From Alicyclobacillus tolerans (GTDB lineage: Bacteria > Bacillota > Bacilli > Alicyclobacillales > Alicyclobacillaceae), in contig NZ_JXBW01000003.1 in NCBI RefSeq assembly GCF_001447355.1, positions 186,001 to 250,000 on the forward strand: a stretch of DNA of 64,000 nt, given 5' to 3'. Each line of letters begins with the position of its first letter. Within the stretch, counting starts at the first letter, position 1. Under the pieces are notes generated by a model. It worked only from the letters and a program-made list of their open reading frames with translations, made no database searches and had not been told where the DNA came from. The position numbers and the translations under genes were made by a program. This document shows positions 1 to 64,000 of the stretch, piece after piece.

Positions 1-583
1 GATGTGTCATGTGCCGCATGATGAGCGTGTACGCAGCCACTGCATCGGGCCGTTCGACACGCGCGAGCCATCTTTCTACGGCCTCGTTGATTTCGCTCTC
101 ACGCATCTGCCCGATTCCCCGGGCATACTGCACAAGCTCCTCACGAGTAGGCACCTGCACCTGTTTCATCATGTGCGGCGTGGAAGTGGACATGCCACCA
201 TTCGCCACCAATGTAAGCGTGCGAACTCGCTCTGGGCTCTCATAGGCGAGCAGGGCCGCGACCCAACCGCCCATCGAGTGACCCACGATGTGAGCAGATG
301 TAAGTCCCAGCGCATCCTGCAGTTCTCGCACGAAATCGACAAGGTATGCGAACGAATATTCGACAAACAGCCTCTCCCCATCGCCCCACCCCATCAGATC
401 GGGCGCATACACGTGAAACTGTGCGGAGAGTGCTTGAATCGTGGAAATCCAATAATCCCCTCCTTCCCAAAATCGAACACCGTGCAATAGCACCACGGGG
501 TCCCCCGATCCGGCCTCCCAAACGACTGTCTTGCCGTGACTCAGCTCAACAGTCCTCCGCTCAATGGTACGGATGTCATTCAT
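1..583 (-). CDS. alpha/beta hydrolase, C-terminus beyond left edge
   Basis: Serine hydrolase of the alpha/beta fold; the visible 194 residues contain the oxyanion-region motif LLHG near residue 33 and the nucleophile elbow GHSMGG near residue 110. The catalytic Asp and His lie beyond the window edge. The start is ATG at 583 behind AGGTGA with 9 nt spacing. It lies 16 nt after a class III extradiol dioxygenase and a RidA-like gene on the same strand. In such operons a hydrolase of this type commonly cleaves the C-C bond of a meta-cleavage ring-fission product, so that role is inferred here; the substrate cannot be read from sequence. Confidence 0.85.
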   Translation of the reverse strand, partial: MNDIRTIERRTVELSHGKTVVWEAGSGDPVVLLHGVRFWEGGDYWISTIQALSAQFHVYAPDLMGWGDGERLFVEYSFAYLVDFVRELQDALGLTSAHIVGHSMGGWVAALLAYESPERVRTLTLVANGGMSTSTPHMMKQVQVPTREELVQYARGIGQMRESEINEAVERWLARVERPDAVAAYTLIMRHMTH

Positions 584-599
584 GTAACCATGTCACCTC

Positions 600-1559
600 T
601 TATCTCCAGATGGCAAACGTCATACCCACACCCGTACCGGCTGGTGAGCGATAGCCAGACACATATTCGAGATACTCAAGCTGCAGGTGTTCAACGGCTC
701 CTGCGGCCGCGATCCAATTCAGAATTTCACCCGAAGCCCCCTCCAGCCGATCCCTGGGAAGCGCTTTCAAAATGCTTGCATCTTTATTTTGGAGTCCCCG
801 GATGACCAGTTCATCCAAAGATTCATCCAACTTGAAATGACTCAAGCCTCCCGATCCGATCACGGCCACGCGCAGATCGGCATCCCATGATTCGATTGCC
901 CTCCGCAGCGCCTGCCCGAACTCATAACAACGCGCCGGAGTCGGTTGATTCGGTTGAAAGAAGCAGTTAATAAAGACCGGTACCATTGGGATGTCTTGTG
1001 GCACCAACCTCCGTTTCACAAACGTGTACGCGTGTCCCAAAGACCGATCTCGCAGTTGCGTCCTGCTTTGTGCAACGTCAAACCCTTCTTCCGTCATGCG
1101 CAGCAAGATGTGCTTGCCCAAGTTGCTTTCGGTCCGGTAGCGCACAGGCTCATCCGTCGTGTGCCAGGCCCAGATCACAGGGCGAAGAGAAGGATGTAAG
1201 TCTTCCAAACGGTGTGGTAAATCGACGATTTCGTCTCCCCAGTACACGGCGAACGCCGGCTTCACCTCGTCCCAAAACAGTTCCTCTTGGTCGTCTCCGA
1301 TGACGACGATGACATCAGGGCTTACTTGTGCAATCACCGTTTGTAAGTGGTCGATTGCCATTTGGCACTGCTCGTACTTACGTTGCCAAACCTCCGGCCG
1401 AAGTTGTGGTGCCAGGACGTTCGCGTACTGTAGCTCCCGCTGTTCATACTGTGTGTCCGGATTTTCGCGATCCCGCTGGGCATGCAAGGGCCACACCTCG
1501 GACGGACTACTTACTTGCGGGCTATGGGAGGAACCAACACCTAAGACGATTTTCGCCAT
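600..1559 (-). CDS. class III extradiol ring-cleavage dioxygenase (LigB superfamily)
   Basis: A 319-residue protein of the LigB superfamily, non-heme Fe(II) enzymes that open aromatic diols by meta cleavage. The N-terminus carries GVGSSHSP, with a likely iron-binding His at residue 12, and GSGGLSHF near residue 245 is the usual second conserved His region. Start ATG at 1559 is preceded by a perfect AGGAGG with 7 nt spacing; the frame is open 24 codons further upstream but overlaps the preceding gene. Two bases separate it from the RidA-like gene and 16 from the hydrolase, so the three are one transcription unit. The substrate (protocatechuate, gallate, aminophenol or other) is not determinable here. 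Confidence 0.85.
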   Translation of the reverse strand: MAKIVLGVGSSHSPQVSSPSEVWPLHAQRDRENPDTQYEQRELQYANVLAPQLRPEVWQRKYEQCQMAIDHLQTVIAQVSPDVIVVIGDDQEELFWDEVKPAFAVYWGDEIVDLPHRLEDLHPSLRPVIWAWHTTDEPVRYRTESNLGKHILLRMTEEGFDVAQSRTQLRDRSLGHAYTFVKRRLVPQDIPMVPVFINCFFQPNQPTPARCYEFGQALRRAIESWDADLRVAVIGSGGLSHFKLDESLDELVIRGLQNKDASILKALPRDRLEGASGEILNWIAAAGAVEHLQLEYLEYVSGYRSPAGTGVGMTFAIWR

Positions 1560-1561
1560 CT

Positions 1562-1954
1562 TTAAACCTCCTGCGCGATGACCGCGATGATTTCTAGTTG
1601 AACGCGTGCACCCCGTCGCAACGGCCCGCAAATCGCGTGTCGTGCCGGTCTGGATGCCGGGTCAGGAAACATCTTGACCCACTCCTCATTGACCAGGGCT
1701 CGCATGTCGTCATCATCGACGTAGACCGTCATCTTGATGATGTCATCGGGCCTGCCTCCAGCATTGCGCATAAAGGCGGCGACGTTTTGAAACGCCAACT
1801 CCACCTGTCGCGACGGGTCGGGCGGAATTTGTTTTGTCGCGGGATCGACACCGGCAATCGCTGAGGAAAAAACGAATGGCCCTATCCTGGCCCCTTGCGG
1901 GATCGGCGTCTGACCGTGCGTAACACCTTCGATTTCAATACTTGTGCGCCGCAT
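1562..1954 (-). CDS. RidA/YjgF/UK114-family protein
   Basis: A 130-residue RidA-family protein: the run QVELAFQNVAAFMRNAGGRP, the segment IIKMTVYVDD and the C-terminal RGARVQLEIIAVIA are typical. Family members hydrolyse reactive enamines/imines; some are aromatic-pathway deaminases such as 2-aminomuconate deaminase. Directly upstream of and 2 nt from a ring-cleavage dioxygenase, a deaminase role on an amino-substituted ring-fission product is possible but is inference. Start ATG at 1954 is preceded by AGGGGG with 8 nt spacing; upstream in-frame codons have no ribosome site. It is probably the first gene of the operon. Confidence 0.85.
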   Translation of the reverse strand: MRRTSIEIEGVTHGQTPIPQGARIGPFVFSSAIAGVDPATKQIPPDPSRQVELAFQNVAAFMRNAGGRPDDIIKMTVYVDDDDMRALVNEEWVKMFPDPASRPARHAICGPLRRGARVQLEIIAVIAQEV

Positions 1955-2144
1955 ATACGAACACCCCCTAAGAACGAATCCACCTGTCACATGCTCCCTT
2001 GCCCCCAATCTATGCCCGTTTCGATCACGATATGAACCGACAATATTGTCAACAATCATCTATTAGCGTGAGTAGATTGCCAATTGCACCATTGATCTCA
2101 TAAGGAATTGGGTTTACCGCCGTGATAACCTTTTACGTACAACT

Positions 2145-2272
2145 CACAAAAACAGCCGAATCCTGAATTTCAGGTACGGGGGACTGCAATACATGGGGTG
2201 AATCGCCATCCGGCACAGCCGGGGCGTAGGGACTGTTCTTCCACCGAACCCGTCAACTAACCTCGGAGGCTT
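2145..2272 (+). promoter_or_regulatory. c-di-AMP riboswitch (ydaO/yuaA type)
   Basis: This fills most of the 331-bp gap between the divergent RidA and NlpC/P60 genes. The conserved ydaO blocks are visible in order: GCCGAATCCTG (2155), CAGGTACGGGGGACT (2171), GGGGTGAATCGCC (2195), then CCGAACCCGTCAACTAACCT (2244) and CGGAGGC. The ydaO class binds c-di-AMP and classically controls cell-wall hydrolase and potassium/osmolyte genes, matching the NlpC/P60 gene that starts 14 nt later. No separate U-rich terminator is visible, and the ribosome site AGGAGGA lies directly at the 3' edge, suggesting translational control or early termination within the fold. Nothing else was recognised in the remaining 1955-2144 stretch. 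Confidence 0.88.
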
Positions 2273-2285
2273 TAGGAGGAATTTG

Positions 2286-2810
2286 ATGTTCAAGAAGGCA
2301 ATCTCCACCGTCGCTGCAACCATAACCACGCTCGCACTGGGATCGACGATAGCTATGGCAAGTGTAAATCTGCCGCCAGGGGTTTCGATCGATCACAACA
2401 TTCGTCCGTTGGCCAGCGAAAACGCCTCGTATCAGGTAAAAACCAACGCTGTTCTCAGAGTGGCAGAAAGCAAACTTGGTACCCCGTACATTTGGGGGCA
2501 TAACGAAGACCGAGGGCAATACGGGTTTGATTGTTCCAACTTTGTCGAGTACGTGTACCATCATGCGCTTGGCTATAAGTTCACCACGTCGTCCCGCATG
2601 CAGTATTACGAAGTGGGAATCAGGGAACCCAAGTCAAACTTGCAACCAGGCGATCTGCTCATTTTCGAGTATGGTAAACACGTTGGCATTTACGCAGGCA
2701 ATGGCGAAATGATTCAGTGCGGCGGAGGGCTCGGAAAGGTTGGCTTCCTGAGCGTCAAACCGGGATCGTATTGGGGCAACCACCTTACAGCTGTAAGGAA
2801 AATGTACTAA
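2286..2810 (+). CDS. secreted NlpC/P60 peptidoglycan endopeptidase
   Basis: A 174-residue exported cysteine peptidase. Residues 1-26 form a signal peptide (basic MFKK, hydrophobic core, AMA cleavage region). The NlpC/P60 domain follows, with catalytic Cys83 in FDCSNFVEYV and His132 in GKHVGIY. Such enzymes cut D-Glu/meso-DAP stem-peptide bonds in peptidoglycan. There is no LysM or SH3 anchor, so it is a short single-domain form. The start is ATG at 2286 behind AGGAGGA; a TTG immediately upstream is less likely. Expression is predicted to be controlled by the c-di-AMP riboswitch ending just before it, and a strong terminator follows. Confidence 0.93.
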   Translation: MFKKAISTVAATITTLALGSTIAMASVNLPPGVSIDHNIRPLASENASYQVKTNAVLRVAESKLGTPYIWGHNEDRGQYGFDCSNFVEYVYHHALGYKFTTSSRMQYYEVGIREPKSNLQPGDLLIFEYGKHVGIYAGNGEMIQCGGGLGKVGFLSVKPGSYWGNHLTAVRKMY

Positions 2811-2833
2811 TCTACGAATCCCATGTTTCCCGC

Positions 2834-2876
2834 AAAGGGCTGCAGGTATCGACTGCCTGCAGCCCTTTGCCTTTTG
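2834..2876 (+). terminator. Rho-independent terminator after the NlpC/P60 gene
   Basis: A perfect 13-bp stem, AAAGGGCTGCAGG (2834-2846) with CCTGCAGCCCTTT (2856-2868), a 9-nt loop, then GCCTTTTGG. It starts 23 nt after the stop codon. Confidence 0.85.
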
Positions 2877-2933
2877 GCTCGCGAATGTACTTTTGCGATG
2901 TATGTTTCGCCGCCTGCGATACATATTACAGAC

Positions 2934-3449
2934 ATGAACAGTTACCACTTATCTGGCTTTTGCATTGCGGCGGTTGTGAGTACATCGTTATGGTGGGGCG
3001 AAGCGCCGGCTACCGCAGGTGACTGCGTGCGACCCCACCATGTGTACCAGCGGACAGATATGTCCACACAGCCAAGTGCCATCACCGTGTTTGGCCGTGA
3101 TTATGACATCCGCAAATATCGCAAGGAAAGCGATCTTTTTACGATCACGGCATACAACTTGGATCGCATTTCGACGGGTAAAGATCCCGGGGATCCTGGC
3201 TTTGGCATCACCGCAACCGGCACTTTTGCGAAAACGGGCCGAACGGTTGCCGTCGATCCTACTGTGATTCCGTATGGAAGCCTACTGTACATTGAGGGGG
3301 TGGGCTGGCGCATCGCCGAGGATACCGGCGGCGCCATTCGCGGACGTCACATCGACGTGCTGATGCCATCTAGGAGAAATGCCTTGCAGTTTGGAGTGAA
3401 GCAGTGCAAGGTCACGGTCTATATCCCGGACAATCTCACAGACGTGTGA
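2934..3449 (+). CDS. secreted 3D-domain protein (YocH/YuiC-like)
   Basis: The C-terminal half is a 3D domain, named for three conserved Asp, seen here as Asp108 (AVDPT), Asp130 (AEDTGG) and Asp141 (HIDV). The fold is a double-psi beta barrel related to MltA-type lytic transglycosylases and occurs in secreted stationary-phase or germination wall proteins. Residues 1-28 resemble a signal peptide ending ATA-G. Start ATG at 2934 is chosen because it gives this signal peptide; no good ribosome site is visible, and an ATG at 2898 is the alternative. It follows the NlpC/P60 terminator, so it probably has its own promoter. 171 residues. Confidence 0.75.
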   Translation: MNSYHLSGFCIAAVVSTSLWWGEAPATAGDCVRPHHVYQRTDMSTQPSAITVFGRDYDIRKYRKESDLFTITAYNLDRISTGKDPGDPGFGITATGTFAKTGRTVAVDPTVIPYGSLLYIEGVGWRIAEDTGGAIRGRHIDVLMPSRRNALQFGVKQCKVTVYIPDNLTDV

Positions 3450-3473
3450 TTCACGCTGTGAGCCTGAGCCGTA

Positions 3474-3899
3474 TCACTTGATGTATGCACGGATCGCATC
3501 GATAAAGGGGGAAAACTGGTTTGCGTAACGCACGACTGCTTGGCGAATCTCGGTCGGTGTGACCTGTGCGTGATCGCGAAGCAACTTCGTGCGTAGGTCG
3601 AAGATGCCCGTGAACGAATCGAACCATTGTGCGTCGACAACCTGTTCTTCGACCAAGACCTTCACAATGTCGGCGTAGCCGCCGGGGTCGCGCATGACCA
3701 AAGCATCGATGATAAGGGACGAGATGTCTGTCACGTACTCGACGCTTGTATGCAATGCGCGCTCGGCGGCAAGGCGCCAAGTCAAATCTTGCTCCCAAGC
3801 GTCACTTTGCTGGGATAGCGTCTGCAACCACGCTACTCGTTCGGAAAGCCCCGCTAACCACGTCTCAATCTGTTCCTTGTGAGCATCGGTGGGGAACAT
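3474..3899 (-). CDS. DUF86/HepT-like protein (YutE type)
   Basis: A 141-residue helical protein of the DUF86/HepT-like HEPN family. HepT ribonucleases carry an R-x(4-6)-H motif; here the best match is RTKLLRDH near residues 103-110, a degenerate version without the usual RN...HxY. B. subtilis YutE is the closest type by length and layout. Usually such proteins pair with a MNT nucleotidyltransferase as a toxin-antitoxin module, but no MNT gene is adjacent; the neighbours are Nudix and DUF212 genes. Ribosome site AGGAGG lies 7 nt before ATG at 3899. The start overlaps the upstream Nudix gene by 35 bp. Confidence 0.75.
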   Translation of the reverse strand: MFPTDAHKEQIETWLAGLSERVAWLQTLSQQSDAWEQDLTWRLAAERALHTSVEYVTDISSLIIDALVMRDPGGYADIVKVLVEEQVVDAQWFDSFTGIFDLRTKLLRDHAQVTPTEIRQAVVRYANQFSPFIDAIRAYIK

Positions 3900-4404
3900 C
3901 CGACATCCTCCTTTCTAACCATCTCTGACGCGCAATGGGGAATAAATTCGAAAACATGTCGTCCTTCATCACTGGACTCACGGTGTCGTCCATTCTCACA
4001 TCTGCGGGATTGATGGCTGGTCGTGGTATCCACACGTCCACAATTTCAGAACCCTGAGGTCTTGCAGCTACGTCGTAAACATCGGCTGTATACACCCACT
4101 TGAAGCCTTTTGTGCCTGTTGGCAATACAATGGTATATTCGGCCAGCCATGCGAGATGTTCCAATTTGAGCCCAGCCTCTTCCCAAGCCTCGCGGTGGGC
4201 CGCCTGCTCCGGCGTCTCGCCCGGCTCCACTTTGCCGCCGGGTAACTCCCAACCGCGTAGGGGATGGCGAACCCAGACGAGACTGTCAAAAGCAAATGCG
4301 AAAACGATGACCGAATGCGGAGGGTGAGCTGCCCTACGCTCAATATCCGTATGCAGATGGCGAGCAGGTTGCCAAGCGCTCGAATGCACCGCATTCACCA
4401 CCAT
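3865..4404 (-). CDS. Nudix hydrolase
   Basis: A 179-residue protein with a complete Nudix box at residues 56-78: GGKVEPGE...REAWEEAG, including the metal-binding REXXEE glutamates. It hydrolyses a nucleoside diphosphate linked to a group X; the substrate cannot be told from the box. The C-terminal third is extended and Trp/Arg-rich and overlaps the HepT-like gene by 35 bp. The start at 4404 overlaps the upstream DUF212 gene by 10 bp with no separate ribosome site, indicating translational coupling; GTG codons just downstream are possible alternatives. Confidence 0.88.
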   Translation of the reverse strand: MVVNAVHSSAWQPARHLHTDIERRAAHPPHSVIVFAFAFDSLVWVRHPLRGWELPGGKVEPGETPEQAAHREAWEEAGLKLEHLAWLAEYTIVLPTGTKGFKWVYTADVYDVAARPQGSEIVDVWIPRPAINPADVRMDDTVSPVMKDDMFSNLFPIARQRWLERRMSDVPHRCSQGTD

Positions 4405-4877
4405 TTCCCAAAGGCAATTCCAATCGCGAGACCCAAGAAAGCCCCGACGATGATTTCGCTCGGTTCATGACCTAAGATCTCCTTAAGGCGCTCTCCTTCC
4501 TCTTGAACGGTTGCAGCCGACTCCCCACGTTGAGAAAATTCCATTGCAATTCGATTGAGAAGCACTGCGTGCTCGCCGGCATGTCGACGAATGCCACCGG
4601 CGTCGTACAACACGATGGCGGCAAAGACAACCGCAGTCGCAAAGACCGGGGATGAGGGACCCACGACAAACCACAAAGCGCTCGCCAACGCGACAACGCC
4701 GGCAGCATGTGAACTTGGCATGCCGCCCGCGTCCAGTAGCTTATGTATATCCCAGGCGCGCGTCGTAAGATAATGAATGGGAACTTTCAATATCTGTGTA
4801 AAGACGATGGCACAGATAGCCGCCATCAGCGCAGTATTGGCCCACAGCCCCAATAGGAAGTGCGGAACGTCTGACAT
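4395..4877 (-). CDS. divergent PAP2-family membrane protein (DUF212, YuiD-like)
   Basis: A 160-residue integral membrane protein with the hallmark DUF212 motifs GGMPSSHAA (about residue 53), YDAGGIRRHAG (about residue 92) and LGHEPSEI near the C-terminus; these resemble acid phosphatase/PAP2 catalytic motifs. About five hydrophobic segments are visible. The physiological substrate is unknown; a lipid phosphate is often presumed. Start ATG at 4877, with a TTG one codon upstream as the alternative; AGGAGG precedes both. First gene of a DUF212-Nudix-HepT run with overlapping ends. Confidence 0.88.
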   Translation of the reverse strand: MSDVPHFLLGLWANTALMAAICAIVFTQILKVPIHYLTTRAWDIHKLLDAGGMPSSHAAGVVALASALWFVVGPSSPVFATAVVFAAIVLYDAGGIRRHAGEHAVLLNRIAMEFSQRGESAATVQEEGERLKEILGHEPSEIIVGAFLGLAIGIAFGKWW

Positions 4878-4942
4878 CAACAGCGGCCCTCCTTGATAGG
4901 CAGGGCGCCGAACAACGGCGCCCGCTTGTACCCACCATCACT

Positions 4943-6025
4943 TTACCATTCTTGAATTTCCTTGACCACACTTTTGTCGAGTGCCTTGACAAGAGCCGTG
5001 ATCAATTGGATAGCCTGGAAGTAGTCGTCCTCGTGCACAATGGCGTTGTGGCTGTGAATGTACCGTGTCGCAAAGCCGATGTTGACACTTGGGACGCCAA
5101 TGCCGTGTAAGTGGAACGCCCCCGCGTCTGTTCCACCCCCACTCATGCTCTCCACTTGCACCGGGATCTTCTCCGTCGCCGCCGTATCGAGCACAAAATC
5201 GCGGAATCGGTTATTTGGAATCATCGAACCGTCGTAGATCATCAACAAAGGACCCTTGCCCGCATCGGCCAATTGCCCCCGTTGGTCACCATCAATGCCC
5301 GGTGTATCGCCAGCGATACCGACATCCACCGAGATCGCAATATCTGGATTGACCAGGTGCGCCAACGTGCGAGCACCGCGCAGGCCCACTTCTTCCTGCA
5401 CAGTTGCACCTGCATAAAGCGTATTCGGATGAGATTGGCCCTGCAGTTCTTTAAGAACGCCAATCGCCGTCGCGCAGCCCAACCGATTGTCAAGAGCCTT
5501 CGACATATACATCTTAGGATTGCCCATTTGCGTAAACGGCGAATAAGGCACAATCGCGTCACCCGGACGCACGCCCAATTCTTCTGCGTGCTCTTTGCTC
5601 GTCGCACCGATGTCGATAAAAACGTCCTTGAGTTCGACGACCTTCTTGCGCTCTTCGGCTGGCAGGATGTGTGGAGGCTTCGAACCCGTCACACCCAGCA
5701 GATTGCCTTTGCGCGTTTGGACAATCACGCGCTGGGACAACACGACCTGCGACCACCAGCCTCCGATGGTCTGGAATTTCAAAAAGCCTTCCGGCGTGAT
5801 GTGCGTTACCATGAATCCGATTTCGTCAAGGTGCCCGGCAACCAGAACTTTCGGGCCTGTAGCATCACCAGTTTTGACGCCGACGATCCCGCCAGAGCGG
5901 TCACGCAGGACTTGTTCCGACAAGGGTGCCAAGTGTTGTTCGAACAACTTACGCACACCCGACTCGTACCCGGAGATGCCATACGCATCACACAGTTCAC
6001 GCAAAACGTCGATATGTGTCGCCAT
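4943..6025 (-). CDS. M42-family zinc aminopeptidase
   Basis: A 360-residue M42 (glutamyl aminopeptidase/CelM-type) metallopeptidase, normally a dodecameric tetrahedral cytosolic enzyme that trims peptides. Metal and catalytic motifs are all present: GHLDEIG (His65, Asp67), KALDNRLG with bridging Asp, VQEEVGLRGA with catalytic Glu, SVDV, and RYIHSHN at the C-terminus. Length is standard. Ribosome site AGGAGG lies 9 nt upstream of ATG 6025. The gene stands alone, divergent from the YunC gene. Confidence 0.93.
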   Translation of the reverse strand: MATHIDVLRELCDAYGISGYESGVRKLFEQHLAPLSEQVLRDRSGGIVGVKTGDATGPKVLVAGHLDEIGFMVTHITPEGFLKFQTIGGWWSQVVLSQRVIVQTRKGNLLGVTGSKPPHILPAEERKKVVELKDVFIDIGATSKEHAEELGVRPGDAIVPYSPFTQMGNPKMYMSKALDNRLGCATAIGVLKELQGQSHPNTLYAGATVQEEVGLRGARTLAHLVNPDIAISVDVGIAGDTPGIDGDQRGQLADAGKGPLLMIYDGSMIPNNRFRDFVLDTAATEKIPVQVESMSGGGTDAGAFHLHGIGVPSVNIGFATRYIHSHNAIVHEDDYFQAIQLITALVKALDKSVVKEIQEW

Positions 6026-6171
6026 GTATGTATGCCTCCTTCTCGATGCCTAAGGCATCACGTATATGTTACCACAGTCCTCATCTGCGATCCGCCATTC
6101 CGATTGGCACCCATGTGCTTCGCGGAATACGCTGAAGCGATACGCAATCTATGCTCAAAGGAGAATGCAGG

Positions 6172-6507
6172 ATGGTGCATCTTCAGCCTGTGTGGATCGA
6201 CGAATATCCGTTTACGGCGACACACGTCGCCCTGCCAAAGACAAACTTGCTTGCAATCAGCAACTCGATTGGATACGCGATGTGCGGAGCACTGGATATC
6301 GCGCTTTTGCGCACACAACTTGCAAGCCGCGGTATCGTCGCTGTGCGCGCAACTGGCGTAAAGACCATATCCGAGTTGTTGGACGGCACCGTAGAAAGCT
6401 GCACGCAAGAAGCGGAAGCACTTGGCATCCTCTGCGGAATGCCAATTCGCGAAGCTTTGCGGCTGATGGGCGCCGCCGAGCAACAGCAGTCCACGCAGAA
6501 CGGATAA
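6172..6507 (+). CDS. YunC-family protein (DUF1805)
   Basis: A 111-residue DUF1805 protein, the B. subtilis YunC family, function unknown. Typical features are NSIGYAMCGALDIALL near residue 31 and ISELLDG...EAEALGI. Start ATG at 6172 is chosen over the ATG 7 codons upstream because AAAGGAG lies 8 nt before it. The stop codon sits in the loop of a GC-rich stem-loop that probably ends the transcript. Confidence 0.82.
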   Translation: MVHLQPVWIDEYPFTATHVALPKTNLLAISNSIGYAMCGALDIALLRTQLASRGIVAVRATGVKTISELLDGTVESCTQEAEALGILCGMPIREALRLMGAAEQQQSTQNG

Positions 6508-6518
6508 CCGTTCTGCGT
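6493..6518 (+). terminator. stem-loop overlapping the YunC stop codon
   Basis: An 11-bp perfect stem, ACGCAGAACGG (6493-6503) with CCGTTCTGCGT (6508-6518), loop ATAA. No T-run follows, so efficiency as a terminator is uncertain. Confidence 0.5.
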
Positions 6519-6572
6519 GAAACAACTCCGTCGTTGAGATACCTTTGAACTTTTCCCCCATTCGTTTCGTCG

Positions 6573-6590
6573 TTTTCTTTCGAAAGAAAA
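6573..6590. promoter_or_regulatory. 18-bp perfect palindrome upstream of dedA
   Basis: TTTTCTTTCGAAAGAAAA is a perfect palindrome without loop, about 85 bp before the DedA start. Its form suggests a dimeric-repressor operator, not a terminator. The cognate regulator is unknown. Confidence 0.35.
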
Positions 6591-6673
6591 AACGTTACGA
6601 TAACAGCGATGGGTCCCTACTGGAGCCTTTGGTGCAGTTTGGATTCCAGCGTAGAACAGAACGGGGGATTGTG

Positions 6674-7267
6674 GTGTCGCATCTTCACCTCTTTATCGTG
6701 CAGCACGGTTTGCTAGCCATTTTTGTCTTGATGGCGCTCGAAAGTTGTTGCATTCCGATTCCTTCTGAGGTTGTCATGCCTCTCGCCGGATTTTTGGCAT
6801 TTCGCCATCTCATTGGCTTTTGGCCAGCGCTCATTGTGGGCACGATAGCCAACCTTGTCGGGTCCCTGATTGCCTATGCCATTGGCGACTACGGCGGGCG
6901 GCCATTTGTCCTTCGCTACGGCCGCTATATCGGTTTTAACGCCCGCCACTTGGACAAGGCCGAACACTGGTTCAACCGCTTTGGCGAAGTAACCGTCTTT
7001 TTTGGACGCATGGTGCCCGCGGTCCGGACGTTTGTCTCGCTACCAGCCGGGTTTGCACGCATGCGCATGGGCCGCTTTATTGTGTTTTCCCTAATTGGAT
7101 CGGCCATTTGGAATCTTGGCATGCTCTATGCGGGATACCAACTCAACAAAAATTGGCAAGTGTTTGCCGATCACGTCAAACCGTTCACGTATGTCGGCGC
7201 CGTCATTCTTGTCATCGCCGTAATCGCCTTTTGGGTGCGCCGAAAGTCGGGTCAGGGTCTCGAATAA
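6674..7267 (+). CDS. DedA-family membrane protein
   Basis: DedA/SNARE-associated family. The N-terminus (IVQHGLLAIFVLMALES) followed by IPIPSEVVMPLAG is diagnostic, as is the second motif FFGRMVPAVRTFVSLPAG. DedA proteins support undecaprenyl-phosphate or phospholipid flipping and membrane-potential homeostasis. About four to five hydrophobic segments. The frame is open 43 codons upstream, but those residues are unlike DedA; GTG at 6674 behind GGGGGA gives a 197-residue protein of normal length, with GTG 6671 as alternative. The 3' end overlaps the convergent HD-domain gene by 16 bp. Confidence 0.88.
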   Translation: MSHLHLFIVQHGLLAIFVLMALESCCIPIPSEVVMPLAGFLAFRHLIGFWPALIVGTIANLVGSLIAYAIGDYGGRPFVLRYGRYIGFNARHLDKAEHWFNRFGEVTVFFGRMVPAVRTFVSLPAGFARMRMGRFIVFSLIGSAIWNLGMLYAGYQLNKNWQVFADHVKPFTYVGAVILVIAVIAFWVRRKSGQGLE

Positions 7268-8508
7268 ACGATGGAGCGGGCGCGGCGTCCGAGCGACCCC
7301 GCGCTCTCTTCCAGCATTTCTTTAGGTAGAAACAGCCGATTCTCGCGACTGGGAACCAATGTACGGATCAATTTTGATGCCTGACTTAAGTCGACCATAT
7401 CCCCATTTGCGCCGATGAGTGTGATACCTTGCCCTAAAACGTCGTATCCGGGAATGATACACTGACGCTGCGAAACGTAATAATCGGGATGAAAGCCCAT
7501 TGCCTTTGCGGTAGTGCGCAAAGCCGCGAGATCGATCTGCGAGGTATCCTCCCGCACCACGGGTGCAAAAAGCTTACGATGCAAGAAACGCGTTGCGAGA
7601 TCCCGTAGAATCGCATCGTCTGCCTCGGACCACAAATGGAATGCATAGACGAGCACCGCCTCGTCAAGCCGCACATAGGCCGCGACATCCGTCCCGGCAG
7701 GAGCGAGTACCCGCGCCAAGGCATCCGGCACCTCAACCCGACTTTCCTCGCTCATCAAATCCCGGACGCGCGTAAGAATTTTCTCGACCAACACATCGCT
7801 GCCAACCGTTACAGGATGTAAGTAAACTTGCACGTACATGAAGTAACGTGCCAGCAAATATTGCTCGACGGTATGTAGACTGGATGATTTTACATAAATG
7901 CGCCCATCAGTCATCGTCAGCGAGCGAATGAGCCTCGCCAATTCGAAGCGTCCGTACGAAACTCCCGTGGCTTGTGCATCGCGCAACATGTAATCCATGC
8001 GGTCGACGTCGAGTTGGCTCGAGATGAGGGCCTCAATCGCTGGAAAACGCCCTTCCTTGCGAAGAATGGACACCAGATCCAGAGCAAAATCGCTATCGAC
8101 GCCATCCAGCGTCTTTCGCAGTTCGCAGTCTTCGAGAATGATACGATATGTCCATTCTTCATGATGAATGCCGAGTACCGATTCAAACGTGTGGGAAAAC
8201 GGACCATGCCCGACATCGTGCAAAAGCGCGGCGGAGAGTGCCAGGCGCTCGTCGCGGCGATCCGTTGGCCAGCCACACTCGCGTTGTAGATGATATAAGA
8301 CGCGGCGCATGGTTTCGTACGCGCCAAGAGAATGAGCAAACCGCGTGTGCTCGGCCCCATGGAATGTTAGATACGACGTACCCAACTGGCGAATACGCCG
8401 CAAACGCTGGACCGCGGGAACATTCACCAAATCCCACAGCAGTGAATCGTCAAACAGGATCTCATCATGTACCGGATCTTTCAAAACCTTCTCAAACAGA
8501 GAACTCAC
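7252..8508 (-). CDS. HD-domain phosphohydrolase (YwfO/dGTPase-like)
   Basis: A 418-residue HD superfamily metal-dependent phosphohydrolase. The signature is His in HTRFAHSLG (about residue 53), HD in LLHDVGHGPFSH (about residue 97) and the distal Asp in DVDRMDYMLRDA. The segment order matches YwfO-like proteins related to dNTP triphosphohydrolases. The substrate is unproven. Start is GTG at 8508; no strong ribosome site is visible, with GATAAGCAG immediately upstream. It lies 58 nt downstream of the Fe-S carrier gene. Confidence 0.87.
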   Translation of the reverse strand: MSSLFEKVLKDPVHDEILFDDSLLWDLVNVPAVQRLRRIRQLGTSYLTFHGAEHTRFAHSLGAYETMRRVLYHLQRECGWPTDRRDERLALSAALLHDVGHGPFSHTFESVLGIHHEEWTYRIILEDCELRKTLDGVDSDFALDLVSILRKEGRFPAIEALISSQLDVDRMDYMLRDAQATGVSYGRFELARLIRSLTMTDGRIYVKSSSLHTVEQYLLARYFMYVQVYLHPVTVGSDVLVEKILTRVRDLMSEESRVEVPDALARVLAPAGTDVAAYVRLDEAVLVYAFHLWSEADDAILRDLATRFLHRKLFAPVVREDTSQIDLAALRTTAKAMGFHPDYYVSQRQCIIPGYDVLGQGITLIGANGDMVDLSQASKLIRTLVPSRENRLFLPKEMLEESAGSLGRRARSIVYSRP

Positions 8509-8566
8509 CTGCTTATCAAAAAGGCTGGCCGAGTCGCCTTCGCGGCCCGGTCAGCCAAACGTGTAT

Positions 8567-8920
8567 TCAATCGCATGAACCCGGTTGACCAGCGTGTGTC
8601 GCCGTTCGAAAACTCGAGCCACATCCACACATCGAGGTCGCATTCGGGTTGTTAATCTTAAAGCCTTGACCCGTCAGGTCGTCAACATAATCCACTTCCG
8701 AGCCGTCGATCAACTCCAAGCTCTCCGGATCCACGACGACCTTGACGCCGTGTTGAGTGAAGACTTGGTCTCCCTCTTTCTGTACATCTAAAGCCATGCC
8801 GTAGCTGAAACCCGTGCAACCACCCGGCTTGGTATAGAGACGCAACGCGTCTTCGTCGGAAGCCTGCTCAGAAATGAGCGCCCGCACGCGCTCCGCCGCG
8901 CTTTCGGTCAACGTGATCAC
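8567..8920 (-). CDS. A-type iron-sulfur carrier (HesB/IscA/SufA family)
   Basis: A 117-residue A-type carrier that accepts Fe-S clusters from the scaffold and passes them to apo-proteins. The three cluster Cys are present: one in GGCTGFSYG and two in MCGCGSSF. The frame is open to a GTG at 8938, but that codon precedes the gene's own AGGAGG; GTG at 8920, 9 nt after AGGAGG, is the better start (MITLTESAAERV). The C-terminus extends about 12 residues past the CGCGSSF motif, longer than usual. Confidence 0.9.
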   Translation of the reverse strand: MITLTESAAERVRALISEQASDEDALRLYTKPGGCTGFSYGMALDVQKEGDQVFTQHGVKVVVDPESLELIDGSEVDYVDDLTGQGFKINNPNATSMCGCGSSFRTATHAGQPGSCD

Positions 8921-8979
8921 AGTGGTTCGCCTCCTCACCCTTCTATTATACGCGTATCGGCGCGAAAAGACAGGCTGAT

Positions 8980-9447
8980 TTAACCGAGGCTACGCACGAC
9001 ATCGAGGACCGCGTCGGCGTGACCATCCACCTTGACTTTCGGGAAAATGGCCGCAATGGTGCCATCGCGATCGATTACGAAGGTAGTACGCTCAATGCCA
9101 ATCGACTTCTTACCAAACATGTTCTTCTCCTTCAAAACGCCATACTTCTCACAAATTTGGCTGTCCGTATCGGCAAGTAGCGGAAAGTTTAACTGAAATT
9201 TGTCGCGAAATTTGCCGTGCGACTTCACATCGTCGCGGGACACGCCGTAAATAGCGGCGCCAAGATCGGCAAACTGTGACTGTAAGTCGCGAAAAGCACA
9301 TGCTTCGGCGGTACATCCGGGCGTATCGTCCTTCGGATAGAAGTACAGCACCACAACTTGTCCACGCAGATCGCCCAGTCTTACTTGTTCGCCATTGTCC
9401 GCGACGGCTTGAAAATCCGGCGCCTGTTCGCCCACCTGCAGTGCCAT
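8980..9447 (-). CDS. bcp: thioredoxin-dependent peroxiredoxin Q (BCP)
   Basis: A 155-residue atypical 2-Cys peroxiredoxin reducing H2O2 and organic hydroperoxides with thioredoxin. The peroxidatic Cys45 and resolving Cys50 occur in DTPGCTAEAC, the same five-residue spacing as E. coli BCP. The FxxYPKDxTPG active-site loop and R in GIERTTFVID are intact. Ribosome site AGGAGG lies 8 nt before ATG 9447. Probably monocistronic, between speA and the A-type carrier gene. Confidence 0.94.
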   Translation of the reverse strand: MALQVGEQAPDFQAVADNGEQVRLGDLRGQVVVLYFYPKDDTPGCTAEACAFRDLQSQFADLGAAIYGVSRDDVKSHGKFRDKFQLNFPLLADTDSQICEKYGVLKEKNMFGKKSIGIERTTFVIDRDGTIAAIFPKVKVDGHADAVLDVVRSLG

Positions 9448-9482
9448 CGGTTATCCTCCTTTTGTCCCGCGCTGGAAATTCT

Positions 9483-10949
9483 TTACGAATCGCGTTTGAC
9501 TACTTTGATCATGCGAATTTCCGGGTCATCCGGTCCCTGTACAGGCAATCCGGCGCGCAGATTTGCTTCGATATAGTCGATGTTGTCCTGCGTGATGATC
9601 TCGCCCGGTAGCAAGATGGGAATTCCCGGTGGATACACCATGACCATTTCCGCCATGGTGCGGCCGACAGACTCCTGCAAAGGAACCACTTCCGTGGGCG
9701 CGTAAAAAGCCGACCGCGGTGTCATCCGAAGTTCGGGCATCGACGGCAACGTGACCGGTGCATGCTCCTTAATCTCACGCGGACGGAAGCGCCCGGCTAT
9801 CTCGCGCAGCGCCGTCACCAGTGCGGACACATCGTCCTCGCTGTCGCCCCACGAAACAATGCAAAGAATGTTATATAAATCGCTGAGCTCGACTTCTATA
9901 TTGTAATCTTCGCGCAGGATGCGCTCCACATCGTAGCCCGTCAGGCCTAGGTCTTTCACGGAAATCGTCAACTTCGTCGGATCGAGCGCGTACGTGGCGC
10001 TTCCACCAAGCTGCCGCTTGTCCAGGCACGTAAGCCCTGGAATTTGTTCGATCTCCGCCCGCGCCCGGTTGGCCAAGGCAATGGCATAACCGATGCGATC
10101 GCGCCCGAACATCGCCAATTCCTTGCGCGCAACGTCAAGAGATGCCAATAGCAGGTACGAAGTCGATGTCGTCGTGAGCATACTGAGGACCACCTGCACG
10201 TGCCGCGGATCGATCATCCCTTCCCTCACGTTCAACACACTCGAGCCTGTCATCGAGCCGCCCAGTTTGTGCACGCTCGTCGCCGCCATGTCGGCGCCAC
10301 CCCCAGCCTCCATCGCAGAAAGCGGCAGTTCCGGATGAAACCCGGTGTGCACGCCATGCGCTTCGTCGACCAAAACGGGCACGCCCACGCTGTGCGCAAT
10401 CTCGACAATGCGAGCGAGATCGGCCGCAATGCCAAAATAGGTAGGATTGATGACAACCAATGCGCGTGCGTCCGGATGGCGATGCAGGGCATCCGCGACC
10501 GTTTCCACCGATAATCCGTGCGAGATGCCAAAGTCGCGATCGACCTCTGGGTGCAGGAAGATGGGGTGCGCATCGGCGAGTATGATGGCGGTGAGTACGG
10601 ACTTGTGCACATTGCGCGGCACCAAGATCTTCTCGCCAGGCCCAACCGTTGCCAGTACCATCGTCATGATGGCCGTCGATGTCCCTTGCACGGAAAAATA
10701 GGTGTAGTCGGCCCCAAACGCCTCCGCAGCAAGTTCCTGTGCATGTTTGATGGCGCCTGTGGGGTGATGCAAATCGTCGAGTGGCGCAATATTAATTAAA
10801 TCCAAGGAAAGTGCATTATCCCCAACAAACGATCGAAACCGATTGTCCATACCCCTTCCCCGCTTGTGCCCCGGGATGTGAAACTGCACCGGCTGGCGCG
10901 CCGCATGGCGAAGCAGGGCGTCAAAAAGCGGCGTTTCATTCTGGTTCAA
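9483..10949 (-). CDS. speA: PLP-dependent arginine/lysine/ornithine decarboxylase (SpeA/YaaO family)
   Basis: A 488-residue fold-type I decarboxylase colinear with B. subtilis SpeA. The N-terminal PVQFHIPGHKRG, the PLP region SVQGTSTAIMT, VDEAHGVH and Schiff-base Lys228 in ATSVHKLGGS are all present. It probably converts arginine to agmatine in polyamine synthesis; the paralogue YaaO, implicated in EF-P modification, is an alternative. No speB or speE lies beside it. The start is TTG at 10949 with AAGGAGG 11 nt upstream. Confidence 0.88.
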   Translation of the reverse strand: MNQNETPLFDALLRHAARQPVQFHIPGHKRGRGMDNRFRSFVGDNALSLDLINIAPLDDLHHPTGAIKHAQELAAEAFGADYTYFSVQGTSTAIMTMVLATVGPGEKILVPRNVHKSVLTAIILADAHPIFLHPEVDRDFGISHGLSVETVADALHRHPDARALVVINPTYFGIAADLARIVEIAHSVGVPVLVDEAHGVHTGFHPELPLSAMEAGGGADMAATSVHKLGGSMTGSSVLNVREGMIDPRHVQVVLSMLTTTSTSYLLLASLDVARKELAMFGRDRIGYAIALANRARAEIEQIPGLTCLDKRQLGGSATYALDPTKLTISVKDLGLTGYDVERILREDYNIEVELSDLYNILCIVSWGDSEDDVSALVTALREIAGRFRPREIKEHAPVTLPSMPELRMTPRSAFYAPTEVVPLQESVGRTMAEMVMVYPPGIPILLPGEIITQDNIDYIEANLRAGLPVQGPDDPEIRMIKVVKRDS

Positions 10950-10979
10950 CGGCTAGGTATCCTCCTTCTCTCGGGGCGG

Positions 10980-11456
10980 TTATGTCCCGCTTTCAGCTCG
11001 CGCAAACGCGCTGCGAAACCCTTCTGCAGCATGTTCCCACAGGTCAGCGCGCGTCTGGCGTAAAAATGATGCAAATGCTTCGATTTCGGCATCCGTGAGC
11101 TGGCTGAGATCAACGGTGCCGCGCACCGCCTTGTCCATGCTATTAACCTGTTCCGCGAGTTTCTTGTATCCCAATTTCGCGTCGGCGTCAATCCAAAGTT
11201 CAAATGGCATGGCACCTGAATATCCCATACCATCCGCAAAGCGCTTTAACGTCACCCACAAGCCGATGACCCGACGCGGATTCGGCACTTCTGTAAGCGA
11301 CTTAACAAACTGAATACCTAATTCAATTCTGCTTTTGGCATGAATTGCACCATTGTCCACAAATACCTCATCGCCGTCCATCAGGACAGCGGAAATACCC
11401 TTCATTTGATCATCCGTCTGATGTTTTGACGTGCCCGTAAGACCTAGTTTTTGCAT
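10980..11456 (-). CDS. YwhD-family protein
   Basis: A 158-residue protein of the YwhD family, conserved in Bacilli, function unknown. Recognisable blocks are EVFVDNGAIHAKSRIE (about residue 30), VPNPRRV...LWVT, ELWIDADAKLGYKKLAEQVNSMDK and the terminal RADLWEHAAEGFRSA. No catalytic motif is apparent. Ribosome site GGGAGG precedes ATG 11456. It lies 30 nt upstream of speA on the same strand and could be cotranscribed. Confidence 0.85.
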   Translation of the reverse strand: MQKLGLTGTSKHQTDDQMKGISAVLMDGDEVFVDNGAIHAKSRIELGIQFVKSLTEVPNPRRVIGLWVTLKRFADGMGYSGAMPFELWIDADAKLGYKKLAEQVNSMDKAVRGTVDLSQLTDAEIEAFASFLRQTRADLWEHAAEGFRSAFARAESGT

Positions 11457-11535
11457 CTTGTTGCCCTCCCGTCCTCGAACGTTACTGCCTTCCCATTCTA
11501 CCCTTCACCCGCTCCTCTGTCACACGTATATCGAT

Positions 11536-11564
11536 GCATGGCATGTGCCCCGCTGGGCAAAGTA
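11536..11564 (+). promoter_or_regulatory. candidate forespore (sigma-F/G-like) promoter
   Basis: GCATG (11536) then 14 nt then GGGCAAAGTA (11555-11564). The second element matches nine of ten positions of the sigma-F -10 pattern GGNNANAHTR and the first resembles GYATA, though the spacing is one short. It lies 33 nt before the SpoIID-like gene. Confidence 0.3.
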
Positions 11565-11597
11565 AGGGCAAATGACCATTGAATGAGGGGAACAGCC

Positions 11598-12236
11598 ATG
11601 AAGACATTACGCCGTCGAACAAAAGTCGCGGCCATCGGCTTCATGCTCGCGATGCCTGGCGTGATCGCGGCACCCAATGTGGAAGCCGCTCAGACGATTT
11701 ACAACACAAGCATGCCTTCCGTCATGCGCGTGGCGATTCGGGAAAACAACGCGAGCGGCGAACCAGATCCGCGTGGCCGCATTATCTACGTCCAAGCCGT
11801 CCCGTTTGTGACGTATTGCGAAGATGTATTGCCCAACGAGTGGTTCCCAAGTTGGCGTCCTGAAGCGTTAAAAGCGGGTGCAATGGCAGTCAAAATGTTT
11901 GCATGGTACCACCATCTGCACCCTGTGACCATAGACGGTTTCACGTTTGACGTCGATAACACGACGAATTTCCAACATTTTCAGGACCTTTCGTCGCAGC
12001 CAACCACAAATGCGGCATTTGCGGCTATTCAAAACGTGGCGTATACGCGACCCAATGGAGAAATTATCGAACTCAATTATTCAGCCGGTTATCAGAACGA
12101 TCCAAATTGGCAATACCGCAACGCACAGAAAATGGCACAATGGGGAACCGAGTACTGGGCCGAACGAGGACAAAATTACGTACAGATTTTGCAGTTCTAT
12201 TACCAGAATCGGGCACTGATGAAGCTTCAATCATAG
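11598..12236 (+). CDS. secreted SpoIID/LytB-domain protein
   Basis: A 212-residue exported protein. Residues 1-31 are a signal peptide ending VEA-A. The SpoIID/LytB domain is marked by SWRPEALKAGAMAVKMFAWY near residue 90; the Glu aligns with the catalytic acid of SpoIID lytic transglycosylases, which remove glycan stem-free strands during spore engulfment. It is far shorter than SpoIID itself and has no membrane anchor. Start ATG 11598 follows AGGGGA with 7 nt spacing, preferred to ATG 11583. It is paired with another secreted protein 60 nt downstream. Confidence 0.72.
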   Translation: MKTLRRRTKVAAIGFMLAMPGVIAAPNVEAAQTIYNTSMPSVMRVAIRENNASGEPDPRGRIIYVQAVPFVTYCEDVLPNEWFPSWRPEALKAGAMAVKMFAWYHHLHPVTIDGFTFDVDNTTNFQHFQDLSSQPTTNAAFAAIQNVAYTRPNGEIIELNYSAGYQNDPNWQYRNAQKMAQWGTEYWAERGQNYVQILQFYYQNRALMKLQS

Positions 12237-12296
12237 TGCCTAGAACCACCTTTGGCCCTTGAAGAATACGACTCTAAACATCGAGGAGATCCTGCT

Positions 12297-13127
12297 ATGA
12301 AGCGTTTTCCATCCGCTCGCTCTGTTCTGCTCGCATGTGCTGCTGCTGGCGTGATCGCGATGGCGATCCCGGTGGACGACAATTCGTCCAGTAACCATCA
12401 TGCACAAAGCCTGCGCGGTGCTGTGGCCACGATGGGGCAAGTTCAAGATACTGTCGCCAACAACAACGCGACGACAGGTAACCGCACGCCTGTAGCACCC
12501 GCAAAACCGAGGCCGAATCAGGCAGTTCCGACACCTCCGCGCACAAATCCGGTACAGCCTGGCACCAACAACAGCGCCAAGCCACCAGGGGCTTCGACGC
12601 CACAACAGTCCAATCCGTCCGGAGCGGCAACGCCGGCGCCGGGAAGCCAGCCGCCCGCTGCCAGTCAAGCCACGCCTCCCGGCCCTGAATCGTGGGGATA
12701 CACGCGCAAGACGAGCAAATTGCGCATTCATGTGATCGACGGGCGCACGAAACAACCACTCGAAGGTGCGGAAGTGGTCGTCATCGAGACCGAGCAGCGG
12801 TTTCGCACCGACAAAAACGGCGACACGCCATGGTTTGATGCACCCATTTTCCGCAATCCCAAGTACCGGCCAATGGTCGCCGAGCTGCATGGGCAACTGG
12901 GCGTTATTGCGTATAAGAACGGCTATCGCGACTCCATCCACCTAGGCATCCGGATGCACGAGAACATTCGTCAGGAAGCGACGGTGTGGATGTACAAGAT
13001 TGGGCCGGGCGACAGGCGGATCGAACCCGTGCTCTACCAGGAGCCGTATCACCATCTTTGGCTGATTCAACTCGCGGATAAGTTTAGGCAACAATCCCAA
13101 ATTGGCGAAGGCCCGGAACGCCCCTGA
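12297..13127 (+). CDS. secreted protein with Pro-rich linker and beta-sandwich-like C-terminal domain
   Basis: A 276-residue protein of unknown function. Residues 1-24 form a signal peptide; residues about 40-140 are a low-complexity Pro/Ala/Thr/Asn/Gln-rich linker; residues about 140-250 (KLRIHVIDGRTKQPLEGAEV onward) resemble a carboxypeptidase-regulatory or CNA-B-like beta-sandwich domain, with KNGDTPWF as the usual Asn-Gly-Asp turn. GAGGAGAT lies 7 nt before ATG 12297. It is probably cotranscribed with the SpoIID-like gene, and the terminator overlaps its stop. A wall-associated structural partner is inferred. Confidence 0.65.
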   Translation: MKRFPSARSVLLACAAAGVIAMAIPVDDNSSSNHHAQSLRGAVATMGQVQDTVANNNATTGNRTPVAPAKPRPNQAVPTPPRTNPVQPGTNNSAKPPGASTPQQSNPSGAATPAPGSQPPAASQATPPGPESWGYTRKTSKLRIHVIDGRTKQPLEGAEVVVIETEQRFRTDKNGDTPWFDAPIFRNPKYRPMVAELHGQLGVIAYKNGYRDSIHLGIRMHENIRQEATVWMYKIGPGDRRIEPVLYQEPYHHLWLIQLADKFRQQSQIGEGPERP

Positions 13128-13145
13128 CGGGGTTCGGGCCTTTTC
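13110..13145 (+). terminator. terminator overlapping the stop of the Pro-rich protein
   Basis: GGCCCGGAACGCCCC pairs with GGGGTTCGGGCC around the TGA stop at 13125-13127, followed by TTTTCG. Confidence 0.75.
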
Positions 13146-13164
13146 GCTGTATGTTGCGTGGATA

Positions 13165-14337
13165 TTAAGATTGCCGGACGAACATGGCCATTCGCCGTGC
13201 CGCTTCCGCCAGGCGATCCGGTGGAGCCAGCAAGCCGACGCGCACATATCCCTCACCGTGATCGCCAAATCCTGCTCCCGGTGCGACTGCCACATGCGCC
13301 TGAGATAACAAGGCCTCGGCGAACGCAACGGAATTCATGCCATTTGGAATCGGCACCCAACAAAAGAATGAGCCATCTGGCCTCGGCACATAGAGGCCGT
13401 GCTCCTGCGCACTCTGCACGAACGCATCACGGCGAACTTGATACGCATTCACCAACTCGTCGATGCAATCAGTCGGCCCAGTCAATGCTTCGGCCGCAGC
13501 CTCCTGCACCGCCGCAAAAATCGACACGTAATAGTGATCTTGAATTAGATTGATATGTTCGATCACGTCCCGATTTCCCACGGCAAAGGCCACGCGCCAA
13601 CCGGCCATGTTAAACGTTTTGCTAAGCGTGTAAATTTCAATACCGACTTCCTTCGCGTCTGGTTGCGCCATGAACGACGGTGGCCGCTTGCCGTCATAGC
13701 CAATGGCACCATAGGCAAAGTCATGCACCACAAGCGTTCTATGCTCGCTCGCCTTGGCGATGACATGTTGAAAAAATTCAGGTGTCGCGCCGGCTCCCGT
13801 CGGGTTGTTCGGGTAGTTGAGATACCAAAGCCGCGTACGATCCCAGACTTGTTCAGGTACGGCGTCCAAGTCCGGCAAAAAGGAACGTTCGGCAAGCAGT
13901 GGCATGGGATAAGCCACGCCGCCAGCGAGCGCAATTCCACTCAGATAATCCGGATATCCTGGGTCCGGAACGAGCGCAACATCCCCAGGGTTCAAATATA
14001 ATTCGGCCAATTCGACGAGTCCCGTTTTGCCACCGACAATCACGGCCACTTCCGTCTCCGGATCTACCGTAACCCCATACGTGCGCTGATAAAACGCGGC
14101 AGCGGCTTCCTTGAGTTTCGGTAAGCCGCGAAAGGGTGGGTATTTGTGCGTCGCTGGATCGAGAACAGCACGGCGAAGAGCTTCGACAATGTGCGGTGGC
14201 GTCGGCAGGTCAGGATTTCCCTGACCAAGATTGATGACGTCGTGCCCGGCGGCCTGAACGGCAGCAACCCGGCGCGTGAGTCCTGAAAAAAACTGCGATG
14301 GTAGACGCGAGATGCGATCCGCTACGACAAACTTCAC
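13165..14337 (-). CDS. class I/II aminotransferase (MtnE / LL-DAP-AT-like)
   Basis: A 390-residue fold-type I PLP aminotransferase. Motifs: INLGQGNPDLPTP near residue 36, NYPNNPTGA near 174, HDFAYG near 205 and Schiff-base Lys240 in YTLSKTFNMAGWR. Overall it matches the Bacillus/Geobacillus group annotated as MtnE-type (2-oxo-4-methylthiobutyrate transaminase of methionine salvage); LL-diaminopimelate aminotransferase is an alternative. No other mtn gene is adjacent. GTG start at 14337 overlaps the rodA stop by 4 bp, and AAGGGG lies 9 nt upstream. Confidence 0.82.
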   Translation of the reverse strand: MKFVVADRISRLPSQFFSGLTRRVAAVQAAGHDVINLGQGNPDLPTPPHIVEALRRAVLDPATHKYPPFRGLPKLKEAAAAFYQRTYGVTVDPETEVAVIVGGKTGLVELAELYLNPGDVALVPDPGYPDYLSGIALAGGVAYPMPLLAERSFLPDLDAVPEQVWDRTRLWYLNYPNNPTGAGATPEFFQHVIAKASEHRTLVVHDFAYGAIGYDGKRPPSFMAQPDAKEVGIEIYTLSKTFNMAGWRVAFAVGNRDVIEHINLIQDHYYVSIFAAVQEAAAEALTGPTDCIDELVNAYQVRRDAFVQSAQEHGLYVPRPDGSFFCWVPIPNGMNSVAFAEALLSQAHVAVAPGAGFGDHGEGYVRVGLLAPPDRLAEAARRMAMFVRQS

Positions 14338-15539
14338 AACGAGCGCCCCTTGTGTTCAATGGTTTGAAAACGAATTTTGCGACGGCGCAAACCGACGCTG
14401 AGAATGAGCCCTACCGCAAGATAGTCGATGGCAAGCGATGTGCCACCGTAACTGATAAATGGCAATGTGATACCTGTCGACGGACTCAGATACATGTCCG
14501 CCCCAATGTTTTCAAATACCTGAAACGAAAACATACCCACCACGCCAACGGCCATGTACATGCCAAACGGATCGATGGTCGTTTGGGCAATGCGGATCAA
14601 ACGATAGCAAAGCAAAAGAAAGAGCAGCACTAAAATTGCCGAACCAACGAAGCCGAATTCCTCTCCAATTGCCGAGAAGATATAGTCGGTCCACTGATTT
14701 GGCACCCAACCGCCGCTGGTCAGCACACCTTTCCCGTAGCCTTCGCCAAACAATTGCCCGCTGCCAATCGCGGTTTGCGTCATATGAATGTTGTATCCAT
14801 ACTGGTCTTGGCTAAAGCTCGGATTAAGCCACGTCAGAATGCGGTACGACTGATAGGCTTTTAAAAGGTGATGCTTGATGAGCACATTTTGAATGAGCCC
14901 CAGCGTCTGCTGCGTATAGATGGTCGTCGCCAAAATACAGGCGCCGACGATGACCACGACAAAGCCCATAATCATCAGAAATTGCGCTCGCCGTGCAAAC
15001 ACCGTGTACATAGTCAACACGATGGCGATCATCACCAATGCTTGTCCAAGCGCTGGCTCTTTGTACGTCAATGCGAATGGCACTAAAAAAATCGGGAGAA
15101 TGATCCATTGCTTACGCAAGCGATAATCGGGAACTTCCGACTCTTCCACATTCGCCATATAGCTCGCCAGCCAGATGATTAAAGCCAACTTTGCCAACTC
15201 GGACGGCTGAATGGACAGCGAGTGCAACCGGATCCACGAGTGCGCACCCTGTACGGCCGGAAACGCGAAAACGGCTACTAAGAGCACCATCGAAATGCCA
15301 TATACCCACCAGTGCACACGCCGAAGCAGCCGATAATCGAACAACATCCCGCCGATAAGGGCAATCATCCCAACAATCTCCCACATGATCTGCTTGCTCA
15401 TCACGTGACTCGGGATGAGCGGGTTGTGGTTGCCCCTAGTCGTCGCGTTGATCGCCATACAGGCGTACACGGCGAGCAGAATCAACACACCGATCACGGA
15501 GAGGTCGATGTACTTCATATTTCTTCGTAACGATTCCAC
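14334..15539 (-). CDS. rodA: SEDS peptidoglycan glycosyltransferase, RodA-like
   Basis: A 401-residue SEDS membrane glycosyltransferase that polymerises lipid II, with about ten transmembrane segments. Motifs: GAHSWIRLHSLSIQPSELAK, YKEPALGQALV, VPNQWTDYIFSAIGEEFG and ITLPFISYGGTS. It is the RodA/elongation type by its short N-terminus. Start GTG 15539 is preferred to ATG 15518 because AGGAGG lies 7 nt before it. The stop overlaps the aminotransferase start. A second SEDS gene, ftsW, lies 1.3 kb away on the other strand. Confidence 0.85.
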   Translation of the reverse strand: MESLRRNMKYIDLSVIGVLILLAVYACMAINATTRGNHNPLIPSHVMSKQIMWEIVGMIALIGGMLFDYRLLRRVHWWVYGISMVLLVAVFAFPAVQGAHSWIRLHSLSIQPSELAKLALIIWLASYMANVEESEVPDYRLRKQWIILPIFLVPFALTYKEPALGQALVMIAIVLTMYTVFARRAQFLMIMGFVVVIVGACILATTIYTQQTLGLIQNVLIKHHLLKAYQSYRILTWLNPSFSQDQYGYNIHMTQTAIGSGQLFGEGYGKGVLTSGGWVPNQWTDYIFSAIGEEFGFVGSAILVLLFLLLCYRLIRIAQTTIDPFGMYMAVGVVGMFSFQVFENIGADMYLSPSTGITLPFISYGGTSLAIDYLAVGLILSVGLRRRKIRFQTIEHKGRSL

Positions 15540-15595
15540 GCGCCGTCCTCCTCCCGTCAAAATCAAACATCCCCATCATGCCCATCATGGCACGA

Positions 15596-16420
15596 TTACG
15601 GCCCGCTTTCCAGCAGGACGCTTTGCAAAGTCTGCGGCGAATTTGTGACAATGCCATCGACGCCAAGATCGATCAAGTGGCGCATTTGCTCGGGATCGTC
15701 GATCGTCCATACATGCACCTCGACGCCAGCGGCGTGGGCGCGATCGACAAATGTTTGATCCACCACGGTTATCCCGTACCGCTCTCGGGGCACCTGCAAA
15801 GCGACATACGGTAGTCTGTGCTTTGTACGTCTAACGCCCATGCGGGTAGCGAGTAGAAAAGAAGCCACTTCGCGCACGGATGCGCTTGTCCGTAGCCTAG
15901 GGCAGCGCGATCGCGCCTCCACAAGCGTCGCGTGGTGAAACGAAGCCAAGATAATCCGCTCAAGCGCCCCAACCGCGTCGACCATTCGCAAAAACTCGCT
16001 GATGCGGGCATTCCGCGGTTTGATGTCGACGTTGATTGTACAATTCGGGAAGCTCTTCAACAATTCCAGAAATGTTGGTATCCGAACGCCTTGGCCTCGA
16101 AATGGAAAGGTCTTACCTCCATCCGGTGAAAAGCGATAGCCAAAATCGAGCCGCAACAATTCTGCATAGGTCATATCGGCGATCCGTCCTTGACCGTTGC
16201 TAACTGTATCCACGACTTCATCGTGGGAAACGACAAGCACGCCATCGCGCGTCCAGTGAACGTCCGTTTCTAAGATATCTGCACCCATATCAAGAGCTAG
16301 CCGAAAAGCATCCAGGGTATTGGCCGGCCTGTGTAGACTCGCGCCGCGATGCGCAATGACCTTACATCGAACATTGTGCCCATTCGCCCACCGTTGCGCC
16401 AACCGATCAGACGCCCGCAT
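15596..16420 (-). CDS. glycerophosphodiester phosphodiesterase
   Basis: A 274-residue GDPD TIM-barrel protein that would cleave glycerophosphodiesters to glycerol-3-phosphate and an alcohol. Visible residues are AHRGAS (catalytic His), ETDVHWTRDGVLVVSHDEVVD (metal Glu and Asp, second His) and NVDIKP. The usual PENT motif reads PANT, and the NxEIK Glu is Asp, so catalytic competence should be tested. No signal peptide is seen, so it is probably cytosolic. Start ATG 16420 follows GGGGTGA; the frame is open 49 codons further upstream toward the divergent gene. Confidence 0.82.
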   Translation of the reverse strand: MRASDRLAQRWANGHNVRCKVIAHRGASLHRPANTLDAFRLALDMGADILETDVHWTRDGVLVVSHDEVVDTVSNGQGRIADMTYAELLRLDFGYRFSPDGGKTFPFRGQGVRIPTFLELLKSFPNCTINVDIKPRNARISEFLRMVDAVGALERIILASFHHATLVEARSRCPRLRTSASVREVASFLLATRMGVRRTKHRLPYVALQVPRERYGITVVDQTFVDRAHAAGVEVHVWTIDDPEQMRHLIDLGVDGIVTNSPQTLQSVLLESGP

Positions 16421-16535
16421 GGCATCACCCCGCAGCAAGCCAAATGTTCCCGCAAATTGGACAATCTGTGCATTCGCCGGGTCATTCGGGATACGCGCCC
16501 CATACCCTAGGCAGTGACAAAGGAGGCGTTCACCT

Positions 16536-16808
16536 ATGCTTACGCACCACGACATTCGCAAATACATTGGTCAGCACGTCCATTGCCACACGCCGTTCGG
16601 GACGTTTCAGGGCATAGTCGTCCATTTAAGCAAGCACCATCTGATTCTAGGCAGCGTCCGCACGCCCACCTCGCTCGTCGCCTACGAGCAAACCGAGCCG
16701 TTCCGCCAAATGCCGATGGGGCCAGGCGGCCCGGGTAGCGGTTGGCATTTTGCGATCCCGCTCGCCGCCATCCTCGGCATCACGGCGATCGGCATGCACT
16801 GGTGGTAA
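16536..16808 (+). CDS. small conserved-looking membrane-associated protein
   Basis: A 90-residue protein of unknown function. The N-terminal half (YIGQHVHCHTPFGTFQGIVVHLSKHH) looks like a small beta-barrel, followed by a Gly/Pro-rich turn and one C-terminal transmembrane helix (AIPLAAILGITAIG). Similar short proteins with this layout occur in Bacilli. AAAGGAGG lies 10 nt before ATG 16536. It precedes ftsW by 54 nt on the same strand and may be cotranscribed with it. Confidence 0.7.
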   Translation: MLTHHDIRKYIGQHVHCHTPFGTFQGIVVHLSKHHLILGSVRTPTSLVAYEQTEPFRQMPMGPGGPGSGWHFAIPLAAILGITAIGMHWW

Positions 16809-16862
16809 CCGCCGAACCAGGTAAGCTTTTCGTTTGTCATACTGCATTTTGGATGCAGGGAT

Positions 16863-18338
16863 ATGGCAACCCACGTCGAATTGAAAGACGAGTTGTCTTC
16901 AGTTACGGAGTGGGGTGCGAACGTGCGGACCGAACGACATCAGCCTGACTATATCCTCATGATTACGGTCCTCATGCTGACCGGCATCGGCGTAGTGACC
17001 ATTTATTCTGCCAGCATGGTGTATGACTTGCACCTCGGCCTAAGTCCTGGTCACTTCGCCGTCCGCCAGTTAGCGGCTGCTTGCCTCGGACTCGTGGCAT
17101 TTGCCGCATGTACCTATATCCCGTATCACTTCTGGTACCGACATGCGGCCAAATGTTTACTCGCCAGTATTGCCTTGCTTTTGCTTGTGATGGTTCCTGG
17201 AATTGGCCACCGCAGTTTAGGTGCCTCCCGCTGGATTGGCACAAGCAGCTTTCACTTGCAGCCGTCGGAACTCGCGGTCATCACCATCGTCTTGTACCTG
17301 TCTTTTTTGCTGACAAAAAAACTGCCGGTTCTTCACGACAATAAACGCGCGTTGCGTCCAGCGCTCGTGATTACGTTTCTGCTCACCCTTCTTGTTTTTG
17401 CAGAACCCGATATGGGTACAGCCATGACGCTTTTTCTGAGCGCCACGGTTTTGTTGTTCGCGTCCGGTTTGCGCATCAAACCGCTTGCAATCACCTTGTT
17501 CATCAGCTTTGGGCTGGGTCTGCTTGGCGTACACATGGCCTCGTATCGCTCCAGTCGCTTAACGGCGTTTTTACATCCGTTTCAACATGCACAGACCTCC
17601 GGCTACCAACTGGTCCAAGGACTAACCGCCATTGCAAACGGCGGGTGGACAGGCCGCGGCTTCGCGTCGAGCATTGCTTCGACGGGGTATCTGCCAGAAT
17701 CGTACACCGACTTCATTTTCGCGGTGTTCACGGAAGAGTGGGGATGGCTTGGCGACATCGGCCTGCTCGCTATTTTTGCCGTGCTCATCTGGCGTGGGTT
17801 CCACATTGCCCGCTACGCGCGTGATCGTTTCGGCTCGTTACTCGCCATCGGCCTGACGAGCACTATCATCGTCCAGGCTGCCATCAACTTGGGAGCTGTG
17901 ACATGGATGTTGCCAGTCACAGGCATTCCATTGCCATTTATCAGTTACGGTGGTACAGATGTGGCCATCAATTTACTCGCCGCAGGTATTCTGATGAGTG
18001 TATCGCGCGAAACAGGGCTTGTCATGCCCGAGGAGGACACGATTGCCGACATCATCTCGGTCGAAGAATTTCGTGCAGAGCGTTTGCAATCGGATCCTTC
18101 CGATGCCAAGTTTCCACCTCTGCAACGTCCAGCTCCAGTCGCGCGATTAACGTCCCGCCGCGGCCGCAAACCAAGCACACAAAGCCGCCAGCAAGACGTG
18201 GGGACCCCGACACGACCGCAACGGAACTTATCGTTGTCGTGGCGTGCCCAACAAGAGATGACAACGAATCGACGTGGGCGGCAAAGCGGTCGCGATGTAC
18301 AATCGACTCAGAGCAAGCGACACCGTGATAAGCGATAG
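16863..18338 (+). CDS. ftsW: cell-division SEDS glycosyltransferase FtsW
   Basis: A 491-residue SEDS protein, the septal lipid II polymerase acting with a class B PBP. Motifs: TIYSASMV in TM1, GIGHRSLGASRWIG, HLQPSELAVI, FAEPDMGTAMT, PESYTDFIFAVFTEEWGWLG and IPLPFISYGGTDVAINLLAAG. A 30-residue cytosolic N-terminus precedes TM1. The C-terminal tail of about 110 residues is unusually long, becoming Arg/Gln/Ser-rich and strongly basic. SpoVE is a possible alternative. The ribosome site is weak (GCAGGGAT). The MBL-fold gene starts 12 nt downstream. Confidence 0.85.
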   Translation: MATHVELKDELSSVTEWGANVRTERHQPDYILMITVLMLTGIGVVTIYSASMVYDLHLGLSPGHFAVRQLAAACLGLVAFAACTYIPYHFWYRHAAKCLLASIALLLLVMVPGIGHRSLGASRWIGTSSFHLQPSELAVITIVLYLSFLLTKKLPVLHDNKRALRPALVITFLLTLLVFAEPDMGTAMTLFLSATVLLFASGLRIKPLAITLFISFGLGLLGVHMASYRSSRLTAFLHPFQHAQTSGYQLVQGLTAIANGGWTGRGFASSIASTGYLPESYTDFIFAVFTEEWGWLGDIGLLAIFAVLIWRGFHIARYARDRFGSLLAIGLTSTIIVQAAINLGAVTWMLPVTGIPLPFISYGGTDVAINLLAAGILMSVSRETGLVMPEEDTIADIISVEEFRAERLQSDPSDAKFPPLQRPAPVARLTSRRGRKPSTQSRQQDVGTPTRPQRNLSLSWRAQQEMTTNRRGRQSGRDVQSTQSKRHRDKR

Positions 18339-18350
18339 GAGGCTCAAACG

Positions 18351-19361
18351 ATGCAGACATCATTCCCTGCCCCACAGCAAATGGCCCCGGATGTTTGGCT
18401 CATCGACCTTTTGGAACAAGGCCGACCTTTTCGAACCGGGGCGTATGTCATCTGCGACACATACCCGATTCTGATTGAAACCGGCGCCGCCAACTCCCAC
18501 GCGGCCCTGCTTGCGGGTCTTAACGCCATCGGACTTCGTCCAACCGATCTCGCCTATGTAGCTGTTACCCATGTGCATCTCGATCACGCTGGAGGCGCCG
18601 GGCAATTCATGGCCAAGGCGCCACAAGCCAAATTGCTTGTACATCCGCGTGGTGCTCGCCACATGGCCGATCCCAGCCGCCTATTTCAAGGTGCGTCAGA
18701 CGTTTATGGTAAGCGCATTCTTGATCTGTTTGGCCCCGTGCAGCCGGTCGCCGCAGAACAAATTCAGATCCAGGAACATGAATCCGTCATTTCAACCGGT
18801 AAGCATGAACTCACGTTCTTCGATACGCCGGGTCATGCAAGCCACCATTTCTCCATTGTCGACCCAAGTTCCGACATCATCATTGCCGGCGATGCGGCAG
18901 GCCTACGCTTCCGCAAGGAGTTTACCGGCTTCTCGTTCGACTTTGTGATGCCGTCCACATCCCCAGTCGATTTCGACCCGGATGCGGTCTCACGCACCAT
19001 GGCCCTTTTCCGGCAACGGCCGGAAAGCACCATCTTGCACACCCATTTTGGTGCAACGCCCAAGGCCGAAGCCTTGGACGAAACCGAACGGCTATGTAGG
19101 GCTTTTGCGGCCATCATCAATCGGCGCTACGACGAGGACGAATCGGTCACCGGACTTGTCGGCGAACTCAGCGGTCTCATGGAGCAAAGACTCAGGGAGC
19201 TTGGCCACCACGAATTTAATCTGGAAGCCATCGCAGACGACTTTGCAATCAACGCAATGGGCCTGCTCCATTACGAGCGGCGCCGCAGGCGTAAACTGAA
19301 TGCCGAGGCATCAGGTCAGACGTCGGCAACCGGCGCTTCGGAGGGTTCCTCAACCCATTGA
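18351..19361 (+). CDS. MBL-fold metallo-hydrolase
   Basis: A 336-residue metallo-beta-lactamase-fold enzyme. The metal motif THVHLDHAG (HxHxDH, about residue 73), His in TPGHASHH, Asp in GDAAG and His in THFG are complete, so it should bind two metals. The C-terminal 100 residues are a helical extension ending in a basic and Ser/Thr-rich tail. The substrate is unknown. AGGAGG precedes ATG 18351 by 8 nt, and the gene is 12 nt after ftsW. Its 3' end overlaps the convergent thpR gene by 46 bp. Confidence 0.88.
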   Translation: MQTSFPAPQQMAPDVWLIDLLEQGRPFRTGAYVICDTYPILIETGAANSHAALLAGLNAIGLRPTDLAYVAVTHVHLDHAGGAGQFMAKAPQAKLLVHPRGARHMADPSRLFQGASDVYGKRILDLFGPVQPVAAEQIQIQEHESVISTGKHELTFFDTPGHASHHFSIVDPSSDIIIAGDAAGLRFRKEFTGFSFDFVMPSTSPVDFDPDAVSRTMALFRQRPESTILHTHFGATPKAEALDETERLCRAFAAIINRRYDEDESVTGLVGELSGLMEQRLRELGHHEFNLEAIADDFAINAMGLLHYERRRRRKLNAEASGQTSATGASEGSSTH

Positions 19362-19909
19362 CCAAACGGAAAACGCTCGCGCACGGGATATACCAACCGC
19401 CCATCCTCCCGCAACGACTCGAAGAGGCACAGTTCTGTCACGACAGTCGATAGGCGGGTGGGCGGCGGTAGTCTCTTTACGTCCACCCACTTAGCCAGCT
19501 TGCGCGCCAGCGTGATATGTGGTCGAAATCGCTTCTCATCTAAATCCAATCGAACCCGTTCGGTCACCGCTTGCCGAACCAACTCGCCAAGTCGCATCAA
19601 CTCGTCCCAATCCGATTCCTGACGGTCGAGTCCCAACCAAAAAATTCGATTTCCTGAAAATTCGCCGTAGTTTCCCGTAGTAATGCGCAGCGGCTTCACT
19701 TGGGAGGCCGCGACGTGACCAGCCTCGGTTAACGATGCGCGATCGGATTCGTCAACCATGCCGAGGAACAAAACGGTGATGTGGACCAGGTCTGGATTCG
19801 ACCATGCAGCCGTGCGAACGTACGACTCGCGCAGGAGGTCAACTTGCGTACGCAAACTTCTCTTCCATTCGACGGGTAACTCAAGTCCAAAAAACAGGCG
19901 GGCACTCAC
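19316..19909 (-). CDS. thpR: RNA 2',3'-cyclic phosphodiesterase (LigT/ThpR)
   Basis: A 197-residue 2H phosphoesterase. The two catalytic HxTx motifs are HITV (about residue 43, in VHITVLFLG) and HITL (about residue 131, in RPHITLARK). It hydrolyses 2',3'-cyclic phosphate ends of RNA to 2'-phosphates and can ligate tRNA halves in vitro. GTG start at 19909 with GGAGG 7 nt upstream. The start abuts the stop of the upstream ArsC/Spx-like gene. The 3' end runs 46 bp into the convergent MBL gene. Confidence 0.9.
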   Translation of the reverse strand: MSARLFFGLELPVEWKRSLRTQVDLLRESYVRTAAWSNPDLVHITVLFLGMVDESDRASLTEAGHVAASQVKPLRITTGNYGEFSGNRIFWLGLDRQESDWDELMRLGELVRQAVTERVRLDLDEKRFRPHITLARKLAKWVDVKRLPPPTRLSTVVTELCLFESLREDGRLVYPVRERFPFGQWVEEPSEAPVADV

Positions 19910-20278
19910 TCAATCGCCTCCTCCCATGGCGATTCGCCGATAAGCTCCTTCATGGTAACCGACGTATACCTCGCCGTCTGGCGTTTCGAGAATGGGGCGC
20001 TTTAATAACCTGCCGTCGCGGGTCAGCTCGCTAATCCACTCGTCTTCGGTGAACTGAGCCCGTTTCAAGTCGCGTTGCCGATACACCGTGCCACGTGTAT
20101 TCACAAAATCCTCAATGGGGCGGCCTGAGCATTTTAACCAGCGCCGAATCGTGTCCTCATCCGGCGGCGACGTGACGATATCATGAAACTGGACATCGGC
20201 CCCCGCTTCCGTCAACGTGCGTTTCGCTTCGCGACAAGTCGAACAACGAGCATATCCATAGAGTTGCAACAATCTCAC
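19910..20278 (-). CDS. ArsC/Spx-family thioredoxin-fold protein
   Basis: A 122-residue ArsC/Spx/MgsR-family protein. The CxxC motif is in YARCSTCREAKRTL near residue 12, and the family block RPIEDFVNTRGTVYRQRDLK follows. It looks most like YusI-type proteins, either a reductase or a redox regulator; Spx itself contacts RNA polymerase, but there is no evidence for that here. The frame is open 55 codons upstream, but GTG 20278 with GGAGG 5 nt before it gives the family length. Divergent from murT. Confidence 0.78.
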   Translation of the reverse strand: MRLLQLYGYARCSTCREAKRTLTEAGADVQFHDIVTSPPDEDTIRRWLKCSGRPIEDFVNTRGTVYRQRDLKRAQFTEDEWISELTRDGRLLKRPILETPDGEVYVGYHEGAYRRIAMGGGD

Positions 20279-20420
20279 CGACTCCTCCCGCACTTGCCCT
20301 ATTTCGACTTTTTTCGATACCAGACAAGCGTACCATGTCTCACGTATAGTATAATCCACAGTGATGTTGAAAGCGGTGCCTAGACCATCTCGGCCCGCAT
20401 AAGAAAGGACGATCCGCCTC

Positions 20421-21791
20421 ATGCTCGCCATCTGGGTAGGCAAGCTGGTCGCTTGGCTTTTGCGCCTACGTGGTCATGACGCCACCAGTTTCCCGGGAAA
20501 AATTGCGTTGCGCTTCTCCCCCAACCTATTGCGGCGTTTTGGACGCCAGTTAGAGCGAGTCATCATCGTGACCGGAACAAACGGGAAGACGACAACCACA
20601 TCGCTACTTGCGGCCATGATCAGCCAACAAGAGAACATTATCACCAATCACAAGGGAGCCAACCTCATCCAGGGCATTGTGAGCGCGTGTTTACGCGAAT
20701 CGTCGTGGACAGGGCGTATACGCGCCAAAACAGCCGTCCTGGAAGTGGATGAAGCCACATTTCCGTTGATTGCGGATAGCTTGCCAATCGTCGTGATCGT
20801 CGTCACCAACGTGTTCCGTGACCAGCTCGATCGGTACGGTGAGCTTGATACGACTGTCGAAAAACTGTTTTCCGCCATTCGCAAGACTCAAGCATGCCTC
20901 GTTCTCAACGGGGATGATCCGCTTTGCCGTCACCTTGGCCTGCGTGCCAGCCGCAAAACGTTCTATTATGGCATGGATCGCGCAACTGCGAAGGTATCGG
21001 CGCGTAAACAGATGCGCGACGGTCAATTTTGCTTGCAGTGTGGGCATGAGCTGAGCTATGAAGGATTCTGGTATGGCCAACTCGGTCTGTACCGGTGTCC
21101 TGCCTGCGATTTTGTTCGACCACATCCTGAGTTTTTGGGGACGTACCGAGGACATACCCTGACACTTGCGGAAGATCTTGTGCCTGAACTCGAACTGACG
21201 TTGCCTGTTCAGGGCCTGTACAATGCATATAACGTGCTTGCGGCGGCAAGCGCGGCCCGCGTTCTCGGGCTTTGGGCCGATCCGATTCATGCGGGTCTTG
21301 CATCGTACTCGCCTCCAGCCGGACGCATGCAGTCATTTGACGTAGGTGCACCTGTGACACTGAACTTGATCAAGAACCCAACAGGTTGTGACAGCGTGAT
21401 CGAAACAGTGACAAGCGATCCGCGGCGCAAATGGGTCGTCATCGGCATTAACGATCTCGCCGCTGACGGGCGCGATGTTTCGTGGCTGTGGGACGCTGAC
21501 TTTGAACAACTGGCAGAGGATGAACACGTGGAGCGAATTATTACAAGCGGTCTGCGAGCACACGACATGGCGCTGCGTTTGAAATATGCGGGTATTGACA
21601 CAAATAAAATTGGCGTGATTGAGCAGATGGACGATGCCATGGATAAAGCCGTTGCGGAGGCAGCTGCGGCACAGGCGGCTGTCTATGTCCTATCGACGTA
21701 TACGTTATTGCACCCGGCGGTGCACACGTTAAGTGAGAAGGTGAGAAACGATGAGTCACAGACCCTTGCGTATCGGACATCTGTTTCCTGA
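20421..21791 (+). CDS. murT: lipid II isoglutaminyl synthase, MurT subunit
   Basis: A 456-residue Mur-ligase-like protein. P-loop TGTNGKTTTT at residues 51-60, and a four-Cys zinc ribbon CLQC...CPAC at about residues 206-230 that distinguishes MurT from MurE. The C-terminal DUF1727 domain with VVIGINDLAADGRDVSWLWDADFE follows. With GatD it amidates the D-Glu of lipid II to isoglutamine, using glutamine and ATP. The 3' end overlaps gatD by 41 bp. AAAGGA lies 11 nt upstream of ATG 20421. A TATAAT at 20350-20355 is a possible -10, without a convincing -35. Confidence 0.95.
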   Translation: MLAIWVGKLVAWLLRLRGHDATSFPGKIALRFSPNLLRRFGRQLERVIIVTGTNGKTTTTSLLAAMISQQENIITNHKGANLIQGIVSACLRESSWTGRIRAKTAVLEVDEATFPLIADSLPIVVIVVTNVFRDQLDRYGELDTTVEKLFSAIRKTQACLVLNGDDPLCRHLGLRASRKTFYYGMDRATAKVSARKQMRDGQFCLQCGHELSYEGFWYGQLGLYRCPACDFVRPHPEFLGTYRGHTLTLAEDLVPELELTLPVQGLYNAYNVLAAASAARVLGLWADPIHAGLASYSPPAGRMQSFDVGAPVTLNLIKNPTGCDSVIETVTSDPRRKWVVIGINDLAADGRDVSWLWDADFEQLAEDEHVERIITSGLRAHDMALRLKYAGIDTNKIGVIEQMDDAMDKAVAEAAAAQAAVYVLSTYTLLHPAVHTLSEKVRNDESQTLAYRTSVS

Positions 21792-22500
21792 TTTGTTGAA
21801 TTTATATGCGGATCGGGGTAATATCCTCACGCTCACACAGCGATTGCAGTGGCGTGGCCACGACGTGATCGTCGATGAAATCACGCATGCGGACACACCT
21901 CGCTTCGGGGCATATGATCTCGTTTTGCTCGGGGGCGGATCGGATAGAGAACAGATGCTGGTCGCAGGCTACTTGGCAAACCATCGTACAGAGTTGCGCC
22001 ATGCTGTCGAGGATGGCCTTCCTTTACTCGCCATTTGTGGAGGGTATCAATTGCTGGGTGCCTACTACCAGGTCCCCAGTGGTGAAAAGATACCTGGGCT
22101 TGAATTGATTGATATGGTGACCAATTACAGCGCGGGCCAGCCCCGCTTAATCGGCAATGTTGCAATCCTCACGGAGGAAGCAGGCGTCGTGATGGGCTTT
22201 GAAAATCACGGTGGCCGGACCATTCACCAAGGTTCCCCTCTTGGCAAGGTTATTCACGGCCACGGCAACGACGGCGTGAGTGGCCTCGAGGGAATCCGTT
22301 ACCGCAACGTATGGGGTACGTATATCCACGGTCCATTGCTGCCCAAGAACCCGCGTCTGGCGGATGCCATTTTACGGACCATGCTCCAATACGCTGGCAT
22401 TGACGATACACTCGATCCCCTCGATGACCGTATGGAGGAAGAAGCAAGGCGTTCATTTGTGAAACTTCGCATGCCGGAGGTGGAGGCCGCGTTGGGATAA
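21751..22500 (+). CDS. gatD: lipid II isoglutaminyl synthase, GatD glutaminase subunit
   Basis: A 249-residue class I glutamine amidotransferase subunit that supplies ammonia to MurT. Nucleophile Cys96 in LAICGGYQLLG and the catalytic His in GTYIHGPLL are present. It overlaps murT by 41 bp, the standard murT-gatD arrangement, implying translational coupling. The C-terminal acidic tail is normal. The convergent Gfo/Idh/MocA gene ends only 3 nt away. Confidence 0.95.
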   Translation: MSHRPLRIGHLFPDLLNLYADRGNILTLTQRLQWRGHDVIVDEITHADTPRFGAYDLVLLGGGSDREQMLVAGYLANHRTELRHAVEDGLPLLAICGGYQLLGAYYQVPSGEKIPGLELIDMVTNYSAGQPRLIGNVAILTEEAGVVMGFENHGGRTIHQGSPLGKVIHGHGNDGVSGLEGIRYRNVWGTYIHGPLLPKNPRLADAILRTMLQYAGIDDTLDPLDDRMEEEARRSFVKLRMPEVEAALG

Positions 22501-22503
22501 CGA

Positions 22504-23592
22504 TTATGCGTGTGCGGCCTCCCCTTGTGTTGCCAAAGCCTGTGCCCGTACAGCCAATTCCGCGGCCTTCAGTGCATGTTCCTGTGTCATGGCGTACTCT
22601 GTGCGATTTAGACAATCAAGGATGAGTTCACCGAAGAACGGATAGCCCACTTTGCCGTGAGTAGCAATGTGATACTCACCGCTATGATTGACAAGATAGA
22701 CGTGATCTCCCTCATGGTCACGGGCAACATCCGTATACTTGCGCATCTCGATGTAGCCATCGGTGCCAAGGATAAACATGCGACCATCGCCCCAGGTTCC
22801 TAAGCCATCAGGTGTGAACCAGTCGACGCGAAAGTAGCCACACGCCCCATTATCCCCGACGACATTCACATCTCCAAAGTCTTCGAAATCGGGATACTCT
22901 GTATGCGCGTAATTCGCCACCCTGCTTGCGGTAATCGTCGCATCGTTCGCGCCAGTGTAATATAAAAACTGTTCTAGCTGATGGCTGCCAATATCGCAAA
23001 GAATACCTCCATAGAGATTTCGATGAAAGAACCATTCCGGCCTGGAAGGAGCATTTAATCGATGCGGCCCCATCCCCATCACTTGAACTACCTTGCCAAT
23101 TTCACCTGCCTGAATCAACCTACCCGCGTATACGGCGCTTTCCACGTGAAGGCGTTCACTGTAATACACGGCATATTTTTGTCCAGTTTGTTCAACTGCC
23201 TTGCGAACCTGTTCCAGTTGCTCAAGTGTCGTGAGCGGAGCCTTATCCACAAAATAATCTTTTTGATGTTGCATGACCTGAATGCCAAATGCCGCACGTT
23301 CCGCTGGAATCCGTGAACTTACAATGAGCTGGATGTTCGGATCGTTTAACACCTGTTCCTCAGACGAAGCAGGACGGGAACCCGGAAACGCATCGAGAAG
23401 GCTTTTCATTTTCGCGGGATCCGGATCATACACCCATGTAAGCTCTGCGCCGGCCTCAACGAGGCCTCGACACATGCCAAATATATGTCCGTGATCGAGC
23501 CCGACGGCTGCGATGCGAAAGTCTCCTGGTTTGCATACGGGTTCTGGACGCCCCTCTGGTGCGTAGTTACTTCCATCCGCTCGATTTGTCAT
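22504..23592 (-). CDS. Gfo/Idh/MocA-family oxidoreductase
   Basis: A 362-residue NAD(P)-dependent dehydrogenase-like protein. The Rossmann start is FRIAAVGLDHGHIFGMCRGL near residue 26, an atypical version of GxGxxG; FVDKAPLTTLEQLEQ takes the place of the usual EKP motif, with Lys in the expected place. The C-terminal alpha/beta dimer domain contains GGILCDIGSHQLEQFLYY, with the conserved His. It likely oxidises or epimerises a sugar or inositol. GAGGTGA lies 5 nt before ATG 23592 and overlaps the ancestral stop of the upstream, now broken, dehydrogenase gene. Confidence 0.85.
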   Translation of the reverse strand: MTNRADGSNYAPEGRPEPVCKPGDFRIAAVGLDHGHIFGMCRGLVEAGAELTWVYDPDPAKMKSLLDAFPGSRPASSEEQVLNDPNIQLIVSSRIPAERAAFGIQVMQHQKDYFVDKAPLTTLEQLEQVRKAVEQTGQKYAVYYSERLHVESAVYAGRLIQAGEIGKVVQVMGMGPHRLNAPSRPEWFFHRNLYGGILCDIGSHQLEQFLYYTGANDATITASRVANYAHTEYPDFEDFGDVNVVGDNGACGYFRVDWFTPDGLGTWGDGRMFILGTDGYIEMRKYTDVARDHEGDHVYLVNHSGEYHIATHGKVGYPFFGELILDCLNRTEYAMTQEHALKAAELAVRAQALATQGEAAHA

Positions 23593-23603
23593 TCGTAATC
23601 ACC

Positions 23604-24790
23604 TCATGATTGTCCTGTCGTAATGTCGTTGCTGGCAAATCGCTCGACAAACGTGGTTTTTTTGTTAAATCGGGGAACACCCTGCAAGAGGGACTCCTTG
23701 TTATAAAAGGAATCGACTGCGTCTAACGGCAGTTTCACTGTCTGCCCAGTACTCGCAGACTTGTAGATGGCCATTATGAGTTCTAAGGTACGTCTACCAT
23801 CGTAGCCGTTGACGAGAACTGGGGTGCCTACCTACCATCTTAGCCGTTGACGAGAACTGGGGTGCCTAACTCAATGGCTCTCAATACATCGTCAATTTGC
23901 CCTACATGTTCCTGATACCTTAAGTCTGGAAGTTGGTCATAAAGGCGTTGAATTGCCTCTTCGCGCTCTACATCACGTTCAGGAAAACCATTCAACATCG
24001 ATCGAGAAGCGTACAAACTCCAGGGAGCGGACAACCTGGCATGTTCACATTGGAAGATAAGTTGCTGTTCTTGCCCATGATGGACGACAGAGCTGGTAAT
24101 TTGACCGACACCACCAGAAGGGAACCTCAGTATAGCCATTGAAATGTCTTCAACTTCGGCGTTATCGTGCGCAACATTACTCATTAACGCATGTACCTCC
24201 GACGGCATACCCATCATCCACTGCAATGCATCGATATGATGAACGGCGTGATTTAATGTACAACCGCCGCCCTCACTCTCCCATGTCCCTCTCCAAGACA
24301 AATCGTAATAACAATGCCCTCGCCACCAATACGAATTGATTTGAGTGTGAAGAATTTCTCCTGCCACCTTCATGTCCAGCAGCGCCTTTAGTTTCATCCA
24401 GGGTGTGCGGAATCGGTTCTGGGCAACGACCGAGAGAATTTTCCCACTCTTGTGCGCTGCTTCGAGCATCGCATCGCACTCGGTTAAAGAAGATGCCATT
24501 GGCTTTTCAACGAGGACATGTTTACCATGTGTAAGAAAGTCTATTGCGATCTGAGCATGTGTGGAAGGCGGAGTGCATATAGACACCAAATCAATGTCTG
24601 ATTTAGTTAAAAGCTCATGATAATCTCTAACCACTTCTGCACGTAACTTGAATCGATTTGCTAGCGATGATGCCTTGTCCAGAGCACCGTCGCATACATA
24701 AGTAATTTTGCATCGATTGGCAAACTCCAAATAAGCTTCAACGTGTTTGGGAGCGATAGCCCCAGCGCCAACAATTGCAATTCGATTCAT
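23604..24790 (-). pseudogene. Gfo/Idh/MocA dehydrogenase truncated by a 38-bp tandem duplication
   Basis: The first 316 codons (24790 to the TAA at 23840-23842) encode a Gfo/Idh/MocA dehydrogenase with IAIVGAGAIAPKHVEAY, VEKPMASSLTECD and NHAVHHIDALQW. The protein stops at GTPVLVNG. A 38-bp tandem duplication creates the stop and shifts frame. Reading from the second copy, the same residues continue as GYDGRRTLELIMAIYKS and end at a TGA (23604-23606), giving about 75 more residues with the expected family C-terminus. That TGA overlaps the next gene's ribosome site, as in an intact operon. The start is ATG 24790 after AGGAGG. The truncated product could still be made, but lacks its last helix and strand. 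Confidence 0.85.
23794..23868. repeat. 38-bp tandem duplication
   Basis: Copies at 23794-23830 and 23832-23868 share 36 of 37 bases at an offset of 38 bp; the single difference is G at 23802 versus T at 23840. The offset is not a multiple of three. In the coding strand the change makes TAC into TAA. Confidence 0.95.
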
Positions 24791-24851
24791 TTGCACCCTC
24801 CTCAAGTATTAACAGTCACATCCACTTGATGACGTATGGAGCACGGGCACC

Positions 24852-25706
24852 TCAATTCTTTAGTCCTTGTGTAGCAATACCCTCTACGAGGTACCGCTGA
24901 AAAATTACAAAGATGATGACTACCGGTATGATCGATACAATGGACATAGCAAATAGATCACCCCATTGCGAGTTACCCATGTTGTCCATGAACATATTGA
25001 GACCAATTGGTACTGTAAAGAGATTCGGGTTATTGAGGTAAATTGCTTGACCAAAAAAGTCGTTCCACGTCCAATAAAATGAAAATATGGATATTGTTAT
25101 TAAAGCCGGGCGAGTAAGTGGGAGAATTACGTATAAAAACAATCTAAAAGGATTACACCCATCAATTTCAGCGGCTTCGTCCAGGTCTTTGGGTATTCCC
25201 CTGACGAACTGCACCATCAGGTAGATAAAAAACGGTGTTGTCCCCAGAAAACTAGGAAGCATCAGTGGCACGAATGTATTGATTAAATTTAGCTTATGAA
25301 AGATGATATACTGAGGAATGAGCACAACTTGTGCGGGTAGCATCATCGTTGCAAGCATAAAGCCGAATAGAAAACGCCTTGCGGTAAACTCTAGTCTCCC
25401 AAACGCGAATCCAGTAATGGTAGAACTAAACAAAGATCCAATAACGACAACACACGCGATTTCAAATGAATGCACGAACATTGGCCCGAAATTTGTGCCT
25501 GACCTGCCGGTTAATCCATCAATGTAGTGCTGAAAAGTCCATTTATCGGGAATTAGGCTACTTGTCGAAAATATCTGATCGTCAGGTTTAAAGGAAGCAA
25601 AGAACATCCAAAGAATTGGGTAAATCATAAGAAAAGAAACGATAATTAGCGCTGCGTGGCGTATGAACGTTTTCCATCTTGCTCGCCAAGTTCTGGTCAC
25701 TCTCAT
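24852..25706 (-). CDS. carbohydrate ABC transporter permease, MalG type
   Basis: A 284-residue inner-membrane permease with six transmembrane segments. The cytoplasmic EAA loop reads DEAAEIDGCNPFRLFLYVILPL, the contact site for the ATPase. The short cytosolic N-terminus and C-terminal LVEGIATQGLKN are typical of MalG/LacG-like subunits. It follows the MalF-like permease by 6 nt. The sugar is unknown; the adjacent dehydrogenases suggest a sugar or polyol that is oxidised after uptake. Codon use here is visibly A/T-richer than in flanking genes. Confidence 0.93.
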   Translation of the reverse strand: MRVTRTWRARWKTFIRHAALIIVSFLMIYPILWMFFASFKPDDQIFSTSSLIPDKWTFQHYIDGLTGRSGTNFGPMFVHSFEIACVVVIGSLFSSTITGFAFGRLEFTARRFLFGFMLATMMLPAQVVLIPQYIIFHKLNLINTFVPLMLPSFLGTTPFFIYLMVQFVRGIPKDLDEAAEIDGCNPFRLFLYVILPLTRPALITISIFSFYWTWNDFFGQAIYLNNPNLFTVPIGLNMFMDNMGNSQWGDLFAMSIVSIIPVVIIFVIFQRYLVEGIATQGLKN

Positions 25707-25712
25707 TTCCCC

Positions 25713-26645
25713 CTAGACGTCATAGCTAACCCAGAATTTTGATGTCAAGAATAGAAACCCTGTACATATTGCTACAATGATCAGCAGAACTACCGCCATG
25801 GCAGCCGCATAGCCCATGTGGAAATACTGGAATCCTTGTTGATATAGATATAAAACATAAAACAGTGTCGAATTCATGGGACCGCCGTCGGTAATCACAT
25901 ATACTTGAGTGAATACCATAAAAGACGAAATTGTACCCATTAATAGATTAAAAAATATAATTGGCGATAACATGGGAAGAGTGATTCGCCTATACCTTTG
26001 CCACAGAGTTGCTCCATCAATGGTTGCAGCTTCATACAAATACGTCGGTATTTGCTTAAGTCCAGCCAAAAAAATCACCATCTCTGACCCAAACTGCCAG
26101 GCACTCAGCAAAACCAACACAATCAAGGCTGTCGCAGGGTTACCGAGCCAAACTGGGCCTTGAATACCGAAAATACGAAGCACAGCATTGATTGGGCCAT
26201 TTTGATCGAACAAGACTCTCCACCCTATGGATGCACCTACACTTCCCCCAACTAGAGACGGCAGGTAGATGAGGGCACGGTAAATTCCCATTCCACGGAC
26301 ATGTTTATTGACAAGTGTAGCCACAAAGAGCGCCGCCACTAACCGAACTGGTACTGAAACAAGAACATAAATCAAGGTAACACGTATCGAGGTCCAAAAA
26401 TTAGGATCCGATATAAGTTGTCTGAAATTTTGTAACCCCCCCCATCTTGGTTGGCTCAGAAGATCATAGTTCGTAAAGGCAAGGTAAATCGTGAATAGCA
26501 TCGAACCTGCGGTCAAAAGAATCATGCCTAAAAGCCAAGGTGTCATAAAAACGTAGGCTGGTCCGTTATGTTTTCTCTCCAGTCGAATTAATTTCTGGCC
26601 AGAGGTTCTGGCCGTTCTGACCGCATCTCCGACGGACAATCCCAT
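25713..26645 (-). CDS. carbohydrate ABC transporter permease, MalF type
   Basis: A 310-residue permease of the MalF/UgpA type with six transmembrane helices after a basic cytosolic N-terminus. The EAA motif is YEAATIDGATLWQRYRRITLPML. It lies 64 nt after the substrate-binding lipoprotein gene and 6 nt before the MalG-like permease. A run of eight G (26436-26443 on the plus strand as C) encodes WGGLQNF and is a possible slippage site. No nucleotide-binding subunit is present, so a shared MsmX-like ATPase elsewhere is inferred. Confidence 0.93.
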   Translation of the reverse strand: MGLSVGDAVRTARTSGQKLIRLERKHNGPAYVFMTPWLLGMILLTAGSMLFTIYLAFTNYDLLSQPRWGGLQNFRQLISDPNFWTSIRVTLIYVLVSVPVRLVAALFVATLVNKHVRGMGIYRALIYLPSLVGGSVGASIGWRVLFDQNGPINAVLRIFGIQGPVWLGNPATALIVLVLLSAWQFGSEMVIFLAGLKQIPTYLYEAATIDGATLWQRYRRITLPMLSPIIFFNLLMGTISSFMVFTQVYVITDGGPMNSTLFYVLYLYQQGFQYFHMGYAAAMAVVLLIIVAICTGFLFLTSKFWVSYDV

Positions 26646-26709
26646 TCAATTCCCTCCCGAAGGGCGGAAACTCACTCCGCCCTCGTTTTCCTACCAACAA
26701 GCAAATCCT

Positions 26710-28056
26710 TTAGCCCTGTTGTAGTATGGCATTTGCCTGTTGGATGAACTCTTGAGCTGCTTGATCCGGGGTAAGTTTCTTAAACGTTACCTCTTGACCT
26801 ATGTTCTCTAACAGATTTCCTAGTTGACTAGCGTTAGGTGGATCAAGCGGCACAACACTTGAGACCTTTTGAACCTTATCCATGAAATCGTCCTGTGTCT
26901 TAACCAACCCTCCGAACGCCTTTTCATCGGCAGCTCGGTTCTTTTGATTTGCCGTTACGCCACGATCGTTCTTGAAAATCTTTGAAACCTGTGGATCGTT
27001 CTCCAAGAAGTTAACCAATTTTTCAGCTGCAGCCGGATACTTTGTCTTCGACCAAATTGTCCAGTACATCGAAGGATGAAGAATGTTTGGCTTACTGGGT
27101 TGATTCCAATCAGGGAATATTGCTCGTTCAATCGGTTTCCCTAACAACTGCTCCATGTTGCCGTCTTGCCCAATGGATGCGTAAGTGAAGGCAACCTGTC
27201 CTTTTACAAACGGATTTGCTGTTGGATCGGTATGGTCCCACGCAGCATTGGCTTGCGCCGGTTCAACCCCACCTTTGTTCTGTAGATTAAGCCAATATGC
27301 AAACCAACCTGCGAGCGTTTTCTCAGACATTCCAATAGACTTGCCGTTTGAACTGTACATTGACTGACCGTGGGATCGTGCCCAATAGGCCAGCGGAGCA
27401 CCTTGCCAAATGTCGTCCGTGGACCCGTATACATTGGGTAATTTCTTGTGTACCTCGATCAAAATATTTGCAAACTGATCCCACGTATAACTCTTATTTG
27501 GATCAAAACTGATACCAGCCTTCTTTAAAATCGCCGGATTCACAATTTCGCAAAAAGTGTTCACCCCAACCGGTATTGCGTACAGCTTTCCTCCAACCTT
27601 ACCCATATTTACGGTTTCTGTGGACAATTGGGAAGTGTCTATCCCTGCCTTTGTTAAATTCATCAATGAACCGTTTGATACATACTGGTTCAAATACGAC
27701 GCGTCCATCTGCATGACGTCTGGTAACGTTCCACTTGCGGCCTGTGTCGCAAGTTTTGTCCAGTAGCTACTCCACGGTTCGTACTCGAGTGTCACATGGA
27801 TATAGGGATACTTTTTTTCAAACAACTGTATGGCTTGTTCAGTTAGTTGTGTTCTGAGTGGAGTAGTCCACCATGCAAAGGTGATATCCTCCTGTTGTAC
27901 AGAAGCGGCGGATGGCGAAGTCTTCGATGAGGCATACGTATCTTGGGAACCATGATTGGACTTTGCAGCGGAAGCAACACCACAACCAGATAAGGCTGCG
28001 GTGGAGACCAAGCTCACGCTTGCAATTAAAGTAAACGCCTTCATTTTCCCTCTCAC
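26710..28056 (-). CDS. sugar ABC transporter substrate-binding lipoprotein
   Basis: A 448-residue extracellular solute-binding protein, family 1. The signal peptide ends in lipobox LSGC near residue 26, so the mature protein is lipid-anchored. The mature part begins with a Ser-rich linker, then ITFAWWTTPLRTQLTEQAIQLFEKKYP and other MalE/UgpB-like blocks. GTG 28056 is chosen because AGGGGGGA lies about 6 nt upstream; ATG 28044 is an alternative and keeps the same signal. It is the first gene of the ABC operon, behind a promoter overlapped by an inverted repeat. Confidence 0.92.
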   Translation of the reverse strand: MRGKMKAFTLIASVSLVSTAALSGCGVASAAKSNHGSQDTYASSKTSPSAASVQQEDITFAWWTTPLRTQLTEQAIQLFEKKYPYIHVTLEYEPWSSYWTKLATQAASGTLPDVMQMDASYLNQYVSNGSLMNLTKAGIDTSQLSTETVNMGKVGGKLYAIPVGVNTFCEIVNPAILKKAGISFDPNKSYTWDQFANILIEVHKKLPNVYGSTDDIWQGAPLAYWARSHGQSMYSSNGKSIGMSEKTLAGWFAYWLNLQNKGGVEPAQANAAWDHTDPTANPFVKGQVAFTYASIGQDGNMEQLLGKPIERAIFPDWNQPSKPNILHPSMYWTIWSKTKYPAAAEKLVNFLENDPQVSKIFKNDRGVTANQKNRAADEKAFGGLVKTQDDFMDKVQKVSSVVPLDPPNASQLGNLLENIGQEVTFKKLTPDQAAQEFIQQANAILQQG

Positions 28057-28107
28057 AATAATCCCCCCTACATACTGTGCAAGACAATAATGGCTTTCCT
28101 CAGATAT

Positions 28108-28141
28108 CTTGTATACTAGCATTCAAATATACAAGTTGCAA
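28108..28141 (-). promoter_or_regulatory. promoter and overlapping inverted-repeat operator of the ABC cassette
   Basis: On the minus strand TTGCAA (28141-28136), 17 nt, TAGTAT (28118-28113). An inverted repeat CTTGTATA / TATACAAG (28108-28115 and 28128-28135) overlaps the spacer and -10, a position suited to repression. It lies about 50 nt upstream of the binding-protein start. Confidence 0.5.
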
Positions 28142-28184
28142 TAGCGCATTTACTTGATGAACGTGCCCCGCATTCCTTCAAAAC

Positions 28185-28237
28185 AAAAAAACACCCTGCA
28201 CTTCAAACCATGGTTTACCCCAAGGCCGAAGACAGGG
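28185..28237 (-). terminator. probable terminator after the SDR gene
   Basis: On the minus strand CCCTG (28237-28233) pairs with CAGGG (28198-28194) around an inner palindrome AAACCATGGTTT, followed by a T7 run. The outer stem is short. Confidence 0.4.
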
Positions 28238-28269
28238 ACGCTTTTTGAACAAAAAACTTGGTCCTTCGT

Positions 28270-29088
28270 TCAAAATCCGAAAATCGTCATGCCACCGTCC
28301 ACAAATAACGTCTGCCCTGTGACATAAGTCGATGCATCGGATGCAAAGAACACGACAGGGCCGACCAATTCGTGCAGTTCTCCGACCCTGCCTAAGGGCG
28401 TGCGCGCCAAAATGTCAGCCAAGTATTCGGGCTGATCGAGCAACTTGGCGGTTAGCGGCGTGCGAAAATACCAAGGACCGACGGCATTGACACGCACCTG
28501 ATACTTTCCCCATTCCATTGCGAGCACCTTGGTCATTTGCTGCAATCCGGCCTTCGCCGCAGCGTATACGACACCGGTACGCAAAGCCACGTGTCCCCCA
28601 ACCGAGGAGATATTGACGATACTTCCGATGCGCCGCTCGACCATGTGTTTACCAAACGCCTGGGCAGTAAAAAATGCACCTCGTAGGTCCGTGTCAATGA
28701 TGGTTTGCCAGGACTCCGGTGTCACGTCAAACGCGGACTCGCGAATGTTGACACCAGCGTTGTTGATTAGCACATCCACCGCCCCATCGGCAAGAACAGC
28801 CTCTGTCATGGCCCCAATGCTATCCACGTTGCGCAGATCGCACGCATAGGACGCCACACGCCCATCGGAGAACCGCGCAATGACCTCCTGCACTTCCGCC
28901 AACGCTTGTCGATCTCGTCCGACCAAAGCCACATCGGCGCCGCAAGCCGCAAGACCGATAGCCAAGGCACGCCCGATGCCACGGCTCGCTCCTGTTACAA
29001 CTACGCGCTTGCCACCGAGTGCAAACTGTGCTGTTCCCTGTAACAAACGCTGATCCTCTTGTAAGATGCCAGCAAGATGCCCGTCCAT
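28270..29088 (-). CDS. short-chain dehydrogenase/reductase
   Basis: A 272-residue classical SDR. NAD(P)-binding TGASRGIG at about residue 32, NNAG at about 110, catalytic Ser in NISSVGG and YAAAK, and C-terminal VTGQTLFVDGGM. Closest in style to gluconate 5-dehydrogenase or 3-oxoacyl reductase-like enzymes; the substrate is unknown. A longer frame begins at 29118, but ATG 29088 is preceded by GGGAGG at 8 nt. It lies 30 nt after the thioesterase gene. Confidence 0.88.
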   Translation of the reverse strand: MDGHLAGILQEDQRLLQGTAQFALGGKRVVVTGASRGIGRALAIGLAACGADVALVGRDRQALAEVQEVIARFSDGRVASYACDLRNVDSIGAMTEAVLADGAVDVLINNAGVNIRESAFDVTPESWQTIIDTDLRGAFFTAQAFGKHMVERRIGSIVNISSVGGHVALRTGVVYAAAKAGLQQMTKVLAMEWGKYQVRVNAVGPWYFRTPLTAKLLDQPEYLADILARTPLGRVGELHELVGPVVFFASDASTYVTGQTLFVDGGMTIFGF

Positions 29089-29118
29089 GAATGAAGCCTC
29101 CCAATCAGTCCTTGCCAC

Positions 29119-29544
29119 TTACTCCTGCGGCTTCCCGTCTTCCTGTCGTAAACGATTCTGCACAACCGCAACCGTGCAGCGAGAAATACAGACAAGCCGA
29201 TTCCGCTCATCGACGATCCGCACGTCCCACACCATCGATGTGGCACCACGATGCAAAGGTGTTGCAGTTGCCGTGACTGTCCCTTCACGAACGGAACGGA
29301 TATGATTCGCATTGATTTCCATACCGACAGCTGCCTTGTCTGGGGAGTTCAGATTCAACGCAGCAGCAAGACTTGCAGCAGACTCCGCCAGTGCTACACT
29401 GGCACCGCCGTGCAATAGACCCATCGGCTGATGCGTGCGTGCGTCCACAGGCATCGTCATAACAACGCGATCCGGCGATGCCTCCACAACCTCCATTCCC
29501 AGATGCGCCATTAATGTGTTTGGCAATGCGTCGCGTATATCCAT
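29119..29544 (-). CDS. PaaI-type hotdog thioesterase
   Basis: A 141-residue hotdog-fold acyl-CoA thioesterase of the PaaI/YbdB group. The active-site block is QPMGLLHGGASVALAES near residue 39, followed by VGMEINANHIRS. The substrate acyl group is not determinable. GAGGTG precedes ATG 29544 by 6 nt. The gene sits 2 nt after thrB, so it may belong to the threonine operon transcript, though its function is unrelated as far as known. Confidence 0.88.
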   Translation of the reverse strand: MDIRDALPNTLMAHLGMEVVEASPDRVVMTMPVDARTHQPMGLLHGGASVALAESAASLAAALNLNSPDKAAVGMEINANHIRSVREGTVTATATPLHRGATSMVWDVRIVDERNRLVCISRCTVAVVQNRLRQEDGKPQE

Positions 29545-29546
29545 AC

Positions 29547-30530
29547 TTACACCTCATTCACTGGGATTGCATCATTTTCTTCCATACCCCACTGCGGCAA
29601 TGTTTCTCCATACACGGGTTTCAAGACCAATGCGCGGCACGGTATTCCGACATTCCGCCAAGCCAAAGTCATCTCGTCTGCAACCGCTGTTGCGACTTCA
29701 GGTTTGCACCAAGCCAACAAGGTAGGACCTGCGCCACTGAGTGTCACGGCATAGGCCCCCGCGGCAACCGCCGCCCGTTCGACTTCGTCGGCTCCCGGTA
29801 CTAGCCGTTTGCGGTACGGCTCGTGAAACGTATCGACAATGCCTCCTCGCAACAAGTCGAGATCCGGCTTGGCGAGTGCAAGCATGAGCCGCGCACACTG
29901 TGCGACATTTTCGATCGCGTCGGCACGCCGATACGCGTCTGGCAAGACGCGCCTTGCCATCTCAGTGCTCAGTGCAAAGTCGGGCGTCGCCGCGACGAAA
30001 CGTAGATTGTCTGGAATCGGCACCGCCGTCGTCCGTAGCCCAGCGCGATCGTGGAACGCAAGCACACCACCGCCACACAGCGCCGGAGCCACGTTATCTG
30101 GGTGGCCTTCCATTTCCGTCGCCAACTCGAGAAGCCGTTCCCGCGTCAAAACGCTCTTCGGCACAAACCGAGCAAGTAATCCGTTGGCTAGTACAAGTCC
30201 ACCCACGATGGCCGACGCGCTTGATCCTAAGCCAGACGACACGGGAATCTGATTATCGAGATGAAGTGCAAATGACGGCAGGTCATCAAGCGCGACACCG
30301 GCAGCCGCCAGGGCGCCACGCAAGGATCGCATCACGACGTTGTCCGCCGTTTTGGGAAGCGAATCGGCAGACTCTCCGGTCACATGGATGGCAAAGGGAC
30401 GGTCAAGTGCGATCGTAAACGAATTATACAGCTGTAAAGCAAGCCCAAGGCAATCAAACCCCGGACCGAGGTTTGCCGAGGTCGCGGGTACGCGCACAGA
30501 TAGCGTCAGGCTCATGGATGACGAGCTCAT
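29547..30530 (-). CDS. thrB: homoserine kinase
   Basis: A 327-residue GHMP kinase that phosphorylates homoserine with ATP, the penultimate step of threonine synthesis. N-terminal [21 protein letters not shown] and ATP-binding [16 protein letters not shown] (about residue 96) are diagnostic. GGAGG lies 6 nt before ATG 30530. The start overlaps the thrC stop by 4 bp (ATGA), giving thrC-thrB coupling. The homoserine dehydrogenase gene hom, often first in this operon, is not in the window. Confidence 0.95.
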
Positions 30531-31600
30531 CGTGTGCCTCCGAGAGCTGCCATGACAGACTGGAGATCGCCATCCACCACTTCTGCCGTGTCACCGGCCA
30601 AGCGGATTGCGCTATCGGGATCTTTAAGGCCATTTCCGGTCAGCACGCAGACGATGGTTTCTCCTGGCGTGAGTGCACCTTGCCGATGCCGCTTCATCAG
30701 TCCAGCGACACTGGCGGCCGACGCCGGCTCAGCGAAGACGCCTTCCCTCGCGATCAGGCGATACGCACTCGCGATTTCGTCATCTGTGACAAAGTCGATC
30801 GCGCCACCTGACGTGTCGGCCGCATGCACCGCCTTGTCCCAGGAGGCTGGATTGCCAATGCGAATGGCCGTCGCGAACGTCTCAGGGCTGGTAATTGGCT
30901 CGCCGCGAACAATGGCTGCCGCACCTTCCGCCTCAAAACCGAACATGCGCGGCTTCGATTGCACGTGACCAGCGTTGTAATAGGCCTCAAAGCCCATCCA
31001 GTAGGCGCTGATGTTGCCCGCATTGCCAACGGGAATGTACAACGCATCTGGAGCGCGTCCAAGCACGTCGCATATTTCAAAAGCAGCCGTTTGTTGGCCC
31101 AGCAAGCGATAGGGGTTGATGGAGTTCACAATTTCCATGCCGAGCGGTTCTGCCACCTCGCGGACGATTTCGAGAGCGCGATCAAAATTGCCGCGAATCG
31201 CCACAATCCTCGCACCATACTGCACCGCCTGCGCCAATTTGCCGAGCGCCACATAACCGTGTGGAATGAGGATGACAGCCTGCATGCCTGCGCGAGCAGC
31301 ATAGGCAGCCGCAGAAGCCGATGTATTGCCTGTGCTAGCGCAGATCACCGTCTGCTTACCGGCTTCTTTTGCCTTTGCTACAGCCATCACCATTCCCCTA
31401 TCTTTAAACGATCCGGTTGGGTTGGCCCCTTCAAATTTCAAATAGACATGGCAGTCGAGCTGCTCGCTCAAAACCTCGGCGTAAATCAAGGGTGTATTGC
31501 CTTCGTGCAAAGTTAAACGCGGCGTCGACTCAGTCACCGGTAGAAACGACCGATACTGTGCCAGTAACCCTGGCCACCCGCGATATGTTTGTCCATCCAT
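30527..31600 (-). CDS. thrC: threonine synthase
   Basis: A 357-residue fold-type II PLP enzyme converting O-phosphohomoserine to threonine. The PLP Lys is in [10 protein letters not shown] near residue 66; [19 protein letters not shown] and the phosphate-binding [10 protein letters not shown] are intact. The length is that of the short Bacillus class. Start ATG 31600 follows AAAGGAG; a TTG two codons earlier is possible. Overlaps thrB by 4 bp. No T-box or other leader was recognised in the roughly 100 nt upstream. Confidence 0.95.
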
Positions 31601-31707
31601 GATCAATGTTCTCCTTTAGCAAAACAAATTCCTATTCCAGCCATCGACGTGATTGGTTGAGTCCTACGCACGGTTCAACCGAATTTTCATAGAAAACAGA
31701 CTTCCCG

Positions 31708-32652
31708 TCAATTGATTGTTTGATTTTCTTGAATATCGATAGGCCGTCGTGCATAATAGGTCGTCCCATGCGGGCCATCCCATACCTGTTCGCGCGAAGA
31801 TGCGATGGCCAACAGCCGCCGCATGGGCTCGTCCACCGGCTCCTGCGATAGGACAAACGTGTCATGGTGAATCGGCAGCAACCGTTGCGCTTGCGTCTCG
31901 ACGAACATGTCCCACGCTTGCTCCGGTGTACAATGAGCATTTTCAAACGGATACGGCGCATATGCGCCGATTGGAATGAGCGCCAATTGCGGTTCGAACT
32001 TGCGAACACTCGTGAAGTCGGTGCGCGCCGTATCGCCAGCAAAAAATACCGACCACGCATGGCGCCGAATCACGTAGCCTTGATATCCCATGTGCTGATT
32101 CCAAGGATAACGACTTCCCCAGTGTCTCACCGCTTGCGCTGTGATCTCAAGGCCACACTCGAGCGTCACCGACTCCGATGGAGCCAATTCGTGAATGCGC
32201 AACGGATGGTGGCGACGAACCAACCACCCAGTCCCCTCGGCCGTAACAACGACCGTCTTCGGCGATATAACTTTCCGCAAACTCGGGTGATCCAAATGAT
32301 CCATATGCGCATGGGAGAGTAGCACCACGTCAACAGGTGTACAGGCGCTCGGCTCAAGAGCCGGATCGACATGGCGTTTCGGACCGAAGGTCAGCCCGAG
32401 GATACGCACGCCAACTCGTCGGGAAAACACCGGATCGGTCAAAATGCGGATGCCGTCAATTTGCATCAACACCGTGGAATGGCCAATCCAAGTTACGTAC
32501 AGCCCTTCTGCTCCCCAATGCTCTGGCTGTGGACGCCTTCCTGCCGGACGTCTTTCTGGTTTTGGCCATGAGGACGTCGTTCGCCGATAGAGTATATAGA
32601 ACACACATGCTATGAACAAAATAAAACAAACGATCCCGATGATGATCCACAC
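31708..32652 (-). CDS. membrane-anchored MBL-fold hydrolase (NAPE-PLD/UlaG-like)
   Basis: A 314-residue metallo-beta-lactamase-fold protein. One N-terminal transmembrane helix (residues 2-22), a basic Pro/Arg linker, then VTWIGHSTVLMQIDGIRILTDP and metal motif SHAHMDHLD (about residue 114), with FFAGDTA and IGAY. This is the NAPE-PLD/RomA-like branch. N-acyl phosphatidylethanolamine or another lipid is a possible substrate. GTG start 32652 follows GGAGGA. Confidence 0.85.
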   Translation of the reverse strand: MWIIIGIVCFILFIACVFYILYRRTTSSWPKPERRPAGRRPQPEHWGAEGLYVTWIGHSTVLMQIDGIRILTDPVFSRRVGVRILGLTFGPKRHVDPALEPSACTPVDVVLLSHAHMDHLDHPSLRKVISPKTVVVTAEGTGWLVRRHHPLRIHELAPSESVTLECGLEITAQAVRHWGSRYPWNQHMGYQGYVIRRHAWSVFFAGDTARTDFTSVRKFEPQLALIPIGAYAPYPFENAHCTPEQAWDMFVETQAQRLLPIHHDTFVLSQEPVDEPMRRLLAIASSREQVWDGPHGTTYYARRPIDIQENQTIN

Positions 32653-32697
32653 GATGTCCGTTCCTCCGACCTCCTACGGCACCTCCAACCAGGCGAC

Positions 32698-33987
32698 TTA
32701 ACCCGCCGCCTGGTTGGGGAGAATGAGGCTTACGACGCGACTTTCCTCACGCAAATGTTCGTCGAGCCGCCGGTTGGCGTCGGCTAAGGACAAACTCGTC
32801 AATGCGTCTACCGTATCTAAAAATGAAGCGCCGCGCAGGCGATAGGTGAGGTACGTCTTTGCCAAGTACGCGTTTTGATCAAGACTCATAATAAATCGAC
32901 CAATCGCCTTTTTGCGTGCGCGTTCAAAAGCATCCGCGTCGATGCCCCTGTTGCGGGTATCAGCCACGTAGCGAGCGATCCGATCCGCCAAAGCATACGG
33001 ATCGGGTGAATTCCCCCCCCCCACCGTATAGCCGTAATGCTCGGTCAGTTCATATTCCCACGAAAACCCTTTGTCGATGAGCCCTGCATCCAGTAGCTCT
33101 GTGTAAATGGAACTCGTCTTCCCAAATAAAACATCGAGCAACACACCCGTCAACATCTCTTGATGCAGCAAATCTCGCCCGTTGGAAGTCCCATGTGGCT
33201 CTTTCCAGCCGATCAGGCAACGGGGCTGCGTGACGCTTAGATGAACTTCTTGTCGAGGCGACCCTGGCTTTTCCGGCTCCGATGGATAAACCCGTTCGAT
33301 GACTGGTGCCTTACCAAACGTCTTCCGCGATTGATTCTGCTCGATCCACTCCAGCATTTCCTTCGCATCGAAGCCACCGACAACGACGAGAACCATGTTC
33401 GACGGATGATAAAACGTGCTATAGCAATCGAGCAAATCAGACTTTGTAATTTCATAAATCGACTCTACGCTGCCTGCGATGTCAATCCTGACGGGATGTT
33501 TCTGATACATGGCGGCCAATAATTCCATAAACGCACGCCGATCCGGGTTATCATCCCCCATACGGATTTCCTGCGCGATAATGCCTTTTTCTTTTTCGAC
33601 GTTCTCGTCCGTTAGATAAATTCGCTGAACAAAATCAAGCAGGATGTTCAGATTGTCCTTGACGTCGGAGGTACAGGAGAAGTAATACGCCGTCTCATCA
33701 AACGTCGTAAACGCATTGACGGAGGCGCCATGCGCGGCGAACTGGGCAAAGACGTCGACATGCTCGTCCTCAAACATCTTGTGTTCCAGAAAATGAGCGA
33801 TACCGTCCGGCACCCGGCGCCTTTTGCCATCTATGACAAACTCATTGTCTATGGAGCCGTATTTGGTCGCAAACATGGCAAACGTCTGGTGAAAGTTTGG
33901 CTTTGGCATGAGGCAGACCTCAAGGCCGTTGGCGAGCTTGTGTTCTGTAACCGTAAGCTTAAGGAGATCGGCCTGCTTGCTCATCAT
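32698..33987 (-). CDS. M16-family peptidase, YmfH-like (EF-P modification-associated type)
   Basis: A 429-residue M16 zinc peptidase-like protein. The inverted zinc motif HFLEH with following Glu is at about residues 65-69 in GIAHFLEHKMFE, so this is the catalytic partner. It matches YmfH, which together with YmfF is annotated as EF-P 5-aminopentanol modification-associated. It overlaps ymfF by 4 bp. A run of ten G, at plus positions 33013-33022 as C, encodes VGGG and could slip. Length is normal. Confidence 0.88.
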   Translation of the reverse strand: MMSKQADLLKLTVTEHKLANGLEVCLMPKPNFHQTFAMFATKYGSIDNEFVIDGKRRRVPDGIAHFLEHKMFEDEHVDVFAQFAAHGASVNAFTTFDETAYYFSCTSDVKDNLNILLDFVQRIYLTDENVEKEKGIIAQEIRMGDDNPDRRAFMELLAAMYQKHPVRIDIAGSVESIYEITKSDLLDCYSTFYHPSNMVLVVVGGFDAKEMLEWIEQNQSRKTFGKAPVIERVYPSEPEKPGSPRQEVHLSVTQPRCLIGWKEPHGTSNGRDLLHQEMLTGVLLDVLFGKTSSIYTELLDAGLIDKGFSWEYELTEHYGYTVGGGNSPDPYALADRIARYVADTRNRGIDADAFERARKKAIGRFIMSLDQNAYLAKTYLTYRLRGASFLDTVDALTSLSLADANRRLDEHLREESRVVSLILPNQAAG

Positions 33988-35267
33988 GCCTCATCCTTTC
34001 GCGTGAGGAAGTACAACGTACTCATTTCAATAGCCTGTGCTACTTTTGTAATATCATCGCGTGTGACGCGTTCGAGATCGGTCAAAAGCTCATCGATGTC
34101 ACGCTGGCGTCCACACATAATCCCCTGATGATGCCAATTCGCAAGTGCCGCTGGTTGATCCAACAAGACGGTATATTGATTGCGCAGACTTCGGTATGTG
34201 TATTCCAACTCCTCGTCGGCAATTTTCCCGTCGCGCAGATCGTTCAGCTGTTGTTCGATGATGGTCAACGCCTGTTCACGCTTTTCTGGGCTAATGCCTG
34301 TCATCACGGCGAGCATTCCTGTTGCCTGATCTACGTGCGACCAGACAGTGTAGGCTAAAGAATGACGCTCGCGAACATGAATGAACAGTTTGGAGTGTGC
34401 AAAACCGCCGAACACACCATTCATCATCAATAGCGCTGGATACTCTGGGTCTGCGTAGCCAACACCGGTTATATATGCGAGATCGAGTTGACTTTGATGG
34501 ATGTCATCATACTCGGTGACCTCGCGAACAGAACGGCTCTCCGGTCGTGGAAGCACTTCCCGTTCGACAGGAACTGCCGATCCACCTATCATCTTTTCGG
34601 TCAACCGTTGTAACAGTGCCGCTCCAACCGACTGAAGGTCGTCGAACGGACCCACAATATAAGCATGCGCTTCGGCATTTTGTAAGAGTTCTTCATAGGC
34701 TCTGAACAATTGACTGGCGTTTAGTTTTGGTAAATCCTCCACAAAGCCGAGGCGCGGCAATGCCGCCGGTGTACCTTCACAGGCGATGGCAAAGCATCGT
34801 TGCAAGGCGAAGCTCATTTTTTCATCGCGCGCCGCCTCGATTCGCCGACGGTGCAAGTCGAGTTCCCGACGTACGAGAGCATCATCAAAGCAGCCATGTC
34901 CCTCAGTGTGATCAAAGAGCACATCGCAAAGCAGGTCGAGCGCTCGTTCGACCAACGAGTCTTCCGCGACAAACGAAACGTCCGGAATACTTGCACTAAC
35001 CTCAAGGATATGATAACCTCCACGTTTGCCTAGCGAGGTTCGTACGCTGGCTCCGTAAAGATTATCGCATGCAGTCGTCAAGCTGCGGGTCGAAGGCAAC
35101 TTATCGGTGCCATTCATCCACATATGTGGCAATAAAGCATAAGGGGTCACGTGCTGTCTATCCATGCGAACATGTAGACGTATGCTTACTTCTTTGGTAC
35201 GAAATCCGGCATGAGGCAGTATGTGTACGTGGCAACGCCCAGCGGATAGCGTTTGAAACGACTCCAC
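33984..35267 (-). CDS. M16-like protein lacking the zinc motif, YmfF-like
   Basis: A 427-residue M16-fold protein without HXXEH, therefore probably the non-catalytic partner of the YmfH-like peptidase next to it. The C-terminal M16 block GVFGGFAHSKLFIHVRERHSLAYTVWSHVDQATGML is conserved and binds substrate in the family. YmfF/YmfH pairs are genetically linked to EF-P Lys 5-aminopentanolylation in B. subtilis. GTG start 35267 behind GGGAG. It follows an MFS gene, the same order as around ymfD-ymfF-ymfH in Bacillus. Confidence 0.87.
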   Translation of the reverse strand: MESFQTLSAGRCHVHILPHAGFRTKEVSIRLHVRMDRQHVTPYALLPHMWMNGTDKLPSTRSLTTACDNLYGASVRTSLGKRGGYHILEVSASIPDVSFVAEDSLVERALDLLCDVLFDHTEGHGCFDDALVRRELDLHRRRIEAARDEKMSFALQRCFAIACEGTPAALPRLGFVEDLPKLNASQLFRAYEELLQNAEAHAYIVGPFDDLQSVGAALLQRLTEKMIGGSAVPVEREVLPRPESRSVREVTEYDDIHQSQLDLAYITGVGYADPEYPALLMMNGVFGGFAHSKLFIHVRERHSLAYTVWSHVDQATGMLAVMTGISPEKREQALTIIEQQLNDLRDGKIADEELEYTYRSLRNQYTVLLDQPAALANWHHQGIMCGRQRDIDELLTDLERVTRDDITKVAQAIEMSTLYFLTRKDEA

Positions 35268-35360
35268 ACAATCACTCCCATCGCCCGCTCATCTTCCGTA
35301 TTATACCCCACTGGAACGTCTTGCATGACGAAAACAGCGGACGTCTATGCCTATAAGCAA

Positions 35361-36659
35361 CTAGGAAGTCGGCCGCGCCCGTCGTTTCGCCAGCGATTCA
35401 CTCTGTTCATCTTCGCCAAGCGAGGCCGCAAACGTGCCAGAACGCCGCCGGAACACGCGTCGTTCTACCTGCCAGACCAGGGCCACCGTCGCCAATTGAA
35501 CCAAGCCAAGACCAAACGATAAGATGCTTAACCCTCGAACAGCCTGTGGTGATGAATGGCGGCAAATGGCAATAAACAAAATGGTCCCAACGATCCGTCC
35601 GGCATTTTCAAACCACTCGCGTACAACGATGTGCGTCGTGCTTGGCACATCGTGTCCCGCGATATCATCCATCGCATCATAAACGTATCCCTGCAGCGGC
35701 ACGAGGAAAAACGGCAACGTTGCCGAAGTGACGCAACCGTACAAAATGATGGTCCAAGGGCGGATCGGCAATAAAAACAGACAAGCGGCACAAGCCATAC
35801 CAATGGCACCGGAAACAAGCAATCGCCAACGAAAACGCCCCGAGAAGCGACCAGCAAAGAAAAATGCGGCAAACGATAAAGCCCCCTGTAACAGCAAAAA
35901 CTCACCTAACTTCATTTCACTGCCTGTCGCAACATAGACAAGCAGTCCAATCAAGAACATAAACACGCCTTCACGGATACCATACAGCGACGAGGCAATT
36001 AAAATTCTGCGCCAAGGCCGCCGTTGTAAAGCGCGAAAACCTGACAACAATCGCAGGTTTGGAAGGGCCTGGCTATGTAGGCGGAAGCTTAGCAAAGTTG
36101 CCGCGATGAATAAGACGAACGAAATGCCAAACACCACGTGATATCCCGTAAGACCGCCAAAAAATGCGTCCTCACGGCTGATTAAAAGGCCGGCAACAGG
36201 CGGCGCAACGACGTTGGCAACCGACGTCAGCACGCCGAAAATCCCAAAAAACGGTTCGTGCCCCTTTTTATCGGTATACTCAATACTCAAAACGTCAAAG
36301 GCGAGCCAGTAGAAACCCTCCGCGACACCTGTCAAAAGACCAAGCAATTCGGGCACATGCGCGGCTTGCTCACCAACCATCAAGGTAACGGCGTAAAAGA
36401 CGGCATGTAGAATGATACCGATCCGCAATGCCATCGCCGTCGAGGTCTTGCGCGACATCCATGCAGCGAGCACAAATGTAAATGGCAAAGATATGAAAAC
36501 CAATAAGTTATACCATGCAATGGCGGAAAACGAGTGGTCGACCTTAAAGAGAAAGATGTTGACGAAAGTGTTGGACAAGCCGATGGACAAATGAAAGAAG
36601 CCGCTGACGACGAGCAGCCACCAAGCCATGGTCGGCAGTGTAAACGGCTGGCGATGCAT
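35361..36659 (-). CDS. MFS transporter (YqgE/YkuC-like)
   Basis: A 432-residue major facilitator with about twelve transmembrane helices. It resembles the YQGE-family efflux-type transporters of Bacilli; no substrate motif is visible. The longest frame starts at 36710, but ATG 36659 is preceded by AAGGGGGA at 5-6 nt. The C-terminal 40 residues are hydrophilic and basic. It lies 93 nt upstream of the ymfF-like gene and diverges from nfo. Confidence 0.82.
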   Translation of the reverse strand: MHRQPFTLPTMAWWLLVVSGFFHLSIGLSNTFVNIFLFKVDHSFSAIAWYNLLVFISLPFTFVLAAWMSRKTSTAMALRIGIILHAVFYAVTLMVGEQAAHVPELLGLLTGVAEGFYWLAFDVLSIEYTDKKGHEPFFGIFGVLTSVANVVAPPVAGLLISREDAFFGGLTGYHVVFGISFVLFIAATLLSFRLHSQALPNLRLLSGFRALQRRPWRRILIASSLYGIREGVFMFLIGLLVYVATGSEMKLGEFLLLQGALSFAAFFFAGRFSGRFRWRLLVSGAIGMACAACLFLLPIRPWTIILYGCVTSATLPFFLVPLQGYVYDAMDDIAGHDVPSTTHIVVREWFENAGRIVGTILFIAICRHSSPQAVRGLSILSFGLGLVQLATVALVWQVERRVFRRRSGTFAASLGEDEQSESLAKRRARPTS

Positions 36660-36888
36660 GGCAATCCCCCTTGCTGCGGCACATCTGCGTCTTCCGGACG
36701 CCCGCGACACGGACTTGGCACGAGTTGTGGTCTACGCGAATTTGTTAACGACAGCAACACGCTGCCTGCGGAGTTGTAGTATGAGTCAAACCCAGTGGAA
36801 TGATGTGAGGCACCTCGCATGGAGATGAGCGATCGCCTGTGTTACGATGGATGCGACACAGGCACAATGCGGAGGGACACAGGATCAG

Positions 36889-37725
36889 ATGAACTACGAC
36901 GATATCCTGCTCGGTGCGAACGTATCCATCGCAAAAACAGGATTACTGGCTGCGGTCGAGGAGACCATTTCGTACGGGGCGAATACATTTATGATTTACA
37001 CGCGTAGCAACCGCGGTGGAAAAGCCCGTCCAATCGAACAGTTTCATCGCGATGAAGCCGTTCTGCTGATGCAACAACATGGTATTGTCGATCCGGTCGT
37101 ACACCTGTCGTATTTGGTAAATCTCGCAAGTCCAAAAGCTGAAACACGAAGCTACGGCATCGACGTACTGCGCGAGGAAATCCAACGCGTTGAATATCTG
37201 AGCCTGCGCTACATCGTCATGCACCCCGGTTCACATGTGGGAGAAGGAAAAGATTTTGCGATTCAACAGATTGCCGACGCTCTTAATGAAATTCTCACGG
37301 GGAATGAAAAACTGTGGATCTGCCTTGAAACGATGGCGGGCGACGGATCGAAAGTCGGGAACAGCCTCGAGGAGATTGCTTCCATCATCGATCGCGTTCA
37401 ACACCAGGACAAACTCGCCGTCTGTATCGATACCTGTCACAACTATTCCTACGGTTATGATGTGGTGAATGACTTCGACGGCTTTCTTGAGGCATTTGAC
37501 CGCGTGATCGGACTCGACCGTTTAAAAGTGGTCCACATTAACGACTCGAAGAATCCATTTGGTTCCCGTAAGGACCGGCATGCCAATGTGGGTGAAGGAA
37601 CACTAGGCGCAGAAGCCATTAAGCGCATTGTCCACCACCCACAACTGCGCGGCATCCCGCAAATTCTGGAGACCCCAAACGGAAAATACAAAGAAGAAAT
37701 TGATTTTTTACTAGACCGGATCTGA
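36889..37725 (+). CDS. nfo: deoxyribonuclease IV (AP endonuclease)
   Basis: A 278-residue endonuclease IV TIM-barrel enzyme that cuts 5' to abasic sites in base excision repair and binds three zinc ions. Metal motifs: VVHLSYLVNLAS, HPGSHVGEG, CLETMAGDG, CIDTCHNYSYGYD and HINDSKNPFGSRKDRHANVGEG, ILETP. The start ATG 36889 gives the family N-terminus (LLGANVSIAKTG). Upstream AGGAT and GGAGGG are both candidate ribosome sites. It is divergent from the MFS gene and ends at a strong terminator. Confidence 0.93.
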   Translation: MNYDDILLGANVSIAKTGLLAAVEETISYGANTFMIYTRSNRGGKARPIEQFHRDEAVLLMQQHGIVDPVVHLSYLVNLASPKAETRSYGIDVLREEIQRVEYLSLRYIVMHPGSHVGEGKDFAIQQIADALNEILTGNEKLWICLETMAGDGSKVGNSLEEIASIIDRVQHQDKLAVCIDTCHNYSYGYDVVNDFDGFLEAFDRVIGLDRLKVVHINDSKNPFGSRKDRHANVGEGTLGAEAIKRIVHHPQLRGIPQILETPNGKYKEEIDFLLDRI

Positions 37726-37730
37726 GCACC

Positions 37731-37762
37731 AAAGGCCGCTTGAAAGCCGCCGAGCGGCCTTT
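37731..37762 (+). terminator. terminator between nfo and the MazG-like gene
   Basis: A perfect 10-bp stem, AAAGGCCGCT (37731-37740) with AGCGGCCTTT (37753-37762). The A and T tracts at both ends allow bidirectional use for the convergent MazG-like gene, whose stop codon is 3 nt away. Confidence 0.75.
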
Positions 37763-37764
37763 AC

Positions 37765-38103
37765 CTACAAATAGCCTTTCTGCTTCAGCTTCTCGATGTG
37801 TTTTTCCATCTCAGCTTCCATGTCAATTCCGTATAAGTCCTCGATCACGAACATCATGGAAGTTGCCGTCTGTGCAACATCCAGCAGTTCGCTGACTATG
37901 GCTCGTACGACTTCTTCGTTCGGCTTAATATCCTGCTCACCTGACAGGCCCCGAAACTTACCGATGGCCTGGGCAAGCTCCCCGACCTCTTCTGTGATTT
38001 TCAACATTGTCGATTCGAGTGTCGGGGTTAACCTACCCAATCTTGGCAGTGAAATAGTCTTTCGTTCCAAACAACTCGTCTCCCAGTCCGTCACACATCT
38101 CAT
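37765..38103 (-). CDS. MazG-like all-alpha NTP pyrophosphatase-family protein
   Basis: A 112-residue MazG-like protein. The metal-binding pattern EEVGELAQAIGKF (EExxE, about residue 38) and SELLDVAQT (ExxD, about residue 72) is intact. These enzymes hydrolyse (d)NTPs to NMP and pyrophosphate, cleaning aberrant nucleotides. The start overlaps the transaminase stop by 4 bp (ATGA) and lacks its own ribosome site, so it is translationally coupled. Substrate unknown. Confidence 0.8.
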   Translation of the reverse strand: MRCVTDWETSCLERKTISLPRLGRLTPTLESTMLKITEEVGELAQAIGKFRGLSGEQDIKPNEEVVRAIVSELLDVAQTATSMMFVIEDLYGIDMEAEMEKHIEKLKQKGYL

Positions 38104-39014
38104 TTTGAAAATGTCGCAATGGCATCGGCAAAAGCAGATTGCAAACGCCCGACGAGCGAAAGATCACGTGCCTCCCACGCCACTTGACACATATCAGCAG
38201 CAAGCGGCTCTGATCCCTTGACTGCCGGTAATGACGCATAAGGCAAGTTAGGGTGCGTGACCACGCGCTGAATCGGAAACACTTCGGTCAGCGTACCAGT
38301 AATAAATATAGCGTCGACCGCAGACAATTCTTCGACAGGCAATTTGCTCTCGTGCACAGCAATTCCCAACTGGTTGGCAAGCTGCATCACAAAACGGCGG
38401 GTGATACCATTCAAGATGTAGCGATCTGCAGGTGCCGTTATCAGCTGGTTGTCACGAACAAACCAAAGGTTAGAACTTGCCGACTCGATCATGGCTCCGT
38501 CGCGTACCAGCAAAGCTTCATCTGCACCCATATCGTGTGCCGTCTGCTTCGCCAAGATATTGGGCAACAAGTTAATGGTCTTGATCCAAGCGTTCGCCCA
38601 CCGTTCATCGGCCATCATCAGGAGGGTTCCCGGTGCCTTGGATGTTTGCGGTGTAACCGGTCGTACCGTGGCACTCACGTTAGCCTTGACTGTCGGTTCC
38701 GGAAACAGGTGGTTGCGAACAGCCGAACCGCGCGTAACCTGAAGGTAAATGGAGGACTCTGGCTCCCTGCTCTCGGCGATAAGTCTTTCAATCAATGACG
38801 CGCATTCGTTTTTTGTAAACGGAGGGACAATGCGAATGGCTTGCAGGCTCATCCAGAGGCGATCCAGATGCCAATCAAGCAAGAACGGACGACCGTTATA
38901 GCAGCGAATGACTTCATACACGCCATCGCCAAACTGATGTCCACGTTCGTCCAATGGTACGATCCCGCTGTCCGGTGTCACAAACTCGCCGTTGTAGTAG
39001 CCAACAATAGGCAC
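38100..39014 (-). CDS. dat: D-amino-acid transaminase (class IV, Dat-like)
   Basis: A 304-residue fold-type IV PLP enzyme. The N-terminal DERGHQFGDGVYEVIRCYNG is diagnostic of D-amino-acid transaminase; PLP Lys lies in IKTINLLPNILAKQ and the phosphate cup in TLTEVFPI. It makes D-Glu and D-Ala for peptidoglycan; a branched-chain or 4-amino-4-deoxychorismate role is less likely. The longest frame begins at a TTG (39032), but GTG 39014 follows GAGGG at 7 nt. An extended -10 promoter lies upstream. Confidence 0.87.
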   Translation of the reverse strand: MPIVGYYNGEFVTPDSGIVPLDERGHQFGDGVYEVIRCYNGRPFLLDWHLDRLWMSLQAIRIVPPFTKNECASLIERLIAESREPESSIYLQVTRGSAVRNHLFPEPTVKANVSATVRPVTPQTSKAPGTLLMMADERWANAWIKTINLLPNILAKQTAHDMGADEALLVRDGAMIESASSNLWFVRDNQLITAPADRYILNGITRRFVMQLANQLGIAVHESKLPVEELSAVDAIFITGTLTEVFPIQRVVTHPNLPYASLPAVKGSEPLAADMCQVAWEARDLSLVGRLQSAFADAIATFSK

Positions 39015-39046
39015 GCAACATCCCTCTTCCAACGCAGATTTTCATC

Positions 39047-39075
39047 ATTATACCATCGCATGATCGTGATGACGA
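39047..39075 (-). promoter_or_regulatory. promoter of the dat operon
   Basis: Minus-strand TATAAT at 39052-39047 preceded by TGG (extended -10), 17 nt from TCGTCA (39075-39070). Located about 35 nt upstream of the dat start. Confidence 0.55.
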
Positions 39076-39086
39076 AAGATTCGATG

Positions 39087-39092
39087 TATAAT
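39087..39092 (+). promoter_or_regulatory. -10 element for the HIT gene
   Basis: A perfect TATAAT 34 nt before the HIT start codon, divergent from the dat promoter. The -35 is weak. Confidence 0.4.
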
Positions 39093-39126
39093 TCATATGT
39101 GACGATGATGAAAGGGGGTGGCCATT

Positions 39127-39471
39127 TTGGAGAAGTGCTTGTTTTGCCAGATTGTCGCCGGGGAAATTCCATCCCAAAAAGTGTATGAGGACGATTTCGT
39201 CTACGCATTTCAGGACATTCGTCCACAGGCGCCGATACATATTTTAATTATCCCTAAGCGCCATATTTCGTCCGCACAATCTGTGACGGACTCGGATACG
39301 GAAATCCTTGGTCATCTACATGCCGTCATTCCTCAAATCGCTGCCGACGCAGGGATTGCAGAAGCAGGATACCGCGTTGTAACGAATGTCGGCCGTCACG
39401 GTCAACAAACTGTACCGCACCTACATTACCATGTTCTGGGCGGACGACAATTGGGATGGCCGCCAGGTTAA
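39127..39471 (+). CDS. HIT-family nucleotide-binding protein (HinT-like)
   Basis: A 114-residue histidine-triad protein that hydrolyses nucleoside phosphoramidates or adenylates. N-terminal CLFCQIVAGEIPSQKVYEDD and the triad HLHYHVLGG near the C-terminus are complete. The frame opens at GTG 39118, but TTG 39127 is 8 nt after AAAGGGGG and yields the family start MEKCLFC. The 3' end overlaps the convergent OsmC gene by 4 bp. Confidence 0.92.
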   Translation: MEKCLFCQIVAGEIPSQKVYEDDFVYAFQDIRPQAPIHILIIPKRHISSAQSVTDSDTEILGHLHAVIPQIAADAGIAEAGYRVVTNVGRHGQQTVPHLHYHVLGGRQLGWPPG

Positions 39472-39929
39472 TCTGGCTGGCCGTCCGCCTGTCCAATCAC
39501 ATCAAGAGGTGGAATATCTGAATCGTTCAACACGAGATGGGGAATCACTTCAGCGCGTACGGATGCAATCGCGGAGCAGTACTTCTCTTCACTGAGGCGA
39601 ATGGCTCGCCAAGCCTTAGCTGCAGGCACTTCTCCTGTCATGCGATATGTTAGATGAATGCGCGTAAAGGCCTGAGGATATTCTTCGCGCCGTTCGCCCA
39701 CAGCCTCAATTTCCAGCCCTTCGAGGGGGACGCGCATCCGCTCTAAAATCATTGCAATATCGATACCTGTGCACCCCACCAATCCCATCAACAATAGTTC
39801 CATGGGTCGATTGCCCTGGCCCGTACCGCCTTCTTCCTTGCGAGCGTCCATATAAATGGTGTTGCCGGATGGCCCATCAGCTTGAAAGTGGCGTTGCCCA
39901 AGCCACTTGCTTGTGACCTTCATCTCCAT
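39468..39929 (-). CDS. OsmC-family peroxiredoxin-like protein (YhfA type)
   Basis: A 153-residue OsmC/Ohr-family protein. The two reactive Cys are in GLVGCTGIDI (about residue 53) and EEKYCSAIASV (about residue 117). Members reduce organic hydroperoxides; the YhfA branch is of uncertain substrate. The dimer-type GNRPMELLLMGL motif is present. Start ATG 39929 with GGAGGGGAC about 10 nt upstream. Convergent with the HIT gene. Confidence 0.87.
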   Translation of the reverse strand: MEMKVTSKWLGQRHFQADGPSGNTIYMDARKEEGGTGQGNRPMELLLMGLVGCTGIDIAMILERMRVPLEGLEIEAVGERREEYPQAFTRIHLTYRMTGEVPAAKAWRAIRLSEEKYCSAIASVRAEVIPHLVLNDSDIPPLDVIGQADGQPD

Positions 39930-39978
39930 GCTTTCGTCCCCTCCCTCACCCTATTGTAACAGCGGTACAGTTGCCTCG

Positions 39979-40338
39979 TCACGGTTCTCCATCGACAGTC
40001 ATCGTGCCTTGCATGCCTGGTTCCGGTATGCCTTGACGATCTGAGTAATATCGGAAATGTCCTGTTTTGTCGGGAACAAATGATACGTCGACAGATTCAC
40101 CAGGATTGAGGTTCTGTGTGAAGATGTAGAAATCAGGTATGACAAAATTGTGAACCTGTGTTCCTTCATTCCGAACCGTAATTTGTACGGTGGTTCCCTT
40201 ATCGACATCAATTTCATTCGGTACGATTTGTCCATCGCGCAAGGTGACGTGAATGGGACTCGCTGACATGACATTTAGCCAACCCATAAGCCCTAATGTA
40301 GCCGCCGTCATAAGTATGGTTCGATAAAATACCTGCAT
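39979..40338 (-). CDS. exported cupredoxin-like domain protein
   Basis: A 119-residue single cupredoxin domain with an N-terminal hydrophobic export or anchor segment (residues 5-25). The layout fits the cupredoxin_1/EfeO-like group: PNEIDVDKGTTVQITVRNEG, then HNFVIP (first copper His) and a C-terminal PGMQGTM. The usual copper Cys of blue proteins is replaced (HFRYYSDRQG), so type 1 copper binding is doubtful; other metals or a structural role are possible. GGAGG precedes ATG 40338. A perfect inverted repeat lies immediately before that ribosome site. Confidence 0.75.
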   Translation of the reverse strand: MQVFYRTILMTAATLGLMGWLNVMSASPIHVTLRDGQIVPNEIDVDKGTTVQITVRNEGTQVHNFVIPDFYIFTQNLNPGESVDVSFVPDKTGHFRYYSDRQGIPEPGMQGTMTVDGEP

Positions 40339-40350
40339 CGTCTTCCTCCA

Positions 40351-40370
40351 ACTTTTGATATGTCAAAAGT
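40351..40370. promoter_or_regulatory. inverted repeat before the cupredoxin gene
   Basis: ACTTTTGA (40351-40358), TATG, TCAAAAGT (40363-40370): an 8-bp perfect stem ending next to the TTGGAGG ribosome site. Either an operator or an RNA hairpin that limits ribosome access. Confidence 0.35.
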
Positions 40371-40512
40371 AGGTTGACGAATCACAGACCAAATTATTCC
40401 CTTTTATGCGAATTGCGGATGGGTTCTCGACAGGCCTCCTCTGCTTCGATATCAACAACCGATGATTGTGCTGTTTCAGACGAACTCTCGGCGTAAATGT
40501 GATACTCGTTGA

Positions 40513-40546
40513 GGTGGCTTGGAGTTACTGGTGGCTTGGAGTTACG
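40513..40546. repeat. 17-bp tandem repeat at the 3' end of the PAP2 gene
   Basis: GGTGGCTTGGAGTTAC plus one base occurs at 40513-40529 and again at 40530-40546, differing only in the last base. The TAA stop of the PAP2 gene (40542-40544) lies inside the second plus-strand copy. Confidence 0.85.
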
Positions 40547-41105
40547 GTAAGTGAAATAATGCGCATTGCAGATATGCACATGCGATTCCTGCCGTGGATC
40601 CACCAACTGCCCCGACGACAACATCACTGATATGGTGCAATCCGCAATAAACTCGGGCGAAAGCCAACCAAATTGCCAAACCGAGCAATAGTGGAAAATA
40701 GGGACCAAGGTGATACGCGCCAATGGCAAGTGCGAAACCTCCGGCCGCATGATTGCTAGGAAACGAATCACCCGGTTCATGCCATAACAATGGCTGCCAT
40801 GGTTCCTTGTCGAAAGGTCGTGGGCGACTAACAAGTCGACTCACTGGCTCATGCAAGGCTCGCACCGTGACGGCAGCTACAATCGCACTAGCGACACTCA
40901 ATACAGCGGTGATTCGCAGACCAGGAAAAGCGAAACCCGTGGAAGCAACGACAAGAATCATAAGAATAATTAACGGTGTGTATTTGGCACTTGCCATCAT
41001 CGTGGAGTCAAACGCATGAGAACGGCCCCATTTGGCTTCGATCCACACCATGACCTTCGTGTCAATTTGCTCAATGTACCCCCATAAGGTCATGACTCGT
41101 CCCAT
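40542..41105 (-). CDS. PAP2-family phosphatase (undecaprenyl-diphosphatase-like)
   Basis: A 187-residue membrane phosphatase with about six hydrophobic segments. The three PAP2 motifs are SRPRPF (about residue 93), FPSNHAAG (about residue 114, PSxH) and RVYCGLHHISDVVVG (about residue 151, SR-x5-H-x3-D type). BcrC-like undecaprenyl diphosphatase is the best guess. GGAGAG precedes ATG 41105. The start lies within the 3' end of the phospholipase-D-like gene (16-bp overlap). The stop is inside a 17-bp tandem repeat. Confidence 0.85.
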   Translation of the reverse strand: MGRVMTLWGYIEQIDTKVMVWIEAKWGRSHAFDSTMMASAKYTPLIILMILVVASTGFAFPGLRITAVLSVASAIVAAVTVRALHEPVSRLVSRPRPFDKEPWQPLLWHEPGDSFPSNHAAGGFALAIGAYHLGPYFPLLLGLAIWLAFARVYCGLHHISDVVVGAVGGSTAGIACAYLQCALFHLP

Positions 41106-42217
41106 TGTCTCTCCTTCTCTGCCATCGGATAGTCAGTTCCTCGAGCAAGCTGGACATGCAGATCCTCTGTAAGCGCGTGTGAAAACGTTGGCACGTTCGT
41201 CAACCAAAGATCTGCTTCATGGTTGTACGTGTAAGCCTGATGACTAAAGTTGGCACTCCCAATCATAAAAATTCGCCCACTGTCGATGTCGAGGATCTTC
41301 GCGTGCATCAATTCTCCCTGGTAGGGACGGTAATATCGTATCAAAGCGCCGGCGCTCTGCAACTCCGATACGGCTTTGCGGTTATAAGTTTGGGAAGGAT
41401 CGACAAGCACCGACACCTGTACTCCGCGCGCAAGGGCACTATGTAAAGCGGAAATAACGTCGGTATCCGATAAATCGAATGCTTCGAGATCAATTTCGCT
41501 ATGCGCTTGCCCAATAGCATCGACCACCGCCTCGCCGATACGGCTATCGACGAGTAGGGGCTGTGGAAAACTCGGCGTCTCTACGACCTGACCGCCTGCA
41601 CGTGCGAAGTCCCACGCGAAAAGCTCCTCAAATTTTTGACTCTGGCCTGGAAGGTATACGGATGCGTCATTGTTATTCCAACTGTCCTTTCCGTAGTTCA
41701 TACCACCGATCAGCACATCTTGATCCGCAATTAACATTTTGACGTGATCAATCCCCTGCTTGATCTGGATCTGCTCGACCGGAATGCCGGCCTTTTGAAG
41801 CGTGGGTACGGCTATAGTGGTTGAATGCGATTCGGTGCTGTCGACGACAGCACGGACGTCTACACCTCGGCGATGCGCATCTGCGAGAGCTTGTAGAATA
41901 TCTGGATCTGATAACTCGTAGATGTCGAGATGAACCTCACGTCGACTGGCCCGAATCATCTGCAGAGCTTTCTGCTTGATGTCCGGCCCCCACAGTAGTT
42001 CCATTCCGTTGCGAGCGTATGCAGGCTTCGGAAGCGTTTCTTGTAAGATTTGGTTGTTTCCGAACGGTAGGATGCCACAGCCACTTAAGCCGAGGCTGAT
42101 GAAAGTCAAACCTAGTGCCAACCAATGTCGTTTTGTCGGGATACGTCGAGTATGCCAAGTTTCTGAGCGACATCCTTCACTAAGTTCGCAATATGCGGGC
42201 TGTAGAAATTCATTCAT
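41090..42217 (-). CDS. phospholipase D-like lipoprotein
   Basis: A 375-residue PLD-superfamily protein with two HKD motifs, HVKMLIAD (about residue 180) and HAKILDID (about residue 325), each followed by a Gly-rich turn (GGMNYG, GSANFS). A hydrophobic segment with lipobox LSGC at Cys47 follows an unusually long hydrophilic N-terminus of about 30 residues, so lipid anchoring is likely but not certain. Cardiolipin synthase-like or phosphodiesterase activity is possible. ATG 42217 with GGAGGG at 7 nt; a hairpin covers part of that site. Confidence 0.82.
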   Translation of the reverse strand: MNEFLQPAYCELSEGCRSETWHTRRIPTKRHWLALGLTFISLGLSGCGILPFGNNQILQETLPKPAYARNGMELLWGPDIKQKALQMIRASRREVHLDIYELSDPDILQALADAHRRGVDVRAVVDSTESHSTTIAVPTLQKAGIPVEQIQIKQGIDHVKMLIADQDVLIGGMNYGKDSWNNNDASVYLPGQSQKFEELFAWDFARAGGQVVETPSFPQPLLVDSRIGEAVVDAIGQAHSEIDLEAFDLSDTDVISALHSALARGVQVSVLVDPSQTYNRKAVSELQSAGALIRYYRPYQGELMHAKILDIDSGRIFMIGSANFSHQAYTYNHEADLWLTNVPTFSHALTEDLHVQLARGTDYPMAEKERQWDES

Positions 42218-42227
42218 GGACAATCCC

Positions 42228-42246
42228 TCCATCCAAAACGGATGGA
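42228..42246 (-). promoter_or_regulatory. hairpin overlapping the ribosome site of the PLD-like gene
   Basis: TCCATCC (42228-42234) pairs with GGATGGA (42240-42246), 5-nt loop. On the transcript its 3' arm shares three bases with the GGAGGG ribosome site. Confidence 0.4.
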
Positions 42247-42373
42247 TGATGAATTCCCCTGAAAAAGGCCAACACCTGTTTTCGATAGGATATACATACA
42301 AAATAAGAAATCCACTATCATGTAGTGAATATTACGCCAAATGGACTCTCGCAGGACCTGGCCCTTGACTCCA

Positions 42374-45300
42374 TTACGAGAGTCCCCAGATGTGGTCAAC
42401 TAAAAGTTGTCCTCGTGCTCCCCCTCGCCGTTGCATAACACCTGAAGCGCCAAGCAACCGCCCATATGGCGTGAATACTACCGCACCCTCCGTACGATAG
42501 ACAGATTCAAACATTGTCGCATCCAACATACCGGTTTCGTCTTCCAACGTAAAAAAGACAACCGTGCGCCCGCTTTTGGTCGGCGGGCGATGAGGGCGGA
42601 TCGCCAAACCAGCGACTGTCACACGCTCACCATCTGGCATGGAAAGTGCTTCTGCTATGGTGTTGTAATGAAGCTGCTGCAAATCACAGCGATATAAATC
42701 GAGCCAATGCCCGCTCATGCCAACGCCGACAAGTGCGTATTCATCGGCAAGGCGTTGCGCGAGCGAAGCTGGCCGCATAGCCGTACGTGGCTGTTTCGCT
42801 GGATGCGCGGACGAATGGATCAAGGGTAGCGATCCCGACTGACGTTGAGCAAACCATTGTGGCAGCTGCCAAATCAATTCGTTTCGATCCGCCTCCTCGA
42901 CGCGATCCAACGCACCGACGCGCACCAGATGTTCAATATGCAATCGATCCGCCTGCGGCACACGGAGAATCAAATCGACGGCGGATCGAAAAGGTCCCCC
43001 GCGGGTTCGCTCCTCGTTGACAGCGGTTGCCACTGTTTCAGGAAATCTTGAGATTAAGCGCATCCCGAGCCGAATTTCGGACTCTGAGGGCACCGTGCAA
43101 TCCCACGTACTTTCATTGATGTCGATGGGCAAAATGCGGATACCACGCCGCTTCGCTTCAGCACAGATGACGTGCACTGGATAATACCCCATGGGCAATT
43201 GGTTTAAGATGGATGCATAAAACAGTGCCGGATAATGCTGGACAAGATACGCTGTCTTGTACGCAGTGGTCGCAAATGCAGCCGCATGCGCTTCACAAAA
43301 ACCATAACTAGCGTAACTTTGGATGTAAGAGAAAATCGTGGCGGCCACCGATTCCGCAATACCATTTTGCAGCGCCTTTTCCATAAACAATTCGCCGATT
43401 TTTTTCATCTCAGTATAATTGCGCGCATGACTCATAACACGCCGTAACTCATCTGCTTCCCCTGGCGTAAATCCGGCAATTGCGGTGGCAATCTCAATCA
43501 CCTGCTCTTGAAACAGCACGACGCCGTACGTCTTGCCCAAAATGGGCTCCAGTTTTGGATGAAGATAAGTCACGGGTTCACGTCCCTGGCGTCGTGCAAT
43601 GAACGGATCGACCATATTGCCGAGAATGGGGCCGGGACGAATCAACGCGACGCTCGCCACGATGTCCTCGAGCCCCGTTGCACCTAAGCGGGCCTGTAGC
43701 GCGCGCTGTGCCGGACTTTCGAGTTGGAACACACCAATGGTATCCCCGCGTTGAATCATTGAAAAGGTGGCTTCATCTTCGAGTGGAATGGCGTCATAAT
43801 CGATCCGCCCGAATTTAGAACTCTCGCGAATGGCCCCTTCTATAGCGGACATGGTGCGCAGCGATAGCAAATCCAGTTTCACAAGACCTACATCTTCCAA
43901 CATCCGCTTATCGTATGGTGTAATCCAATGGCCTGAAGCCGAGGGTTGTAAACTCGTTACTTCGAATAAAGGACTGCTACTGATGGCAATTCCACCACTG
44001 TGCATGCCAAAATGGCGAGGAAATCCGGCAATGTGACGGGCAATCGCAAACAACCAGGAGAGCCTCTCACGATATTCTTGAAACATCCGTAGCTCCGGGA
44101 CGCGCCCCAATGCGTCTTCTAATTGATCGGCATGTGTCGACCAAGGAACGCGCTTGGCCAATGCGTCAAGCAGATCCTCTGGCAACGCGAGTGCAGCCCC
44201 AATTTCCCGCACTGCCGACCTCCCACGAAACGTCTGATACGTTGCAACGCGAGCCACTCGCTCCCGCCCATACTTGTGGTATACATAGTCGATTACCTCA
44301 TCGCGCCGATCGCTGGCAAAGTCGATATCGATATCTGGGCGCTCCGCCCGCTCAAGCGACATAAATCGTTCGAACAACAACCCCCTGCCCACCGCGTCAA
44401 CATCTGTAATATACAAGCAATACGCGACGGCAGAGTCGGCCGCGGAACCGCGTCCAGCACAGCGAATCCCACGGCTTCTCGCGAAGCGAACAATATCCCA
44501 GACAACAAGAAAGTAATCGACATAACCCAGTTCGCGAATGATCTCTAACTCATGCTGCAATCGCGCCGTCGTGGCACCATCGAGACATCCATAACGTTCT
44601 CTCGCCCCCGCAAATACGAGTTGTTCTAAGAATGGATACCCGCCACGCCCATCTTCCGTTCTATATGTTGGAAAAAGCGTTTTGTCTATGGGAAAAACAG
44701 CCGTGCAGCGATCCGCAATTTCTATCGTCCGTGCAATCGCCTCTGGAAACTCGGCAAATCGCAAGATGGCTTCGTCGACGTCATGCAACCATCCCATTCG
44801 GTTGAGGGGGCGCCCTGGATGCGGTGTATAAACATCACAGCCGAGTGCCATGCAACACAGCACATCGTAAACAGGGAATAATTGTTTATTAGCAGCATGA
44901 ACATCACTTGTAGCCACCAACGGCACTCCTGTACACCTCGATAACTCGGAAAGTAGCCGCATGCGCGATGCATAACCGGGATAGCCGTCAGCAACAAGCT
45001 CCAAATACAACCGATCTCTGAATATCTCGCGATAGCGCTCGACCCAATGGCGCGCCCGCGCATATTCCTGTTTGGACAAGGCTTGTTGTAATTGTCCATG
45101 GCGGCAACCGGATAGCACAATCAACCCTTCGGATAATCGAAACAAATCCGCCTCTGCCAACCGCGGTTGCGTACGACCGCCTTCTTGAGCATGCATGATG
45201 GTAAGCAATTCACATAAATGGCGAAAACCTTGCCTAGTTTCCACAAGAACGGTGAGATGTGATCCATCTTCCATGGTCAACTCGGCTCCAGAGATCGGTT

Positions 45301-45478
45301 TGATGCCATAAATACCCGCCCACCTATGAAACTCCGGCAAACCGGCGATAGTATTGTGATCTGTGAGCGCGAGAGCTGGCATGCGGTACAGTGCAGCCTG
45401 TGCCACAAGTGATTCAATTGAAGAGGCGCCACTTAGAAATGAATACGGCGAATGGCAGTGCAGATGAATAAACACCAC
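42374..45478 (-). CDS. dnaE2: error-prone DNA polymerase III alpha subunit (DnaE2/ImuC)
   Basis: A 1034-residue C-family polymerase. The PHP domain is at the N-terminus (HLHCHSPYSF, ALTDHN); the palm has CAGRGSAADSAVAYCLYITDVD and catalytic PDIDIDF (about residue 390); the FHMHSGG-type fingers and a C-terminal OB domain (VTVAGLAIRPHRPP) follow. This size and architecture is DnaE2/ImuC, the translesion polymerase of the SOS mutasome, not the replicative DnaE or PolC. It lies 15 nt after the DUF6504-like gene and follows imuB. GTG start at 45478 behind AAGGTAGGT. Confidence 0.9.
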   Translation of the reverse strand: MVFIHLHCHSPYSFLSGASSIESLVAQAALYRMPALALTDHNTIAGLPEFHRWAGIYGIKPISGAELTMEDGSHLTVLVETRQGFRHLCELLTIMHAQEGGRTQPRLAEADLFRLSEGLIVLSGCRHGQLQQALSKQEYARARHWVERYREIFRDRLYLELVADGYPGYASRMRLLSELSRCTGVPLVATSDVHAANKQLFPVYDVLCCMALGCDVYTPHPGRPLNRMGWLHDVDEAILRFAEFPEAIARTIEIADRCTAVFPIDKTLFPTYRTEDGRGGYPFLEQLVFAGARERYGCLDGATTARLQHELEIIRELGYVDYFLVVWDIVRFARSRGIRCAGRGSAADSAVAYCLYITDVDAVGRGLLFERFMSLERAERPDIDIDFASDRRDEVIDYVYHKYGRERVARVATYQTFRGRSAVREIGAALALPEDLLDALAKRVPWSTHADQLEDALGRVPELRMFQEYRERLSWLFAIARHIAGFPRHFGMHSGGIAISSSPLFEVTSLQPSASGHWITPYDKRMLEDVGLVKLDLLSLRTMSAIEGAIRESSKFGRIDYDAIPLEDEATFSMIQRGDTIGVFQLESPAQRALQARLGATGLEDIVASVALIRPGPILGNMVDPFIARRQGREPVTYLHPKLEPILGKTYGVVLFQEQVIEIATAIAGFTPGEADELRRVMSHARNYTEMKKIGELFMEKALQNGIAESVAATIFSYIQSYASYGFCEAHAAAFATTAYKTAYLVQHYPALFYASILNQLPMGYYPVHVICAEAKRRGIRILPIDINESTWDCTVPSESEIRLGMRLISRFPETVATAVNEERTRGGPFRSAVDLILRVPQADRLHIEHLVRVGALDRVEEADRNELIWQLPQWFAQRQSGSLPLIHSSAHPAKQPRTAMRPASLAQRLADEYALVGVGMSGHWLDLYRCDLQQLHYNTIAEALSMPDGERVTVAGLAIRPHRPPTKSGRTVVFFTLEDETGMLDATMFESVYRTEGAVVFTPYGRLLGASGVMQRRGGARGQLLVDHIWGLS

Positions 45479-45493
45479 AGGTACCTACCTTCT

Positions 45494-45736
45494 TTAATCC
45501 CACACTTTGTAGATGAACCACTGTCCCGCATCTTCTTCTAAATCCATTAAGCCTCCATCCTCCGTCCAAACGCGCATCATTTTTCGCTCACCCTCACCCA
45601 GCCACCAACACCCCATCTCAAACCATCGATCGATCACGTCGACAATCACGCGCACAGCTTCTTGATCCTGAAACGCAAGTGGCTCCCCGTCGCACCAGCG
45701 AGAGACTGCGATGGGTCTGCGGACAATTCGACTCAC
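45494..45736 (-). CDS. DUF6504-like small protein of the mutasome cassette
   Basis: An 80-residue protein. The start RRPIAVSRWCDGEPLAF, a central Trp-rich RWFEMGCWWLGEGERK and the end DLEEDAGQWFIYKVWD resemble DUF6504, a small domain often seen beside imuB/dnaE2 in Actinobacteria and Deinococcus-Thermus. Its function is unknown. GTG start overlaps the imuB stop by 4 bp, and dnaE2 follows in 15 nt, so it is translated between the two mutasome subunits. The family name is from memory of the pattern and should be checked by profile search. Confidence 0.65.
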   Translation of the reverse strand: MSRIVRRPIAVSRWCDGEPLAFQDQEAVRVIVDVIDRWFEMGCWWLGEGERKMMRVWTEDGGLMDLEEDAGQWFIYKVWD

Positions 45737-46956
45737 CCAGGCATTCCCCGCAATACAGCAGCCAAACGAAGCTCGCGAAAGTCTGGAACCAAGCCAATTT
45801 GAATTTTCGGGAATTTGTGGACCAATTGCTCTCGCACGGATTGCAACTTGGTTTTTGCAACGACGCGCACAGGTTCGTCTCCCTCACCAAACAGCAAAAA
45901 TCCTGACTGTACCGTAGGCAACAACTGTACATCGACGGCTTCGAGTTCCATCTCCTCAAGCCAACACCCTAAGGCATGATCACGCCAGCCCTGTAACTGG
46001 ACCACGACGGTATGCGCCTGATATACAGGTCGTTTGAACGTTTTAATCCACTCCCCACTCCCTGCATTCGTCTGCCACCGAAGCGCAATCCGCCTGATGC
46101 CTGAATCAGAACGAACGACCCTTTGACAAAGCTGTGCAGCAAGCAATTCTAAAACGCTGTCCCATCCGCTTTCGGGCATCGGTTCGCCAAGTGGAGAACG
46201 CCATATCGCCAAGTGCTCACCAGGTGGTGCATCGGCAACAATCAGGCCATAACGGATCCTTTTGCCGATCCGCCGCCAAGATAATGCCTCTGTGCCAAAG
46301 CGAGAAACGAGCATTTCATCCGTAATCTCATCCAGATCTTGCAAACGATGCACACCAAGATGGATAAGTTCGTTGCGGCAGGGCTCTGGAATTGCCGAGA
46401 CAACGGCAATCGGCAAACCGCGCGTCCAGTCGAAGATAGGCTCACTGCCCTCTAACATGCGTGCAATCGCTGGTGAAATCAAAAGCTGTTGACGACCAAC
46501 TCGGTAGTACAAAGCGTTGGGTACACGTTCAATTCGGCTCCAGCACACCAAAGCCTCTGCGGCAAACGGATGCTCTGCCAAGCCAACTCGCACTCGCTGC
46601 TCACAGCTCAACACGTCGTCAAACCGGCGGCAGATGGAGCGAACTTCGGTAAGCGGTGGATGCCCGGACGGCAATTGGACAAAAAATGCGAATTGCTGAG
46701 GGAGTGTTCTGACAAATGGCGAAGCGTCCCAAAGCACTTGGTAAACGGATGTCAGCGCTCGTGATTCGCCGACTGACCCAACCACATGTACGCCTGGTAT
46801 CAGTGCCTTCGCCTGCGCCACAGAACATCCGATTTGCACGCCTGCTTTTTTAGCTGAAATCGATACATCCGCAACACGATTTTGGGTAACCGTCACAAAC
46901 GGCCTATCCAAATCGACCGAAAGCCCTTGTCCTTCACCGTAGAGCGTAAATTTCAC
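45733..46956 (-). CDS. imuB: ImuB, inactive Y-family polymerase-like mutasome subunit
   Basis: A 407-residue ImuB-type protein. The N-terminal half has the Y-family palm/finger remnants (VADVSISAKKAGVQIGCSVAQAKALIPGVHVV) but no catalytic acidic residues, and the usual DxTG block is absent. A helix-hairpin-helix region (LGVHRLQDLDEITDEMLVSRFG, about residue 205) and a little-finger-like domain follow. ImuB bridges the beta clamp and DnaE2. Start GTG 46956; the SOS promoter and LexA box are just upstream. No imuA gene adjoins. Confidence 0.8.
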   Translation of the reverse strand: MKFTLYGEGQGLSVDLDRPFVTVTQNRVADVSISAKKAGVQIGCSVAQAKALIPGVHVVGSVGESRALTSVYQVLWDASPFVRTLPQQFAFFVQLPSGHPPLTEVRSICRRFDDVLSCEQRVRVGLAEHPFAAEALVCWSRIERVPNALYYRVGRQQLLISPAIARMLEGSEPIFDWTRGLPIAVVSAIPEPCRNELIHLGVHRLQDLDEITDEMLVSRFGTEALSWRRIGKRIRYGLIVADAPPGEHLAIWRSPLGEPMPESGWDSVLELLAAQLCQRVVRSDSGIRRIALRWQTNAGSGEWIKTFKRPVYQAHTVVVQLQGWRDHALGCWLEEMELEAVDVQLLPTVQSGFLLFGEGDEPVRVVAKTKLQSVREQLVHKFPKIQIGLVPDFRELRLAAVLRGMPG

Positions 46957-46966
46957 GGCCTCACCA

Positions 46967-46984
46967 CCAGAACATATGTTCTGG
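46967..46984. promoter_or_regulatory. LexA (DinR) SOS box
   Basis: CCAGAACATATGTTCTGG is an 18-bp perfect palindrome containing GAACATATGTTC, the Gram-positive LexA consensus (CGAACATATGTTCG type). It lies between the -10 and the imuB start codon. Confidence 0.93.
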
Positions 46985-46988
46985 TTAG

Positions 46989-47017
46989 ATTATATGCAAA
47001 GGCAACAAGATATACAA
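46989..47017 (-). promoter_or_regulatory. SOS promoter of imuB-dnaE2
   Basis: On the minus strand TTGTAT (47017-47012), exactly 17 nt, TATAAT (46994-46989). The LexA box begins 4 nt downstream, covering the start of transcription. Confidence 0.85.
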
Positions 47018-47129
47018 ACACACGTTCGCTCCAAATGAAGGAATATCAGTTTGCAACAAAAATGTCTTTATGATCGTCTAATCGTTTGAGATGTCCGCCT
47101 GAAACGGCGGCCAAGGAGGTTGGCTGAAC

Positions 47130-47330
47130 ATGGGGATCGGTTTCGTCATGACATTCGTTTTATTCGCATTTCTAATAGGGTTGTTGTCGCGCCAAGTCGT
47201 CACCACAAACAGCGAACAGACGCAAAGTGACGAGGTACAACATGCGCCTGAATCGCCCAAGGAAATATGGGCGAATGCTGAAGACACAACCGAACAGTCG
47301 ATGCCTTCCAATCAGGCGCAGGCACAGTAA
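47130..47330 (+). CDS. small single-pass membrane protein
   Basis: A 66-residue protein of unknown function. Residues 3-20 are a transmembrane helix (VMTFVLFAFLIGLL), followed by an acidic, Glu/Gln/Ser-rich cytosolic or external tail. AAGGAGG lies 10 nt before ATG 47130, which supports real translation. It is divergent from imuB; the LexA box is 150 bp away, so SOS control of this gene is possible but not shown. Confidence 0.55.
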   Translation: MGIGFVMTFVLFAFLIGLLSRQVVTTNSEQTQSDEVQHAPESPKEIWANAEDTTEQSMPSNQAQAQ

Positions 47331-47352
47331 CTGCCACATGTCGACGACCTAC

Positions 47353-48060
47353 CTACTCCATCCTGTCACCAGTTCGAAAATGCGGCACGAGTCGCCCCAC
47401 CGGATTTGTGCCGGCTCCCTTCAACCAAATGGCAACATTCCACGCACTCACCGCGTCCGTCACTTGTTCAATTTGATCCGTAGTTTGATTCGTAGCCCCC
47501 GCCTCGCGCGAATCTGCTTTCGTACTCCGAACCCAATGGGCCGTCCAGCCATGAGCGGCGTCGAGCAACGGCTCTTCGTCCAACCCAACAAATCGAAATA
47601 CCCGTAAGGGATGCTCGTCTGCCTCCCAAATGAGATGAAGCAAAGCTGTCAGGACATGTACACACAGCGGATCGGAATCATCACATGTGCACTTGGCACC
47701 CCACCGCAACTTATCCACAACGGAATCATCAGGCAGCACATCAAGTCGATTCGACTTGAGAAACGCCTCATATTCCGGATCCCACTCCCCGGCAAAGTGG
47801 GCAGCCATCCAGTCAGGCCGCATGGCCAGCCATTTCGCAACAGCCTCAATATGTTCCTCATAATGAGCCAAAAGCGGCAGTGCCACTTGGCAACTGCGCC
47901 GTGGGCCACTGGCGCGCACCTGAGCCCAAATTTCGCCGCGCACCAACTCGACGTGGACGACAGCACCGGATTTAGCCTCCTGCCTTGCCTTGCGCACGCG
48001 CGCCTTGTCCACCGCATTCCACACTGGGCGCCAAAACGGCTCCAACACGCTTTTTTTCAC
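47353..48060 (-). CDS. SWIM zinc-finger protein
   Basis: A 235-residue protein whose centre carries a SWIM motif, CTCDDSDPLCVHVLTALLHL (CxCx(n)CxH, about residue 124). SWIM proteins in Bacilli are commonly encoded next to an SNF2 ATPase (YwqB-YwqA pair), as here. They are thought to help bind DNA or protein partners. It overlaps the helicase stop by 4 bp (ATGA), so translation is coupled. The C-terminal third is variable. Confidence 0.85.
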   Translation of the reverse strand: MKKSVLEPFWRPVWNAVDKARVRKARQEAKSGAVVHVELVRGEIWAQVRASGPRRSCQVALPLLAHYEEHIEAVAKWLAMRPDWMAAHFAGEWDPEYEAFLKSNRLDVLPDDSVVDKLRWGAKCTCDDSDPLCVHVLTALLHLIWEADEHPLRVFRFVGLDEEPLLDAAHGWTAHWVRSTKADSREAGATNQTTDQIEQVTDAVSAWNVAIWLKGAGTNPVGRLVPHFRTGDRME

Positions 48061-50948
48061 ACATCGTCCTCCTCAAAGACGGTCTGCGGTGTCAGCTCAA
48101 ACAACTCGCGCAACGAATCGTCGTCCAGTTCGGTCACCCACTCCTGCGATGACGAGACAATTGCTTCTGACAGCTCGCGTTTACTCAAAATCATCTGATC
48201 GATCCGCTCTTCCAACGTGCCTGCACAGATCATTTTGTGTACCTGAACGTCTTTGGTTTGGCCGATCCGATATGCCCTGTCAGTAGCCTGATCCTCAACT
48301 GCAGGATTCCACCAGCGATCGTAGTGAAATACGTGATTGGCCCGCGTCAAATTGAGACCAACGCCGCCGGCGCGCAACGATAGAACCAAAATCGGCGACG
48401 GATCGCGCCCATTTTGAAACGATTCGACGATTTCGCCACGGCTGCGGGCAGTTAACCCCCCATGCAAAAACTGCGGGCGCACGCCAAACTCCGCTTCCAT
48501 CGTGTCGCACAAAATCTCGCCCATATCGCGAAACTGCGTAAAGACCAAGGCACATTCGCCATCCTCGACGACAATCCGCAACAGATCCATAAGCTGTCGC
48601 AGTTTTCCGCTACGCCGCAGCGAAGGTGCACCACCGGAGATGAGACAGGGATGATCACATACCTGCTTCAACCGCACCAATGTCGAAAGGATCATACCGC
48701 GTCGCGACATGGCCTTAGCCCCCGCGCCGATCCCGGTGAATAGCTGATCGACAAACGCTTGATACATAGCCGCTTGCTCGGCCGTCAAGTACGCACGTTC
48801 GTCGACTTCCCATTTCTCGGGCAATTCGGTTTGAATATCTGGATCGGTCTTTCGCCGCCGCAACAAAACAGGGCGCAACAAAGCCTGCAGGCGTGCGATA
48901 TCGGACGCGCTGTCCTTGTCACCGGAAGCGAGATCGGCAAACGTTCGGCGGAACCAAGCCAAAGTTCCTAGGTAACCTGGATTTAAAAAATCCATCAAGG
49001 CCCACAGTTCTTCCAGCCGATTTTCCACTGGCGTACCTGTCAACGCAACTTTGTGCCGCCCTTTAAGCATTCGCAAGGCCTGCGCCTGCTTGGTACCCGC
49101 ATTTTTGATGTTCTGTGCCTCGTCGATTGCGATCACGTCAAACAGCCGAGTCAAAAATGAGTCAAGATCGCGCACCAAGGTCGCGTACGTCGTCATGACC
49201 ACATCGACCTTGCCGGCCGCTAAAGCCGCATCCAAATCGCGCAGTGCGCCATGATGCACATATACCCGTAAACCGGGTGTGAATCGCTCCAACTCGGCGC
49301 GCCAATTGGCCAGAAGCGAAGTAGGACACACTAACAAATGCACGCCTTGTGCCGCTTTTTCCTCCTTGAGCTTGAGTAGATATGCAAGCAGCTGTACCGT
49401 TTTACCCAATCCCATGTCATCCGCCAAGCAGGCACCACAGCCGATCTCGCGCAAATGCATCAACCAGGAAAACCCATGCGCCTGATAGTGACGCAATTGC
49501 CCACGCAGTCCATACGGCGGTTCGACCGCAGGGATGTGCAGGGCATGCGTAAACACGTCAACCACACGCTTGACCTCAGCTGCCTCTGTTGCGAATTCGA
49601 CATCAAGCACAAGATCCTGCGATTCCTGCGCAAGCGCAATCGTGCGCGACAAATCAAGGACGGTCGCCTTATGGTCCGACCGCAGACCGAGCTTCTCCAA
49701 TTCCCGCAAAATATCCGCAATTGGCACCAACCGCCACGATCCTTCGACGCGGATGAACGGCGTCTGTTCAGCGACCATCTGTGCAAAATCTTGCTGCGAC
49801 AACTCGCGATCCTGGACGACGATTGACCAATCAAAATCCACCAATTGCTGTGCATCGAGCCACTGCTGACCAGCTGATGCAACAGCTCGCTTGTCGCGTC
49901 CACCGCGCCCCTGCCGAACCAGGACACGTACGCGAATATCTCCCGCCTGTTCCACCTTTGGCGTCTCGACATAAAAACCTGCCGCCACAAGCGATGGGAT
50001 AGACTGAACAAGCAGTGGATAGACGTCATCGACAGGAATCTCGACATACGAGGGCGCCGGGCGCCCTAAAGCGTCTGCAATCTGCGGACAGTGACGCCCA
50101 GCCTCCCGCAGTTTTGGCAGAATCCACGCATCCGGAGCCACTAATACGTCGCCTTCAATCCGCCATCTGCGCGCCGTCTGTCGCCACCAATCTGACAGCG
50201 GTACAAGCTTCCCGGAAAATCGGTGGCGCACGCAAAACTCCAATACCCAATCGGCAATCGGGGCGTCAGGCGGCGGCGCTTGCAGCGCAAAGGCCACTTC
50301 ATAAAACGGCCTACCGCTGCGATCCGCCCATTCCATCGCCGCCCACCCCGACTGTGCAAGCCCGCCACGCACAGTCTTCGCAACAAGCCAACCGTCTGCG
50401 ACAAACGTCGATTCCTTCGCAATCAGCGCACGAAGCCAAGCCGCCATGACCTCTGACTCGCCTCGATACATCACTCGATAGGGGCGATCAGGCGCCGCCG
50501 CCGAATCCTCGACCCGCTCAAGGCGGGTACGGGCAATGGCATCCACAAGCTCGACAAACAGCCAATCGATCTCATCAATTTCGCTGAACATATTGCATAT
50601 CTTCGGCTCGCTCTCCGCCACCGACAAAAGGCGAAAGCGCGCCGCTAAGAGCGGCTCCAACGACCAAGCCGGTGCCCACTTGGCCACAAATGTTCCATCG
50701 CCTGCGGCCACCATCACATCGGCCGCGGCGAGCGCCCACTGGCGCAAAAGGCGCACATTTGCCGCCGGCCCGTTTTCGACAGGCACTGCAATCGCCAACA
50801 CGTCGCCCGAACCAACAATGTGTGAAGCCAACTCGCGTACAGCGATCAACCAACGGTCTGCGGGGCTCTCACCCGATGTGCCACCGGCAAGGGCAGCCTC
50901 TACCGCCGCCGGAAGCCCGAGTTTCGCATTGACGCCTTCACCCTGCAT
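48057..50948 (-). CDS. SNF2/RapA-family DEAD-box ATPase (YwqA-like)
   Basis: A 963-residue protein with a poorly conserved N-terminal half (about 450 residues) and a C-terminal Swi2/Snf2 motor. Motor motifs: LADDMGLGKTVQ (Walker A, near residue 505), IDEAQNIKN (motif II), LTGTPVENRLEELW, FLHGGLTARSR, LSLRAGGVGLNLTRANHVFHYDRWWNPAVEDQATDRAYRIGQTKDV (motifs V-VI). It translocates on double-stranded DNA without strand separation; its role is probably transcription or chromatin remodelling. Pairs with the SWIM gene by a 4-bp overlap. Confidence 0.92.
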   Translation of the reverse strand: MQGEGVNAKLGLPAAVEAALAGGTSGESPADRWLIAVRELASHIVGSGDVLAIAVPVENGPAANVRLLRQWALAAADVMVAAGDGTFVAKWAPAWSLEPLLAARFRLLSVAESEPKICNMFSEIDEIDWLFVELVDAIARTRLERVEDSAAAPDRPYRVMYRGESEVMAAWLRALIAKESTFVADGWLVAKTVRGGLAQSGWAAMEWADRSGRPFYEVAFALQAPPPDAPIADWVLEFCVRHRFSGKLVPLSDWWRQTARRWRIEGDVLVAPDAWILPKLREAGRHCPQIADALGRPAPSYVEIPVDDVYPLLVQSIPSLVAAGFYVETPKVEQAGDIRVRVLVRQGRGGRDKRAVASAGQQWLDAQQLVDFDWSIVVQDRELSQQDFAQMVAEQTPFIRVEGSWRLVPIADILRELEKLGLRSDHKATVLDLSRTIALAQESQDLVLDVEFATEAAEVKRVVDVFTHALHIPAVEPPYGLRGQLRHYQAHGFSWLMHLREIGCGACLADDMGLGKTVQLLAYLLKLKEEKAAQGVHLLVCPTSLLANWRAELERFTPGLRVYVHHGALRDLDAALAAGKVDVVMTTYATLVRDLDSFLTRLFDVIAIDEAQNIKNAGTKQAQALRMLKGRHKVALTGTPVENRLEELWALMDFLNPGYLGTLAWFRRTFADLASGDKDSASDIARLQALLRPVLLRRRKTDPDIQTELPEKWEVDERAYLTAEQAAMYQAFVDQLFTGIGAGAKAMSRRGMILSTLVRLKQVCDHPCLISGGAPSLRRSGKLRQLMDLLRIVVEDGECALVFTQFRDMGEILCDTMEAEFGVRPQFLHGGLTARSRGEIVESFQNGRDPSPILVLSLRAGGVGLNLTRANHVFHYDRWWNPAVEDQATDRAYRIGQTKDVQVHKMICAGTLEERIDQMILSKRELSEAIVSSSQEWVTELDDDSLRELFELTPQTVFEEDDV

Positions 50949-51058
50949 CTTCTCACCGCTTCCCAGACTTCAAAACCCTGTTCCACCATCATAACACCTG
51001 CCGGAGGATGGCGAAAACAGCGCATCACAGGGCGACTACGCTACCCTGAAAGGCACAA

Positions 51059-51271
51059 TTACACAGGGTCGCCTTCGAAGTCGAAGTCATCTGGGTTGTC
51101 ACTTGCAGCAAGCGTCGCGTCATCTCCAGGAACCGACGGCCCCATACGATGCGGCGAAACGTTTTCTGCCTCTTCCAATACGTCGTCCGGCCCGCGCTCA
51201 GACTGCACCGAATTGTAGATGGGGCGCGGGTGAGCAGCCAACGTCTTTTTTTGCTCTTGTGAATCGGTCAT
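51059..51271 (-). CDS. small acidic hydrophilic protein
   Basis: A 70-residue disordered-looking protein, rich in Asp/Glu/Ser/Pro, no recognised family. GGAGG lies 7 nt before ATG 51271. The acidic C-terminus (DDFDFEGDPV) and composition resemble small spore or stress proteins, but this is only an impression. Divergent from ytrH. Confidence 0.5.
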   Translation of the reverse strand: MTDSQEQKKTLAAHPRPIYNSVQSERGPDDVLEEAENVSPHRMGPSVPGDDATLAASDNPDDFDFEGDPV

Positions 51272-51345
51272 GACAATGCCTCCTCAAGGACGAACTCAGC
51301 TCCGCCAATAGCGGATCCGTTACAAAGGTTCCCCAATCGAGCCCA

Positions 51346-51374
51346 GCATATCGGTCGCCGGCCATCCGTACATT
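51346..51374 (+). promoter_or_regulatory. sigma-E-type promoter of ytrH-ytrI
   Basis: GCATATC (51346-51352), a 14-nt spacer, CGTACATT (51367-51374). Against the sigma-E pattern kmATATT-N14-CATACAHT this gives 6 of 7 and 7 of 8 matches. ytrH-ytrI in B. subtilis is sigma-E dependent. The start codon is 55 nt downstream. Confidence 0.7.
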
Positions 51375-51428
51375 GAAATAGGCCGTTGGACATGCGCAAA
51401 AACCAACTCGCCGCAAGGAGGGATCGCG

Positions 51429-51764
51429 TTGTTCAACAGTATTGCCGCCAACTGTCTTTTGGATTTTTTCGTATCGATGGGGCTCGTAATTGGGGGCTCG
51501 CTTCTCGGAGGCGTTGCCGCACTTTTGACGCATCACGATCCGAATACGACGATGAGCACGCTTGCCTCTGATCTGAAGGTATGGGCGATTGTCGCGGCAT
51601 TAGGAGGATCGATGGACGTGCTGCGCGTGATCGACCGCGGTGTGTTTGGCCTTCATCCAGGGCCTATGGTGCGCCAATTCATCTATTTGGTCGCGGCCTT
51701 TCTTGGTTGTCACGTGGGATACATGTTAATTCATTGGCTCACAGCGGGGCGTGAGCAACCGTGA
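51429..51764 (+). CDS. ytrH: sporulation membrane protein YtrH
   Basis: A 111-residue membrane protein of the YtrH family. Diagnostic: MGLVIGGSLLGGVAALLTHHDPNTTM near residue 17 and DLKVWAIVAALGGSMD, with three hydrophobic segments. It acts in the mother cell during spore cortex or membrane maturation. The start is TTG 51429 with AAGGAGG 7 nt before. The stop overlaps ytrI. A sigma-E-like promoter lies upstream. Confidence 0.88.
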   Translation: MFNSIAANCLLDFFVSMGLVIGGSLLGGVAALLTHHDPNTTMSTLASDLKVWAIVAALGGSMDVLRVIDRGVFGLHPGPMVRQFIYLVAAFLGCHVGYMLIHWLTAGREQP

Positions 51765-52213
51765 AACGCATACTTGCAGCGCTCGCGATCGGTGCACTCG
51801 CCGGCATGGCAGCCGCTATGGCCTATACTAGCCGCGATTTGCATCACATGCACGTCGAGGTCAAAGCGCTTCGCCAAGCCAATGATCAACTGGAAAATGA
51901 AAATCAATTTTTGATTGCAGAACGGACCGATCCATCTCGCTATACGTTGCGCAAAATTCAAATTGACTGCCCTCAGGGCACAGATATTCTTTTACAGACG
52001 GCGATCAAAAGACAAGTTCTGCAAAGCCTTTCCTTCTTAATCGGGAAATCAATGCAGATATTGGTGGATCACCCTTACATGCCTTCTGCCATCGTCGATG
52101 TTCAAACTATCACACTCGACAAGCGGCGCTACCGCCTTCACGTCACAGTCGTTATAATGACGAATGACACATTGCACCTGAATGTCCGTGGACAACTTCA
52201 GGCTGACCTGTGA
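51761..52213 (+). CDS. ytrI: sporulation membrane protein YtrI
   Basis: A 150-residue single-pass membrane protein. Residues 4-22 span the membrane, residues 28-55 are a heptad-like coiled coil (ALRQANDQLENENQFL), and the rest is a globular domain. YtrI is the partner of YtrH in B. subtilis. GTG start at 51761 overlaps the ytrH stop by 4 bp. The family is less conserved in sequence, so the name rests partly on synteny. Confidence 0.8.
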   Translation: MKRILAALAIGALAGMAAAMAYTSRDLHHMHVEVKALRQANDQLENENQFLIAERTDPSRYTLRKIQIDCPQGTDILLQTAIKRQVLQSLSFLIGKSMQILVDHPYMPSAIVDVQTITLDKRRYRLHVTVVIMTNDTLHLNVRGQLQADL

Positions 52214-52229
52214 AAGGCGGAATTCAACC

Positions 52230-52550
52230 ATGCTCTATAGCGACATGACCAAGGAACAATTGCGAGCAGAGATGAAGGAACTACAGCAAAAGGGGCAACG
52301 GGCCTACGACGCACAAAATTGGACAGAGTACGAAGTCTACATGACCAAGTGGTATTTAGCTAAAAGTTATGAGATTCGAGACGAGGTTGAGATCGAAATC
52401 GGTCGTACTTACCGTATCGCGGAGGAATATGATCGCCTCACGGTAACAGCCATCGAAGGTGTCATGGTCTGGGGTGTCCGGCAAATGACTGGAGAGACAG
52501 CCGCCGTCCCCATCGCGCAACTCGAATTGCACGATGAAGACGGCGAATAA
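52230..52550 (+). CDS. DUF1811-family protein (YfhH-like)
   Basis: A 106-residue protein of the DUF1811/YfhH family. An N-terminal helix MTKEQLRAEMKELQQKGQRA, a short YEVYMTKWYLAKSYE segment, then a beta-rich domain (YRIAEEYDRLTVTAIEGVMVWG). Function unknown. ATG 52230 is preferred to the longer frame because of AAAGGCGGA upstream. It follows ytrI by 16 nt and may be cotranscribed. Confidence 0.78.
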   Translation: MLYSDMTKEQLRAEMKELQQKGQRAYDAQNWTEYEVYMTKWYLAKSYEIRDEVEIEIGRTYRIAEEYDRLTVTAIEGVMVWGVRQMTGETAAVPIAQLELHDEDGE

Positions 52551-52577
52551 CCCGCATTCGCCAAAAGAACTTGCCCC

Positions 52578-53684
52578 TCACAGTTCAATGACGACATCAC
52601 CAAGTGCTTTGGGCGCCTGATTCAGCACTTCCACACCTGTTTCGGTCACCGCTACCAAATCTTCAATCCGAACGCCAAATTGCCCGGGCAAATAAATGCC
52701 CGGCTCGATGCTCATCACCATGCCCGGCTCGAGTACCTGATCATTACCACCGACGACAAATGGCGCTTCATGAATGTCGAGTCCCACTCCATGTCCTGTT
52801 CGATGCGTGAAATATGATCCATATCCTGCACGCTCGATCTCGCTGCGTACAACATGGTCAACTTCCCCAAGAGTCACGCCTGGTTTCACTGCTGCAATGC
52901 CCGCCAGGTTTGCGGCCAACACACACTCATAAACTTCCTTCAGTAGCGACGATGGTTCACCGAGAATGAACGTACGCGTGATATCACTACAGTAGCGACG
53001 ATATATGCCACCTGTATCGACAATGACAGCATGCCCACGTTCGATCGCGGCAAGACTCGGCTCATGGTGAGGCTCTGCGGCATGTGCACCTGTTGCGACA
53101 ATGGCTGGAAACGACATGCCCTCTGCGCCAACGGACTGCCAGAGTGATTCGAGCATCCTTGCTATATCACGCTCACTCACACCAGGCCGAATGTGTTGTT
53201 TCACGGCACCCACCACATCATCCGCTTGCCTAGAAGCAGTGCGCAAAAGATCGAGTTCCGTAACGTCTTTGTTGACACGTAACTTTTCCACCATCGCGTC
53301 TCCCAAATGGAACGCAAGCCCTTGCGACACGCGCATCCACGAAAGCAAGTGTCTTGCTGGCAACGTTCCATCGACGCCAATCGTACGATGTACGTCGGCC
53401 ATCAACGAGATCAGCAACACATATGGGTCTTCCCCATCCCGCCACGTGTGCACAGGCACGCCCATGGCCGCAGCCGGATCAGCAAACATTTCATGTACCA
53501 GCGCAAAACAACGACCATCCGCAAACACGCCGAGAGCCGATAATCGCTCGCCGCTTTCCAACCACACACCTGTAAAGTAATAGAAGTTTGCAGGATGAGA
53601 AAGTACAACCGCTTCCATGTCGCTGTGCCTCAAGCCTTCAGCAAGTTTCCGTCGACGCTCACCGCACACCAGATCCATGTCCAT
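52578..53684 (-). CDS. M24-family Xaa-Pro aminopeptidase
   Basis: A 368-residue creatinase-like N-domain plus pita-bread metallopeptidase. The five metal ligands are visible: Asp in VDTGG, Asp in CSDITRT, His in HRTGHGVG, Glu in SIEPGIY and Glu in VRIEDL. It removes N-terminal residues preceding proline. The frame opens at 53699, but ATG 53684 follows GGAGG at 8 nt. Lies between the DUF1811 gene and a terminator. Confidence 0.9.
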
Positions 53685-53714
53685 GCACCGAACCTCCAAA
53701 CTGCTTTCAACAAG

Positions 53715-53744
53715 AAAAGGGACGCCACAAAGGGCATCCCTTTT
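53715..53744 (-). terminator. terminator after the APC permease
   Basis: AAAAGGGACGCC (53715-53726) pairs with GGCATCCCTTTT (53733-53744) with one A-C mismatch. The terminal T4 on the minus strand favours that direction, but either is possible. Confidence 0.6.
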
Positions 53745-53763
53745 GCCGTATTCCTATGGTAAC

Positions 53764-55359
53764 TCAGAAGTTGCCAAGCGTCGACTCTTCTGCCTCATCG
53801 GCATCCGTGATGCGCGGCACGCGCAACGCACTTGCCACACCCCAGTAATAGAAAATTAAGCTCCCGACACCGACAACAATCGTATCCCATGGGGCGGGAA
53901 TCACGATGGAGTAAACCTTCGTATTTGTGAAGCTTCCCAAAAAGGACATGACACCAATAAACACATAGTAAACAATGAGCCAAAGCCCGTTTTTCCAGTC
54001 GGATCGCAATTGGCTGCGCGTCTGTGCATCGCGATCCATAAACGCAAAGTACAAAATGAGCGATGCCAACGTGAAACCAATGAGCAACGAATCGGTCTGC
54101 CATCCTGCCCAGTAGATAATCCATGACGCCGCCAAAAATGCGAGAGGTGCAATAATGTGGACACCCTTCAAACGGTAGGGACGCACGAGATCTGGCAGGG
54201 TTTTGCGCAATGCGGTTACTGAGACAGGGCCAATCATATACGTCATGACGGTCGCTGACGTAACCGCGTCAACCAAACCACTCCATGCGCTGAAGCGAAA
54301 TGGAAGCGTCCAGATAATCGATAGGATCAAGGTCATCCAGAGACCGCCGCGAGGAATACCGGTGCGCGCATCGACTTTGCCAATCACCGAATAGAAGTAT
54401 CCGTTTTTCGCCCAAGCGAACAGCGTGCGAGCCGTACCTGACAGATAGATATTGCCAGTTCCCGATGGCGATAAAATTGCGTCTGCATAAATGATGACCG
54501 CCGCCCAACCAAGCCCTAGGGTTTCCAAAAGATTAGCAAACGGCGATTTAAAATTGACACCGCCCCACCCCTGTGTCAAGTGGCTCGCGGGTACAGCCCC
54601 GATAAATGAAATCTGCAGCAAAATATAAATCGCAGAGGCACCGATCACGGCAATGATGATGGCACGCGGGATATCGCGCTGTGGATTGCGAGCTTCCGCG
54701 CCAAAATCGACCGCTTGTCGGAAACCAAGGAACGCAAAGACCAGTCCCCCGGCTGTTAAAGCCTGCATCGCACCGTGCACACCACCGGGAGAAGCTCCAC
54801 CAACCGCAAAATTATGCGGATGAAAGTGCACAAGCAACAAAATGATGGTCAACAATGGAACAATAAACTTTAAGAGTGTAACGATAGTATTGATTTTTCC
54901 GAATACATTAACACTCCAATAGTTGATAAGAAAGAAGATGACCAAAAGTGCGATTTGCAGTAGATAACCCCAGGCCGTCACGTTTTGCGCGGCATCTTCA
55001 AGACCTGGTATATAACTGGACATATACCCACGTACGGCCTCTGCCTCAACGCCAGCGACGGATGAATAAGCCATCATGGAGGCAAAGCCAATGAGAAAGC
55101 CTACAAGCGAACCATGCGTGTAGTCGGGATAGCGAACGAAGCCTCCTGCGCGCGGAATGGCAGCCGCTAGTTCACCATATACAAGACCAATCAACAAGAC
55201 GGCGATGGCACCAAAAATCCAAGCCATCCAAGCGTCGCCACCCGCAAACCCTGCCGCCTTTTGCGATGCAAAGAGCCACCCAGATCCAACCATTGAACCT
55301 ATACCTAATAAGGATAGGTCTAGAAGACTGAGCCTTCGTTTAAATTTACCTTGATCCAT
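53764..55359 (-). CDS. APC-superfamily amino-acid permease
   Basis: A 531-residue APC transporter with twelve to thirteen transmembrane helices. TM1 carries LGIGSMVGSGWLFASQKAAGFAGG, the unwound substrate-binding motif; FGAEARNPQRDIPRAI is the conserved loop. Close in style to aspartate/glutamate/proline-type or YhdG-like permeases; the substrate cannot be fixed. AAGGGGAG precedes ATG 55359. An extended -10 promoter and a leader hairpin lie upstream. Confidence 0.85.
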   Translation of the reverse strand: MDQGKFKRRLSLLDLSLLGIGSMVGSGWLFASQKAAGFAGGDAWMAWIFGAIAVLLIGLVYGELAAAIPRAGGFVRYPDYTHGSLVGFLIGFASMMAYSSVAGVEAEAVRGYMSSYIPGLEDAAQNVTAWGYLLQIALLVIFFLINYWSVNVFGKINTIVTLLKFIVPLLTIILLLVHFHPHNFAVGGASPGGVHGAMQALTAGGLVFAFLGFRQAVDFGAEARNPQRDIPRAIIIAVIGASAIYILLQISFIGAVPASHLTQGWGGVNFKSPFANLLETLGLGWAAVIIYADAILSPSGTGNIYLSGTARTLFAWAKNGYFYSVIGKVDARTGIPRGGLWMTLILSIIWTLPFRFSAWSGLVDAVTSATVMTYMIGPVSVTALRKTLPDLVRPYRLKGVHIIAPLAFLAASWIIYWAGWQTDSLLIGFTLASLILYFAFMDRDAQTRSQLRSDWKNGLWLIVYYVFIGVMSFLGSFTNTKVYSIVIPAPWDTIVVGVGSLIFYYWGVASALRVPRITDADEAEESTLGNF

Positions 55360-55387
55360 ATACGCTCCCCTTACATGTCAGGATATC

Positions 55388-55423
55388 TGCCAAGGGCGTC
55401 AAACCCTTTGGCCTATTATATCA
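55388..55423 (-). promoter_or_regulatory. promoter and leader hairpin of the APC permease
   Basis: Minus-strand TGATATAAT (extended -10; TATAAT at 55420-55415) about 55 nt from the ATG. The leader contains GCCAAAGGG (55412-55404) pairing with CCCTTGGC (55396-55389), with one bulged A. Confidence 0.5.
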
Positions 55424-55504
55424 TCGCGCAGTAACATTTCGAACAATTCTGTTACGCGGACTACAAAAAATTTTTCGGTTTTTCTCGAATCGGCGCAAAA
55501 TACC

Positions 55505-55549
55505 GCGAATTGCAGATAACAAATTCGCAGGTCGCGAAACCAACCTGCG
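55505..55549. repeat. two overlapping inverted repeats
   Basis: GCGAATT (55505-55511) with AATTCGC (55522-55528), and CGCAGGT (55526-55532) with ACCTGCG (55543-55549). The pairs share bases 55526-55528 and therefore cannot both be fully formed. On the minus strand the second resembles a terminator for the small membrane-protein gene. Confidence 0.5.
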
Positions 55550-55619
55550 CAAACAAATCTTCAAACTCCATTGCCAAAACGTGCTTTTACAGAGCCCAAA
55601 CATCCGTACATGCTATCTC

Positions 55620-55841
55620 TCATCTGGAAATATGCAATAAAGAGAGAACGCTAAACCCTTGATTGCCGGCATTGTATCCTATAAGAAATCCACAATAGGC
55701 AATCCAGATAAACCACACAAAAACTGCGGCGCTTGTCAGCCAGCCGCGCCCTTTATGTCCGCGTGTGACGCGCGAACGCCACACAAAAAGCGCAATGGCC
55801 AAGATGCCTAAAGCTACCCCTACGATATATGCGGAGTTCAT
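55620..55841 (-). CDS. small two-helix membrane protein
   Basis: A 73-residue protein, no family recognised. Residues 3-20 and 34-56 are transmembrane; a basic loop lies between them (RSRVTRGHKGRG). It starts 3 nt after the ispH stop and has only a weak ribosome site (GGCGG), so translation may depend on ispH. The composition and phase fit a real gene but the evidence is moderate. Confidence 0.5.
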   Translation of the reverse strand: MNSAYIVGVALGILAIALFVWRSRVTRGHKGRGWLTSAAVFVWFIWIAYCGFLIGYNAGNQGFSVLSLLHISR

Positions 55842-55844
55842 GGA

Positions 55845-56813
55845 TCAAGACCGCCCGCCGGCCCCGTGTGTCGCCGTGCTGCGTAGCGTAGGCAGGATTT
55901 TATCCGGTCGCAACGTGCGAACCGGTGTATGCGTCGACTCATCTGCAGGATCAAATCGTTCCAAAAAGTCGACGACCTCCTTCGTCACAGCTGTCGGTGT
56001 GCTTGCACCCGAGGTGACAGCCACCCTTTTCGCTTGCATAAGCCACTCTGGGCGAATTTCCGTGACATCCGCTACACGATACGCCTTGACCCCAGCAATC
56101 TCCTCGGCCACTTGCGCCAGCCGATTGGAGTTATTGCTGCGTGGATCGCCGACGACGATACAAACGTCCGCCGACCCAGCCTGTTCTGCCACAGCTTGCT
56201 GCCGGGTTTGCGTCGCCAGACAGATCTCGTTATGGACCTCCGCTGTTGGGTACTTCTGTACGACCAGTTCTGTCAGTTCACGCGTATCCCACTGGCTCAT
56301 CGTCGTCTGATTGGTCACGACAATCTTGTCAGTCGCAAGTTGTAGGCCATCGACATCTGCCGCACTTTCGACTAAATGAACATGGCCTGGTGCAACCCCC
56401 ATGGCTCCCTCGGGTTCAGGATGGCCGCGCCGGCCAATATATACGATCTCATATCCAAGCGCCGTCTTTTCGCGGATCAACTCGTGCGTGCGATTGACAT
56501 CCGGACACGTCGCATCGATCACGCGCAGGCCTTTTTCCTGTGCACGTCGCTTAACCTCCGGCGATACACCATGTGCCGTAAAAATCACTGTACCGGAATC
56601 GACCTTCTCCAGCAGCTGTAGCCGATCCTCGCCATCGACCGTAATCACGCCTTCGCGTGCAAACGCATCGACCACGTGCTGGTTATGCACAATCATGCCC
56701 AAAATATAAATAGGCCGAGGAAGCCGCTTGTCTTCTGCGGCTCGTTTCGCAATCACCATAGCATCTACCACGCCATAACAATACCCGCGCGGTGTGATTT
56801 TGAGGACCTCCAT
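55845..56813 (-). CDS. ispH: 4-hydroxy-3-methylbut-2-enyl diphosphate reductase
   Basis: A 322-residue [4Fe-4S] enzyme, the last step of the MEP isoprenoid pathway, giving IPP and DMAPP. The three cluster Cys are Cys12 (GYCYGV), DATCPDVN (about residue 96) and [10 protein letters not shown] (about residue 193); FTAHGVSP and [11 protein letters not shown] bind substrate. The frame opens upstream, but ATG 56813 is 8 nt after AGGAGG, better than the ATG two codons before it. The C-terminus is about 20 residues longer than usual. Confidence 0.95.
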
Positions 56814-56891
56814 CGTCATGCCCTCCTTTGCTGACTTTATCATACACCAAAGTGGACTCACGGAGTGGCACAGCCGACACCACCATGCTGA

Positions 56892-58412
56892 TCAGCTCTG
56901 CGCTGAACGGCGCCACTGGTGCAACAACCTTTGTTTCAAATCCCACAGTGGTTGTGAGAGATCGACATGGTACTCATGCGGATTTAAATGGCGCCGAATT
57001 TCCGATGAAAACGCGCTGAGCTGATGTTCGACGCGCGCCTGAATCGAACGTAGAGACGGCAATTCATAGACCAAATCGCCCCCGATAAACACAGGAACGA
57101 GCAGTTCTTCGATCTCGTAGTTTTGTACCACTTTGCGCTTGTACGTGTGGATGGGATGGAACAACTCCAACGGCTCTGACGGGTCGTACTGTTCGTCAGC
57201 CAGCGCAATCAAATCGGCCACCGCAGCGCCATCGACATACAAGCGAAGCACCTTTTTCTTCCCCGGATTTGTAACCTTGTTCGGATTCTCCGAGATTTTA
57301 ATACGTGGCTCCAGTCGATCCTCAAACTGCTGCGCAACGAGCTTGTACACGCACCCTAGAGCGGGACAATCCGTACTTGTAATAAGCCGCGTACCAACAC
57401 CCCAGGAATCAATCTCGGCGCCTTGCGTGAGAAGATCGCGGATCGTATATTCGTCGAGATCAGAGGAGGCAATAATTTGCACATCCGCAAGGCCTGCGGC
57501 ATTCAACATCTGGCGGGAACGCTTCGACAAATACGCGAGATCGCCACTGTCGATGCGAATACCCTTTAGCGATTGCCCGGCTTCTTTCATCGCCAGACCA
57601 ACGCGGATAGCATTGGGCACTCCACTGCGCAATACGTCATACGTGTCGACGAGTAGCACTGTGTTCTCCGGAAACGCTGCACGATAGGCCTCAAACGCCT
57701 CTAATTCGGTCGGGAAACTCTGTATCCAGCTGTGCCCTTGCGTACCCGCTACCGGGATGTCATATGACTTTGCCGCCAAGACATTACTCGTGGCTACACA
57801 GCCACCAATAAATGCTGCACGCGTTCCGAACACAGCTGCATCCGCGTTCTGAGCCCTCCTTAAGCCCATTTCGATCACGGCGCTACCAGGATGTTTGACA
57901 TTCGTCTGCGCGGCCTCGACAATACGCCGCGATTTTGTGGCAATCAAACTCTGGTGGTTAATAAACGCCAGTAGCGCGGATTCAATCAATTGCACCTCCG
58001 CAATGGCGCCCTCAATGCGCAGCAGTGGTTCGTTTGGAAAGACGACCGTGCCCTCGGGCACAGCATACACGTCCCCGCGAAAGCGAAAATCTCGCAAATA
58101 CTCAAGAAAGTCCTCGGAAAACATGTCGAGCGAGCGCAGATAGGCGAGATCGTCCACTGAGAACTGCAACTGGTGCAGGTACCAAACAACCTGTTCCAAG
58201 CCCGCCGCAATGACATAGCCGTTGCCACATGGATTTTTACGATAAAACAAATCAAAGACAACCCGCTGCTCGTGTCTGCCTGCCTTAAAGTGGCCATACA
58301 TCATGGTCAATTGGTATAAATCAGTCAATAAAGCCAGGTTTCGATCGCGATACACAGGCAAAGCTGCAATCTCCTCAACTCGTTGCTGTGCTCGCTCCCG
58401 TTCATTTGACAC
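56892..58412 (-). CDS. pncB: nicotinate phosphoribosyltransferase
   Basis: A 506-residue enzyme that makes nicotinate mononucleotide in NAD salvage. Typical blocks: LLTDLYQLTMMYGHFKAG near residue 28, FDLFYRKNPCGNGYVIAAGLE, EMGLRRAQ, GTQGHSWIQSF with the phosphorylated His, RIDSGDLAYLS and SWGVGTRLITS. The start is uncertain: GTG 58412 follows GGAG by 9 nt and is chosen; ATG 58421 and GTG 58448 (GTGA overlap with the upstream phosphatase) are alternatives. Confidence 0.92.
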   Translation of the reverse strand: MSNERERAQQRVEEIAALPVYRDRNLALLTDLYQLTMMYGHFKAGRHEQRVVFDLFYRKNPCGNGYVIAAGLEQVVWYLHQLQFSVDDLAYLRSLDMFSEDFLEYLRDFRFRGDVYAVPEGTVVFPNEPLLRIEGAIAEVQLIESALLAFINHQSLIATKSRRIVEAAQTNVKHPGSAVIEMGLRRAQNADAAVFGTRAAFIGGCVATSNVLAAKSYDIPVAGTQGHSWIQSFPTELEAFEAYRAAFPENTVLLVDTYDVLRSGVPNAIRVGLAMKEAGQSLKGIRIDSGDLAYLSKRSRQMLNAAGLADVQIIASSDLDEYTIRDLLTQGAEIDSWGVGTRLITSTDCPALGCVYKLVAQQFEDRLEPRIKISENPNKVTNPGKKKVLRLYVDGAAVADLIALADEQYDPSEPLELFHPIHTYKRKVVQNYEIEELLVPVFIGGDLVYELPSLRSIQARVEHQLSAFSSEIRRHLNPHEYHVDLSQPLWDLKQRLLHQWRRSAQS

Positions 58413-58444
58413 TTCGTTCATCTCCAGTACTGTGTTCCAAGTTC

Positions 58445-59317
58445 TCACTGCTGCATAATACGCGCCACTTCGCGCAGCACCGCTGCATCAGACCCAGCCG
58501 CCACATCCCGGGCCGCGAGTGTGTACGACTCGCCGGCGAGCGTTTGCATGACCCCACCAGCCTCAGTTACCAACAAGGCCCCAGCCGCAATGTCCCATGC
58601 GTTTAGGTCGAACTCCCAGAAGATATCGATGCGGCCAGCGGCCACGTACGCCAAATGCAACGCCGCTGCGCCAAGCGTGCGCAAGCTTTTGACGCGGCTG
58701 ATCAACTCTGCCGCGAGTTGCATCACGCGCTTGCGATCCGCATGGCGAACAGGCATACCGGTAGCCATGACCGCTCGGCGAAGTTCCCCGACGCCGGAAA
58801 CCGCTATTTGCCGTCCTGGAAGTTTGGCGTCAGGCTGTGTCAGCCACGCTTGCGCGTCGGACTTTGTACATACATGTGCGCCACCTCCGCGCACGGCAAA
58901 AAACAACTCATCTCGGTATGGATCAAACACGACACCCGTCTCAAGCTGTCCGCCAACGGCGTACGCGATCGACACGACCGACAGCGGAAGCCCATGGACA
59001 AAGTTTGTCGTTCCATCGAGTGGATCGACAATCCATAAATGCTCATGCTCTGCGCAAGCGGCAAGCGCCGCTACAGCCGCCTCGCGGCCCGGTGCAACTC
59101 CCTCCTCACCCAGTACATCGTGCCCCGGGAAGGATTTGTGGATTTCATCGCGGATAGCCGCTTCACAAGCGCGATCAACATCTGTCACAACGTCTGCCAA
59201 AGACGATTTCGTCTCAACAACGAGTTCTGTCAAATAACGTGCAGACATCCGTTCACCGGCAGCCAGCGCCGCGCGCATCGCCGTACCGAGAGTTGTTGAT
59301 TGTGGCACATCTGCCAT
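58445..59317 (-). CDS. inositol monophosphatase family protein
   Basis: A 290-residue Mg-dependent phosphatase. Metal motifs GEEG (about residue 73), WIVDPLDGTTNFVHGLP (about residue 96) and WDIAAGALLVTEAGG (about residue 220) are complete. SuhB-like; it may act on inositol-1-phosphate, 3'-phosphoadenosine phosphate or NADP. The frame runs upstream through the preceding gene, but ATG 59317 gives a normal N-terminus; GAAGGGA is 12 nt away. Its stop overlaps the longest pncB frame by 4 bp. Confidence 0.88.
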   Translation of the reverse strand: MADVPQSTTLGTAMRAALAAGERMSARYLTELVVETKSSLADVVTDVDRACEAAIRDEIHKSFPGHDVLGEEGVAPGREAAVAALAACAEHEHLWIVDPLDGTTNFVHGLPLSVVSIAYAVGGQLETGVVFDPYRDELFFAVRGGGAHVCTKSDAQAWLTQPDAKLPGRQIAVSGVGELRRAVMATGMPVRHADRKRVMQLAAELISRVKSLRTLGAAALHLAYVAAGRIDIFWEFDLNAWDIAAGALLVTEAGGVMQTLAGESYTLAARDVAAGSDAAVLREVARIMQQ

Positions 59318-59351
59318 CCAAGTTACAATCCCTTCTGCAACATCGCGAACT

Positions 59352-59756
59352 TTATTCGTCTTTAAAGCTTCTCCAATCGAGCTTGGAATCGGCCAACATT
59401 TCTTCAAACGAAACATCGTCATCATCCGCCGGATCGAACAGTTCTGCGAACGATAAGTCTGGATTCTCCGCCAACCGTTCTGCAGCCGGCCGGCGCTTCG
59501 CAGCCTTTTCCTTCTTTTGCTGCTGCTGTGTCACTGGACGCGCCTGTGCCTCTTCGACCAAAGCGCTCTTTAACGCCGCCAAGCGCGCCGCGACATCGGC
59601 ATTCATCGCATCGCGCAACAAAAATGACTCGGTCTCATCGCCGCGTTTCGCGAACTCGGGCTTGGGTTTTACATCCATCCGATCCGCCGCGTATGCGGGC
59701 TTATCGTCCGCAAACGAATCATTCTGTTGCTTGCGCCTATGCCCTTGCTTCCCCAT
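59352..59756 (-). CDS. YqkK-like protein (DUF3886)
   Basis: A 134-residue charged protein. The C-terminal SFEEMLADSKLDWRSFKDE is the DUF3886/YqkK signature. The N-terminal and central parts are Lys/Gln/Ala-rich and probably helical or disordered. Function unknown. ATG 59756 overlaps the stop of the upstream gene (TGATG). It is longer than B. subtilis YqkK by an N-terminal extension of about 60 residues. Confidence 0.72.
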   Translation of the reverse strand: MGKQGHRRKQQNDSFADDKPAYAADRMDVKPKPEFAKRGDETESFLLRDAMNADVAARLAALKSALVEEAQARPVTQQQQKKEKAAKRRPAAERLAENPDLSFAELFDPADDDDVSFEEMLADSKLDWRSFKDE

Positions 59757-60085
59757 CACGCCTCACCTTCAGCCTTCCCGTGACCTTGTAACCAGTCGGC
59801 AAGATACGCCTTCTCATCGTCGACAACCGTCGGGTGTTCCGCCAAGTAATTGCGTAATACCTCATCCTCGTAAGCCGGATGGTGAGGATCAAGTCCTACC
59901 TGACTGATGTCCGATGTCAAACGCCGATCATAAAGCACAGACCATATCTCGGCTCCATCAACCAATTCCCTCTGCAACATTTGCATGTAAATCCCATCTG
60001 CCGCAGTGCCATCCTGCCGAAGATACATGTACATCTCGTAATCGTCAAACGCGTGCACCCAATCCAGGGGATCAAACGTCCGCAC
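59756..60085 (-). CDS. conserved-looking hypothetical protein
   Basis: A 109-residue acidic protein, no recognised family. Features: DWVHAFDDYEMYMYLRQDG at the start and many aromatic residues. The start GTG 60085 follows AGAGGTGG; GTG 60094 is possible. It overlaps the YqkK-like gene by the TGATG arrangement and is probably the first gene of a run leading to ispH. Confidence 0.6.
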   Translation of the reverse strand: MRTFDPLDWVHAFDDYEMYMYLRQDGTAADGIYMQMLQRELVDGAEIWSVLYDRRLTSDISQVGLDPHHPAYEDEVLRNYLAEHPTVVDDEKAYLADWLQGHGKAEGEA

Positions 60086-60228
60086 AGCCCCCACCTCTTA
60101 TATGCCGGCCCCATGGCAACAAGCATGGTGCCGGCGTCTGCTTATACACGTGAACTTGTGCATCCGATTTGCTACAATACCGATAGTTGTGCTGTAAAAC
60201 AACCAGCAACACTTGGGAGGCATTGTCA

Positions 60229-60309
60229 GTGCGTCGGTTTTTTTGGGTACTCTTCTTTGTCGCGGTGGTCGTCGTCGCGGTCGAAACCTTTATACCACGC
60301 AGCGCGTGA
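60229..60309 (+). CDS. 26-residue membrane microprotein
   Basis: GTG 60229 opens a 26-codon frame: basic MRR, a hydrophobic core of about 17 residues (FFWVLFFVAVVVVAV) and a short polar end. GGGAGG lies 8 nt upstream, and an extended -10 TGCTACAAT lies at about 60171-60179, so it is probably expressed. No homologue is recalled; small single-pass peptides of this form are frequent in Bacilli. Confidence 0.45.
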   Translation: MRRFFWVLFFVAVVVVAVETFIPRSA

Positions 60310-60339
60310 AATCCAACCGAGAAGGCGAACCGAACGTCC

Positions 60340-60789
60340 TCAAGAGCTGGCAAGTCCGAGCGCTTCACGGACCTTCGGTTCGACCTTTGCAAAGCCCTTG
60401 TCACCTGCGGCTCGAAATGTCAGTGTTCCATCTTTCCCAAAAACAAAGAAGGCGGGCGTGTACTCGTTGCTGAACGCATTCGCCAGCTTATGCTCGTTGT
60501 CAATGGCACACGGTTGCGTAATATGATACCGTTCGATATCGGCTTGTACACGCGAAATCTCCGTGTCCTCCTCCATTCGTGGCATGTGAACCGCAACGGT
60601 ACATAGACCTTGATCCGCATATTCATCGCGCAAACGCAATACTTCTGGCATGGTTTCGTGGCAAATGTGACAAGAAACGGCCCAAAAATGAACTAAAACT
60701 ACCTTCCCCGGTTCAATGTTTGGCTCGCCGTTGATCCACTCCGTTGCACCTACCAACTGTGGCATTTCAGTTCCTAACCGCATCGGCAT
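60340..60789 (-). CDS. TlpA/ResA-like thiol-disulfide oxidoreductase
   Basis: A 149-residue thioredoxin-fold redoxin without a signal peptide. The active site is Cys40-His-Ile-Cys43 in FWAVSCHICHETMPE, and the conserved cis-Pro is in YTPAFFVF. The order of elements is that of TlpA/ResA rather than thioredoxin, but the lack of an export signal or anchor suggests a cytosolic form. AGGAGG lies 8 nt before ATG 60789. Confidence 0.85.
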   Translation of the reverse strand: MPMRLGTEMPQLVGATEWINGEPNIEPGKVVLVHFWAVSCHICHETMPEVLRLRDEYADQGLCTVAVHMPRMEEDTEISRVQADIERYHITQPCAIDNEHKLANAFSNEYTPAFFVFGKDGTLTFRAAGDKGFAKVEPKVREALGLASS

Positions 60790-60851
60790 ACAGAATCCCT
60801 CCTAACTTGAAGCATCCAGCCAGTTTGTTGCGCAATCGTTACATATGCAAA

Positions 60852-60880
60852 GGGAAGTTCTGACGTCGTCAGAACTCCCC
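60852..60880 (-). terminator. terminator after the 2-Cys peroxiredoxin gene
   Basis: A 9-bp stem AGTTCTGAC (60856-60864) and GTCAGAACT (60868-60876), extended by GGG/CCC after one mismatch, 3-nt loop. On the minus strand TTTGCAT follows. Confidence 0.75.
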
Positions 60881-60899
60881 ATCGTAGATCAGAGCCACA

Positions 60900-61439
60900 T
60901 TATACGGACAGCGTCTTGTCGCCGGGTTTCCAGTTAGCCGCACACATGCCACCAGCCTGCAGTGCCTCTAGCACGCGCAATGTCTCATCGACGCTGCGCC
61001 CGACGTCGTTGTTGTGGAGAACTTGGTACATGACGGTGCCGTCTGGATCGATAATGAACAGACCGCGCATGGCTGTACCTGTCTCTTCGTCAAGTACTTC
61101 ATAACTACGCGAAACGCGCTTCGTAAAATCAGACGCAAGGGGGTAATTCAAACCGCCAAGGCCATTCTGTGTCCGCGGCAATTGAATCCAAGCCTTATGA
61201 CTATGTACACTGTCCGTACTGACACCCAACACCTCAGCATCGAGATCATGAAATTCCTGGATGCGTTCGTTAAACGCCATGACTTCCGTGGGGCAGACAA
61301 ACGTAAAATCTCCAGGATAGAAAAAGAGAATGAGCCACTTACCACGATAATCGGACAACTGTACGTGTTCAGCTAGGGTCTCCATGTTTTTCGTTGAAAG
61401 CATGTCAAAATTAGGAGCTGGACGACCAACCAATGGCAT
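60900..61439 (-). CDS. 2-Cys peroxiredoxin (AhpC/Prx1 family)
   Basis: A 179-residue typical 2-Cys peroxiredoxin. Peroxidatic Cys49 in FFYPGDFTFVCPTEV and resolving Cys166 in GGMCAANWKPG near the C-terminus. It detoxifies H2O2, alkyl hydroperoxides and peroxynitrite. A Gly-rich GGLNYPLASD (GGLG-like) motif suggests sensitivity to overoxidation. No ahpF adjoins. AGGAGG precedes ATG 61439. A strong sigma-A promoter lies 100 nt upstream. Confidence 0.93.
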   Translation of the reverse strand: MPLVGRPAPNFDMLSTKNMETLAEHVQLSDYRGKWLILFFYPGDFTFVCPTEVMAFNERIQEFHDLDAEVLGVSTDSVHSHKAWIQLPRTQNGLGGLNYPLASDFTKRVSRSYEVLDEETGTAMRGLFIIDPDGTVMYQVLHNNDVGRSVDETLRVLEALQAGGMCAANWKPGDKTLSV

Positions 61440-61516
61440 TCGAGAAACCTCCTTTTGCTTATTCGCGAAACAAAGGAGACTCGCGCTGGAAAAACTGGCG
61501 AAAGGCCTCCGTGCTG

Positions 61517-61545
61517 ATTATACTAAGCATAAGATGGCCTTTCAA
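61517..61545 (-). promoter_or_regulatory. sigma-A promoter of the peroxiredoxin gene
   Basis: Minus-strand TTGAAA (61545-61540), 17 nt, TATAAT (61522-61517). The predicted 5' leader is about 70 nt. No PerR-type box was recognised. Confidence 0.75.
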
Positions 61546-61579
61546 ACTGGAGACAGCAAAGAAGGGAGCAACTCATATT

Positions 61580-61861
61580 ATGGAAACTTACCGCTCAGAT
61601 TCGTGGTCAAACGCCCACTTTCGGGTGAAAGACGCACTGGCGGCGTTGCTCAACGAAATGCGCGATTGCGGCTACAATCCAAGCCTGCATATCTCATACG
61701 ACGCAAATGAACACCACTTGCTCGTCGATCCGGTCATCCTGCACAAACACCCATCCATCAAGCGGGTATACCTCGAATACTTGGACGCTTGCCACGCCCG
61801 AGACACAGCCGTCGAAGACATTCAATCGCTCCCCAAACTGGACCTCGGATTTACCAACTGA
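61580..61861 (+). CDS. hypothetical protein
   Basis: A 93-residue protein, family not recognised. It is mostly helical with an N-terminal NAHFRVKDALAALLNEMRD and a central HISYDANEHHLLVDP. The longer open frame from 61433 crosses the peroxiredoxin promoter and is rejected; ATG 61580 has GGGAG 11 nt upstream. It is divergent from the peroxiredoxin gene and ends just before a large hairpin. Confidence 0.55.
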   Translation: METYRSDSWSNAHFRVKDALAALLNEMRDCGYNPSLHISYDANEHHLLVDPVILHKHPSIKRVYLEYLDACHARDTAVEDIQSLPKLDLGFTN

Positions 61862-61877
61862 GGATGAAGATGATATG

Positions 61878-61919
61878 CGACGAGGTGCCGCTTCTCAAGT
61901 ATGAAGCGGCACCTCGTCG
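61878..61919. terminator. 16-bp perfect hairpin between convergent genes
   Basis: CGACGAGGTGCCGCTT (61878-61893) pairs with AAGCGGCACCTCGTCG (61904-61919), 10-nt loop. The Rrf2 stop (61895-61897) lies in the loop. No strong T-run on either side. Confidence 0.6.
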
Positions 61920-62329
61920 TGCATAACATCAGCTAAAGTCAGGGCGTCAAGCGCCCGAGTGATGGCATTTGTCACTCTTACCCAAACATTGCGCGCATGG
62001 CAACCGACAAATAAATCACAAGCCGACTCGGAGCTATCTGCCTCGCCGACACATGCGACAGGCGCCAATGAACCTTCTAAAACGCGCACCAACTCCCCAA
62101 CGGAAATTTCATCCGCCGGACGGCTTAAATGGTACCCACCATTGGCCCCACGCACGCTGGTGACTAAATTTGCCCTGCGCAGCTTTGCCATGATTTGATC
62201 TAAAAATGGTTCAGGTATCGATTCGGATTCGGCAACCGCCCGCAAGGGAACAGGCCGATCGACGCCAGCCATCATCGCCAAGGCCACCATCGCGCGCAAA
62301 CCATACTCGGTTCTGCTCGAAATTTTCAC
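61895..62329 (-). CDS. Rrf2-family transcriptional regulator (IscR-like)
   Basis: A 144-residue winged-helix Rrf2 protein. KISSRTEYGLRAMVALA and a recognition helix around EPFLDQIMAKLRRANLVTSVRGANGGYHLSRP are typical. Three Cys at 93, 104 and 110 could hold an Fe-S cluster as in IscR, although the spacing differs (IscR 92, 98, 104). With Rieske and sufB next to it, it probably senses Fe-S status and controls the suf genes. GTG 62329 follows GGGGAGA. Confidence 0.88.
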   Translation of the reverse strand: MKISSRTEYGLRAMVALAMMAGVDRPVPLRAVAESESIPEPFLDQIMAKLRRANLVTSVRGANGGYHLSRPADEISVGELVRVLEGSLAPVACVGEADSSESACDLFVGCHARNVWVRVTNAITRALDALTLADVMHDEVPLHT

Positions 62330-62384
62330 CGAATCTCCCCTATCTCATGGCCGAGCGAATCGACGCTGAATCGACAGGAGGCCA

Positions 62385-62696
62385 TTAGGCCTCGTAGTCG
62401 ATCCACACCTCGTCTCCTCGAACCTCAACCGCGTATGTTGCAAGTGGAATCACGCACGGAAAAGCAGTGGGCTGTCCCGTGCGAACGTCAAACTTACCAC
62501 CGTGTCGCGGACACGCGACAATATGCCCTTCGAGTTTGCCCGCAGACAACGATTGTGCAGCGTGTGTACAGACGTCGGACGTCGCAAAAAATCCATCTTC
62601 CGTGTGATACAAAGCGACATCCTCGTCGTCAAACGCAACTTGCATCATCTCGCCAACGGCGAGATCGGACACTTTTGCTGCCTTGACCCAAGCCAT
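62385..62696 (-). CDS. Rieske [2Fe-2S] ferredoxin-like protein
   Basis: A 103-residue Rieske domain. The ligands are CTHAAQ and CPRHGGKFD, the CxH...CxxH pattern. Such small Rieske proteins beside suf operons are common in Bacilli; an electron-transfer role in cluster assembly or a dioxygenase partner is possible. The ATG overlaps the sufB stop by one base (TAATG), so translation is coupled. Confidence 0.9.
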   Translation of the reverse strand: MAWVKAAKVSDLAVGEMMQVAFDDEDVALYHTEDGFFATSDVCTHAAQSLSAGKLEGHIVACPRHGGKFDVRTGQPTAFPCVIPLATYAVEVRGDEVWIDYEA

Positions 62697-64000
62697 TAAC
62701 CAATCGAACCTTCCATTTCAAACTTGATGAGACGGTTCATCTCGACGGCGTACTCCATGGGCAACTCACGAGTGAACGGTTCGATGAAGCCCATCACAAT
62801 CATGCGAGTCGCATCCTCCTCAGAAATACCGCGGCTCATCAAATAGAACAACTGCTCCTCGCTCACCTTCGACACAGACGCTTCGTGTTCCAGTGTGACG
62901 TCGTCGTTCATAATCTCGTTGTACGGAATCGTGTCCGACGTCGAATTGTCATCCAGGATCAGCGTATCACACTTGATGTTGGCCTTGGCACCCACAGCGC
63001 TTGGCGAAAAGCTTGCAAGACCGCGATAGGTGGTCTTCCCACCATGCTTGCTGATGGACTTGGAAACGATGGTGGACGTTGTATTCGGCGCATTATGCAC
63101 CACTTTTGCGCCCGCGTCCTGATGCTGCCCACGACCAGCCACCGCGATGGAAAGGACCATGGCCTTTGCACCCTCGCCCTGCATATACACCGATGGATAT
63201 TTCATGGTCAGCTTCGACCCGATGTTGCCGTCGACCCATTCCATCGTCGCATCGCGGTATGCAACCGCGCGCTTGGTGACCAGATTGTAAATGTTTGGAG
63301 CCCAGTTCTGAATCGTCGTGTAGCGGCAACGCCCGCGATCTTTGACAATGATTTCGACGACGGCACTGTGCAACGAGTTGGTGCTGTACACAGGTGCCGT
63401 GCAACCTTCGACGTAATGCACAAAGCTGTCTTCATCGGCAATGATCAAGGTGCGTTCGAACTGCCCCATGTTCTCCGAGTTGATGCGGAAGTACGCCTGC
63501 AGCGGCACTTCACAACGCACGCCCTTCGGCACATAGATGAAGCTGCCCCCACTCCATACAGCGCTATTCAACGCGGCAAACTTGTTGTCTTCCGGCGGCA
63601 CGACCGTCCCGAAATACTCCTTGAAGATCTCGGGATACTCGCGCAACGCCGTATCTGTATCGGTGAACAAGACACCCATCTTTTCCAGGTCTTCGCGCAT
63701 CGAGTGGTAGACGACCTCAGACTCGTACTGTGCGGAGACACCGGCCAAGAACTTCTGCTCGGCCTCGGGAATACCAAGTCGATCAAACGTATTTTTGATC
63801 TCCTCAGGAACCTCTTCCCACGTCTTCCCTTTTTTCTCCGATGGCTTCACGTAGTAGGTAATGTCGTCAAAATCGAGTTCGCTGAGATCTCCGCCCCATT
63901 TCGGCATACCCTTTTCCAAGAAAATCTCGAGCGAGCGAAGGCGAAAATCTGTCATCCACCCCGGCTCGTTTTTCATCATCGAAATCTCTTCGACCGTCTT
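62696..64000 (-). CDS. sufB: Fe-S cluster assembly scaffold SufB, N-terminus beyond right edge
   Basis: The visible 434 codons include [71 protein letters not shown] with the conserved Cys, and the C-terminal [24 protein letters not shown]. SufB with SufC and SufD assembles [4Fe-4S] clusters. The frame continues to the window edge; only the first tens of residues are missing. The stop overlaps the Rieske start. Confidence 0.96.

Follow-up and report, generated by a model that had tools for sequence, protein, structure and literature searches.

The window analysed is a stretch of 64,000 nucleotides from the genome of Alicyclobacillus tolerans (2.81 Mb, 55 contigs, 99.79% complete). It carries a three-gene cassette on the minus strand, spanning positions 42374-46956 and encoding, in this order, an inactive Y-family polymerase homologue (iPolY), an 80-residue protein (ImuB-C) and a DnaE2-type polymerase (Table 1). 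The first two ORFs overlap by 4 bp, and a gap of 15 nt separates ImuB-C from DnaE2. An earlier sequence-only reading of the locus had described the same ORFs, overlap and gap, which were reproduced from the ORF coordinates, and its gene identities (ImuB-like, DUF6504-like and DnaE2) were supported. The cassette is real and conserved.

Table 1. Genes, promoter elements and protein motifs of the cassette (window positions).
Feature	Position	Strand	Remarks
iPolY (inactive Y-family polymerase homologue, ImuB-like)	45733..46956	-	407 aa, GTG start at 46956
Standalone ImuB-C (DUF6504) protein	45494..45736	-	80 aa, predicted all-beta
DnaE2-type C-family DNA polymerase	42374..45478	-	1034 aa
Distal LexA-type operator CGAACGTGTGTTTG	47015..47028	-	overlaps -35 hexamer
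-35 hexamer TTGTAT	47012..47017	-	sequence read
-10 hexamer TATAAT	46989..46994	-	spacer 17 nt
Proximal LexA-type operator CCAGAACATATGTTCTGG	46967..46984	-	perfect 18-bp palindrome, 4 nt past -10
QSGFLL, iPolY residues 350-355	45892..45909	-	Gln (residue 350) in 34/34 sequences
RecA-NT-like motif and conserved FRELRL tail, iPolY residues 371-400	45757..45846	-	iPolY C-terminus

Immediately upstream of the cassette (47353-50948, minus strand) are genes for a SWIM zinc-finger protein and an SNF2 helicase; of the 34 cassette loci fetched, among them seven short ones, 26 and 25, respectively, had homologues. A 66-aa ORF that contains a single membrane stretch (47130-47330, plus strand) is transcribed away from the cassette; a Pfam scan of it gave no match, and phmmer detected relatives in 16 of the 34 loci.

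A PLD-family gene (41090-42301, minus strand) is located downstream of dnaE2. Among the relatives (loci L105-L131), 27 loci have 1 kb or more of flank, and 24 of these have such a gene 3' of dnaE2 in the same orientation. It was missing in G037, G030 and G032, and in G035 a weak match was found only 1.4 kb away. The PLD-family protein has two HKD-type stretches and, in many relatives, a lipoprotein-like signal; the gene is also present in L179 and L180, two stretches from another family. An AT-rich block with an AAACAGG-like end recurs in many of the gaps between dnaE2 and the PLD-family gene and may be the latter's own promoter. A literature search found no paper joining phospholipase D, dnaE2 and imuB.

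Promoter and LexA-type operators

The sequence-only reading had placed a TTGTAT-N17-TATAAT promoter upstream of iPolY, with a perfect 18-bp LexA palindrome 4 nt below it, and both were read in the sequence. In all 34 family genomes with the cassette, a perfect GAACNNNNGTTC precedes the start by 25-79 nt, compared with its presence in 419 of 6800 random 430-nt windows from the same loci, indicating that the proximal box is not due to chance. The distal operator is an additional site, absent from the earlier reading. A site of this type, GAACNNNNGTTT, was found 42-53 bp upstream of the proximal palindrome in 33 of the 34 cassettes examined, the one without it being that of G030. The TTG of the distal site forms the start of the -35 hexamer, and the -10 hexamer follows 16-18 nt on (TATAAT in 32 of the 33 two-operator cassettes, TATACT in one). 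The proximal GAAC starts 4-15 nt past the -10 hexamer. Among random positions, 535 of 10200 had a hexamer of 4/6 matches at the same spacings.

Upstream of the lexA gene of the same genome (G000:C55:9428-9619) lies CGAACAAACGTTTG, and CGAACAGGTGTTTG is located about 100 nt 5' of recA. Because both genes carry distal-type operators, this type can be taken as the SOS operator of the organism. The two operators at the promoter and the lexA gene in the genome support the LexA-type control suggested in the sequence-only reading. Two LexA dimers would then frame the polymerase site at the promoter. Such a conserved two-operator promoter predicts tight repression, followed by late, steep induction. 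Elsewhere in the genome, a perfect GAACATATGTTC was observed where a radical-SAM gene begins (L003 1465-2484, plus strand; G000:C12). The product of this gene matches spore photoproduct lyase faintly, and the gene is likely a further LexA target.

The three proteins and the search for ImuA

The best NCBIfam match of the 1034-aa DnaE2 was PRK05672, error-prone DNA polymerase, over the full length at 837 bits, below the cut-off of 939. In a quick tree with flagged long branches and no named DnaE2X reference, 26 DnaE2s of the family formed one clade (SH-aLRT 100), apart from nine plasmid DnaE2/DnaE rows. Frameshift artefacts were considered, and the tree used 26 of the 34 cassettes, leaving out G013, whose DnaE2 frame is interrupted, and seven loci with the dnaE2 start only. 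The genome encodes three C-family polymerases, and the other two (1007 aa and 1450 aa) are read from their length as DnaE3 and PolC. A footnote in PMC3919608 lists a PolC, DnaE3 and DnaE2 set and names Alicyclobacillus acidocaldarius. In four plasmid DnaE regions (Streptomyces twice, Nocardiopsis and Paenibacillus), none of the annotated neighbours was an imuA, imuB or Y-family gene. On a Thermomicrobium roseum plasmid (L041 2703-4974), DnaE2 is preceded by a Y-family homologue, which in turn overlaps a gene that matches RecA and is annotated as 'recombinase A'. This Y-family protein appears by eye to have its own C-terminal domain, for which DUF6504 was not listed.

The cassette is probably a DNA-damage-controlled, error-prone DNA repair unit. 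The DnaE2 systems of Mycobacterium and Caulobacter are tied to induced mutagenesis (PMC3919608, PMC6511836), which speaks against a complex that acts in damage tolerance but serves mainly accurate gap filling and survival. The latter reading draws on the dnaE2 of Pseudomonas, from which the error-prone role of DnaE2 may not be general (PMC3919608), and it is unlikely, although it deserves more weight than an unrelated 80-aa subunit or a diverged ImuA (below).

iPolY is 97% identical to its counterpart in Alicyclobacillus hesperidum DSM 12489. Taken alone, it matched the Y-family model IMS weakly (17.3 bits, cut-off 23.2), and a sequence search of solved structures gave only a weak match to DNA polymerase IV (E 0.028). 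An AlphaFold2 model built from 26 relatives (mean pLDDT 83.1, pTM 0.64) had Sulfolobus Dbh (1k1q_B) as its best match, with a Z of 20.8, an rmsd of 9.5, 313 aligned residues and 14% identity. By this model, iPolY has the Y-family fold. A tblastn search of plasmids with iPolY gave no match.

The catalytic positions were scored in 34 relatives by alignment to the DinB of the same genome. The first catalytic Asp was never Asp (Glu in 15), the SIDE-motif Asp was Asp in 11 and Glu in 5, and the SIDE-motif Glu was retained in none. The catalytic triad was thus retained in 0 of 34, which bears out the earlier description of an ImuB-like protein without catalytic acids; intact Y-family catalytic residues, named there as evidence to the contrary, did not appear in the DinB alignment. 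A second Y-family gene, of UvrX/YqjW look, lies outside the window (G000:C23:323853-324242). It has an SVDE motif, an internal stop and shifted frames and is probably either a dead gene or a product of poor assembly.

Two conserved elements follow the little-finger region of iPolY. QSGFLL, with its invariant Gln 350, is a candidate beta-clamp-binding motif. The tail has the pattern KFPxx...G...FRExR, in which G388, R394 and E395 are conserved in 34/34 sequences. Its best ungapped match in the RecA of the genome was LEMALKQIEKQFGK, exactly the RecA N-terminal segment, and only 8 of 20000 shuffled 45-residue RecA N-termini scored as high. A likeness by chance was considered, as equal scores were reached by 24 of 2000 whole-RecA shuffles and by 10 of 452 other ORFs (at least 200 aa). 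The likeness is modest, and the assignment of the tail as a RecA-NT motif, in agreement with PMC6511836, is plausible.

The 80-aa protein alone scored 16.4 bits with DUF6504 (E 0.011, cut-off 24.2) and was not listed in a genome-wide search with this model at E 0.001; 22 of 22 relatives matched at E <=0.1, the best at 1.4e-7. The same model matched the C-terminus of a Bosea plasmid ImuB (residues 429-503, 26.0 bits), which NCBI annotates as 'DUF6504 family protein', and that of a Paracoccus plasmid ImuB (residues 425-499, 21.5 bits, below the cut-off). Both of these ImuBs adjoin ImuA and DnaE2. On an Abditibacteriota plasmid, a 111-aa protein encoded between a Y-family homologue and DnaE2 scored 35.1 bits. 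Since one model matches both the relatives of the 80-aa protein and genuine ImuB C-termini, DUF6504 can be equated with ImuB-C.

The 80-aa protein is therefore most likely the C-terminal domain of ImuB encoded as a separate gene, and the iPolY and ImuB-C genes would together correspond to one split ImuB. The link runs via the DUF6504 model, as an HMM built from 29 standalone ImuB-C sequences did not match the Bosea or Paracoccus ImuB C-termini at E 1, and hhalign against Bosea ImuB was weak (probability 21, E 0.001). The sequence-only reading was right about the DUF6504 likeness, and its proposal of an accessory subunit gives way to ImuB-C. An unrelated subunit between the two genes, leaving the cassette without ImuB-C, would fit the score of the single protein below the cut-off and the weak direct profile match. 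It is very improbable given the DUF6504 matches in all relatives and in ImuB C-termini, a block that keeps the same order in both (xWW...R.W...W..Y..WD in the 80-aa family, GEWW...FRVED...W..HG..G in ImuB C-termini) and the definition of an 80-residue standalone ImuB-C in 2013 (PMC3765255).

The predicted structure of ImuB-C is all-beta with seven strands (mean pLDDT 94.2). Foldseek found no PDB match for this model at E <=0.001 (best 0.4), in agreement with PMC12926913, which describes ImuB-C as having no close relative in the PDB. The top VIA-align match was an affimer (Z 5.7) and was treated as uninformative. A tblastn search of phages with ImuB-C gave no match.

No imuA adjoining the cassette was found among the ORFs of the window, and a genome-wide search with the ImuA model NF033429 revealed none elsewhere, under a LexA box or otherwise. 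Both results agree with the sequence-only reading, for which an imuA elsewhere under its own LexA box would have been contrary evidence. PF00154 was rejected as a test for ImuA, since the Bosea ImuA has no PF00154 match, and NF033429 was used instead. In the source genome, NF033429 matched only RecA (46.0 bits), inside its PF00154 match. The ImuAs of Bosea and Paracoccus scored 57.3 and 60.0 bits, so that an ImuA of this type would be detected. PF00154 matched only RecA and a protein that is RadA-like by sequence. The genome thus appears to have one RecA and no detectable ImuA, judged against controls of the Bosea/Paracoccus type and not the actinobacterial type.

Across the 41 family genomes, NF033429 gave no match above its cut-off, which says little because 14 control genomes, including Caulobacter, did not reach it either. 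Weak second matches occurred in relatives (e.g., 22.2 bits in G022 and 21.6 bits in G035), and in the incomplete G039 the model barely reached RecA (E 0.164), so that the absence of ImuA there means little. A diverged ImuA elsewhere in the genome that completes a canonical mutasome could escape NF033429, as in the control genomes, or PF00154, as in Bosea, but is the least credible alternative, given that RecA was the sole NF033429 match, that PF00154 gave only RecA and the RadA-like protein, and that PMC6511836 reports genomes with such operons and without imuA.

Distribution of the cassette and displaced ImuB-C copies

Of the 41 family genomes, 34 contain iPolY, and these are also the ones that contain ImuB-C. 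Three of the seven genomes without the cassette (G027, G028 and G038) are more than 90% complete. In 33 of the 34 loci, ImuB-C is the next gene after iPolY, and DnaE2 follows downstream on the same strand in all 34, seven of which show its beginning only. In G016, iPolY is followed directly by DnaE2 and ImuB-C is absent from the operon; the only full-length ImuB-C of this genome is on another contig, with the LexA-type box GAACGTTTGTTC 19 nt upstream of its start. In an order-wide survey of 59 genomes, full-length iPolY was detected in two genomes of the other family (G054 and G055) and a partial iPolY match in G050 and G052. ImuB-C and DnaE2 were present in each of these four stretches.

Of the 41 family genomes, 11 have ImuB-C copies that are not part of the iPolY operon, at 14 places in total (L091-L104). 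Several of these displaced copies lie behind LexA-type boxes of their own, and some are located beside SRAP and on mobile-looking DNA. In L093 and L094, ImuB-C overlaps or borders on an SRAP gene identified by its Pfam match; L095 has such a gene on the stretch that holds ImuB-C. Also present in L093 are an ATP-dependent ligase and an ORF that resembles peptidoglycan hydrolases and looks prophage-like.

A free ImuB-C might be an exchangeable subunit and not a fixed part of one complex, although we consider this rather doubtful. If so, any ImuB-C that happens to be expressed could switch, boost or hijack the DnaE2-iPolY of the host, an exchange that is impossible with a fused ImuB. Since most sequenced Alicyclobacillaceae species have the cassette, the genus would be well suited to testing RecA as a substitute for ImuA and ImuB-C in trans.

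Assignment and comparison with known systems

Judged from gene content and promoter sequence, the cassette is very probably an ImuA-less mutasome operon under SOS control and belongs to the published DnaE2-iPolY-ImuB-C-RecA kind, with RecA presumably filling the role of ImuA. LexA would control the operon via two operators framing one sigma-70-like promoter. The operon would supply a non-catalytic Y-family protein, a separate ImuB-C and DnaE2, and RecA would take over the role that ImuA has in the canonical cassette. The G016 operon without ImuB-C, the modest RecA likeness of the tail and the dependence of the ImuB-C link on the DUF6504 model count against this assignment. A literature search found no experiment on the cassette for the genus Alicyclobacillus, and none of the papers found used the name DUF6504.

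The cassette layout is already described in print. Solo ImuB-C with DnaE2 and inactive DinB was named by Aravind in 2013 (PMC3765255). Timinskas and Venclovas (2019; PMC6511836) described an operon of inactive PolY, ImuB-C and DnaE2 without imuA in Kyrpidia tusciae and proposed RecA in place of ImuA. PMC12926913 (2026) classed the module as DnaE2X-iPolY-ImuB-C-RecA, backed by AlphaFold models, and suggested that it is ancestral. The variant mutasome of the sequence-only reading thus holds as an ImuA-less layout and not as a new one, given these three papers. Relative to what they describe, the second operator at the promoter, the spread through the family, the ImuB-C of G016 away from its operon and the PLD-family neighbour appear to be additions.

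As in the Kyrpidia tusciae module, a single operon combines an inactive Y-family homologue with a standalone ImuB-C and DnaE2, the iPolY tail plausibly carries a RecA-NT motif, no ImuA was found and the genome has PolC-type and DnaE3-type polymerases. The cassette differs in having no lexA gene beside the operon and apparently in the two-operator promoter, which the description of that module does not seem to mention. With the ImuA-ImuB-DnaE2 mutasome of Mycobacterium, Caulobacter and Pseudomonas it shares a dead Y-family protein, ImuB-C, DnaE2 and LexA control; here, ImuB is split in two genes (fused in Bosea and Paracoccus) and no ImuA was found. The ImuB-C operons of Aravind 2013 (with DinB, SRAP, Ku and ligase) contain the same small domain, and copies beside SRAP exist in the family too, whereas the window copy is in a DnaE2 operon and not with SRAP. 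The YqjW-YqjX-RecA system of Bacillus subtilis also pairs a Y-family protein, there with a RecA-NT motif, with a small subunit, but that protein is the active polymerase, its small partner is a YolD/YqjX family member and there is no DnaE2 (PMC6511836, PMC12926913).
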